Of a stretch of 31,887 nt of DNA, positions 1 to 31,887 are shown in pieces. The notes under the pieces are model-generated. The model was not told where the DNA came from and did no database searches. It saw only the letters and a program-made list of their open reading frames with translations. The translations under genes were made by a program, and so were the position numbers. The stretch's first letter is position 1, and each line of letters starts with the position of its first letter. This DNA comes from a virus: the IMG/VR virus record IMGVR_UViG_3300021956_000052, positions 1 to 31,887 of that record; one strand, written 5' to 3'.

Positions 1-146
1 CTGCATACACTCAGCTGTTCATTCTGTGCATGACCACAAGGGATGTTTTACTATTACGTTTAATCAAAAACCAACGCAACCAATGATGGATTGTGCTACA
101 TGGGCTTATTCAGAAGTAGGGGAAGTTGAAGACATACATTTTCAAT
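1..146. repeat. Terminal overlap repeat, left copy (circular contig join)
   Basis: Bases 1-126 are identical to 31742-31867. The next 20 bases match with four mismatches (at 127, 133, 134 and 136). Because one open reading frame crosses the join and continues in frame to a stop at 188-190, this is best read as the overlap of a circular or circularly permuted genome, not as two separate genes. The mismatches change the local peptide only from Glu-Asp-Ile-His to Glu-Glu-Leu-His, which looks like real strain variation under selection and not sequencing noise. A true direct terminal repeat is possible but would normally be identical. Confidence 0.9.
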
Positions 147-190
147 ACATTGAAACCGTCATAAACATAGTCAAGGTTGAGATCGAATAA
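1..190 (+). CDS. C-terminal part of a ~103-aa hypothetical protein split by the contig ends
   Basis: This is the end of the gene that starts at 31620. Reading codons from base 2 gives an open frame to TAA at 188-190, and the same frame joins the 31620 start across the repeat. I do not recognise the family. The segment is rich in His and Cys, then turns into an alternating hydrophobic/charged tail (ETVINIVKVEIE) that looks like a beta strand pair. Its stop overlaps the next start as TAATG, so it is translationally coupled to the HTH-Tad2-like gene at 190. It sits between the DUF3310 gene and the Tad2-like array, a typical place for small phage accessory genes. Function unknown. Confidence 0.75.
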   Translation, partial: CIHSAVHSVHDHKGCFTITFNQKPTQPMMDCATWAYSEVGEVEDIHFQYIETVINIVKVEIE

Positions 191-600
191 TGGCACGACC
201 TAGATGCAGTATCGTTGAGGGACGCAGAAGACGTGATGCCATGCTTCAGCGATACGACGAACTGGTAGCCGAAGGGATGCGATGTAAAGATGCATCACGT
301 ACCCTCGGTGTTATGCATACAACTATATGCAAGTGGAAGCGGGAACAACTGCTCCAAGAACGAATCGAGATGCAGGCAGAAGTACAAACAATGGCTAACG
401 GATCATTTGCAGTAGCACTTGAAAAGCTACGTGCTGGCTACATGGTACGCAGGCATGGTGCTTCTTGGTTTCTACAGATTGCAGACAACAAGATATGCCT
501 TTACCTACTTGATGGCGCTGGGAATCGTAGATACAGCCGGGTTGCATCTTTTGGATCTGCTGATGTCCTAGCCATGGACTGGGAAGTGTTTGCCGGATGA
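190..600 (+). CDS. HTH domain fused to a Tad2-like (DUF2829) domain
   Basis: 136 aa. Residues ~10-60 contain a homeodomain-like helix-turn-helix (RYDELVAEGMRCKDASRTLG, then TTICKWKRE), the kind seen in terminase small subunits and transposase N-termini, followed by a charged helix. Residues ~72-133 match the DUF2829 pattern: F-x-x-A-x-x-x-L-x-x-G, then V-R-R, a Trp soon after, and a D-V-L-A-x-DWEV ending. DUF2829 is the family of Tad2, a sponge for Thoeris signalling nucleotides. The start overlaps the previous stop (TAATG) and the stop overlaps the next ATG. An internal Met at residue 68 could yield the second domain alone, but no clear ribosome site precedes it. The fusion is inferred from motifs only. 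Alternatively the N-terminus could be a diverged TerS-like remnant. Confidence 0.7.
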   Translation: MARPRCSIVEGRRRRDAMLQRYDELVAEGMRCKDASRTLGVMHTTICKWKREQLLQERIEMQAEVQTMANGSFAVALEKLRAGYMVRRHGASWFLQIADNKICLYLLDGAGNRRYSRVASFGSADVLAMDWEVFAG

Positions 601-803
601 GATTCGAGCAAGCGTATAGATGGCTAAGGCGTGGTAAGTGTATACGCCGAACTGGCTGGGCTTCCTGTTGCCATATAGAGCACTCACAAGGCGAGCAGGT
701 AAGACACTACAACGGCAGACGATGGCAAGGGTATACCCTTCTGATGCGTGATCTATTCGACGACGAAGGACAACCAAGGGACGATTGGGAGGTAATGAGA
801 TGA
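597..803 (+). CDS. Tad2-like (DUF2829) small protein, array member 2
   Basis: 68 aa. It opens with MRFEQAYRWLRRGKCIRRTGW, the characteristic DUF2829 start (short strand, helix, Gly, basic pair, Trp), and ends with RDLFDDEGQPRDDWEVMR, the usual DWEV terminus. The middle is short and rich in Tyr, Arg and His, which would line a ligand pocket in this fold. Start and stop both overlap neighbouring genes by 4 nt (ATGA), so expression is coupled to the fusion gene upstream and to member 3 downstream. Known Tad2 proteins sequester glycocyclic ADP-ribose-type signals and some bind cyclic oligonucleotides. Whether this short copy binds any ligand is inference. Confidence 0.78.
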   Translation: MRFEQAYRWLRRGKCIRRTGWASCCHIEHSQGEQVRHYNGRRWQGYTLLMRDLFDDEGQPRDDWEVMR

Positions 804-1051
804 ACGGTTTTGATGCAATGGTAAAGATGTCGCAAGGACACAAGGTCAAGCGAAACGTTTGGTCAAACGAAGAATATGTTTACTTAGTAGGTCATCGTGT
901 ACACCTGTCACGAGCTCTTTGTTGGGTTTATTTCCATCAGTACAGACAACCAGGGCAGATGGTAGATGTCTTTCAAGATTTGCTGACACAGATGTTCTTC
1001 AACATGGATTGGATGGTTATTCCAACAGATGCAGCTACGGGAGATAAGTAA
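800..1051 (+). CDS. Tad2-like (DUF2829) small protein, array member 3
   Basis: 83 aa from ATG at 800, chosen because it overlaps the previous stop as ATGA; a TTG at 785 would add five residues with no benefit. It contains FDAMVKMSQGHKVKRNVW at the N-terminus (helix, Gly, Lys-rich turn, Trp) and DLLTQMFFNMDWMVI near the end, matching the DUF2829 frame with the closing DW pair. The central part is aromatic (CWVYFHQY). It is the most diverged of the early members, with Met and Phe replacing the usual acidic residues before DW. The last codons form GGGAGATAAGTAATG, which supplies the ribosome site for member 4. Confidence 0.68.
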   Translation: MNGFDAMVKMSQGHKVKRNVWSNEEYVYLVGHRVHLSRALCWVYFHQYRQPGQMVDVFQDLLTQMFFNMDWMVIPTDAATGDK

Positions 1052-1290
1052 TGAGATTCGGGGAAGTGATTCAAGCCTTGATGGCTGGTGGTGGGAACGC
1101 AGTATGGCGGGAAGACTGGGGAGGTAGCGTATTCCTGCGATACTCCGAACTGTGGAACGTATTCGAACTGCACGGACCGAAGGGACGGGTAACACAGCTG
1201 GAAGAGTTGAGCCTATCCCCTGGTGATTTGTTTGCTAACGACTGGGCACTGGTTGCCATTGATCCAAGAACCGGGGAGGTAGCAAAGTGA
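1051..1290 (+). CDS. Tad2-like (DUF2829) small protein, array member 4
   Basis: 79 aa. It begins MRFGEVIQALMAGGGNAVWR, almost the same opening as the minus-strand member at 24913-25131 (MRFGEVYVRLLEGMSIRR). It continues with EDWGGSVFLRYSE and closes with SPGDLFANDWALVAI, the DUF2829 hallmark of a D-L/I-x-x-x-DW ending, followed by a short tail. The start is in a TAATG overlap with a GGGAGATAAG ribosome site at 1039-1048. The stop overlaps the GTG start of member 5. This is the plus-strand copy most clearly assignable to the family. Ligand and target defence system are not determinable from sequence. Confidence 0.82.
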   Translation: MRFGEVIQALMAGGGNAVWREDWGGSVFLRYSELWNVFELHGPKGRVTQLEELSLSPGDLFANDWALVAIDPRTGEVAK

Positions 1291-1523
1291 CCGGTATAGA
1301 AGCATTGGTAATGAACAAAGCTGGATGGTCTATTTCCTGCAAAACATGGCAAACCAGAAAATGGGCTATTGATGAATCGGATAGTCCTGACGGTGGTGTA
1401 TTTTATTGGATTGAGGCTAACGGATCTTTGGTAAACAGTCCGTATCAAGGATGCACTGAATACGATGTTACTTGTCTTTTTCTAATGGACATTTTGGAAG
1501 GGGAATGGTTTTTAGTTCAATGA
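1287..1523 (+). CDS. Diverged Tad2-like (DUF2829) protein, array member 5
   Basis: 78 aa, GTG start in a GTGA overlap with member 4. The family pattern is weaker: GIEALVMNKAGWSISCKTWQ corresponds to the helix and first Trp, and DILEGEWFLVQ to the closing D-I-L-x-x-x-W, with Glu in place of the Asp of DW. An insertion (ESDSPDGGVFYWIEANGS) lies where the other copies have a short strand pair. Gene order and overlapping starts support common origin with the four copies before it. It could be an unrelated small protein with a chance resemblance. Confidence 0.6.
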   Translation: MTGIEALVMNKAGWSISCKTWQTRKWAIDESDSPDGGVFYWIEANGSLVNSPYQGCTEYDVTCLFLMDILEGEWFLVQ

Positions 1524-1726
1524 TAATCTTCACCCTCGGATTACTGCTGGGCGCTGGGTGCTTGGCTGTCTACAATGAGATGTACACAAGGTGGTTGTAC
1601 GCTGATGTCAAGAGACGAGCGAAACAGCAAGGCATCAGTGAGCGTCAAATGAAAGATGCCCTTGTATGGGCAACCAAAGAGGAAATCGAGGCTAACCTAA
1701 ATGCCAGACCCGCAACCAAACGGTAG
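1520..1726 (+). CDS. Small single-pass membrane protein
   Basis: 68 aa from ATG 1520, chosen because it overlaps the previous stop as ATGA. A longer frame from 1472 would lie wholly inside the upstream gene. Residues 1-19 are a hydrophobic segment (IIFTLGLLLGAGCLAVY) predicted as one transmembrane helix, followed by a basic, helical cytoplasmic tail (RWLYADVKRRAKQQ). No family is recognised. It overlaps the terminase small subunit start by 26 nt. Possible roles include membrane-associated superinfection exclusion or a lysis accessory function, but nothing in the sequence decides this. Confidence 0.65.
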   Translation: MIIFTLGLLLGAGCLAVYNEMYTRWLYADVKRRAKQQGISERQMKDALVWATKEEIEANLNARPATKR

Positions 1727-2075
1727 ACCAACAAAGTACACGCCAGCAACCGTGACTAAGATTACAGATGCTCTGCGAGGTGGTAACACCCGCAGGGCTT
1801 CTTGTGCTGCTGCTGGTATTTCACAAGATACATTCGCCAACTGGCTACGTGAGCATTCGGCTTTTTCGGATGCAGTAGAAAAAGCAGAGGGCGAAGCTGA
1901 ACTCCGCAACCTTGCAGTGATTCAAGATGCCACTAAAACGACATGGCAAGCTGCTGCATGGTGGCTTGAACGGAAGCACAAAGCCGAGTGGTCTAGCAGG
2001 GTAGAGCAGACCGGCGCAGACGGTAGCCCGGTCAAGGTAATCGTGGAGTACGCAGACAAGGCAACTGATGCCTGA
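1701..2075 (+). CDS. terS: Terminase small subunit
   Basis: 124 aa. The N-terminal part GRPTKYTPATVTKITDALRG then GNTRRASCAAAGISQDTFANW is the standard DNA-binding helix-turn-helix of phage terminase small subunits, with the opening GRPTKYTP seen in many of them. The rest is a helical oligomerisation region ending in a short beta tail. Small subunits recognise packaging sites and load the large subunit, encoded just downstream with a start at 2068 that overlaps this stop. The start overlaps the membrane protein gene. Length is normal for the family. Confidence 0.9.
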   Translation: MPDPQPNGRPTKYTPATVTKITDALRGGNTRRASCAAAGISQDTFANWLREHSAFSDAVEKAEGEAELRNLAVIQDATKTTWQAAAWWLERKHKAEWSSRVEQTGADGSPVKVIVEYADKATDA

Positions 2076-3249
2076 CATTCGATTGGTTCTCCCTCGACCA
2101 CATGAAGGACAAAAGGTAATACTGGCACAGGCAAGGCGATACAACGTCCTTGCCTGTGGCTGAGTAGGTAGACGCTTTGGTAAAACAACACTCGGCGGTA
2201 ATTTACTTTCCGCCCCTGTCCTAAAAGATGCGCTTCCCTGTGCGTGGTTTGCACCTACCTACCGATTGCTGGAGGAGGCGTACAACGATCATAAGAGGAT
2301 TTATTCCCCTGTTATCCGGCGAGCTGTGCAGACTCCTGCTCCACGCATTGAACTGATTACCGGGGCAGCGATTGATTACTGGACGCTTGACGACCCTAGC
2401 ACTGTTGCCCGTGGTCGTAAGTACAAGCGCGTCATCATCGATGAAGCCGCAATGGCACGGCATCTAGAGCAAGCCTGGACGGAGGCTATTCGACCAACGC
2501 TAACCGACTACAAGGGGGATGCGTTCTTCCTTAGCACTCCAAAGGGTAGTAACTATTTCAAGAGCCTACACGCCATGGCCGGTGTTGATGATGACTGGAT
2601 GGCATGGCAGATGCCTACAACGGCTAACCCGTGGATAGATCCTACCGAAGTAGACAAGGCTGGTGAGTCTCTGCCGAGCATAGCGTTTAGGCAGGAGTAC
2701 TTGGCAGAGTTCGTCGATGCAGCTGGAGCAAGAATCAAGCGTGAGTGGTTGCGGTACGGTGACTGCCCAGAAGGCTTGCCTACCTATATCGGTGTTGACC
2801 TTGCAATATCTACGAAGTCTGAAGCCGACTACACCGGGGTTGCTGTTGTATCCCGTGGTGAAGATGGCACGATATACGTTAGAGACATCAACCGTACCCG
2901 CGCTGACTTTGCATCCGTGCTACGCTTCATTGAGGCTATGGCTGAAAAGTGGAAGCCCACCATGATTGGCATCGAGCAGGTGCAGTATCAGGCGGCTGTT
3001 GTGCAGGAGCTTCTACGGCGTACCAAACTGCCTATCCGGGGCATTCGCCCAGACCGTGACAAGGTGACCCGCTTTGCGCCTCTGGAAGCCAGATACGAGC
3101 AAAGCCAAGTCATGCATTGCCAAGGGCTCCCGGCTTACTTTGAGGATGAGTTGTTATCCTTCCCCGTTGGTAGGCATGATGACGTGGTAGACGCTCTGGC
3201 TTATGCTTGGCAGGTGTGCGGAACTAAGCGTGGTTGGGGAGCCGTCTAA
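2068..3249 (+). CDS. terL: Terminase large subunit, with in-frame TGA at codon 32
   Basis: Packaging ATPase/nuclease. From ATG 2068 the frame reads LPRPHEGQKVILAQARRYN, a standard TerL N-terminus, then Ala-Cys-Gly, a TGA at 2161-2163, Val-Gly, and RRFGKTTLGG (Walker A). Downstream lie Walker B (VIIDEA, ~122-127), the coupling motif LSTPKGSNYF (~159-168), the RNase-H-like nuclease start GVDLAI, IEQVQYQ, and the metal-binding HDDVVDALAYAW near the end. The total, 393 codons, is normal. No ATG, GTG or TTG start lies between the TGA and TTG 2266, so an initiation after the TGA would lose Walker A. Removing nine bases restores the consensus ACGRRFGKTT exactly. Readthrough, ribosome hopping, a defective allele or a one-base error are all possible. 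Confidence 0.9.
2161..2163 (+). other. In-frame TGA within TerL between Gly-31 and the Walker A residues
   Basis: The codon run is GGC TGA GTA GGT AGA CGC. A glycine codon precedes the stop and a synonymous glycine codon follows six bases later, the arrangement required for peptidyl-tRNA hopping (take-off on GGC, landing on GGT). TGA serves as the normal stop for many other genes here, so general recoding of TGA is excluded. Confidence 0.85.
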
Positions 3250-3268
3250 AATATATATCTCTATACCC

Positions 3269-3298
3269 TTGACGTGTATGCATGTATATACATATACT
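3269..3298 (+). promoter_or_regulatory. Promoter for the moron-like gene at 3326
   Basis: TTGACG at 3269-3274, an 18-bp spacer, and TATACT at 3293-3298. A perfect 12-bp palindrome (ATGTATATACAT, 3282-3293) fills the spacer and is a plausible operator. A GGGAG ribosome site follows at 3312-3316. Confidence 0.75.
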
Positions 3299-3325
3299 CA
3301 CGAGTAAGTAAGGGAGATATGTGTA

Positions 3326-4033
3326 ATGATTGTAAATATCAAAGATGACCCTACGGGTCGCGTTGTGGCTCCTATCAAGCCATCAGTAGAGCCGGAGACG
3401 TTCCAGACAGATCAGGACTTTCAGACATACCTGTCGGAGTTTGAGTCAGTCAAGACAGAATTGTTCAAGCACTACAGTGAGACCATAAAGGTTAAGAATA
3501 CATTTGCTGGCCATTCTCTATCATTAGAGGCACCGCATCCAATGCTTTTGACTGAAGGCGTACAGCTGCGATACAAGAAAAAAGGCACAATCATGGGATG
3601 TGTTGCATTTGAGCCAGAAGGGCTAGATGTAGCTGCATATGCGCTTACCGCATTCAGGATGGAAATGTTTGATCGACTGGCACGCTTGACGGAGATGCGT
3701 GTCAAGAAAAACCTTCAAAGCCTTGCCACACTCAAGCCACTTGGAAAAGCACTCACGATACCGGATGGTCAGAAACTATTTGATGAACTGAAAGACCTCG
3801 TGTTCAGCTGGTACTACAAGCGACCAAGGCAAATCACACCAGAAAATCAACACTTCAGCATTGAAACAAGATTCGAAGAAACTGGTGCGTTTGATGAGGA
3901 CGGAGATCCAGTGTCCATCATGATGGTTGACGTGAAATTTCATCACTGGACATTTTCAATAAAGCAGTTCGATTCAATCGGTCCAGTCGAATCAACCGAA
4001 AGAATCATTTACGCATGGGAAAGACAACTTTGA
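3326..4033 (+). CDS. Unknown protein in a moron-like transcription unit
   Basis: 235 aa, not recognised. The N-terminus is polar and probably flexible (IKPSVEPETFQTDQDFQTYL). The centre is mixed alpha/beta with a basic patch (RYKKKG, RVKKN), and the C-terminus has a strand-rich stretch (SIMMVDVKFHHWTFSIKQF). No signal peptide or membrane helix is seen. It lies between terL and the portal gene, two genes normally adjacent, has its own sigma-70 promoter (3269-3298) and a strong terminator (4069-4092), and its ribosome site is the GGGAGATA type used by early genes here. That layout is the definition of a moron, often a fitness, conversion or anti-defence gene. The function is not inferable from sequence. 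Confidence 0.85.
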   Translation: MIVNIKDDPTGRVVAPIKPSVEPETFQTDQDFQTYLSEFESVKTELFKHYSETIKVKNTFAGHSLSLEAPHPMLLTEGVQLRYKKKGTIMGCVAFEPEGLDVAAYALTAFRMEMFDRLARLTEMRVKKNLQSLATLKPLGKALTIPDGQKLFDELKDLVFSWYYKRPRQITPENQHFSIETRFEETGAFDEDGDPVSIMMVDVKFHHWTFSIKQFDSIGPVESTERIIYAWERQL

Positions 4034-4068
4034 AAACAACAAGAGGTACATTCAACTTGTGAATGCAC

Positions 4069-4092
4069 AGCCCCCGCAAGGGGGCTTTTTTT
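4069..4092 (+). terminator. Rho-independent terminator after the moron-like gene
   Basis: Seven-bp GC-rich stem AGCCCCC/GGGGGCT (4069-4075 with 4080-4086), loop GCAA, then a run of seven T. It isolates the upstream unit from the portal gene, whose promoter starts immediately afterwards. Confidence 0.95.
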
Positions 4093-4096
4093 ATTC

Positions 4097-4113
4097 TGTG
4101 GGATACTGTGGAT
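4097..4113 (+). promoter_or_regulatory. Leaderless late promoter, portal gene
   Basis: TGTGGGATACT at 4097-4107 gives a TGn-extended -10 (TGG then GATACT). Six bases (GTGGAT) separate the hexamer from ATG 4114, so the predicted +1 is the A of the start codon. There is no ribosome-binding site and no recognisable -35 box (the position is occupied by the terminator T-run). Confidence 0.75.
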
Positions 4114-5955
4114 ATGGGTATCTTTGACCGTTTCCTAGGACGCAAAGCAGCTGCGAACCCTACCGCAATGCTTCCGCTCCCATTATCCCAATCTCGTGAT
4201 GTCTACCTTACCGGCTACGGCTCTGGTCAGTTGCAGACATTACTACGCCGAGCATTACCCGGCAGCACCAAAGACTGGGCAAGGATAGCAGGAGACTTAG
4301 GGCTAAACGGTGTCGTGGCTTCCGCCATGGACTGGTACATCAGGAACTGGGCACAGGCTACGCCAGAGGTCATGCGGAAAGTCGATATGCAACAAGCAGA
4401 GCCTATCGAGCATCCAGCCCTTCAGCTCATCGCTCAACCAGATCCGCTGGTTATGGGGTCTCTGTTCTGGGCATGGGTTGTGCAGGACTACAAACTATTC
4501 GGCAATACCTACATTCGGAAGATACGCTCATCCACTCGTGGTACGGTTACCGCTCTCCAGTTCCTTCCGCAGGACATGGTACGACCTGTAGGTAACGGTA
4601 CGAACCCTTTAACGCACTACGTCTATACAACTGATGGACGCTCTTTTGACATCCCTGTATCTGACATCATCCACATCCGGTACGGCAGGGAGCCTAGCGA
4701 TATTCGTCTTGGACGCTCCCCGGTTACCGCTGTACTGCGTGAGATTGCTACAGACAATACGGCATCCACCACAGCCTGGGGATTGCTTGCTAACGGTGCT
4801 ATGCCATCGCTCATCGTTGGACCAGATGCCAAGGATGCAAGCGTAGACCTCAGCATGGACGATGCACGGCAGGTCAAGCGTCAACTGCACGAAGACCTAA
4901 GCGGTGACGGTTCCGGTGGCATCGTTGTCATGACTGGACCTTACAAAATGGATCGTGTTAGCCTTACACCATCCGAGCTTGCTCTGGATTCAGTGAGACG
5001 TGTACCAGAAGAGCGCATCTGCTCGGCTCTTGGCATCAATCCTATGGTCTTGGGTCTTGGCTCTGGTCTTGAGCGTAGCACCTATGCAAATTATGAGCGA
5101 GCGCAACAAGCTGCGTGGGAAGATGGCATGGTGCCTCTACTGCGTACCATCTCTGACGCTTTGACGGCTGACCTTTTGCCAGAGTACCCAGAGACACAAG
5201 AGGGCGATTACATTGTCTTCAATGTTGACAATGTCAGGGCTCTGGCTGATGACCTAGCAGCTGAGGCAGATCGTGCAGAGAAGTTGTACAAGGCTGGAAT
5301 CATTGACCGTGCGGAAGCAAAGCGCATCGCTGGTCTAGAAGCTATCCCAGAAGATGAAGGCGTACTGCATCCAACCGCTATACCGATTCAAGGTGAAGGT
5401 GGCGCACCGCTTGCAGAGACAGCCAATGCGGCTGGTATTCTCATCCGCTCTGGTTACGACCCGGCAAGCGTGACAAGCTTCCTAAACCTGCCAGTACAAC
5501 ACACTGGAGCCGCTCCGGTTACCCTACGGGATGAGGCTAAATCATTCGATCTAAAGTACATCCCGAACGAAGGTATGCAAGAGGCAGCCAGCCGTGCATT
5601 AGCATGGAAGGAAGAAGGCAGAGCCGGTGGTACTCGCGTAGGTCTTGCTCGTGCTAACCAAATCGTGAACGGAGAGAAACTCAGCGAAGACACGATCTTG
5701 CGGATGTATTCGTTTTTCTCAAGGCATGAAGTGGACAAGGAAGCTGAAGGGTTCAATGCTGGGGAAGATGGCTTTCCTTCTGCTGGTCGTGTAGCGTGGG
5801 ACCTCTGGGGCGGTGATGCCGGGTTCTCTTGGGCAACCGCAAAGCGTGACCAGATCATGGGCGAAGGCAAGAGCCTTGACTGTTGCACCCCGGGGGTGGT
5901 GTACAAGTCTCACCCTTTTTACGGGTACGAGATGGACTACATCTCAAACGAGTAA
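4114..5955 (+). CDS. Portal protein (HK97 type) with C-terminal helical module
   Basis: 613 aa from ATG 4114, chosen from the leaderless promoter spacing; an upstream in-frame ATG (4063) would translate the terminator hairpin. MGIFDRFLGRK is a typical portal start. The core includes SAMDWYIRNWAQATPEV, LFGNTYIRKIR, DIIHIRYGREP, and RVPEERICSALGINPMVLGL, all hallmarks of HK97-family portals, which form the dodecameric DNA gate of the head. From about residue 475 the protein carries an extra module (YIPNEGMQEAASRALAWKEE, FFSRHEVDKEAEGF, then a Trp-rich AWDLWGGDAGFSWATAK) seen in other phage head proteins and not part of the basic portal. The last ~24 codons overlap the MuF frame, with two slippery heptamers. 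Confidence 0.93.
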   Translation: MGIFDRFLGRKAAANPTAMLPLPLSQSRDVYLTGYGSGQLQTLLRRALPGSTKDWARIAGDLGLNGVVASAMDWYIRNWAQATPEVMRKVDMQQAEPIEHPALQLIAQPDPLVMGSLFWAWVVQDYKLFGNTYIRKIRSSTRGTVTALQFLPQDMVRPVGNGTNPLTHYVYTTDGRSFDIPVSDIIHIRYGREPSDIRLGRSPVTAVLREIATDNTASTTAWGLLANGAMPSLIVGPDAKDASVDLSMDDARQVKRQLHEDLSGDGSGGIVVMTGPYKMDRVSLTPSELALDSVRRVPEERICSALGINPMVLGLGSGLERSTYANYERAQQAAWEDGMVPLLRTISDALTADLLPEYPETQEGDYIVFNVDNVRALADDLAAEADRAEKLYKAGIIDRAEAKRIAGLEAIPEDEGVLHPTAIPIQGEGGAPLAETANAAGILIRSGYDPASVTSFLNLPVQHTGAAPVTLRDEAKSFDLKYIPNEGMQEAASRALAWKEEGRAGGTRVGLARANQIVNGEKLSEDTILRMYSFFSRHEVDKEAEGFNAGEDGFPSAGRVAWDLWGGDAGFSWATAKRDQIMGEGKSLDCCTPGVVYKSHPFYGYEMDYISNE

Positions 5956-6995
5956 ACGATGGCACGGCTAGGATTTATGCCGCAAGTCAGAAGTTCAGGA
6001 ACGACCTACTGGAGCGTGAAGGCGTAGCCATCAGCCGTATGCAACGAGCATACAAGGCAGCAACCAAAGCAAGCATCGATGAGCTTGAAGCACTAGAGGG
6101 ACGAATCGCAGAGCGTGAAGCAAACGGTGAACCGCCATCCGAAACCATCCTCTGGATGCGACAGCGGATTATCGAAAATATCGAACAACTGGGGAAGAAC
6201 CTAAAGAAGTTTTCAATCGAGGGGGCACAGATAACCGCCGATGGACAACTCGAAAGCGCCATCCTTGCGAATGAGGCAAGCGTCAGCATGGTTGAAACGG
6301 CGGCAGGTCGTAAACCGGCAGGAGCTACACTCGGCTACACATGGACAGCACTCCCAGACGAATCCTTGCAAGCCTTTGTCGGTTTTTCGGGTGATGGAAG
6401 CCCTTTGGGTGAGTTATTTGCGACCATACCGCAGGTAACCACAGACGCTATGCAGATGGCGCTTGTGCAAGGAATCAGCCTTGGTGAAGGTCCACGGACT
6501 GTAGCACGGCGTGTACGCAAGGCAGCTGACATCGGTAGAAGCCGTGCAGAGACGATAGCACGAACAGAAATGATTCGAGCGGCTCGTGAAGCCCAACGCC
6601 AGCTCTACACGCAGAACACTGCGGTGCAGGGATACCGACGACAAGCGACCCAAGATAGCCGGGTATGTCTAGCCTGCCTGGCTTTGTCTGGCACACTACA
6701 CAAGACCGATGAAATCATGCCATCGCACCCTAACTGCCGGTGCGTGATGATTCCTGAAACGCTATCGTGGGCAGAGATTACCGGGGATTCGTCTATCCCT
6801 GATACACGCCCAGCGGTAGCAACACCTGATCGTATTCTTGCCGGTCTGTCAGATGCTGACAAACTGGCTATCATGGGACCGACACGCTACCAGATGTACA
6901 TGGATGGCAAACCGCTTGCTGATTTCGTGCAGGTGGAGCAGAACCAAGACTGGGGACCTACAACCCGTGTAGTGCCACTACGTAGCCTTGTATAG
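5883..6995 (+). CDS. MuF/SPP1 gp7-type minor head protein, in the -1 frame of portal
   Basis: Up to 370 aa. The helical N-terminal part (FRNDLLEREGVAISRMQRAY) and the C-terminal zinc-type motif (SRVCLACLALSG ... HPNCRCVMIP, ~262-290) with IARTEMIRAAREAQRQ identify the Mu F/SPP1 gp7 head morphogenesis family, which joins the portal in the procapsid. There is no in-frame ATG or GTG near the start. The only candidate is TTG 5883, 73 nt inside portal, with a poor ribosome site. The frame is -1 to portal, and the overlap holds CCCGGGG (5889-5895) and CCCTTTT (5913-5919) in the correct X-XXY-YYZ phase, so a portal-MuF fusion of about 960 aa is possible. ATG 5959 is in another frame and closes quickly. 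Confidence 0.88.
   Translation: MHPGGGVQVSPFLRVRDGLHLKRVNDGTARIYAASQKFRNDLLEREGVAISRMQRAYKAATKASIDELEALEGRIAEREANGEPPSETILWMRQRIIENIEQLGKNLKKFSIEGAQITADGQLESAILANEASVSMVETAAGRKPAGATLGYTWTALPDESLQAFVGFSGDGSPLGELFATIPQVTTDAMQMALVQGISLGEGPRTVARRVRKAADIGRSRAETIARTEMIRAAREAQRQLYTQNTAVQGYRRQATQDSRVCLACLALSGTLHKTDEIMPSHPNCRCVMIPETLSWAEITGDSSIPDTRPAVATPDRILAGLSDADKLAIMGPTRYQMYMDGKPLADFVQVEQNQDWGPTTRVVPLRSLV
5889..5919 (+). promoter_or_regulatory. Candidate -1 ribosomal frameshift signals, portal to MuF
   Basis: In portal phase the codons read ACC CCG GGG and CAC CCT TTT, giving heptamers C CCG GGG (5889-5895) and C CCT TTT (5913-5919). A G-rich tract (5892-5901) lies upstream of the second and could act as an internal Shine-Dalgarno-like stimulator. 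Slippage at the second enters the MuF frame directly. Confidence 0.5.
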
Positions 6996-6999
6996 GGTG

Positions 7000-7016
7000 T
7001 GTGGGATACTTAGCAC
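7000..7016 (+). promoter_or_regulatory. Leaderless late promoter, prohead protease gene
   Basis: TGTGGGATACT at 7000-7010, then TAGCAC, then ATG 7017. The same 11-mer and 6-nt spacing occur before the portal gene and the connector at 9353. No ribosome site is present. Confidence 0.78.
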
Positions 7017-7964
7017 ATGGACCTGCTAACCGTCTACAGTGATGCGATAAAGAGTGACCGCTTAGGAAGCGTCAAAGGCTACCTTGTGCGCTTTGGCTCT
7101 CCTGATGCAACCGACCTAGAGGGTGATTACTTCACACCTCAAACAGACTTTGGATTTCCTATCAAAGCCGGTCAGCGTGTCCCGCTAAACGTCTATTATC
7201 ACCACGGCATGGATAAATTTGTAGGCAAGAAGTCTATCGGTACTGGCTATGTCAAGATGGATGAAACCGGGCTCTGGTACGAAGCACAGTTAGACATGGC
7301 TGATGAATACGGAAGCATGATCGCAAAGCTCTGCAAGCAAGGCAAGATGGGCTACTCCTCTGGTGCTGCCGGTCATATGGTTGAGCGCAAGAGCGTAGGC
7401 AAGGCAAGCGAGATAACCCGCTGGTGTATCGCTGAGGCAAGCATCACACCTACACCTGCTGAGTACCGCAACAGTGTCAAGAGTTTGGAGGATATGTACA
7501 GCATGGAGCCGATGGAAGAAGAAGAGATGGTAATGGCTCCTATGCCTGAGCAATCCCCGGAAGAATACGCTGTGTCGGTCTTTGATGAGTCCGAGAGCGA
7601 GATGGTACACGAAGGGCTAGAAGCCTACTACGATGCGCTCTGCGGTGCTATCGAGATGGTAACCGATCAAGCCATGGCAGATGCCATCATTGATGAGTTT
7701 GCAAAACGTGCTAAGGCTTTGTTCGCCATGCACGGTGTCAAAAGCGTACAACCTGCATCTTTGCGGGGTGTCGAACGTCGGCTGCGGGATGCAGTCGGTC
7801 TATCACGGTCAAGCGCAAAACGCTTGGCTCCCGTCGTCTGGGAATCTCTGCGGGATGCAGACCAGCCGGAAGAGCAGCCGTCCATCGAAGTAAAGGCGAA
7901 AGCCACTGACAAAGACGAGCGAGCTGAACTGCTTGCCCGTTTGGAGTTGCTAAAACAACTATGA
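7017..7964 (+). CDS. Prohead maturation protease (HK97/S78 family)
   Basis: 315 aa. The start is fixed by the leaderless promoter six bases upstream. The protease domain spans ~15-155: GYLVRFGSPDATDLEGDYFT, the catalytic His region NVYYHHG (His62/63) and the catalytic Ser in KMGYSSGAAGHMV (Ser114/115), followed by IAEASITPTPAEYRN. This protease cleaves the capsid delta domain during head maturation. Residues ~160-190 are strongly acidic (MEPMEEEEMVMAPMPEQ), and the tail has RGVERRLRDAVGLSRSSAKR, a C-terminal element common in this family and probably scaffold-like. Its stop overlaps the capsid start as ATGA. Confidence 0.93.
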   Translation: MDLLTVYSDAIKSDRLGSVKGYLVRFGSPDATDLEGDYFTPQTDFGFPIKAGQRVPLNVYYHHGMDKFVGKKSIGTGYVKMDETGLWYEAQLDMADEYGSMIAKLCKQGKMGYSSGAAGHMVERKSVGKASEITRWCIAEASITPTPAEYRNSVKSLEDMYSMEPMEEEEMVMAPMPEQSPEEYAVSVFDESESEMVHEGLEAYYDALCGAIEMVTDQAMADAIIDEFAKRAKALFAMHGVKSVQPASLRGVERRLRDAVGLSRSSAKRLAPVVWESLRDADQPEEQPSIEVKAKATDKDERAELLARLELLKQL

Positions 7965-9250
7965 ATATCGAACAACTACAAGCCAAGCGTGAAGGTTTTC
8001 TCGCTTCCGCTCGTGAACTCGCAGCTGGTGATGGAGACCTTGCACAAGTCAAGTCCCTGATGGCTGAGGCAAAGAACATCGAAGAGCGCATCGAGACAAT
8101 CAAGTCTCTCGGCGTTACCGCTCCTGTTGCTTCCGCTCCTGTAGAAGACAAGCCATGGAAGTCCGGTGGCGTATCGAAGCGCATCACCGACCTTCTCCCT
8201 GGTGACACCGCTGAAGAGCGCAACTACAAGGCATACGCTTGGGGTCAGTGGGCTCGCTCTATCATGGGCAACCGCAAGGCTACCGACTGGGTCAAGAACC
8301 ACATCAAGGCTAACGAAGGCACAGACAGTGCTGGTGGCTACACCGTACCAGATCCATTGTCCAGCGACCTTATCTACTTGCGTGAGCAATTTGGTATTGC
8401 ACGTCAGAACTGCCGCATCTACCCGATGTCCAGCGATACGCTCCGTGTACCAAACGCTACTGCATCTACAACTGTCTACTACCCGGGTGAGAATACGGCA
8501 ATCACATTGTCCGATATGACCTTTGCACAGGTTAGCTTGACAGCAAAGAAAGCAGCCGTCCTTACGCAGGTTTCCAAGGAACTCGCAGAAGACAGCATCA
8601 TCGACTTTGGTGCATCCCTTGCCCGTGACATGGCTTATGTCTTGGCTAAGGAAGAAGACCGTGTTGTATTCAACAATGCTACCGATGCAACCACATCGAT
8701 TGATGGTTGTCTCTGGGCTGTCTACAATGCCAACGCAACGAAGGCTAACATCGCATCGCTGGTTCAGTTCACGACCGGGCAAACCATTACGTATGCTCCA
8801 ACGTTGACCAACCTTTCGGCCATGGTCGGACGCTTGCCAACCTACGCAGCTAACGCCAAGTGGTATATGCACAAGGAGATCTGGTACAACGCCATCGCTC
8901 CTCTGCTCAACGCACTCAGCGGAAACGCTATCCTTGATCTCCAGCAGGCATTTGGCGCACAGCCTAAGCTCTTTGGTTACGATGTTGTATTCGTTCAGAA
9001 TATGCAGAAAACCTTGGCAGCTTCTACGCCATACATCCTGCTTGGTGACCTGTCGGTTGGTACTGCATTCGGTGACCGTCGCTCGGTTACGATTGAAGTA
9101 TCCGATCAGCAGTACTTCAAGGAAGATGCGCTTGCATTCAAGGCAACCGAGCGTTACGCCTTCTCCGCATTCGACATCGGAAACGTTTCCGGTACAGCAT
9201 CTGCACGAGTCCCAGGCTCGCTCATCGTCGGTGCATCCTCTGCTACATAA
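7961..9250 (+). CDS. Major capsid protein (HK97 fold)
   Basis: 429 aa. The N-terminal ~50 residues form a coiled-coil delta/scaffold-like region (MNIEQLQAKREGFLASAREL). The mature shell domain includes GTDSAGGYTVPDPLSSDLIY, EQFGIARQNCRIYPM, AAVLTQVSKELAEDS, the NG-type loop region, LFGYDVVFVQNM, and YILLGDLSVGTAFGDRRSV near the end, all standard positions in HK97-fold capsids. It is preceded by its protease and followed by a terminator. A likely cleavage site lies between the coiled coil and the AGGY stretch. Length is typical. Confidence 0.95.
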   Translation: MNIEQLQAKREGFLASARELAAGDGDLAQVKSLMAEAKNIEERIETIKSLGVTAPVASAPVEDKPWKSGGVSKRITDLLPGDTAEERNYKAYAWGQWARSIMGNRKATDWVKNHIKANEGTDSAGGYTVPDPLSSDLIYLREQFGIARQNCRIYPMSSDTLRVPNATASTTVYYPGENTAITLSDMTFAQVSLTAKKAAVLTQVSKELAEDSIIDFGASLARDMAYVLAKEEDRVVFNNATDATTSIDGCLWAVYNANATKANIASLVQFTTGQTITYAPTLTNLSAMVGRLPTYAANAKWYMHKEIWYNAIAPLLNALSGNAILDLQQAFGAQPKLFGYDVVFVQNMQKTLAASTPYILLGDLSVGTAFGDRRSVTIEVSDQQYFKEDALAFKATERYAFSAFDIGNVSGTASARVPGSLIVGASSAT

Positions 9251-9270
9251 TCCTAGCAGACTCGCTACAA

Positions 9271-9303
9271 AGCCCTCGGCATCACTGCCGGGGGCTTTCT
9301 CTT
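9271..9303 (+). terminator. Rho-independent terminator after major capsid gene
   Basis: Eleven-bp stem (9271-9281 with 9286-9296, one T-G wobble), loop TCAC, followed by TTTCTCTTTG. The T-run is interrupted, so termination may be partial. The next late promoter follows 33 bases later. Confidence 0.85.
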
Positions 9304-9335
9304 TGTCTAATGCGTTGTCCGAGCCTACGGCTCTG

Positions 9336-9352
9336 TGTGGGATACTTAGGAC
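9336..9352 (+). promoter_or_regulatory. Leaderless late promoter, connector/tail operon
   Basis: TGTGGGATACT at 9336-9346, then TAGGAC, then ATG 9353. It matches the sequence before the protease gene at 18 of 20 bases through the ATG. It follows the capsid terminator and probably drives the long connector, tail and lysis operon. Confidence 0.78.
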
Positions 9353-9850
9353 ATGATGACACGAGCCGAAGCGATAGCACAGGTATCCTTGTTTGTCGAT
9401 GCCCAGTCCTACCCGCAACTGTCCACAACCGAGATAGGCTCTATCCTTGATTCCTACTCACGGTTTACGACATGGACAGCCAGCACGACTTATGCTGTTG
9501 GTGATCGTGTAGTCCCTACTACTCCCAATGGCAGAGTCTATGAGTGCCGTGTGGCTGGCACTACGGCAACCACAGAACCAGAATGGGCAGAGTATCCCGG
9601 TGGACAGTGGAAGGGCTGGAGCGTCCTAGATGGCACCAGCGACCCTGTGCTAATGTGGGTAGATATGGGACCTGCTAATGTAGAGCGCTACGATGTCAGG
9701 ACTGCAACCCGGCAGGCATGGTTCATCAAAGCATCCCGCTGTGCTTCAGACATTGATGCCAAGGAAGGCACAAGCGATGTCAAGCTAAGTCAGCTCAAAG
9801 CGCACTGCATTAAGATGGCAGAGCGATACCGTCCGGTGGTGTTCGCATGA
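9353..9850 (+). CDS. Head-tail connector (gp6-like) with an internal carbohydrate-binding-like insert
   Basis: 165 aa. Residues 1-35 (TRAEAIAQVSLFVDAQSYPQ ... EIGSILDSY) and the C-terminal helix pair (AWFIKASRCASDIDAKEGTS, LKAHCIKMAERYRP) match the short helical adaptors that dock under the portal. Between them, residues ~36-105 read TTWTASTTYAVGDRVVP, VYECRVAGTTATTEPEW and end in a second Trp-rich strand, the pattern of small chitin/carbohydrate-binding modules (W-x-A-x-x-x-Y-x-x-GD-x-V). This puts a surface-display-like module in a neck protein. The connector role rests mainly on position and helices; the insert is recognised by motif. Confidence 0.75.
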   Translation: MMTRAEAIAQVSLFVDAQSYPQLSTTEIGSILDSYSRFTTWTASTTYAVGDRVVPTTPNGRVYECRVAGTTATTEPEWAEYPGGQWKGWSVLDGTSDPVLMWVDMGPANVERYDVRTATRQAWFIKASRCASDIDAKEGTSDVKLSQLKAHCIKMAERYRPVVFA

Positions 9851-10212
9851 GCCCGATTCTACGTGCAACGCTTCAGGCTGGCTTGGTTCGTAACCTTTGC
9901 CAGACACCTATTGAAGTTCACCGCTTTACGCTGACCGAAGATGGCAGGGGCGGTGTTACTGAGACGTGGCGCAAGGTTGCGGATTACAAGGGCAGGCTGT
10001 CCAATCAAAGCGATACAGAATCGATTGTAGGTGGTGGCATCCAGCCATCAGCAGGGTGGAACGTTACTCTTCCTGTTGGTGCTGATGTGATGGCGCATGA
10101 CCGTGTTTACATTGTTGGGGATGAATCAAAATACTACGACGTGGTGGGCACAGACTTTGGACAAACGGACTTGCTGGTGCAACACGTCGGACTAGTGGAG
10201 CGTACAGCATGA
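9847..10212 (+). CDS. Head closure / head-tail joining protein (SPP1 gp16-like)
   Basis: 121 aa, ATGA overlap with the connector. It shows the beta-barrel pattern of head-closure proteins: a long helix, then IEVHRFTLTEDGRGGVTETW, YKGRLSNQSDTES, LPVGADVMAHDRVYI, and YYDVVGTD, ending in HVGLVERTA. Proteins of this type close the head after packaging and bind the tail. The length is right for the family. Its stop overlaps the next start as ATGA. Confidence 0.85.
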   Translation: MSPILRATLQAGLVRNLCQTPIEVHRFTLTEDGRGGVTETWRKVADYKGRLSNQSDTESIVGGGIQPSAGWNVTLPVGADVMAHDRVYIVGDESKYYDVVGTDFGQTDLLVQHVGLVERTA

Positions 10213-10418
10213 CGGAATGGGCACAGGTGATAGTTGCAGTGGGAGTACCTTTGATCGCTGCTGTAGGCGGATTGTATAAAATGTTGTGGGATATCAAGTC
10301 TGATATTCGGTTGCTTGTGCATGATGCCAAGCAGACCGAAGCAGACTTAGTTATGATTAAAAAGTCACTCGCTAGAATATCGGAAAGAGTAACAGCACTG
10401 GAGGCAAGACATGGCTAG
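10209..10418 (+). CDS. Small membrane protein with coiled coil (holin-accessory-like)
   Basis: 69 aa. One transmembrane helix (AQVIVAVGVPLIAAVGGLYK) is followed by a heptad-rich segment (IKKSLARISERVTALEARHG). The layout resembles XhlA-type holin-accessory proteins but with the helix first. It is the first gene of an accessory cassette that separates head closure from the tail genes and overlaps its neighbours at both ends. A function in lysis is plausible but the endolysin lies 12 kb downstream. Confidence 0.65.
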   Translation: MTEWAQVIVAVGVPLIAAVGGLYKMLWDIKSDIRLLVHDAKQTEADLVMIKKSLARISERVTALEARHG

Positions 10419-10662
10419 TATCAGTATCAAAAGACTCGTAGTCGTTGTTGTCGTGGCTTTCGTGGCTTCCTTCACTACCGTTTTTGGTGATGGCATCCGT
10501 ACAGCACAAGCGCAGGACATTGCCGAGCTGGGCGCAGTGATGGCACTTTATGGAAGCAAGGCGGTAGCGGCTGGTGTCTCCGCTGCGGTGAGTTCGGTGC
10601 TGGCGTTCCTTACGATGCCTTTCAAGGGTGTTGAGGCTAACAGCCTGAAGGTGGGCAAATGA
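10411..10662 (+). CDS. Small hydrophobic protein, putative holin
   Basis: 83 aa. Residues ~8-26 are very hydrophobic (RLVVVVVVAFVASFTTVFG) and end before an AQAQ stretch that could be a signal-peptidase site. A second apolar segment lies at ~45-70 (SKAVAAGVSAAVSSVLAFLT). Two helices with a short charged C-terminus is the class II holin layout, but an exported small protein is equally possible. It overlaps the genes on both sides. Confidence 0.6.
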   Translation: MASISIKRLVVVVVVAFVASFTTVFGDGIRTAQAQDIAELGAVMALYGSKAVAAGVSAAVSSVLAFLTMPFKGVEANSLKVGK

Positions 10663-10886
10663 ACATCCAGAATTTCAGGATTGAAAAAGAACCAGCGCCA
10701 TCTACAGACTGGCGTGTTTACGGTGATATCTTTGACGATTCTGGAACGCAAATAGGTACGTTTGGACCTGATGGAACTAGCGTCAATATTTGGTGGGTTT
10801 CACAGGATGCAGACTTTCAGTTCAATATTGTCAGCCAGTTTGCAGTGATTATGGCTCAACAGATAACACAAGGAACTGCCGAATAA
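10659..10886 (+). CDS. Small hypothetical protein
   Basis: 75 aa, not recognised. It appears all-beta: DWRVYGDIFDDSGTQIGTFG then SVNIWWVSQDADFQFNIVSQ, ending in a short helix. Start overlaps the putative holin stop (ATGA), and its TAA overlaps the ATG of the beta-helix gene (TAATG), so the four genes are translated as a unit. It might be a trimerising adaptor for the next protein; nothing proves this. Confidence 0.65.
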   Translation: MNIQNFRIEKEPAPSTDWRVYGDIFDDSGTQIGTFGPDGTSVNIWWVSQDADFQFNIVSQFAVIMAQQITQGTAE

Positions 10887-12037
10887 TGGCAACTTACTAT
10901 GTAGCCACCTATGGATTAAACTCCAATAATGGCACAAGCGCATCAACACCATGGAAAGATATATCTTTTGCTGTTGGTGCTGCATCTGGGACTAATCCCG
11001 GGTTGTCTGCTGGTGATACCGTTTGGGTTGCGCCGGGAACATATAGAGAATCCCTTAGTTCAGCTTTGCAGTACTTAGGAGGTAATGGGACATCTGGAAG
11101 CCCTATCACAATCAAAGGTGATCCATTAGCGACGCAAGCATGGACAGCGACAACAGCAGGTGTTATTCGGTGGACTGTTTTCCCTACTGATACAACCAAC
11201 CCTACTACGGGTTGGAGACAATTGACTGCAACCAGCAAGAACTATATAAACTGGGAATCGTTGTACTTTGATACATGGACAAGTGCATATACAATTGAAC
11301 TAACAACGTGCCGTGGGTGGTCATTTACAAAGTGTGTTTTTTCCGTTGTTCAGCTAAACGCACAGATTTTTAGAATGACCAACACGGCTGGTACTCCGTA
11401 CGACTTTACGCTTGACAGATGTGTACTTCTTGGTGGTCAATGTTTTGTAGCAACGCATGAACGCCATACAAGTACATACGATGTAAACATCAACATAAAA
11501 GACTGTATATTTTTGGGGCTTCCTGCTCCGGGGCAAGCAATCGTGTTTACACCATCTGGTACTGGTTCAGATGGTAATGGAATCAAAATCTATAACAGCC
11601 ATTTTCAAGGTTTTGACAGTCAGACGATTTATATTTCAAGCACCAATACTACGCACAATAGCATTGTAAAAAACTGCGTATTATTCCGTGGGAATATCTT
11701 TGGTGGAACCACTGGCGCAGTTGTTCAGACTTACAACAGGCTCATAAATGTTACGCTTCAAAACACAGCGACATCAGCCACAACTGTTACTGCTGGTAGT
11801 CCGGGAATATCTCTTGGTTATGAGCGCATCAATGGTTTGACAGGCAATGATACTTTCGCACCATATCCAAACAGTCCTAATATTGGATTCGGTAACAGCA
11901 CAGGTGCTCCTACTGTTGATCTATACAGCGCAACGTGGGCAGGTAATCCAGACGCTGGTGCAGTGCAGAAACTTGCAGCACCAACCGGCGGTGGTCTCTT
12001 GACTCATCCCGGCATGACAGGAGGCATTCGTGGCTAA
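10886..12037 (+). CDS. Right-handed beta-helix protein (tailspike-like or head fibre)
   Basis: 383 aa from ATG 10886, chosen because it overlaps the previous stop; the open frame extends 32 codons further upstream inside another gene. It opens with YYVATYGLNSNNGTSASTPW then SAGDTVWVAPGTYRE, the standard beginning of DUF1565/pectate-lyase-type parallel beta-helices. Short repeating turns follow (GSPITIKG, NINIKDCIFLG, NGIKIYNSHF, HNSIVKNCVLF). Such proteins degrade or bind host glycans. Its place among head-neck genes, away from the tail tip genes, suggests a neck or head-attached fibre. Base composition is slightly more AT-rich than flanking genes, consistent with exchange. Confidence 0.8.
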   Translation: MATYYVATYGLNSNNGTSASTPWKDISFAVGAASGTNPGLSAGDTVWVAPGTYRESLSSALQYLGGNGTSGSPITIKGDPLATQAWTATTAGVIRWTVFPTDTTNPTTGWRQLTATSKNYINWESLYFDTWTSAYTIELTTCRGWSFTKCVFSVVQLNAQIFRMTNTAGTPYDFTLDRCVLLGGQCFVATHERHTSTYDVNINIKDCIFLGLPAPGQAIVFTPSGTGSDGNGIKIYNSHFQGFDSQTIYISSTNTTHNSIVKNCVLFRGNIFGGTTGAVVQTYNRLINVTLQNTATSATTVTAGSPGISLGYERINGLTGNDTFAPYPNSPNIGFGNSTGAPTVDLYSATWAGNPDAGAVQKLAAPTGGGLLTHPGMTGGIRG

Positions 12038-13094
12038 GTTATTCGTACAGGCGCAAGCCACATCCAACCGCTCCGAGTACGTGTTTGTGCAAGACAGCGC
12101 AAGCACGACAGGTGGCGGTAAAACTGGCATTGCCTACAACGCTGCTGGCTTGACTGCTTACTATGTCAGACCCGGCGGAAGCGCAACAGCAATCACATTA
12201 GCAACCCAGACAGTGACTGGTGCTTGGTCATCTGGCGGATGGGTTGAAGTAGACGCAACTAATCTACCGGGTATCTATCGGTTTGACATTCCTAACGCAG
12301 TATTTGCCACAGGTGTAGACCACGCTGTCGTAATGCTCAAGGGTGCATCTGGTATGGCTCCTGTATCTTTGGAGTATCAGCTGACAGGGTTTGATCCTGC
12401 GACCTCGTGGCTTACTTCGCTACAGGTTACGCAGGCAGTCTGGAACGCTACAGCATCGTCATACAACACCGCTGGAAGCATGGGTGAGGCAGGACAGAAG
12501 CTCACAGGCTACAGCCTAGCATCTAGCCAGACATTCTCTACAACTGGCTCTGTGGGCTCTGTGACGGGTTCTGTGACCGTTGGGACTAACAACGATAAGA
12601 CTGGCTATACCCTAAGCACTGCTGGTAATACGGCATCTGCTGATGCAGTCTGGAATGCTACACGATCAACACACACCACTGCTGGAACCTTTGGTGAATA
12701 TGTCAATGCTGAACTGGTTACTCCGGTAAGTCAAGCATCTCTGGTGAGAATGGGTCCATTCCAAGTCATCGCAGATGGCGTTACAACACCTATGCCTTTG
12801 GACATCCAAAAGGGTGCTCAACATGGTGTAGATATCCAGTGTGTGGATAATAACCTAAGCGCCATTGACATCACCTCTGCCACGGTTACGGCCAAGGTCT
12901 ACAACTCCGGCGGTACGTTGGTTGATACTTACTCCTGTACGGCAACCTATGCAGCTGATGGACGTGCAACCTTTGTTATTGATACGACGGTAACCGATGT
13001 CCCTGGGACTTACACGGCAACGATTACACGCACAACGGGTGCATCTGATACGCAGGTCTTTGGTCCACTGCGGATCTATGTGAGGGATATCTAA
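12030..13094 (+). CDS. Structural protein with repeats and BppU-like C-terminal domain
   Basis: 354 aa, GTG start at 12030 with a GGAGG ribosome site. The N-terminal ~130 residues are beta-rich. In the middle, AVWNATASSYNTAGSMGE and AVWNATRSTHTTAGTFGE form an internal repeat separated by a TGSVGSVTGSV stretch. The last ~100 residues (DITSATVTAKVYNSGGTLVD ... FGPLRIYV) form an Ig-like domain of the kind found at the N-terminus of baseplate/fibre proteins (BppU-like). The next gene encodes a diverged copy of this last domain. Probably a fibre or decoration protein associated with the beta-helix protein. Confidence 0.7.
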   Translation: MAKLFVQAQATSNRSEYVFVQDSASTTGGGKTGIAYNAAGLTAYYVRPGGSATAITLATQTVTGAWSSGGWVEVDATNLPGIYRFDIPNAVFATGVDHAVVMLKGASGMAPVSLEYQLTGFDPATSWLTSLQVTQAVWNATASSYNTAGSMGEAGQKLTGYSLASSQTFSTTGSVGSVTGSVTVGTNNDKTGYTLSTAGNTASADAVWNATRSTHTTAGTFGEYVNAELVTPVSQASLVRMGPFQVIADGVTTPMPLDIQKGAQHGVDIQCVDNNLSAIDITSATVTAKVYNSGGTLVDTYSCTATYAADGRATFVIDTTVTDVPGTYTATITRTTGASDTQVFGPLRIYVRDI

Positions 13095-13447
13095 TGGCAA
13101 TAATCTTTGACTTGACGGAAGACCCTCAGCAGGTCGTGCAAGTCTCCGCATGGGTCGGAGACTGGCACTCCTATGTCGTACGCTTGGTAGATGAGCTAGG
13201 AAGCCCTGTGGACATTACTACAGGTACGCTGGGTGCAACCTTCACCAACATTGCTACGGGATCGGCTTATTCGTTTGGCGGTGGTGCAGTCACCTTGACC
13301 AAGCAGTACAGCGCACAAGGCATCCTGTCTGTTCTGAATCCTGCGGCTTATCCGACAGCCACCGATATAAGGCTAACCATATCTTTTACCGTTGGATCTA
13401 CGGTTCGTCGCTTTGGTCCACTTGAGATTGAGGTACTGGCTCCGTGA
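13094..13447 (+). CDS. Ig-like/BppU-like small structural protein
   Basis: 117 aa, TAATG overlap with the previous gene. Strands such as WHSYVVRLVDELGSPVDITT, TLGATFTNIATGS and the ending RRFGPLEIEVLAP parallel the C-terminal domain of the upstream protein (DITSATVTAKV ... FGPLRIYV), suggesting duplication of one domain. It may cap or anchor a fibre. Function is inferred from neighbours only. Confidence 0.68.
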   Translation: MAIIFDLTEDPQQVVQVSAWVGDWHSYVVRLVDELGSPVDITTGTLGATFTNIATGSAYSFGGGAVTLTKQYSAQGILSVLNPAAYPTATDIRLTISFTVGSTVRRFGPLEIEVLAP

Positions 13448-13875
13448 TAAAGATGAGCTACAGCCTGAAGTCTGTCAAGTTAGATTCGTACCGCAAGAAT
13501 CTAGGGCAGTTGTCTGTGGCTGTAGGTAACGCTGCTGCTAACATTGAAGGCAATGCAAAACAAAGCATAGAGATGTCAAGCGGACAATACAAAAAATATC
13601 CCGGACGTAAAGAACATCCGCACTGGTCAAGTCCTCCGGGCAGTCCACCAAACAATGATTTAGGTGAACTTGCAAACAGCATCGAGAGCAGAATGACAGG
13701 TAGAACTAAGGCGGAAGTAAATGTCCATGCAAAGTATGGAATACCGCTCGAACTAGGCTGGATATCTGCCAATGGCAATCATTTACCTGCTAGACCATTC
13801 CTGCGTCCAGCTGTTGAAAAGGTTGCACCATCGTTTCAAGCGGCTTGCAAAGTGATTCTCAAAGGTGGCAAATAA
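13444..13875 (+). CDS. HK97 gp10-like tail completion/neck protein
   Basis: 143 aa, GTG start overlapping the previous stop, with GAGG ten bases upstream; ATG 13453 is an alternative. The pattern AAANIEGNAKQSIEM, WSSPPGSPPNNDLGELANSI, VHAKYGIPLELGW and LPARPFLRPAVEK is that of HK97 gp10 family proteins, which complete the tail end that joins the head. The HWSSPPGSPP stretch is the typical proline-rich loop. Its stop overlaps the next ATG. Confidence 0.85.
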   Translation: MIKMSYSLKSVKLDSYRKNLGQLSVAVGNAAANIEGNAKQSIEMSSGQYKKYPGRKEHPHWSSPPGSPPNNDLGELANSIESRMTGRTKAEVNVHAKYGIPLELGWISANGNHLPARPFLRPAVEKVAPSFQAACKVILKGGK

Positions 13876-14354
13876 TGGCATACGAACCAGCCGTAATTGA
13901 ACAATGGCTCTATGAAACACTGAGCAACGATACAACGCTCCAAGGACTCCTAGCGGTAGATAATAAGCCTAATGGCTATCAGCAAGGCATCTATAACACA
14001 GTCGCTCCACAGTTAGATCCGGTAAGCCGTAAACCAGTGCAGGTTCCCTACGTTGTCTTTGACCGTGCTGGTAATGCAGGGCAAGACCAAGACGTAATCT
14101 GTGGTAGCCGTGTCTTCACGTATCCAACCTACAGAATCACCGTGTGGGATACTGAAAGCGGTGCAATGAGCATGAGCCGGATACAAACCATCATGTCTCG
14201 CATCGACACATTACTGGACAATCAACGAGTCACGACAACCTCGCCGGTGTTCTACTGCCGAAGGGAATCGACAGCTCAAACGTTTGGTTTATCCAGTGGT
14301 GGCAGGACAGATTTTGGAGTGACGGCGGTGTACCGTATTGTCACACAACAATAG
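13875..14354 (+). CDS. Tail terminator/completion protein (DUF3168-like)
   Basis: 159 aa from ATG 13875 in a TAATG overlap; the frame is open further upstream inside the previous gene. It opens with VIEQWLYETLSNDTTLQGLL, then VPYVVFDRAG, and shows the alternating TYRITVWDTES and MSRIQTIMSRIDTLLDN elements typical of tail terminators, which stop tail-tube growth and connect to the head. Position between the gp10-like gene and the tail tube gene agrees. Confidence 0.78.
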   Translation: MAYEPAVIEQWLYETLSNDTTLQGLLAVDNKPNGYQQGIYNTVAPQLDPVSRKPVQVPYVVFDRAGNAGQDQDVICGSRVFTYPTYRITVWDTESGAMSMSRIQTIMSRIDTLLDNQRVTTTSPVFYCRRESTAQTFGLSSGGRTDFGVTAVYRIVTQQ

Positions 14355-14363
14355 GAGTAGACA

Positions 14364-14798
14364 ATGCCTTTTACACGTACATATGCTTTGATTGGCGAAA
14401 ACTGTACCGTTACGGTTGCCTTTGGTGGATATCAGGACGGTACGCCTTCAACGTTCACCGCTGACACGTATACTTGTATCGCCAAGTCTGTACGTTTTAG
14501 TACATCGGTCAATACCGTGGATGTGAGCGCACTTTGCGATACTCAGAACAAAGCACAAGCCACCAAAGCAAACGGAACTGTCGAGATTGAGTTCTTGGTA
14601 GATGCAACTGCTGGTCCAATCTTCTATGCTAAAGACGGTTATTACTGCCAGATTGTAGTAACGCCTGGAAGTCTTTCTGCGAAAACATTTGTTGGCGTTG
14701 TAACTGCTACAGGCATCAGCGTTGCAAGTGAGGAAGCCGTAACCGAATCTGCAACCATCACGCTTGGTGCAAATGGGGTGACCACTGCTTGGTCGTAG
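14364..14798 (+). CDS. Major tail tube protein
   Basis: 144 aa with an AGGAG ribosome site. The sequence is almost entirely beta (YALIGENCTVTVAFGGY, KSVRFSTSVNTVDVSALCD, GTVEIEFLVDAT, KTFVGVVTATGIS, SATITLGANG), consistent with the tail-tube fold of siphoviruses. It lies directly before the frameshifted chaperone pair and tape measure, the invariant gene order for this protein. Size is at the short end of the family. Confidence 0.82.
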   Translation: MPFTRTYALIGENCTVTVAFGGYQDGTPSTFTADTYTCIAKSVRFSTSVNTVDVSALCDTQNKAQATKANGTVEIEFLVDATAGPIFYAKDGYYCQIVVTPGSLSAKTFVGVVTATGISVASEEAVTESATITLGANGVTTAWS

Positions 14799-14809
14799 TA
14801 CACTGAGCC

Positions 14810-15202
14810 ATGGCACTAAGTAACCTAAAACAAATACCAAAGGATGCCGACAAGGGAACTCTTGTGGTCGACTTGTCGGACATCGCTGGTGATGGCGCAG
14901 AACTTCGTTTTCGTGAACCGAAGGCGGCTGACCTCTTCCCGGATTCTAAAGAATTGCAAAGCCTGCGTGTTGCATTCGCTGAGTTTCCCGAAGCAATGCT
15001 GTACCAGATTTACTTGCTAGGACGGTGCTATGTACCAGATCCGACAGACGTAGCTGAAGAATCACCATTACGAGCATTCGGTAATCTGGCACGTACCAGC
15101 AAGCAGACGTTCTTTAGAATCCTTGGCGAGTTCATTTCTTGGTATCCAACAGATGACTTACAAGGCAGGGTCAAAGACGCAAAAAACGACTCCGAGGTGT
15201 AG
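14810..15202 (+). CDS. Tail assembly chaperone, short form (G-like)
   Basis: 130 aa. Mostly helical (DLFPDSKELQSLRVAFAEFP, NLARTSKQTFFRILGEFISW) with an acidic N-terminal strand region. No ATG-led gene lies between it and the tape measure gene, only a -1 continuation. In siphoviruses the short chaperone coats the tape measure protein during tail assembly. The last codons hold A AAA AAC (15181-15187), so part of the ribosomes should slip to make the long form. Confidence 0.88.
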   Translation: MALSNLKQIPKDADKGTLVVDLSDIAGDGAELRFREPKAADLFPDSKELQSLRVAFAEFPEAMLYQIYLLGRCYVPDPTDVAEESPLRAFGNLARTSKQTFFRILGEFISWYPTDDLQGRVKDAKNDSEV

Positions 15203-15357
15203 CCGGTCAGGTTGCCTACTACACCGTGAAGTATCTCAACCGGCATCCATCAGAAACCGATCTAACGCTTGACCAGATTGCAGAAGTTGCAATGATAGGA
15301 CAAGAGATAGAAAAGCAACAGGTCGAGATGGTTAGCGCATTGTTTGGAGGCAGGTAA
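14810..15357 (+). CDS. Tail assembly chaperone, -1 frameshifted long form (GT-like)
   Basis: A -1 slip at 15181-15187 extends the protein to 182 aa, ending at TAA 15355-15357, which overlaps the tape measure ATG. The added part (RLRGVAGQVAYYTVKYLNRH ... IAEVAMIGQEIEKQQ) is helical and has no start of its own. This is the lambda G/GT arrangement: the long form bridges tail tube subunits and the tape measure. Confidence 0.88.
15181..15225 (+). promoter_or_regulatory. Programmed -1 frameshift signal (slippery heptamer plus stem-loop)
   Basis: Heptamer A AAA AAC at 15181-15187 in correct phase. After an 8-nt spacer a perfect 7-bp stem forms between GGTGTAG (15196-15202) and CTACACC (15219-15225). 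The zero-frame stop TAG lies in the first arm. Confidence 0.9.
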
Positions 15358-17069
15358 TGACAGTAGCGGAACTCACAGCCAAGATATCGGTTATCGGTGA
15401 AGCCGCTGCTGTCCGTGCCTTACAGCGTGTAGGAGCCTCAGCAAAGAACGTAGGCGAAGCAATCCGAACAGCCGCCGATGCCACACGTCTACTTGAAATA
15501 GCACAGTCAAGCTTTGCAACCGTGACAGGTGTTCAAGCTGCGATGGCTTATGATTCGCAGGTCCGTGGATTGGCGGCATATGCCAAGAATGCACAGGAAC
15601 TACAAGCCCAACTGTCAAGGCTCCAAGAGATAGCAAAACTCCCCGGATTGGGGCTCACAGAGGTTCGTGCGGGTGTTCTAAACCTTGAAGCCGCAGGGCT
15701 GAATGCACAAACTGCCGAACGCGCATTGATGGCTTTTGGTAATGCGCTTGCTCTGGTCGGCAAAGGTAAATCAGAACTTGACGGTGTCATCTTGGCACTT
15801 GGTCAGATAGCCAGCAAGGGCAGTATCTCAGCTGAGGAAATCAACCAGATAGCCGAGCGTGTCCCGCAGATCCGGCAGGTCTTGGTTTCTGCTTTCGGTA
15901 CGGCATCGACTGAAGCCATCCAGAAGATGGGGCTATCGGCAGACGTTGCCATTGGCAAGATTATTGCCGGGCTTGAGCAACTACCAAAGGCTACGACCTC
16001 AGCACTCACAACCTTTGAGAATCTACAGGATGCGCTTGAACAGGCTTTCCTTCCTATCGGTCGTGGAATACTTGACATTTTCGGCAGTGCCGAAAGCGGA
16101 ACCATGCGGCTGATTGACATGATTGCAAACATCGGTAAGCAAATAGGCGAGGTTTTCTCGGCTATTGGTAAGAGTGGTGTAATCCAAGATGTTTTCAATA
16201 AGTTTCTTAGTGGTACAGGTGTTGCCAACTTCCAACAGATGATGATTGGAGCCATTGCAAATATTCTTGCGTACATTGGTCAGATCCCAAACTTTTGGAA
16301 CGCTGCCGTGCATGACATGGGTGTTGCTTTTCAGTTTGTAAAAGACTCAATGATTTACTATTTCGGTGAAGCGTATAACTGGGCGGCTGGTAAGTGGAAC
16401 GAGTTGATGGAAGCGTTCAGTAGCGGTGTAAAAGATTTTGGTACAGCATTTGTAGAATTCATTCAACCAATCTTGACTGGTCTAAAAAAGGCAATCGCTA
16501 TATTGACACTCGGTGCTGTGCAGTTACCGGGTGGTGAACTTGATTTGGCTCCAATCCTAACTGCACCAACACCCGGCAAGATACCTATAGAAACACAAAC
16601 ACTTGCTCCTCCAAAGTTTGCACCAACTGCTGGAAACTTTATGTTGCCGAGCGTTGTAGCTAATGCCAATGCAATAGCCGAACAATACCAACGTGCCATA
16701 ATGGGCAACCTCGGCCCTCAAGGTTTGCCACCGGGGATGATTTACGGAGGGGCGCAAGGCACTGGTGGTGCAATGGGTGGCCCGTCTATTGCTGACAATA
16801 TCGGCAAGATTGCAGACAATACTAAGACAACCGCTGATGCTTTGACTCTACGCAGGGAAACGCTTGGCGGTGGGCAACTTGGACAGATGGGTGTTACGGC
16901 TGCCGAGATGGCTGTAGGTGGCGGTGGTGGTATCCGCATGGGTGACTTCATGGGCGGTGGTAACCGTGGCTTGATTCCTGCCGGTACTGAACTGGAACGA
17001 GCAGTACGATCCGTTATCCGTGATGAAGCAAGGCGAAACGGCACTCCCGGAATTATGAAGAGGTTCTGA
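15357..17069 (+). CDS. Tail tape measure protein
   Basis: 570 aa. The N-terminal ~230 residues match the tape-measure domain: AAAVRALQRVGASAKNVGEA, FATVTGVQAAMAYDSQVRGL, KGSISAEEINQIAERVPQIR and LEQAFLPIGRGI. Apolar segments at ~255-310 may help DNA passage through the membrane. The C-terminus is Gly-rich (GGGGGIRMGDFMGGGN). It is short for the family, implying a tail of well under 100 nm if the usual length rule holds. Start overlaps the GT-like stop, stop overlaps the next ATG. Confidence 0.92.
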   Translation: MTVAELTAKISVIGEAAAVRALQRVGASAKNVGEAIRTAADATRLLEIAQSSFATVTGVQAAMAYDSQVRGLAAYAKNAQELQAQLSRLQEIAKLPGLGLTEVRAGVLNLEAAGLNAQTAERALMAFGNALALVGKGKSELDGVILALGQIASKGSISAEEINQIAERVPQIRQVLVSAFGTASTEAIQKMGLSADVAIGKIIAGLEQLPKATTSALTTFENLQDALEQAFLPIGRGILDIFGSAESGTMRLIDMIANIGKQIGEVFSAIGKSGVIQDVFNKFLSGTGVANFQQMMIGAIANILAYIGQIPNFWNAAVHDMGVAFQFVKDSMIYYFGEAYNWAAGKWNELMEAFSSGVKDFGTAFVEFIQPILTGLKKAIAILTLGAVQLPGGELDLAPILTAPTPGKIPIETQTLAPPKFAPTAGNFMLPSVVANANAIAEQYQRAIMGNLGPQGLPPGMIYGGAQGTGGAMGGPSIADNIGKIADNTKTTADALTLRRETLGGGQLGQMGVTAAEMAVGGGGGIRMGDFMGGGNRGLIPAGTELERAVRSVIRDEARRNGTPGIMKRF

Positions 17070-19273
17070 TGGCAAACTCTTGGCCACTATTGATCGAAGT
17101 AGACTGCCCAGAACCACGCCCGCAAAAAGGACGTTTGATTGTAGCAGCTGACGGTACGACTTGGGATTTATCTAAGAGTAGCAATGTCTGGCTTGAGCCT
17201 TCTACGCTGACATTGATGCTTGCACCACTTCCAGTTACCGCTGCATGGCGCACAACATACGCTGGTAACTACGCAAGATACCAGAAGACCGACTACACGC
17301 TAACCACTCCAGCATCATGGAAACAGATGCAGATCAAGGCATCAGGCGATTACTACCTGCAAAGCCTGAACGTCACAGAACGTGCAACACTTACAACAGC
17401 ATGGAGTGCTAACCAGCCAGCGTATATCAGCCTATATGTACCGGGGCTCAAAGATTCCGACGATACCGTGATTCTAAAAGCCGGATGGGGTGTAGGCTCT
17501 GCTGGGTCAGTTGAGGTATGGTTCGCAGCTAACGGAAGCGCACAGGTCTACAAGTCTGGTTCTTTGGTTGGTACTTACCAGCGCAACGATTCCAACATTG
17601 CTCCTCAGGCAAACGCAGTCTACTTGTCATCGGTAGCGAGTGACTTCATCACCATCATGATGATTCCATGCCGTAGGCGTGAACTAGTGGTGAGTACATC
17701 TACCGGGCTTTCGTTTAGCCATGTATTTTCTGACCTGTCGGCATTGACTGCAAATACGATTGTTCCTGCTGCTGCATTCTCGTGGTTGGTTCCACAAGGG
17801 CAGGCAAGCGTACAACTCGCAAAACTACAGTTTGCTACATCTGGCTATGCCGTAAGTCCAGTCAAGAAACTCCGTTATGCACCACCTACGGGTGCAACCT
17901 TTAACAATACATACGCCTATGATGCAATCGGTCCCGGCTCTGCATCTGTGTCTTATTCAGTGGTCAAGGATGACCTTACAGCCTACACGCCTAATGGTGT
18001 CATTACTAATGTACGGGCAAAGGTTACGTTGTCAAGTAGTACCGGATCTGCAACCTATGGATTCTATGAAGTTGATTTGGTATATGACCCAGAGATTGGA
18101 AGCACAGCAGATGCCCCGGTAGACATCACTTGTGATGTCGAGCGTCTGAGTATCAGCGTAGATGATAACGGCAGAGCTACGTGTAGCCTGACAACCCGCA
18201 GGAAACCAATCACAGATGCAGGTGTAGACCAACCACAGATTACATCAGACCGACCGATTCGCATTGCACTCAGTGATGGAGCAGTATCGCCGACATACAT
18301 TGATGTATTTAGAGGAACGCTTACACCTCCAGAGATTACATACGAGGAAGGCGATACTACTAAGGATTGGAGTGTCTTTGTTTATTCTGGACAAGACCGT
18401 TCTCGTGACTTTGACTTGGCGTACATCGTGGAGTCATATCCATACGATGGTCTGATTGCCCTAAACGCCATCATTGACTTGATGCTAATCGCTGGCTATG
18501 ATGCCAACATTTACTATGGTGGAGATAATCCATTATTAGAGTTGCCATATAGTCCCAACATTTCAAAAGGTCAGTATGCTCTGGCTCCTGACTTTTTCGA
18601 TACAGTCGGCGGTTATATTGATAAGCTGAAAAACGACTACTACGCTAACTGGATTACGGGATGGATGCCGACCACAAGCGGTTACCTGTACGTCTGGCAG
18701 GATACGCCTAACGCTTCAATCACTCCGGTAATAACGCTATACCAAAGCATTGCAACAGCAACCACGGCAGGTGTAGCGGAAGTGCTACGACCTAAGCGTG
18801 TGGTGCGTAGAATGTCCAGCCATTACGAGACACCGGAAGCAACACAGGTGCAGGTTGTTGGACAAGACCCGGCAACCGGATTGTTTATAACAAAGAGCCG
18901 TGTTGATTCGGCTGCTGAAACTGCAAGCACTGCACCAGCATCGAGACCGTACAACTGGAGAGGCAGACCCGTACCATATCAACTAAGAGATCCAGCACTA
19001 ACCACACAGGATGCTGTAGATCAGGCTTGCGACATTCTCTATGATCGCTTGACAACAGGACGCATTCTCATTGAGTGGGAGTCTGACTTTTTAGTTTTGA
19101 GCAGTAACAACCGACCGCTCTGGCTTGGTGATGTTGTTCGGATTATGGAGCCCGACGGCACAACCACAAAGGGTGACTATCGTATTATCGGCATCCCGAC
19201 GATTGACTTTGTAACCGAGCAGACATCCGGTTTCAGTGTACGCAAAGCCGTGTATCGTGGGCAGAAAGTCTAG
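17069..19273 (+). CDS. Tail tip/hub protein
   Basis: 734 aa, TGATG overlap with tape measure. The first half is beta-rich with a concanavalin-like stretch (YISLYVPGLKD, GSVEVWFAANGSAQVYKSGS). Residues ~330-480 contain DVERLSISVDDNGRATCSLT and DVFRGTLTPPEITYEEGD, typical of hub proteins. The C-terminal ~120 residues (DAVDQACDILYDRLTTGRI, RPLWLGDVVRIMEPDG, DYRIIGIPTIDF) follow the gp27/tail-hub closing pattern. It probably forms the distal tail and hub in one chain. No peptidase motif is seen. Confidence 0.75.
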   Translation: MANSWPLLIEVDCPEPRPQKGRLIVAADGTTWDLSKSSNVWLEPSTLTLMLAPLPVTAAWRTTYAGNYARYQKTDYTLTTPASWKQMQIKASGDYYLQSLNVTERATLTTAWSANQPAYISLYVPGLKDSDDTVILKAGWGVGSAGSVEVWFAANGSAQVYKSGSLVGTYQRNDSNIAPQANAVYLSSVASDFITIMMIPCRRRELVVSTSTGLSFSHVFSDLSALTANTIVPAAAFSWLVPQGQASVQLAKLQFATSGYAVSPVKKLRYAPPTGATFNNTYAYDAIGPGSASVSYSVVKDDLTAYTPNGVITNVRAKVTLSSSTGSATYGFYEVDLVYDPEIGSTADAPVDITCDVERLSISVDDNGRATCSLTTRRKPITDAGVDQPQITSDRPIRIALSDGAVSPTYIDVFRGTLTPPEITYEEGDTTKDWSVFVYSGQDRSRDFDLAYIVESYPYDGLIALNAIIDLMLIAGYDANIYYGGDNPLLELPYSPNISKGQYALAPDFFDTVGGYIDKLKNDYYANWITGWMPTTSGYLYVWQDTPNASITPVITLYQSIATATTAGVAEVLRPKRVVRRMSSHYETPEATQVQVVGQDPATGLFITKSRVDSAAETASTAPASRPYNWRGRPVPYQLRDPALTTQDAVDQACDILYDRLTTGRILIEWESDFLVLSSNNRPLWLGDVVRIMEPDGTTTKGDYRIIGIPTIDFVTEQTSGFSVRKAVYRGQKV

Positions 19274-19275
19274 CC

Positions 19276-22191
19276 ATGCCATACCTTGACGTTAGCCGGA
19301 CGGCGACCAGTGCGGCTGATATTTCTATTGCTTGGACATGGACGGTATATCCTACTAACTTGATTCCTTTTACGCTTCAAGTTGGTAAAGTTGACGGATC
19401 TATTGATGGTCATATGGGATGGTCTGGTACATGGTCAATGAGTATGACCAACACGCCTAGAGCTCGCCCAGGGAACCCATGGTCATATCAAATCCTTTTG
19501 TCGGTAAGCGTATCAAATGGTAACGGGCAAACCGCAAGTAATACCATCGTCGTTGCATCTGGCACACCCACTGTTGATTATCTTGATATCTCTGGAACAA
19601 TCACAGGTAGTTGGTCAGCAAGCGTAAACACAAACATTCTATGGAACATCAGCGAGGCGGCATATTCAATCAGTTCAGCTCCTACGCAGTTTCCACCATA
19701 TACGACTTATGATGTCTATGAACAAGCCAAACCATCAGCAACCTGCACGGCTACGCTAACCCTCGCAGGAACCGCTACAACAGCCACAGGGACGGTTGGT
19801 AGTAGTGGTGGGGCTATTGCCACGCATGACTTTACTGCTGGTCTAAATCAAACCTGCGAAGATACAGGCACAGCATCCGCATCAATCACAAATATAAAGG
19901 TGAACGGTGTCACTCCATATCAGGCTACACATTCGCATTCTTATGATCGGCAGACCGCTGGGAACTGGTCAACGAGTGGAACATCATATGCAACCGAGCA
20001 GACTACAGTTAGCCTGACATCATCTGCACGACTAGCCGCTCCTGTGAGTCTTACCAGTAGGATACGAGCTTGGGAGGGAGCCTATCCCAACAGTCTGACA
20101 ATGCGTGTGACAGGGTTTGACTATGAGACTTTAGGCTATCGGGATATTACTGGAACTGGATCAATCAGTGGCTCTGACACGCTCTACAAATACTCTTTCG
20201 CATCTACCATCGTTACGTCATCTGGCACTAATAGTCTGACAACTGCATTGAACGGTGTACCGCCATACATCAATGCGGAACTGACTGCTGCGAGTCTAAC
20301 TGCAAACGGAGACTCAAGCACTGACAATAGAGTGCTGTTTCGTGGTTGGCGATTCAATGGCTGGAGCATAGCGGATACTAATAATCGAAGCATAGCGGGA
20401 ACAGGCAACGATCGAACATATACACCATATGAGGGGATGTCGGGATACCGATATCTGGCTATTCAAATCAAGGCGCAATCAGGCACAAATCAATCTGGTT
20501 ACATCGAACTGACCGATTACCACGGCAACACTAAAAGATGGCAGGTTGTGGCTCCTACGACCTCCTACAGTACCGTTACACTAGACCTATGCTCTCCTGA
20601 TGTCTGGAGCCTTGGAAGTCTGCCAGCAACCGATGACAAGGACAACCCGTACCCTCGAAAGAACACATCAAGCACAAGCTACGCAGGAAGTGAAAGCGTT
20701 GATTCGGCTTACTGGGGCGTTACTTCCTGCCAGCGTTTACGGGTACAAAGCGGACTGATTGATATTGGTACAACCACGCTGAAGTACACGAACACGGATT
20801 CTACCTACTGCCCAGATTCATTTACCGCTCAGTTTGAACGCATTACTCCTGCCATCGTTTCAGAGGCAGACACAACCACCTACTACTACGGCAGGCGTTT
20901 CTGGCAACAGGACAGGGACGGCAGGACGGAGGAGGAGTCCGATGTTTGGTGGAGCAAGACCGTAGGCGGTGCTACAGGGGTAACGTCGTACACTGTAGAT
21001 CCAGTAACGATATCCGAGCTGTGTGACCAGATAAACGCATCAGACAACAGCATTGTCAGGCATCCCGGCTGGGCAGCTACCAACTCCGTACCGTATCCAT
21101 CTGGTGCTACCTGTTCGGTTAGCCAGCCACCGCTTAGGGATTGTTTCCTGAACGGTTACACAGGCTACAGTACATGGCTCAGAGGTGGTGGTATTCTAGC
21201 CACGCCCAATGCCACAAGCGGTACAGACTTTGCATACGGGCATCAGTTAGCACAAGGCACGATTACAGCTCAGACGCTCTTTGACCGCATCAATGGTAAC
21301 TTTCCACCGGATCTCAATGACCCGTTTGATGTCAACGGCGGGACAGATAGCGGATTGTATTTACCGGCTGGAAGTCTGCTCCGTGGTATTGCTCATGGTG
21401 CTTTGCTTGATAGTGCTGGAGACCCTGCCGCCTCTGGAACCGTAGATCTAAAACTTGCCAGCACAGGAGCCAACCGAGGCACAGATTCCAGCCTTGATGC
21501 TGAAGGACGCTACTACACATCAAGTCCCTGGGGACTTGGCGAAAGCAATCACAATGCCGTTGAATCATCTAATACCATCGGCATCAATCCGCTTCACACG
21601 AGCCACCGATTCCGATCTTGGTTCAGAATGCTTACGGCAGCTGGAGCCTGTCTGTCATCTGACGTAGCGAAGAATCAGCGGCTCTGTTATGCCAATGTCG
21701 AAAGTCATACCATCGTCCTACACTTTGCCGATGGACCTTCTGGCACAAACTACGTTGATGTAACTACACCGATTACCGGGATGGATTGTGTAGCCATTGC
21801 CTATGATCCGACGAGCGCCATAGGGCGGCTATATATCATCGGTGAGAAACAATCAAGCGGTGGTTTAGAGTCTTACTACACAGACGACGAAGGAGTGACC
21901 GTATCAATGGCAGTTGTAGTAGACGCAGGTGGGACCCATCCGAGCGTTGCAATCAATCCAATGGGTAAGCGGATCGTGGCTTTCCGAACATCTGGTGGTG
22001 ACCTTAGCCGTGTCATCTATGACCCACAAGGCAACATCATCACGGCATCAAGTGTGATTGTCTCTGGTGGCGTGAACAATGACCAGACTGCTATCAGTTG
22101 GAGGTTAGGTACTTGGTTCTTGTACTACCACAACAACACTGGGGGTATCACTCAGCTGATCAGCATTGATGATGGAGAGACATTCAGCTAA
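19276..22191 (+). CDS. Large tail fibre/receptor-binding protein with BNR-like C-terminus
   Basis: 971 aa, very rich in Ser, Thr, Gly and Asn, nearly all beta. Successive Ig-like or jelly-roll modules occupy ~1-450. A central region (WQQDRDGRTEEESDVWWS, CDQINASDNSIVRHPGW) is more polar. From ~760 onward, alternating strands with Asp-box-like motifs appear (YYTDDEGVTVS near 875, SIDDGETFS at the very end), which mark sialidase/BNR beta-propellers. The protein is last before the endolysin, the usual place for a host-recognition protein. The glycan target is unknown. Confidence 0.78.
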   Translation: MPYLDVSRTATSAADISIAWTWTVYPTNLIPFTLQVGKVDGSIDGHMGWSGTWSMSMTNTPRARPGNPWSYQILLSVSVSNGNGQTASNTIVVASGTPTVDYLDISGTITGSWSASVNTNILWNISEAAYSISSAPTQFPPYTTYDVYEQAKPSATCTATLTLAGTATTATGTVGSSGGAIATHDFTAGLNQTCEDTGTASASITNIKVNGVTPYQATHSHSYDRQTAGNWSTSGTSYATEQTTVSLTSSARLAAPVSLTSRIRAWEGAYPNSLTMRVTGFDYETLGYRDITGTGSISGSDTLYKYSFASTIVTSSGTNSLTTALNGVPPYINAELTAASLTANGDSSTDNRVLFRGWRFNGWSIADTNNRSIAGTGNDRTYTPYEGMSGYRYLAIQIKAQSGTNQSGYIELTDYHGNTKRWQVVAPTTSYSTVTLDLCSPDVWSLGSLPATDDKDNPYPRKNTSSTSYAGSESVDSAYWGVTSCQRLRVQSGLIDIGTTTLKYTNTDSTYCPDSFTAQFERITPAIVSEADTTTYYYGRRFWQQDRDGRTEEESDVWWSKTVGGATGVTSYTVDPVTISELCDQINASDNSIVRHPGWAATNSVPYPSGATCSVSQPPLRDCFLNGYTGYSTWLRGGGILATPNATSGTDFAYGHQLAQGTITAQTLFDRINGNFPPDLNDPFDVNGGTDSGLYLPAGSLLRGIAHGALLDSAGDPAASGTVDLKLASTGANRGTDSSLDAEGRYYTSSPWGLGESNHNAVESSNTIGINPLHTSHRFRSWFRMLTAAGACLSSDVAKNQRLCYANVESHTIVLHFADGPSGTNYVDVTTPITGMDCVAIAYDPTSAIGRLYIIGEKQSSGGLESYYTDDEGVTVSMAVVVDAGGTHPSVAINPMGKRIVAFRTSGGDLSRVIYDPQGNIITASSVIVSGGVNNDQTAISWRLGTWFLYYHNNTGGITQLISIDDGETFS

Positions 22192-22197
22192 AGGGAT

Positions 22198-22231
22198 GGT
22201 GGGCAGTTGAGATGCAGAAGGACTGCCCACC
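22198..22231 (+). other. Intergenic stem-loop before the endolysin
   Basis: A perfect 10-bp stem GGTGGGCAGT/ACTGCCCACC (22198-22207 with 22222-22231) with a 14-nt loop. No T-run follows, so it is probably not an intrinsic terminator. It may protect or process the mRNA just before the lysis gene. Confidence 0.7.
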
Positions 22232-22255
22232 GTGTCGGGAGATAAGGTTCGACAA

Positions 22256-22807
22256 ATGGAGTATATCGCTATGAATAGACCAATCGCACTTAGGGCAGCT
22301 AAGGAAGCATTAGACAATATTGGAGTCCAGGAAGTAGGTAACAACGCAGGCAAAGCAGTTGAGACCTACCAGAAAGCCTGCATCCCTCCAGTGCCACCCG
22401 GTAGCCCTTGGTGTGCTGCTTTCGTGGTCTATCGCTTACGCAATGCTGGACACGATCTAGCCCTTGAAATACCTGCTGACTTTCCACGCTCGGCATACTG
22501 TCCAGACTTTGGAAACTGGGCACGAAAAACCAAGAACTGGTTGCCAGCATCGGAAGCCAAAGCGGACTATACAAAAGTCAGGATAGGCGATTTGTGTTGC
22601 TTCTGGTTTGCTCCGCTAAACCGCCTTGCTCATATCGGTATTGTGACTGGAGTATTCCCGTGGGGGGTCTACACGGTGGAAGGCAACACCAGCCCAGAAG
22701 CTGAGGACGAGGACAAGGTAGAACGGGATGGCGATGGAGTCTTTCGCAAGGTTAGGGCATGGCACGAGCTTGGAGCAAACGGTGGCTTTGTAGCGGTGGA
22801 CTTTTGA
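22256..22807 (+). CDS. Endolysin, CHAP/NlpC-like amidase or peptidase
   Basis: 183 aa from ATG 22256, chosen because GGGAGATAAG lies 9-19 bases upstream; GTG 22232 would place that site inside the gene. The N-terminal segment RAAKEALDNIGVQEVGNNAG is a common lead-in of phage peptidases. GSPWCAAFVVYRLRNAG carries the catalytic Cys, LAHIGIVTGV the catalytic His, and VEGNTS the polar third residue, in CHAP-family order. It likely cuts peptidoglycan cross-bridges at lysis. No separate cell-wall binding domain or signal peptide is seen, so it needs a holin. Confidence 0.85.
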   Translation: MEYIAMNRPIALRAAKEALDNIGVQEVGNNAGKAVETYQKACIPPVPPGSPWCAAFVVYRLRNAGHDLALEIPADFPRSAYCPDFGNWARKTKNWLPASEAKADYTKVRIGDLCCFWFAPLNRLAHIGIVTGVFPWGVYTVEGNTSPEAEDEDKVERDGDGVFRKVRAWHELGANGGFVAVDF

Positions 22808-22827
22808 TATACACCCAGAGTGGTATG

Positions 22828-22871
22828 TTCCATTTTGGAAACAACCACTAGAACTGTTTCCATAATGGAAA
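22828..22871. promoter_or_regulatory. Pair of operator-like palindromes
   Basis: TTCCATTTTGGAA (22828-22840) and the perfect palindrome TTTCCATAATGGAAA (22857-22871) share TTCCAT..TGGAA. Their centres are 30 bp apart, about three helical turns, as expected for two repressor dimers on one face. They lie upstream of the 22971 promoter. Confidence 0.65.
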
Positions 22872-22876
22872 GAGTT

Positions 22877-22903
22877 CAACTTGTAAAAAATCCTTACAAG
22901 TTG
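22877..22903. promoter_or_regulatory. Ten-bp inverted repeat abutting a -35-like TTGACA
   Basis: CAACTTGTAA (22877-22886) and TTACAAGTTG (22894-22903) with a 7-bp gap. The right arm overlaps TTGACA at 22901-22906. It may be a third regulatory site or an RNA hairpin. Confidence 0.6.
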
Positions 22904-22918
22904 ACAATTACAAATGCG

Positions 22919-22948
22919 TTGATTTTGTTTTTCTCCTTGTGGGATATA
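22919..22948 (+). promoter_or_regulatory. Promoter for the metallophosphoesterase gene
   Basis: TTGATT (22919-22924), 18-bp spacer, then TGG-GATATA (-10 at 22943-22948), the same extended TGTGGGATA core as the late promoters. Here a leader with AAGGAG (22954-22959) follows, so this transcript is not leaderless. Confidence 0.7.
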
Positions 22949-22970
22949 AACCATAAGGAGACCAACGCCA

Positions 22971-23867
22971 ATGACAGTTATTGAGCATATCTGCGGTTCT
23001 ACGCTGCGACTGCAACTCATGAGTGACCTACACATTGGTTCACTCCATACCGACTATAAACTCATTGAATCCGAACTAAAACGAGCGGAAGCTGAAGACG
23101 CTTTGATTGCTATCAATGGCGATGTTTTTGATGCTATCCTTCCGGGAGACAGGAAGCGATACCGAGCCAACAACCTTCACCCAAGAATGTACAGTGCTGG
23201 CGATGACATGATCGGTGAATCGATTAGATGGGCAGCCGAAATACTTAGTCCGTATGCTCATCGTATATTGATGATTGGAGATGGCAACCATGATGATTCG
23301 GTTGCTAGATATCATCATATTGAGCCGGTTAAACATCTGTGTATTCTTTTAGCCAGAGACTCCGGTAAGCCGATCTATTACGGTGGGTATCATGGTTTCT
23401 TGCATCTGAAGTTTCCGCTCTGTCAAGGCAATACATCAAGGGCGTGTGGACATTATGTCATCCATTACCATCACGGTGCTGGTGGAGGCGCTCCAGTGAC
23501 CAAAGGTGCAATCACTTTTAGCCGGGCGCAGATGTGGCTTGAGGGTGTAGATGCTATCTGGCGTGGTCATACTCACAACAAGCAGGCTGGACGAGATAGC
23601 AAAATCGTATTTGATTCGGGCAAGGTAAGAGCCGAAAATCGAGTTTCGTCCAAGGATGTTCTAACGATTAGAACTGGTGCTTACATGGATACTTATCAAG
23701 GTACAACACCAGAATATCTAATGGAGCATGGACGCAAAGATAATTACGGTGCTTTGATGGATGGCAGTGCATTGCCGAAAGGTGGCATGATGCTCGAGCT
23801 CACGGTTGAAGATTGTCAAAAGCATAAGATGCGAGAAACCATCGTACATAGTTCGCTTAGAATCTAA
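22971..23867 (+). CDS. Calcineurin-like metallophosphoesterase
   Basis: 298 aa. All five metal-site blocks are visible: MSDLHIGS (~15-22), NGDVFD (~46-51), GDGNHDD (~103-109), VIHYHHG (~162-168) and GHTHNK (~200-205). The family uses two metal ions to cleave phosphodiesters or phosphomonoesters; members include SbcD/Mre11 nucleases and cyclic-nucleotide phosphodiesterases. The lack of an SbcC-like partner makes a stand-alone role likely. It has its own promoter, three palindromic sites and a terminator, so it is an independent unit between lysis and early genes. Cleavage of a defence signal or of host nucleic acid would both fit; sequence alone does not decide. Confidence 0.88.
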   Translation: MTVIEHICGSTLRLQLMSDLHIGSLHTDYKLIESELKRAEAEDALIAINGDVFDAILPGDRKRYRANNLHPRMYSAGDDMIGESIRWAAEILSPYAHRILMIGDGNHDDSVARYHHIEPVKHLCILLARDSGKPIYYGGYHGFLHLKFPLCQGNTSRACGHYVIHYHHGAGGGAPVTKGAITFSRAQMWLEGVDAIWRGHTHNKQAGRDSKIVFDSGKVRAENRVSSKDVLTIRTGAYMDTYQGTTPEYLMEHGRKDNYGALMDGSALPKGGMMLELTVEDCQKHKMRETIVHSSLRI

Positions 23868-23872
23868 TACAA

Positions 23873-23933
23873 AAAGACCATCTGAAATCTTAGTCTTCAT
23901 CCGAATCTACGGGACTAAGCACAGATGGTCTTT
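23873..23933. terminator. Bidirectional terminator with nested stems
   Basis: Outer 12-bp stem AAAGACCATCTG/CAGATGGTCTTT (23873-23884 with 23922-23933) and inner 7-bp stem CTTAGTC/GACTAAG (23889-23895 with 23913-23919). It lies between convergent genes and ends in T on either strand. Confidence 0.85.
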
Positions 23934-23979
23934 CTGTCTTTGCACCTTTGATAGATTGGCTCCATCGCAGTGCTTTATT

Positions 23980-24312
23980 CTACGGCATCAACTGACTTGC
24001 CATCTCGCCAATCCACTTACGGATTTCCCAATCATCTGGAGCGCCCATCGTGAACTGATCTACACTAATAAAGATATCTACTCCACCACTGCTGTAGGTC
24101 ACATCAAGCAGATTGCCTTTGCAGGTCTTGAACCAGAGCGTACGGCGGAGGTTGTGGATGGCTACGGTAATCTTGCGAGTGTAGATCCAGCCGCCTGCCT
24201 GCTCGCTCCACATTGCATCAAAGTCAAGCTCGATGCTCTCAAAGGTTGTGTGGTCTTTGCGGAGGACTGCTTCCAGTCGCTCCATCGTGTACACGTTCTC
24301 AATAACTTCCAT
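23980..24312 (-). CDS. Hypothetical early protein
   Basis: 110 aa, not recognised. It is acidic at the N-terminus (MEVIENVYTMERLEAVLRKD), then beta-rich (WIYTRKITVAIHNLRRTLWF, VDIFISVDQFTMG), and ends in a short helix. A GGGAGATAAG ribosome site precedes the ATG. It has its own promoter (-10 at 24347-24352) overlapped by a 10-bp inverted repeat, so it can be expressed separately from the recombination genes upstream. It is the last gene of the leftward block. Function unknown. Confidence 0.72.
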   Translation of the reverse strand: MEVIENVYTMERLEAVLRKDHTTFESIELDFDAMWSEQAGGWIYTRKITVAIHNLRRTLWFKTCKGNLLDVTYSSGGVDIFISVDQFTMGAPDDWEIRKWIGEMASQLMP

Positions 24313-24333
24313 TACTTATCTCCCTGCGGTATA

Positions 24334-24376
24334 TATCCGCACTAGGAATATACACCCAGTGCGGATAGTTTGTCAA
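24334..24376 (-). promoter_or_regulatory. Promoter with operator straddling the -10 box
   Basis: On the minus strand TTGACA (24376-24371), 18-bp spacer, TATATT (24352-24347). The inverted repeat TATCCGCACT/AGTGCGGATA (24334-24343 and 24358-24367) is centred at 24350.5, inside the -10. The early RNA can also form TGCGG...CCGCA just before the ribosome site. Confidence 0.78.
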
Positions 24377-24912
24377 ATAGTTTTTATGGTGACCGATTCG
24401 GATGCTGGTATTAGATCAAGCCCCGGTGCATTGTCAAGTGCATGGTCACTGAGTTTGCTAACCAGCACAGTGTGCTTTGTCTTGACTGCTTCCGGGTTAT
24501 GTTCCATCAGCCATGCCACGGTCTCTTCCTCGTCTACAACCTTGACACGCTCGGCTACAGTCCTGAAGGAAACAGAGCCAAATGGACAAGTCCAAGTCTT
24601 GACCTTCAAGGAGCCGTCGGCTTTGCGTGGTAACTGGCTCAGTGCGTAGTCGTGCAGCTTGTCGTTGTACTGACGCTCTAGCCATTCGAGCCGTGCCATG
24701 TGCTTGCCGATCAGTTTGATCATGTTGTTGGTGATTGCATCAAGTTTATCTTTCTCTGCTTGGATGCTCGCCTCAATATCCATACGCTTCCGCATGACCA
24801 GCAGGGCTAACTCTTCTGGTGATTCTTCACCTGTTATCCAGCCTGATGCTGGACCAGCATATTCGCCTGTCTCTTCATCAAACAACTCACCGTTGATTAC
24901 ATCAAATCCCAT
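24373..24912 (-). CDS. Gam/Gp157-like nuclease-inhibitor family protein
   Basis: 179 aa. A long helical region (ELALLVMRKRMDIEASIQAE, NNMIKLIGKHMARLEWLERQ) is followed by a beta core: KVKTWTCPFGSVSFRTVAER and VKVVDEEETVAWLMEHNPEA, ending in HTVLVSKL. This resembles Mu Gam/Gp157-type proteins, which bind DNA ends and block host exonucleases. It is encoded with an ERF annealing protein, the usual pairing in phage recombination operons. The start follows the stop of the Tad2-like gene directly. Motif-based assignment; confidence in the exact family is moderate. Confidence 0.72.
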   Translation of the reverse strand: MGFDVINGELFDEETGEYAGPASGWITGEESPEELALLVMRKRMDIEASIQAEKDKLDAITNNMIKLIGKHMARLEWLERQYNDKLHDYALSQLPRKADGSLKVKTWTCPFGSVSFRTVAERVKVVDEEETVAWLMEHNPEAVKTKHTVLVSKLSDHALDNAPGLDLIPASESVTIKTI

Positions 24913-25131
24913 TTACCTTATAACCTCCCAATCTTCCCTGAGTGCTTGGATGTCCTTGTTGTATAGATCCTCTACCGCTGGAGTCCAGCAGTGTCGGTTA
25001 CCGCTTGCACGATACATAACCAGGCATTTCTCCCCAATGTCTGAGAACCGGACATAAGTGCCCGGCTCCCATCCTTTGCGCCTAATGCTCATGCCTTCCA
25101 AGAGCCTGACGTATACTTCCCCAAACCTCAA
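24913..25131 (-). CDS. Tad2-like (DUF2829) protein, early-operon copy
   Basis: 72 aa from TTG at 25131, in a TTGA overlap with the ERF stop. It starts MRFGEVYVRLLEGMSIRRKG, then WEPGTYVRFSD, and ends EDLYNKDIQALREDWEVIR. This is the clearest DUF2829 protein in the window, with the complete F-G-E, G-x-x-x-R-R-x-GW and DWEV elements. It is most like array member 4 on the other side of the genome. Being in the early operon, it would be made first, in time to neutralise signalling immunity. Binding of a Thoeris or CBASS signal is inference from family. Confidence 0.88.
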   Translation of the reverse strand: MRFGEVYVRLLEGMSIRRKGWEPGTYVRFSDIGEKCLVMYRASGNRHCWTPAVEDLYNKDIQALREDWEVIR

Positions 25132-25607
25132 CGCTGTAAACCTCTGGGCTTGATCGGTTCACCTATCACGATGTTTCCGTGTGGTCCTCGTGGCAGAGTG
25201 TTTGTAGCTGCGTTGCCATCATCATCCTCATCAGCTGAGATAGCCAACAGGGACGATACCGAGTATCGCCTACCGTAGGTAAGCGCAGAACCGAAACCGT
25301 GAGCATCATGCTTTGTGATGGGCACTACAACGCTCTGTGCGACCCATTCACCGCTTGCATGGATAATGCGTGACTCAACCTCTATCGCTGTTACTTTGTC
25401 TTCTGTGACGCTTTGTGACGTGATTCCCTGACTGAGCATCAAACCATGCTTTGTAAGCACAGGTCGGATGGTATCAAGGATGCTGTCAAGTGTGACGTAC
25501 TTAGATCTAAAGGCTGGGTTGTTGCCTTCCTTTGCGATGCCTGACATCTCCCCTTGCGCTTTGATGAGCGCAGGGGCGATGCCCGTGATGCTTTCTGATG
25601 TCTTCAA
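25128..25607 (-). CDS. erf: ERF-family single-strand annealing protein
   Basis: 159 aa, TTG start in a TTGA overlap with the gene upstream and a GGGAGAAG ribosome site. ALIKAQGEMSGIAKEGNNP and FRSKYVTLDSILDTIRPVLT are the opening, and KHDAHGFGSALTYGRRYSVS then SADEDDDGN is the ERF signature. ERF proteins anneal complementary single strands for genome circularisation and recombination. It is shorter than P22 Erf, with only a brief tail after the core. Neighbouring genes supply a putative exonuclease inhibitor but no exonuclease is visible in this operon. Confidence 0.95.
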   Translation of the reverse strand: MKTSESITGIAPALIKAQGEMSGIAKEGNNPAFRSKYVTLDSILDTIRPVLTKHGLMLSQGITSQSVTEDKVTAIEVESRIIHASGEWVAQSVVVPITKHDAHGFGSALTYGRRYSVSSLLAISADEDDDGNAATNTLPRGPHGNIVIGEPIKPRGLQR

Positions 25608-25873
25608 ATCTCTTCTCCCATTCTTTGATTGATGTAGTTGATATGGCGGATAAGTGCTTCACGGTTGGTGATGTCTTCGCCGTATTCTTCTTCGCAGTTC
25701 TTGGCAAGTTCAGATGTAGGGTTTGCCATGATGTAATCTACGGTTTGTTCTACCTTCAGCTCGTACACTGAGCCGCACTTGTAACCGTGTCCACGGTCTG
25801 AGTAGTACTCTACTTCTTCCATCAGCTCTTCTGGAATCTCAACTTCCAGCCATTCGTCTGCTCTAATAGTCAT
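25604..25873 (-). CDS. Small acidic early protein
   Basis: 89 aa, strongly acidic (EVEIPEELMEEVEYYSDRGH, NCEEEYGEDITN), mostly helical after a first strand. Not recognised. ATG at 25873 with GGGAGATAAG directly upstream. Acidic early phage proteins often mimic DNA or bind polymerase, but there is no specific motif here. Its stop overlaps the ERF start. Confidence 0.72.
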   Translation of the reverse strand: MTIRADEWLEVEIPEELMEEVEYYSDRGHGYKCGSVYELKVEQTVDYIMANPTSELAKNCEEEYGEDITNREALIRHINYINQRMGEEI

Positions 25874-25886
25874 CTCTTATCTCCCT

Positions 25887-25902
25887 GCCCCCTTTCGGGG
25901 GC
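25887..25902 (-). other. Intergenic GC hairpin in the early operon
   Basis: Perfect 6-bp stem GCCCCC/GGGGGC with a 4-nt loop between the LuxR-like gene and the small acidic gene, just ahead of the ribosome site. There is no T-run on the minus strand (AGGGAGATAAG follows), so it is more likely a partial attenuator or processing site than a terminator. Confidence 0.65.
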
Positions 25903-25911
25903 TTGTCCTTT

Positions 25912-26370
25912 CTATCGGTTCCTGATTTCAATCAGGGCTTCTGCGATTCCTTCACCTTTGTTGATTGTCACTATCAGAGCGCCTTCTAGCAATCCACGCT
26001 CTACTAGTTGGCTTGCTACCTTGATGTAAGACCGCTTGGTGTTGCGCTCTACCTTGAGTTCATATTCATTGCTTGCCATTCGTTCAGGGCACCATAGCAA
26101 CTGCATCACGTTTTCAGATTGATACTTGCTCATTAGTTCACGATGCAGTGTGTAGTTTGACTTATTATTTAGAAACAGTGCTCGTGTTTTTGAACGTCCT
26201 GCTGTCCATCCCCACACATAACCCATGTTCAACATTATGTTGTTTGCATTGTCCATACTGTTTTTGGTTGTCTTTGATGTCTGGTCTGCGATGATCTGCT
26301 CATTGGTCAATCCAGATAGCATATTCTTTACAAAGTTGATTTCAGCTGTCGTAAGGTTGTCGGTATTCAT
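25912..26370 (-). CDS. LuxR-like HTH protein, first gene of the leftward operon
   Basis: 152 aa from ATG 26370, chosen because a -10 box ends exactly six bases upstream (leaderless); the frame could extend five codons into the promoter. The N-terminus LTTAEINFVKNMLSGLTNEQ then KNSMDNANNIMLNMGYVWG follows the LuxR/GerE helix-turn-helix pattern (L-T-x-x-E ... G-L-x-N-x-x-I), weakly. A second part (YELKVERNTKRSYIKVASQL) is more basic, suggesting a regulator. It is divergent to the Cro-like gene, with shared control DNA between them. The DNA-binding role is inference. Confidence 0.68.
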   Translation of the reverse strand: MNTDNLTTAEINFVKNMLSGLTNEQIIADQTSKTTKNSMDNANNIMLNMGYVWGWTAGRSKTRALFLNNKSNYTLHRELMSKYQSENVMQLLWCPERMASNEYELKVERNTKRSYIKVASQLVERGLLEGALIVTINKGEGIAEALIEIRNR

Positions 26371-26376
26371 GTATTG

Positions 26377-26405
26377 AATATACATCTAGAATATATATAT
26401 GTCAA
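26377..26405 (-). promoter_or_regulatory. Leaderless leftward early promoter
   Basis: Minus strand: TTGACA (26405-26400), 17-bp spacer, TATATT (26382-26377), six bases, then ATG 26370. It is back-to-back with the rightward promoter. Confidence 0.82.
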
Positions 26406-26429
26406 GGGATTGACAGGCTAATATATTCT
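26388..26429. promoter_or_regulatory. Dyad-symmetric divergent control region
   Basis: AGAATATAT (26388-26396) and ATATATTCT (26421-26429) are inverted arms around TGTCAA-4-TTGACA (26400-26415), the two divergent -35 boxes. A regulator bound here could control both directions at once. Confidence 0.7.
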
Positions 26430-26440
26430 TGTGGTATATA
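26410..26440 (+). promoter_or_regulatory. Leaderless rightward early promoter
   Basis: TTGACA (26410-26415), 19-bp spacer ending in TGG, TATATA (26435-26440), six bases, then ATG 26447. There is no ribosome site. Confidence 0.8.
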
Positions 26441-26446
26441 GATTCC

Positions 26447-26671
26447 ATGATTAGAGGAATAACACAACAGGAGCTGGCACGTAGGACTGGTTTTACCCAG
26501 CCACGTATCAGTGACTACATGACAGGCAAAAAGGCTCCGGGTGATACCAGCCTTCTCAAGCTCGCAGAAGCGATGGATATGGATCCAGCGGAACTATCAA
26601 AGCAGTTGATGCTGCGAAGGACACTCCGCAAAGGTAAAGCACCAGAGACACCGGAACAACCGGGCGAATAA
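26447..26671 (+). CDS. Cro/CI-like HTH regulator
   Basis: 74 aa from ATG 26447, the leaderless start; an upstream ATG (26429) would overlap the -10. GITQQELARRTGFTQPRISD then YMTGKKAPGDTSLLKLAEAM is a complete HTH_3 domain with the recognition helix TQPRISDYMTG. The C-terminus is a short basic, proline-rich tail. There is no oligomerisation domain, so it resembles a Cro-like or minimal repressor. It is divergent from the LuxR-like gene and first in the rightward operon. No integrase is present, so it need not be a lysogeny repressor. Confidence 0.88.
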   Translation: MIRGITQQELARRTGFTQPRISDYMTGKKAPGDTSLLKLAEAMDMDPAELSKQLMLRRTLRKGKAPETPEQPGE

Positions 26672-26697
26672 GTTAGGGACAGTTAGGAGATAAGAAG

Positions 26698-27006
26698 ATG
26701 AGACGATGTAATGAATGCGCTCAAGGCGTAAACGATACCGATCAGGTTTGCACAGCTTGCCGTTTGGCTGAGTGGAAGGACCAGCAGGAGCAGGCAGAGG
26801 CAGAGCGCCAAAGACAATATGCGCTGGAAGCGAATCGAGCTGCATACCTTGCTAAGAAAAAGTATATGCGTGATGCTCTGAAGGCTGGAGCCATTACCGT
26901 GCTTTGCTTCCTTCTGTTCTTGGCTTTCGTGAGTGCAACTAACGAAGCCATGCAGTATGAGTGGGAGACCAAACCAGCGATGCTCAAAGCCAATGGAGTT
27001 AAGTGA
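26698..27006 (+). CDS. Zinc-ribbon membrane protein
   Basis: 102 aa with an AGGAGATAAG ribosome site. Four cysteines in two pairs (RRCNEC and VCTAC) form a likely zinc ribbon at ~4-21. Then comes a charged coiled coil (EQAEAERQRQYALEANRAAY) and one transmembrane helix (AITVLCFLLFLAFVSATNEA) near ~65-82, leaving a short outer or periplasmic tail. The family is not recognised. Its stop overlaps the GTG start of the sigma factor gene, so both are co-translated. It might tether or sequester the sigma factor, but that is speculation. Confidence 0.75.
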   Translation: MRRCNECAQGVNDTDQVCTACRLAEWKDQQEQAEAERQRQYALEANRAAYLAKKKYMRDALKAGAITVLCFLLFLAFVSATNEAMQYEWETKPAMLKANGVK

Positions 27007-27824
27007 CACCGAGTAGGACAACTATTAGACAGACGCTCCGGACCTTACAAAGGACACCGGAGCGTTTGCTGTCTCACGATGAGATGGTATTACTTCACTC
27101 TGGATGGAAGCACGGCATTATGCAGACAGAATGTCTTGATGCCTTGGTGCGTCATAACATGGGCTTTATCAGGGATGTTTGCAAGGTCATCAAGCATAAA
27201 GAACACTTTGTGGATGCCTGCCAGTACTGCGTCGAAGGCGTTATAAGAGCAATAGAAAAGTGGGAGCCTGAACGAGGGCTAAGGTTTAGTACTTATGCTC
27301 ACCCGTGGATCTACCAGAAGCTGAGACGCTACCAATCAAACTATTTGCGAACCATCCGTATAGCAGAACACGCAGTGGTCAAATGGCACAAGCTGCGCAG
27401 ATTCTATGTCCTACTAGAACTGGATCTAGGCAGACCACCTACAGACGCTGAACTGTCCGAACGCTCTGGCATGACCATAGAGACTATCGAGATGTGCAGG
27501 ACAGCTCACGGCTTGGAGCCTGTATCAATGCATCACGGTATCCAAGGGACTGACCTTGTGCTGTACGAGTCTGCCGTTTTCGGGACAACCCAGAGCGCAG
27601 AGGATGAGTACCTCGAAAGTGTGGAGGAAGGAAGCGCCATGGATCACCTTTCTCGGCTGGATGACGAGACTCGGCAAATGGTTGTGTTGCATCTTGGCTT
27701 AGATGGTCGTGTACCGCAGACAATCCACATGATAGCCAGCCGTTACCGTTTACCCGCTGTAATCGTCAAACAGAGGCTTGCAGAGGCAATCGCTGAGTTG
27801 AGGAAGAACCTTGAAACATCTTGA
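27003..27824 (+). CDS. Phage-encoded sigma-70 family factor
   Basis: 273 aa, GTG start in a GTGA overlap. Region 2 is clear: LVRHNMGFIRDVCKVI, QYCVEGVIRAIEKWEPERGL, RFSTYAHPWIYQKLRRYQ (~47-117). Region 3 follows (RPPTDAELSERSGMTIETIE, ~150-170), and region 4 at the C-terminus (DDETRQMVVLHLGLDGRVPQ, then IASRYRLPAVIVKQRLAEAI). All promoter-binding regions are present, so it should redirect host RNA polymerase. Three near-identical TGn-extended -10 elements (TGTGGGATACT) lie before late genes and are the candidate targets. Region 1.1 is absent, as in alternative sigmas. Made early, it could start late transcription. Confidence 0.92.
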   Translation: MTPSRTTIRQTLRTLQRTPERLLSHDEMVLLHSGWKHGIMQTECLDALVRHNMGFIRDVCKVIKHKEHFVDACQYCVEGVIRAIEKWEPERGLRFSTYAHPWIYQKLRRYQSNYLRTIRIAEHAVVKWHKLRRFYVLLELDLGRPPTDAELSERSGMTIETIEMCRTAHGLEPVSMHHGIQGTDLVLYESAVFGTTQSAEDEYLESVEEGSAMDHLSRLDDETRQMVVLHLGLDGRVPQTIHMIASRYRLPAVIVKQRLAEAIAELRKNLETS

Positions 27825-28170
27825 AGACCGAGAACAAATCGCCTTGATAACTTGGGTACGCCTGATGGAATCAAAGCATCCAGAACTGTCTACCTTGTAC
27901 CACTGCCCTAACGGTGGGCATAGGGACATCCGTACAGCTGCTAAGTTCAAAGCTATGGGTGTTCGTGCAGGTGTGTGGGACATCTTCCTACCTTGTCCAG
28001 CGCCGGGGCTCTTTGTCGAGATGAAGGCTGGTAAAGGTAGGCTAACACCGGGGCAGGTATCCTTCCGTGATGCATTGCTACCGTACGGGTATTCTTTTGT
28101 GGTTGCCTATTCTTGGCATGATGCCGTTAAAGCAATAGCCGATCATATTGGATTTGACGCTGGGATATAA
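27811..28170 (+). CDS. VRR-NUC domain nuclease
   Basis: 119 aa, TTG start at 27811 with AGGA about ten bases upstream, overlapping sigma by 14 nt. The core reads HCPNGGHRDIRTAAKFKAMG, VRAGVWDIFLPCP, then LFVEMKAGKGRLTPGQVSF and GYSFVVAYSWHDAVKAI, the VRR-NUC arrangement with the PD-(D/E)xK-type residues (Asp of GVWD, E-x-K of VEMKAG). These small phage nucleases are often structure-specific or Holliday-junction resolvase-like. The promoter of the following RNA region lies inside its last codons. Confidence 0.93.
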   Translation: MKHLEDREQIALITWVRLMESKHPELSTLYHCPNGGHRDIRTAAKFKAMGVRAGVWDIFLPCPAPGLFVEMKAGKGRLTPGQVSFRDALLPYGYSFVVAYSWHDAVKAIADHIGFDAGI

Positions 28171-28183
28171 TTCGTGGTATATA
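28154..28183 (+). promoter_or_regulatory. Promoter inside the end of the VRR-NUC gene
   Basis: TTGACG (28154-28159), 18-bp spacer ending GTGG, TATATA (28178-28183). The predicted start at about 28190 would give a short RNA ending at the terminator 28228-28258. Confidence 0.7.
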
Positions 28184-28189
28184 TTTCCC

Positions 28190-28258
28190 GTTGGTAAAAC
28201 AGGGAGATTTTCCCAAACCTTATAGAGCCGCCTAGTATTGCAAGTACTGGGCGGTTTT
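28190..28258 (+). ncRNA. Putative short RNA 1 (attenuated leader)
   Basis: About 69 nt between promoter 28154-28183 and a terminator. It contains a small GGGA/TCCC hairpin (28202-28214) and no open reading frame of note. It could be a small RNA or simply terminated leader RNA. Confidence 0.5.
28228..28258 (+). terminator. Terminator 1 of the 28.2-28.4 kb region
   Basis: Ten-bp stem CCGCCTAGTA/TACTGGGCGG (28228-28237 with 28245-28254, one T-G pair), loop TTGCAAG, then TTTTGCTTTT. Confidence 0.88.
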
Positions 28259-28275
28259 GCTTTTGATGTATAATG
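28251..28275 (+). repeat. Terminator-tail/promoter repeat, copy 1
   Basis: GCGG-TTTTGC-TTTTGATGTATAATG. The same unit with three differences recurs at 28345-28370. Each copy carries the downstream arm and T-tail of a terminator and a perfect TATAAT box (here 28269-28274). Confidence 0.75.
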
Positions 28276-28279
28276 CATT

Positions 28280-28353
28280 GTCGATCTAATCGGCTGCTTG
28301 ATTCTTGCAGGGTTCAAGTATGCAACCCGCTCACACTCACCTGAGCGGGTTTT
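28280..28353 (+). ncRNA. Putative short RNA 2
   Basis: About 74 nt from the TATAAT at 28269-28274 to terminator 2. It includes TTGCA/TGCAA arms (28305-28325) around GGTTCAAGT, which looks superficially like a tRNA T-arm, but no other tRNA arms are present. Candidate small RNA or attenuated leader. Confidence 0.45.
28324..28353 (+). terminator. Terminator 2 of the 28.2-28.4 kb region
   Basis: Perfect 10-bp stem AACCCGCTCA/TGAGCGGGTT (28324-28333 with 28342-28351), 8-nt loop, followed by TTGCGTTT. Confidence 0.88.
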
Positions 28354-28370
28354 GCGTTTGGTGTATAATG
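28345..28370 (+). repeat. Terminator-tail/promoter repeat, copy 2
   Basis: GCGGGTTTTGCGTTTGGTGTATAATG by parts; TATAAT at 28364-28369. It is the likely start of the primase leader, with a predicted +1 near 28376. No clear -35 box. Confidence 0.75.
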
Positions 28371-28372
28371 TA

Positions 28373-28470
28373 GGTGAACCTATCCTTCAAGGTTTGGCTT
28401 TGCCAGCCCCCGGCTGATCCCCGGGGGTTCCCTGAGGTAGGTATCTTGAAGGAAAACATAGGTACACATC
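28373..28470 (+). promoter_or_regulatory. Structured 5' leader of the primase gene (riboswitch-like)
   Basis: A perfect 9-bp stem TCCTTCAAG/CTTGAAGGA (28383-28391 with 28445-28453) encloses two hairpins: TGGC-TTT-GCCA (28395-28405) and CCCCCGG/CCGGGGG (28407-28427). Outside it, GTGAACCTA and TAGGTACAC (28374-28382, 28459-28467) can pair with one mismatch. The AGG closest to ATG 28471 lies in that outer stem, so folding would hide the ribosome site. It could be a ligand- or protein-responsive element; it does not match a riboswitch class I know. Confidence 0.65.
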
Positions 28471-29340
28471 ATGGCACTTCCTGCCACTGATGCCGTTCAG
28501 GCTATCGCCTTTTTACGGCATCTATTCAAGCCGTACTCAGACGGCTTCATTGAAATCCGTCCGCTATCCAAGCACAAGCCCCACGCTAATCGGACTACCT
28601 ACAGGCTCCCTGAATGCCTAAAAGGAGAAGCCGGGCAAGCACTGAGCCAGCACATCATCAGCCTTGCAATGCGTGGCTATGATGTTTATGTAGGCGTATG
28701 TCCAAGGGTTGCTCCTGAAGGTCCAGGGCGCAAGCTGGGCAAAGATGCAATCGAGCAGGTTGGCACAGTCTGGGTAGATCTAGATTCCAAGGTTCCGGGC
28801 AGTTGTAAAGAAATACTTGATGACTGCGACATTGTTATTAGCACGGGTAATGGCTGGCACGGGTACAAGATTCTAACCACTCCGAAGCTTTGCAAGTCAG
28901 CAAGAGAGCGCACCACGCTTGAATACCGCATCCGTGACTTTGCAGACAAACTTCTACCCGGTACTGATAACGTCTCGAATCTAGATCGCATCCTGCGAGT
29001 GCCTGGAACTCTAAACTGGAAGGACGCAGACAATCCTAAAGCCGTAACGATGCTCAAGGGTGGAGGCATCAAACCAACATACAAGCAATCCTTGTTAGTT
29101 GAGACGTTCGGCGATGAGCGGTTAGATGCTCTGCTTGCATCTGCCAAGGCTGGCGAGCTTGGACACGCAATTCCAATGATTCGCCATGCTTCCGGTCGTT
29201 ACACTGGATGCCTTGATACTTTCTTCCTCGAACTCGAGCAGGCTTGCGTAAAAAGCAAATCTGATGCACGATGGTCATTCCTTTTGGATATCGTCCGAGC
29301 AGACCTGCCGGAGATTATGGAGCATTACTTTGGCAGATGA
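28471..29340 (+). CDS. Primase-polymerase (archaeo-eukaryotic primase type)
   Basis: 289 aa. YDVYVGVCPR, then VGTVWVDLDSK (metal-binding Asp pair), DIVISTGNGWHGYKIL (the S-G-x-G-x-H motif), and NLDRILRVPGTLNWKD are the order of motifs in prim-pol proteins of phages and plasmids. These start DNA synthesis and may extend primers. The helicase/ATPase is the next gene, with a start overlapping the stop. The structured leader upstream suggests that expression is controlled after transcription. No separate DNA polymerase gene is seen, so elongation probably uses the host enzyme or this protein. Confidence 0.9.
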   Translation: MALPATDAVQAIAFLRHLFKPYSDGFIEIRPLSKHKPHANRTTYRLPECLKGEAGQALSQHIISLAMRGYDVYVGVCPRVAPEGPGRKLGKDAIEQVGTVWVDLDSKVPGSCKEILDDCDIVISTGNGWHGYKILTTPKLCKSARERTTLEYRIRDFADKLLPGTDNVSNLDRILRVPGTLNWKDADNPKAVTMLKGGGIKPTYKQSLLVETFGDERLDALLASAKAGELGHAIPMIRHASGRYTGCLDTFFLELEQACVKSKSDARWSFLLDIVRADLPEIMEHYFGR

Positions 29341-30664
29341 ATGGTTTGATGAGTTAGACGCTACTCCGAAGCGTAGACCACGGGCAGAGCGTGGTGAGAT
29401 TACAGGCTACAGTTCCGATGATGGAACGCTTGCAAAGCTGATGCAGAGACACCCAGAAGGCGGAGGCCCATACGGTGGCAGAGATAACGCCCTGACAGCT
29501 TGTGTCGGTTACTATCGCTCCACACGGCTTGACTATAACTTTGCCATTGCTGGTATTCAGCACTGGAACCGTACCTATTGTGATCCACCGATGGAGGAAT
29601 ACGAGGTATTGGAGAAAGCCGGTAGAGCGTGGGTGGATTGGAAAGATTCCGACCTGCCACCGTTGACACCCGCCATGCTCCGAGCTGAACTTGAAAAGCC
29701 TGTAGAACCTAAGCGCAAACTGGAGTTTATGAACTGGCAACAGTTCTGTGAAGCGGCATCAGCTGCGGATGATGCTCAGTGGTTAGTTGAGAATCTAATC
29801 ACAAAGGGCGGGATGCACTTCATCACGGCTCCACCCGGAGGAGGTAAATCGTGGATTGCTGTTGACCTTGTACGGGCTTGTAACGAAGGCTCTCTATGGA
29901 TGGGTTGCCTATCTGTTACAAAGTGCAACATTCTCTACATCAATGAAGAGATGGGCATTGGTCGATTCTTTCAGCGGTTCTTCAAACTATCTCATGGCGC
30001 TTGCGAGAATGTTCACATTATGCAGAAGCAGATGGTGAAACTAGATAACGCTGAACACTTGGCAGACATCGTGCAGTACGTCAAAGACCATCAGATTCAG
30101 ATTGTGATTCTTGATACTTTCGTGCGTGTACATGGTTACGATGAGAATAGCAACACCGACATGGCTAAGCTCTATGATCGGATGAAGGGCATCAACGAAT
30201 CAGGTGCTGCCATCATTGCCCTACACCATCACAAGAAGGGCATACACGCCGGTCCTGTGGCTCACGAGGCTATGCGTGGAGCGGGTGAGATTGCAGCTCA
30301 AGCTGACCTTGTGGCAACGGTAGAACACAAGGATGGCATCTATACCATGAAGACCACTAAACAACGCCATATAGGCGAAGAGGACTTTGTGGAGGTGTCA
30401 TATCAAATCGTTACTGACCAGGACGGCATGATGCGTTTGAAGCATTGTGTCGGTGGTGCGGAGGCTACCAAAGAACAACAGCTGATAGAGCGTGTCTTGG
30501 ATGCGCTAGATCAGAATGAGAAGATGTCGGGTAATGCTCTTGCAGTCATCATTGGAGGTAATAAACAGGTGGCTTTGGCATTCCTAGAGACGATGAAAGA
30601 CCAAGGTTTGATACGCAGAATCGACCCTAAGTTTGTACGGAGTCCGTGGGTAAAAGTGGGCTAA
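29330..30664 (+). CDS. RecA-like replicative helicase/ATPase (RepA/AAA_25 type)
   Basis: 444 aa from TTG 29330, chosen for GGAG seven bases upstream and coupling to the primase stop; the frame extends 22 codons further but without a better site. The N-terminal ~130 residues contain a primase-C-terminal-like helical region (ALTACVGYYRSTRLDYN). ITAPPGGGKSWIAVDLVRA is Walker A (~167-182), NILYINEEMG follows, IQIVILDTFVRVHG is Walker B (~257-265), and IIALHHHKKG the sensor. The C-terminal ~70 residues resemble a winged helix (EKMSGNALAVIIGGNKQVAL, DQGLIRRID). It probably unwinds DNA with the primase. Confidence 0.9.
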   Translation: MADEWFDELDATPKRRPRAERGEITGYSSDDGTLAKLMQRHPEGGGPYGGRDNALTACVGYYRSTRLDYNFAIAGIQHWNRTYCDPPMEEYEVLEKAGRAWVDWKDSDLPPLTPAMLRAELEKPVEPKRKLEFMNWQQFCEAASAADDAQWLVENLITKGGMHFITAPPGGGKSWIAVDLVRACNEGSLWMGCLSVTKCNILYINEEMGIGRFFQRFFKLSHGACENVHIMQKQMVKLDNAEHLADIVQYVKDHQIQIVILDTFVRVHGYDENSNTDMAKLYDRMKGINESGAAIIALHHHKKGIHAGPVAHEAMRGAGEIAAQADLVATVEHKDGIYTMKTTKQRHIGEEDFVEVSYQIVTDQDGMMRLKHCVGGAEATKEQQLIERVLDALDQNEKMSGNALAVIIGGNKQVALAFLETMKDQGLIRRIDPKFVRSPWVKVG

Positions 30665-30665
30665 A

Positions 30666-30718
30666 TCTAACGGTACAAAAATCGGTACACTTAAGAGTAG
30701 TACTTAAGTACCGTTAGA
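30666..30718. repeat. Inverted and direct repeats, origin-like
   Basis: TCTAACGGTAC (30666-30676) and GTACCGTTAGA (30708-30718) are perfect 11-bp inverted arms. Between them lie a second CGGTAC (30683-30688) and ACTTAAG/CTTAAGT elements. Another GTACCGT is at 30813-30819. Two TTAGAAT..CCCCCT repeats follow (30715-30742). Confidence 0.7.
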
Positions 30719-30742
30719 ATAAATCCCCCTTAGAATCCCCCT

Positions 30743-30789
30743 ATGAGCAATCAGTAGCACCCACTTAGGGTGGGTGTACTGATGCTCAT
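30743..30789. other. Long 20-bp stem-loop upstream of the SSB-like gene
   Basis: ATGAGCA/TGCTCAT, TCAGTA/TACTGA and CACCCAC/GTGGGTG stack into one 20-bp stem with single-base bulges at 30750 and 30757 and loop TTAGG. No T-run follows on the plus strand. It may be an origin hairpin or an mRNA structure. Confidence 0.8.
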
Positions 30790-30832
30790 TATTCGGTGGA
30801 GGCGGCAACTCTGTACCGTCTAAAATATAGGT

Positions 30833-30860
30833 TTGACAATATCCGCTTTGTGGGTATATA
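30833..30860 (+). promoter_or_regulatory. Promoter for SSB-like gene and downstream array
   Basis: TTGACA (30833-30838), 16-bp spacer, TATATA (30855-30860). The leader holds two small hairpins (TGGCA-ATAG-TGCCA at 30867-30880 and GGGC-GGTA-GCCC at 30887-30897) before AAGGAG (30899-30904). Confidence 0.85.
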
Positions 30861-30910
30861 GTTGTGTGGCAATAGTGCCAAGTGACGGGCGGTAGCCCAA
30901 GGAGTAATCT

Positions 30911-31396
30911 ATGGGATTTTTTGCACAGCACACGACCTTCAGTGAAGGAAGTGGCAAGAAGTACAGCACAGCTGAAGCAGGTATTTACGCTTGCGCTCTC
31001 GTTTATGTGGGAGCGGTACAGAGCAAAAGCTTTGATGATCCAAACGTGATGGAGCCTAATCTAAAGTGGGTATTTGAAACCACAGAAGTCGGCGATGATG
31101 ACGGGCAACCATTCCGGTTTATTCAATATACGAAAACCACGTATGGGAATGACAAAGCCAAACTGACAATCCTGCTTGATGGAATGGTTGGTCGTATGAC
31201 CATGGATGCTTATAGCAACCTTGATCTACCAGCACTCAAAGCAAAACCATGGCAAGTTGTTGTTGGCACTCGCCAGAAAATGAACGGCGAGCTTACTAAT
31301 GTAATCGAAACCGTGAAGCCTGTAAAGGTTGCAGCTACAAAGCTACTACGCAAGGCTGTACCTACCGCTGACATCACCGATCCATTCGAGGACTAA
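30911..31396 (+). CDS. Putative single-stranded DNA-binding protein
   Basis: 161 aa. Beta-rich core (AGIYACALVYVGAVQSKSFD, LKWVFETTEVG, PFRFIQYTKTTYG, WQVVVGTRQKMNGE) compatible with an OB fold, followed by an acidic tip (ADITDPFED) like the polymerase/partner-binding tail of SSB proteins (D-x-P-F). It is transcribed from a strong promoter just after the helicase and origin-like repeats. The family resemblance is by layout and tail, not by a strong signature, so this is a likely but unproven assignment. Confidence 0.68.
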   Translation: MGFFAQHTTFSEGSGKKYSTAEAGIYACALVYVGAVQSKSFDDPNVMEPNLKWVFETTEVGDDDGQPFRFIQYTKTTYGNDKAKLTILLDGMVGRMTMDAYSNLDLPALKAKPWQVVVGTRQKMNGELTNVIETVKPVKVAATKLLRKAVPTADITDPFED

Positions 31397-31623
31397 TGAG
31401 GAACCACTACACGGTCGGCACTCTGGATGCCTTGGCGGTAATCGAAGATTGGAACCTGGACTTTGTATCTGGCTCCATCCTCAAGTACCTACAGCGCCAA
31501 GAGCATAAAGGGCAACAAGAGCAGGACAGGCTAAAGGTACTCTGGTACGCAGCCTATCTGGTTACACGCTCTAGGGAGTATGCCGACCGTGTAGTAAACG
31601 ATGCCAAGGAGATAAGAGAATGA
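31396..31623 (+). CDS. DUF3310 small protein
   Basis: 75 aa. MRNHYTVGTLDALAVIEDWN, LDFVSGSILKYLQRQEHKG, then DRLKVLWYAAYL follow the DUF3310 pattern (HY.....D.I..W.LDF..G...KY..R...KG..L.DL.KA.WY), common in phage genomes and of unsettled function. Start overlaps the SSB-like stop and stop overlaps the next ATG (ATGA), so the operon continues across the contig join into the Tad2-like array. Confidence 0.88.
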   Translation: MRNHYTVGTLDALAVIEDWNLDFVSGSILKYLQRQEHKGQQEQDRLKVLWYAAYLVTRSREYADRVVNDAKEIRE

Positions 31624-31887
31624 GAACGAAATTTAAAGTAGACCTGACTGCATATCGAGGCGATGAAGATGAGCCGTGGAGATTAGATCGTCTTGAAGAG
31701 TGGATGAGTTGGTATGCATTCAAGGTTGGTAGTCCAATGCACTGCATACACTCAGCTGTTCATTCTGTGCATGACCACAAGGGATGTTTTACTATTACGT
31801 TTAATCAAAAACCAACGCAACCAATGATGGATTGTGCTACATGGGCTTATTCAGAAGTAGGGGAAGTCGAAGAACTTCATTTTCAAT
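31620..31887 (+). CDS. N-terminal part of the ~103-aa hypothetical protein split by the contig ends
   Basis: The ATG overlaps the DUF3310 stop (ATGA), with AGGAGATAAG (31607-31616) as ribosome site. The protein begins MRTKFKVDLTAYRGDEDEPW and RLDRLEEWMSWYAFKVGS and runs open into the terminal repeat, where it joins the frame at the window start and ends at 190. Its family is not recognised. The repeat copy here differs at two residues from the left copy (Glu-Leu for Asp-Ile). Confidence 0.78.
   Translation, partial: MRTKFKVDLTAYRGDEDEPWRLDRLEEWMSWYAFKVGSPMHCIHSAVHSVHDHKGCFTITFNQKPTQPMMDCATWAYSEVGEVEELHFQ
31742..31887. repeat. Terminal overlap repeat, right copy
   Basis: Matches bases 1-146 with four mismatches, all in the last 20 bases. 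The unit genome is therefore about 31741 bp. Confidence 0.9.

Follow-up and report, generated by a model that had tools for sequence, protein, structure and literature searches.

A tandem array of small, divergent Tad2-like genes, seen upstream of the terminase genes in one viral record, is real and widely found among related phages. Tad2 (DUF2829) itself is a known family, while the scale of the array, the turnover of its members and the fusion of one of them to a helix-turn-helix (HTH) domain are new. Our preferred reading, with roughly even chances of being right, is that the stretch between the DUF3310 and terminase genes would be an exchangeable counter-defence cassette, whose minimal Tad2 proteins would each sequester a different immune nucleotide.

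Gene organization of the array

The analysed window is an entire IMG/VR virus record of 31,887 bases. The gene CIHSAVHSVHDHKGCF... is encoded at both of its ends in two slightly different versions, hence the record closes on itself; it is probably a complete genome. Window positions 1-190 and the last 260 bases are consistent with a near-complete circular record, the break falling at a strain variant. The relevant genes are the following (window coordinates and strand).

26-190, plus strand: C-terminal portion of a small variable gene upstream of the array, with its start across the record ends (107 aa in the relative L060)
190-600, plus strand: gene 1, family T1, N-terminal HTH and C-terminal Tad2-like domain (Pfam, AF2 model, VIA-align)
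597-803, plus strand: gene 2, family T2, short accessory Tad2-like protein found in 13 loci (PF11195, 20.4 bits; leave-family-out profile, 30.7 bits)
800-1051, plus strand: gene 3, family T19, Tad2-like, seen only in this phage (PF11195, 21.3 bits; leave-family-out profile, 26.4 bits)
1051-1290, plus strand: gene 4, family T0, Tad2-like, the near-constant last Tad2 gene (PF11195, 26.8 bits)
1287-1523, plus strand: gene 5, family T20, probable divergent Tad2-like protein (shuffle test; relatives L086-L089)
1520-1726, plus strand: conserved 68-aa gene of no family at the end of the island, found in 51 loci
1701-2075, plus strand: terminase small subunit, TerS (Sf6-type), right border of the island (PF20901, 28.5 bits)
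24373-24912, minus strand: Mu Gam-like protein, adjoining gene 6 on its downstream side (PF07352, 30.8 bits)
24913-25131, minus strand: gene 6, family T5, Tad2-like (PF11195, 35.9 bits)
25128-25607, minus strand: ERF single-strand annealing protein, adjoining gene 6 on its upstream side (PF04404, 88.6 bits)
31396-31623, plus strand: DUF3310 gene, which borders the island on the left across the record ends (PF11753, 37.5 bits; order in relatives)

The five open frames of the array and the sixth one on the minus strand, as read in the earlier note, are present exactly at the positions listed, and genes 1-5 overlap successively by 4, 4, 1 and 4 bases. Elsewhere in the window, positions 27003-27824 contain a phage-encoded sigma-70 factor (Sigma70_r2 over the cut-off, r3 and r4 sub-threshold).

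Membership in the Tad2-like family

All six genes had initially been assigned to the DUF2829/Tad2 family. The corresponding Pfam profile is PF11195 (DUF2829, now named 'Tad2-like'), with the cut-off of 25 bits, and it is passed by gene 6 (35.9 bits) and gene 4 (26.8 bits). Genes 3 and 2 and the C-terminus of gene 1 yield sub-threshold scores (21.3, 20.4 and 15.6 bits, respectively), and gene 5 gave no match in the PF11195/Pfam search.

Leave-family-out profiles, trained only on other array families from the relatives, score genes 1, 2, 3, 4 and 6 at 30.6, 30.7, 26.4, 19.6 and 42.2 bits, respectively, each value being higher than those of all 2000 shuffles of the given gene, which rules out a chance match of short ORFs for these five genes. 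Moreover, when a profile built from all array members except genes 1 and 5 (A5) was compared with PDB, the top hits were all seven distinct Tad2/AcrIIA7 chains (E 3e-6 to 3e-4). Judged by these profiles, genes 1-4 and 6 are members of the Tad2-like superfamily; the assignment stands for them, including the sixth copy and, by its fold as well, gene 1 (see below), while for gene 5 it is probable only. For the array as a whole, it is very improbable that short phage ORFs resemble Tad2 just by chance or convergence: four of the six genes are under the Pfam cut-off and gene 5 is without fold support, but, apart from the shuffles and the PDB search, the gene 1 model reaches Z of about 10 with every Tad2, and the genes evolve under purifying selection.

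The identity of the other window genes to gene 4 is about 18-27%, hence the array genes are not recent duplicates, as had been suggested from their divergence, and recent duplication is excluded as the origin of the array. In the motif frame described as common to the copies, the closing DW is EW in gene 5.

Gene 5 is the weakest member. Its leave-family-out score is 13.0 bits, the best of 2000 shuffles having 12.8 bits, and its model (pLDDT 74) aligns with Tad2s at Z of 3.0 or less. With more relatives added, one of 20,000 shuffles equals its score on the full profile, and on the profile of the MTGIEA-type members none of 20,000 shuffles scores as high. These shuffle tests point to gene 5 as a probable member of the Tad2-like family. 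Among other island proteins, the 86-aa cluster c13 (ITALQRIKEDPEYWIRPVSW...; L072, L053, L066, L018) has three members scoring on the Tad2-like profile approximately as gene 5 does, and is possibly a further divergent Tad2-like family.

The HTH-Tad2 fusion

Gene 1 had been counted among the small Tad2-like genes; it does contain a Tad2-like domain, but it is not a bare domain, the HTH fusion having been overlooked. The HTH occupies residues ~6-68 (window positions ~205-393), followed by the Tad2-like domain in residues 69-136 (~394-597). All 37 gene-1 relatives have a Tad2-like match, and 22 of the 37 have an HTH_23 match (Pfam, E<0.1). In the AF2 model, based on 37 sequences (pLDDT 83), the Tad2 domain is preceded by a helical N-terminal part. 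ModTad2 ranks first in the Foldseek search with this model (probability 1.00, E 5e-3), and in VIA-align residues 69-136 align with ten Tad2/AcrIIA7 entries at Z 9.3-10.7 (rmsd 1.7-1.9 A over 60-64 residues), the next unrelated row having Z 5.8, while residues 6-69 align with HTH regulators at Z 4-5. In predicted viral proteins, the best matches bearing a name were again Tad2-like, some of them only 72-81 aa long. Thus, the structure comparison with Tad2s proposed in the earlier note favours its assignment of gene 1, with the above Z-scores obtained for every solved Tad2/AcrIIA7; according to the model, the C-terminal domain adopts the Tad2 fold. The best-conserved residues of gene 1 form the DGAGNR loop and the F..AD..A.DW stretch, which lie where Tad2 has the beta3-beta4 loop and alpha3 lining its pocket.

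The fusion protein is probably a DNA-binding regulator with a sensor domain of the Tad2 fold. In acr-aca operons and in HTH-containing anti-CRISPRs such as AcrIIA1, a DNA-binding protein is located beside, or fused to, exchangeable anti-defence proteins. The presence of an HTH in the cluster (HTH_23 in the majority of gene-1 relatives) makes the array similar to these systems, but here the HTH gene heads the cluster and has no promoter gap of its own. Indeed, gene 1 overlaps the preceding gene in most loci (gaps from -17 to -1), therefore it has no own promoter just upstream and is not a classical autoregulated first gene; our guess is that it regulates elsewhere or acts as a sensor. Fusions in two PHROG families (phrog_1048, phrog_872) were considered as candidates for the same fusion and rejected, since the N-terminus of the one long member read, judged by eye, does not resemble an HTH; this member thus appears to be a different fusion.

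Variation of the island among related phages

A megablast search for cultured relatives with the first 12 kb gave no match. Gene 1 had no tblastn match in 50,697 phage records, and genes 4 and 6 had marginal hits only among cultured phages, so that close counterparts of these three genes in cultured phages were not found by these comparisons. A host search with the terminase profile over 84,980 species genomes yielded one distant hit only, in Lysinibacillus. Related viral stretches were collected by two scans, one with the terminase (274 stretches found, 80 kept, 93-98% protein identity) and one with the gene-1 family (142 found, 80 kept); gene 3 had no relative in viral_contigs.

Nearly all relatives have a common gene order upstream of TerS, that is, DUF3310, variable, T1, variable, T0, variable, the 68-aa gene, TerS and TerL. 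The number of Tad2-like genes per phage ranges from 1 to 7 (about 80 relatives), and 118 of the 167 genes in 41 intervals are Tad2-like. Among 33 complete intervals there are 27 different gene orders; still, the first Tad2-like gene is T1 in 30 of them, and the last one is T0 in 29. With the second scan included, 216 non-redundant domains form 27 families at 40% identity, with at most 7 genes per locus. One array (L136) contains a 182-aa Tad2-like gene (3408-3956), whose length is sufficient for a second domain.

Of the 89 junctions that lead into a Tad2-like gene (gene 1 excepted), 77 are four-base stop/start overlaps, predicting that the array genes are co-translated; such a uniform joint would allow for whole-gene exchange without breaking the coupling.

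The accessory families between T1 and T0 appear and disappear among the relatives with no phylogenetic signal. T2, T3 and T4 show 8, 8 and 4 changes on the terminase tree vs shuffled means of 8.5, 7.5 and 4.8, these families having 5-9 carriers each and the tree possibly being blurred by terminase recombination, while ThyX and two gene-1 types, with 7 changes each vs about 13 in shuffled data, retain the signal. At the same time, every family checked evolves under purifying selection, the within-family dN/dS being 0.06 for gene 2, 0.10-0.15 for gene 1 domains, 0.16 for gene 4, 0.12 for gene 5 and 0.18 for gene 6 (0.05 for the terminase). Low dN/dS would be expected if the target is an unchanging small molecule rather than an evolving protein, and family turnover together with the within-family constraint would fit binders of fixed small molecules.

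Several genes other than Tad2-like ones are found in the island or next to it. A ThyX gene (PF02511) is located inside it in 18 of 41 intervals (L012, L019, L023 and others), between the gene-1 and gene-4 types. Exchangeable ParB-DNA methylase and C5-methylase genes occur between the 68-aa gene and TerS (L044, L025 and others), and formyltransferase-like and acetyltransferase-like genes, identified by eye, lie just upstream of TerS (L044, L025, others).

Unlike the exchangeable array genes, gene 6 has a fixed position, as all four relatives that hold this region have its orthologue between ERF and Gam. The earlier note's sixth copy is confirmed as a Tad2-like gene in both profile searches described above (35.9 and 42.2 bits).

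This constancy bears on a possible role outside defence, in which the HTH-Tad2 protein, T0 and gene 6 would be phage regulators or assembly or recombination accessories, and the accessory copies would be paralogues, e.g. subunits of a hetero-oligomer, which the earlier note had also considered. Such a role is consistent with gene 1 and T0 at the two ends of most arrays, with gene 6 fixed between ERF and Gam, with the array adjoining the terminase genes, with the presence of ThyX in the same island, and with the four-base coupling, which suits fixed stoichiometry. However, the accessory families turn over without phylogenetic signal, 27 families exceed the need of a fixed machine, and the solved members of the fold that were found are all either immune-signal sponges or called anti-CRISPR, so we consider this role rather unlikely.

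Binding pocket and possible ligands

Solved proteins of the Tad2 fold are signal sponges (review PMC12043709), with Tad2s sequestering gcADPR or His-ADPR (PMC12043709, PMC13299392, PDB entry titles). HgmTad2 binds cyclic dinucleotides too, via a long insertion between beta2 and beta5 (PMC12043709). The array proteins resemble SPO1 Tad2, ModTad2 and SptTad2 in the fold, helix 1 (F..AL..L..G), basic residues, a Trp, the beta sheet and the closing D.LA.DW, and in being small phage proteins. Still, the solved Tad2s are 87-104 aa long and usually single per genome, while the array domains are shorter, tandem, hypervariable and in one case fused to an HTH. In particular, ModTad2 as a query matched 410 places distributed over 400 phage records, and in a sample of 299 genomes from one bacterial phylum there were five genomes with a match, each with a single one; hence, at the sensitivity of these searches, it is uncommon elsewhere to find more than one copy.

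The domain length to the closing Trp is 58-74 in nearly all families vs 78-97 in the three solved Tad2s compared, and only family T6 (81), absent from the window, reaches the solved-Tad2 length. Nearly all members are about 10-25 residues short, with the gap opening after beta1, within the gcADPR-contacting beta1-beta2 loop; the missing stretch probably also includes alpha2 of the dimer interface (the placement of alpha2 is deduced from PMC12043709). Due to this shortened loop, the proteins are assigned here to the Tad2-like superfamily and not to proven Tad2 sponges. A long insertion of the HgmTad2 type is found in none of the array members, all of which are below the HgmTad2 length. With this insertion absent and the beta1-beta2 region of the pocket shortened, the suggestion that some copies bind cyclic oligonucleotides of CBASS is unsupported.

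AcrIIA7 and HgmTad2 belong to the same family as the array proteins. AcrIIA7 carries DUF2829, and 23 DUF2829 proteins around AcrIIA7 homologues were noted in 2019 (PMC6739104), so that copies lying next to each other are in themselves no novelty; the literature searched contained no paper describing Tad2-like genes in tandem. In sequence, HgmTad2 (8kbi) hardly differs from the solved 'AcrIIA7' (9kzr), which means that one protein carries both the anti-CRISPR and the sponge claims. This raises the possibility that the array consists of protein-binding inhibitors on the Tad2 scaffold, acting as claimed for AcrIIA7 vs Cas9, or against other defence proteins, and not of nucleotide sponges. The domain composition of AcrIIA7, its closeness to HgmTad2, the shortened pocket loops of the array proteins and the HTH genes accompanying some anti-CRISPRs all speak for such inhibitors. 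On the other hand, the ligands in complexes of solved members are nucleotides, and the low within-family dN/dS would be unlike typical protein-protein arms races. On balance, protein-binding inhibitors seem unlikely. The array proteins differ from AcrIIA7/HgmTad2 in lacking the long cyclic-dinucleotide insertion of HgmTad2, and they show no evidence of Cas9 targets.

Acb2, Acb4 and Tad1 presumably share with the array the strategy of sequestering immune nucleotides, though their folds are unrelated to that of Tad2 (PMC12043709, PMC11722364).

Proposed function

The 'sponge repertoire' suggested in the earlier note is a plausible function of the array and our best guess, although one that may equally turn out wrong. 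The carriers would be an uncultivated tailed-phage group, whose cassette codes for minimal proteins of the Tad2 superfamily, coupled in translation, and each of these would most likely bind and sequester a different host immune nucleotide signal. ADP-ribose-type signals are proposed first because the solved Tad2s bind gcADPR and His-ADPR. The core of the cassette would be the constant pair with the HTH-Tad2 protein, a probable DNA-binding regulator with a sensor domain of the Tad2 fold, at the head and the T0 type at the tail, and the families between them would be gained and lost as the hosts and their signals change; the separate, fixed gene 6 would be made together with the recombination genes. 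Phages that carry sponges are punished by Panoptes, a guard system (PMC12657218), and so there may also be a reason to lose such genes again. Ligand binding, the counter-defence role and regulation are all inferred here.

The exchange of DNA methyltransferases next door in the same region counts for the cassette. Near universality of gene 1 and T0 in the group, which fits housekeeping equally well, counts against it, as do the frequent presence of ThyX, a nucleotide-metabolism gene (18 of 41 intervals), the shortened pocket loops and the lack of gene 1's own promoter. A bolder version, in which the library of minimal Tad2 domains encoded by the phages is open-ended, every domain is tuned to an immune nucleotide of its own, and the leading HTH-Tad2 protein senses the host immune signal and switches the phage's own counter-defence genes, seems to us decidedly doubtful.

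If the members bind nucleotides, a small signal-binding scaffold would be available from this one phage group in at least 27 natural families, giving a direct route to undiscovered bacterial immune signals, as each accessory family should pair with a host signal, and the HTH fusion would be a testable case of a virus reading a host alarm molecule.

A stop codon in the terminase gene

The gene of the large terminase subunit (TerL, 2068-3249) has an in-frame TGA at positions 2161-2163, just before the P-loop (ACG*VGRRFGKTT), which is also present in many relatives. No start codon is found in frame between this TGA and the P-loop. An intron was rejected, as there is no Rfam match and no long insert at the P-loop. 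Programmed bypass, readthrough or a co-converted insertion may account for the TGA insert. The same 9-base insert, CTGAGTAGG, is found in 37 of the 81 relatives examined, and most others are cleanly without it; in one relative (L037) the insert has 11 bases, and readthrough would there lead to a frame shift. The 15 bases upstream of the insert are invariant in carriers and variable in non-carriers. On the terminase tree, the insert shows at least 19 changes vs the shuffled mean of 27.1, and hence it moves.
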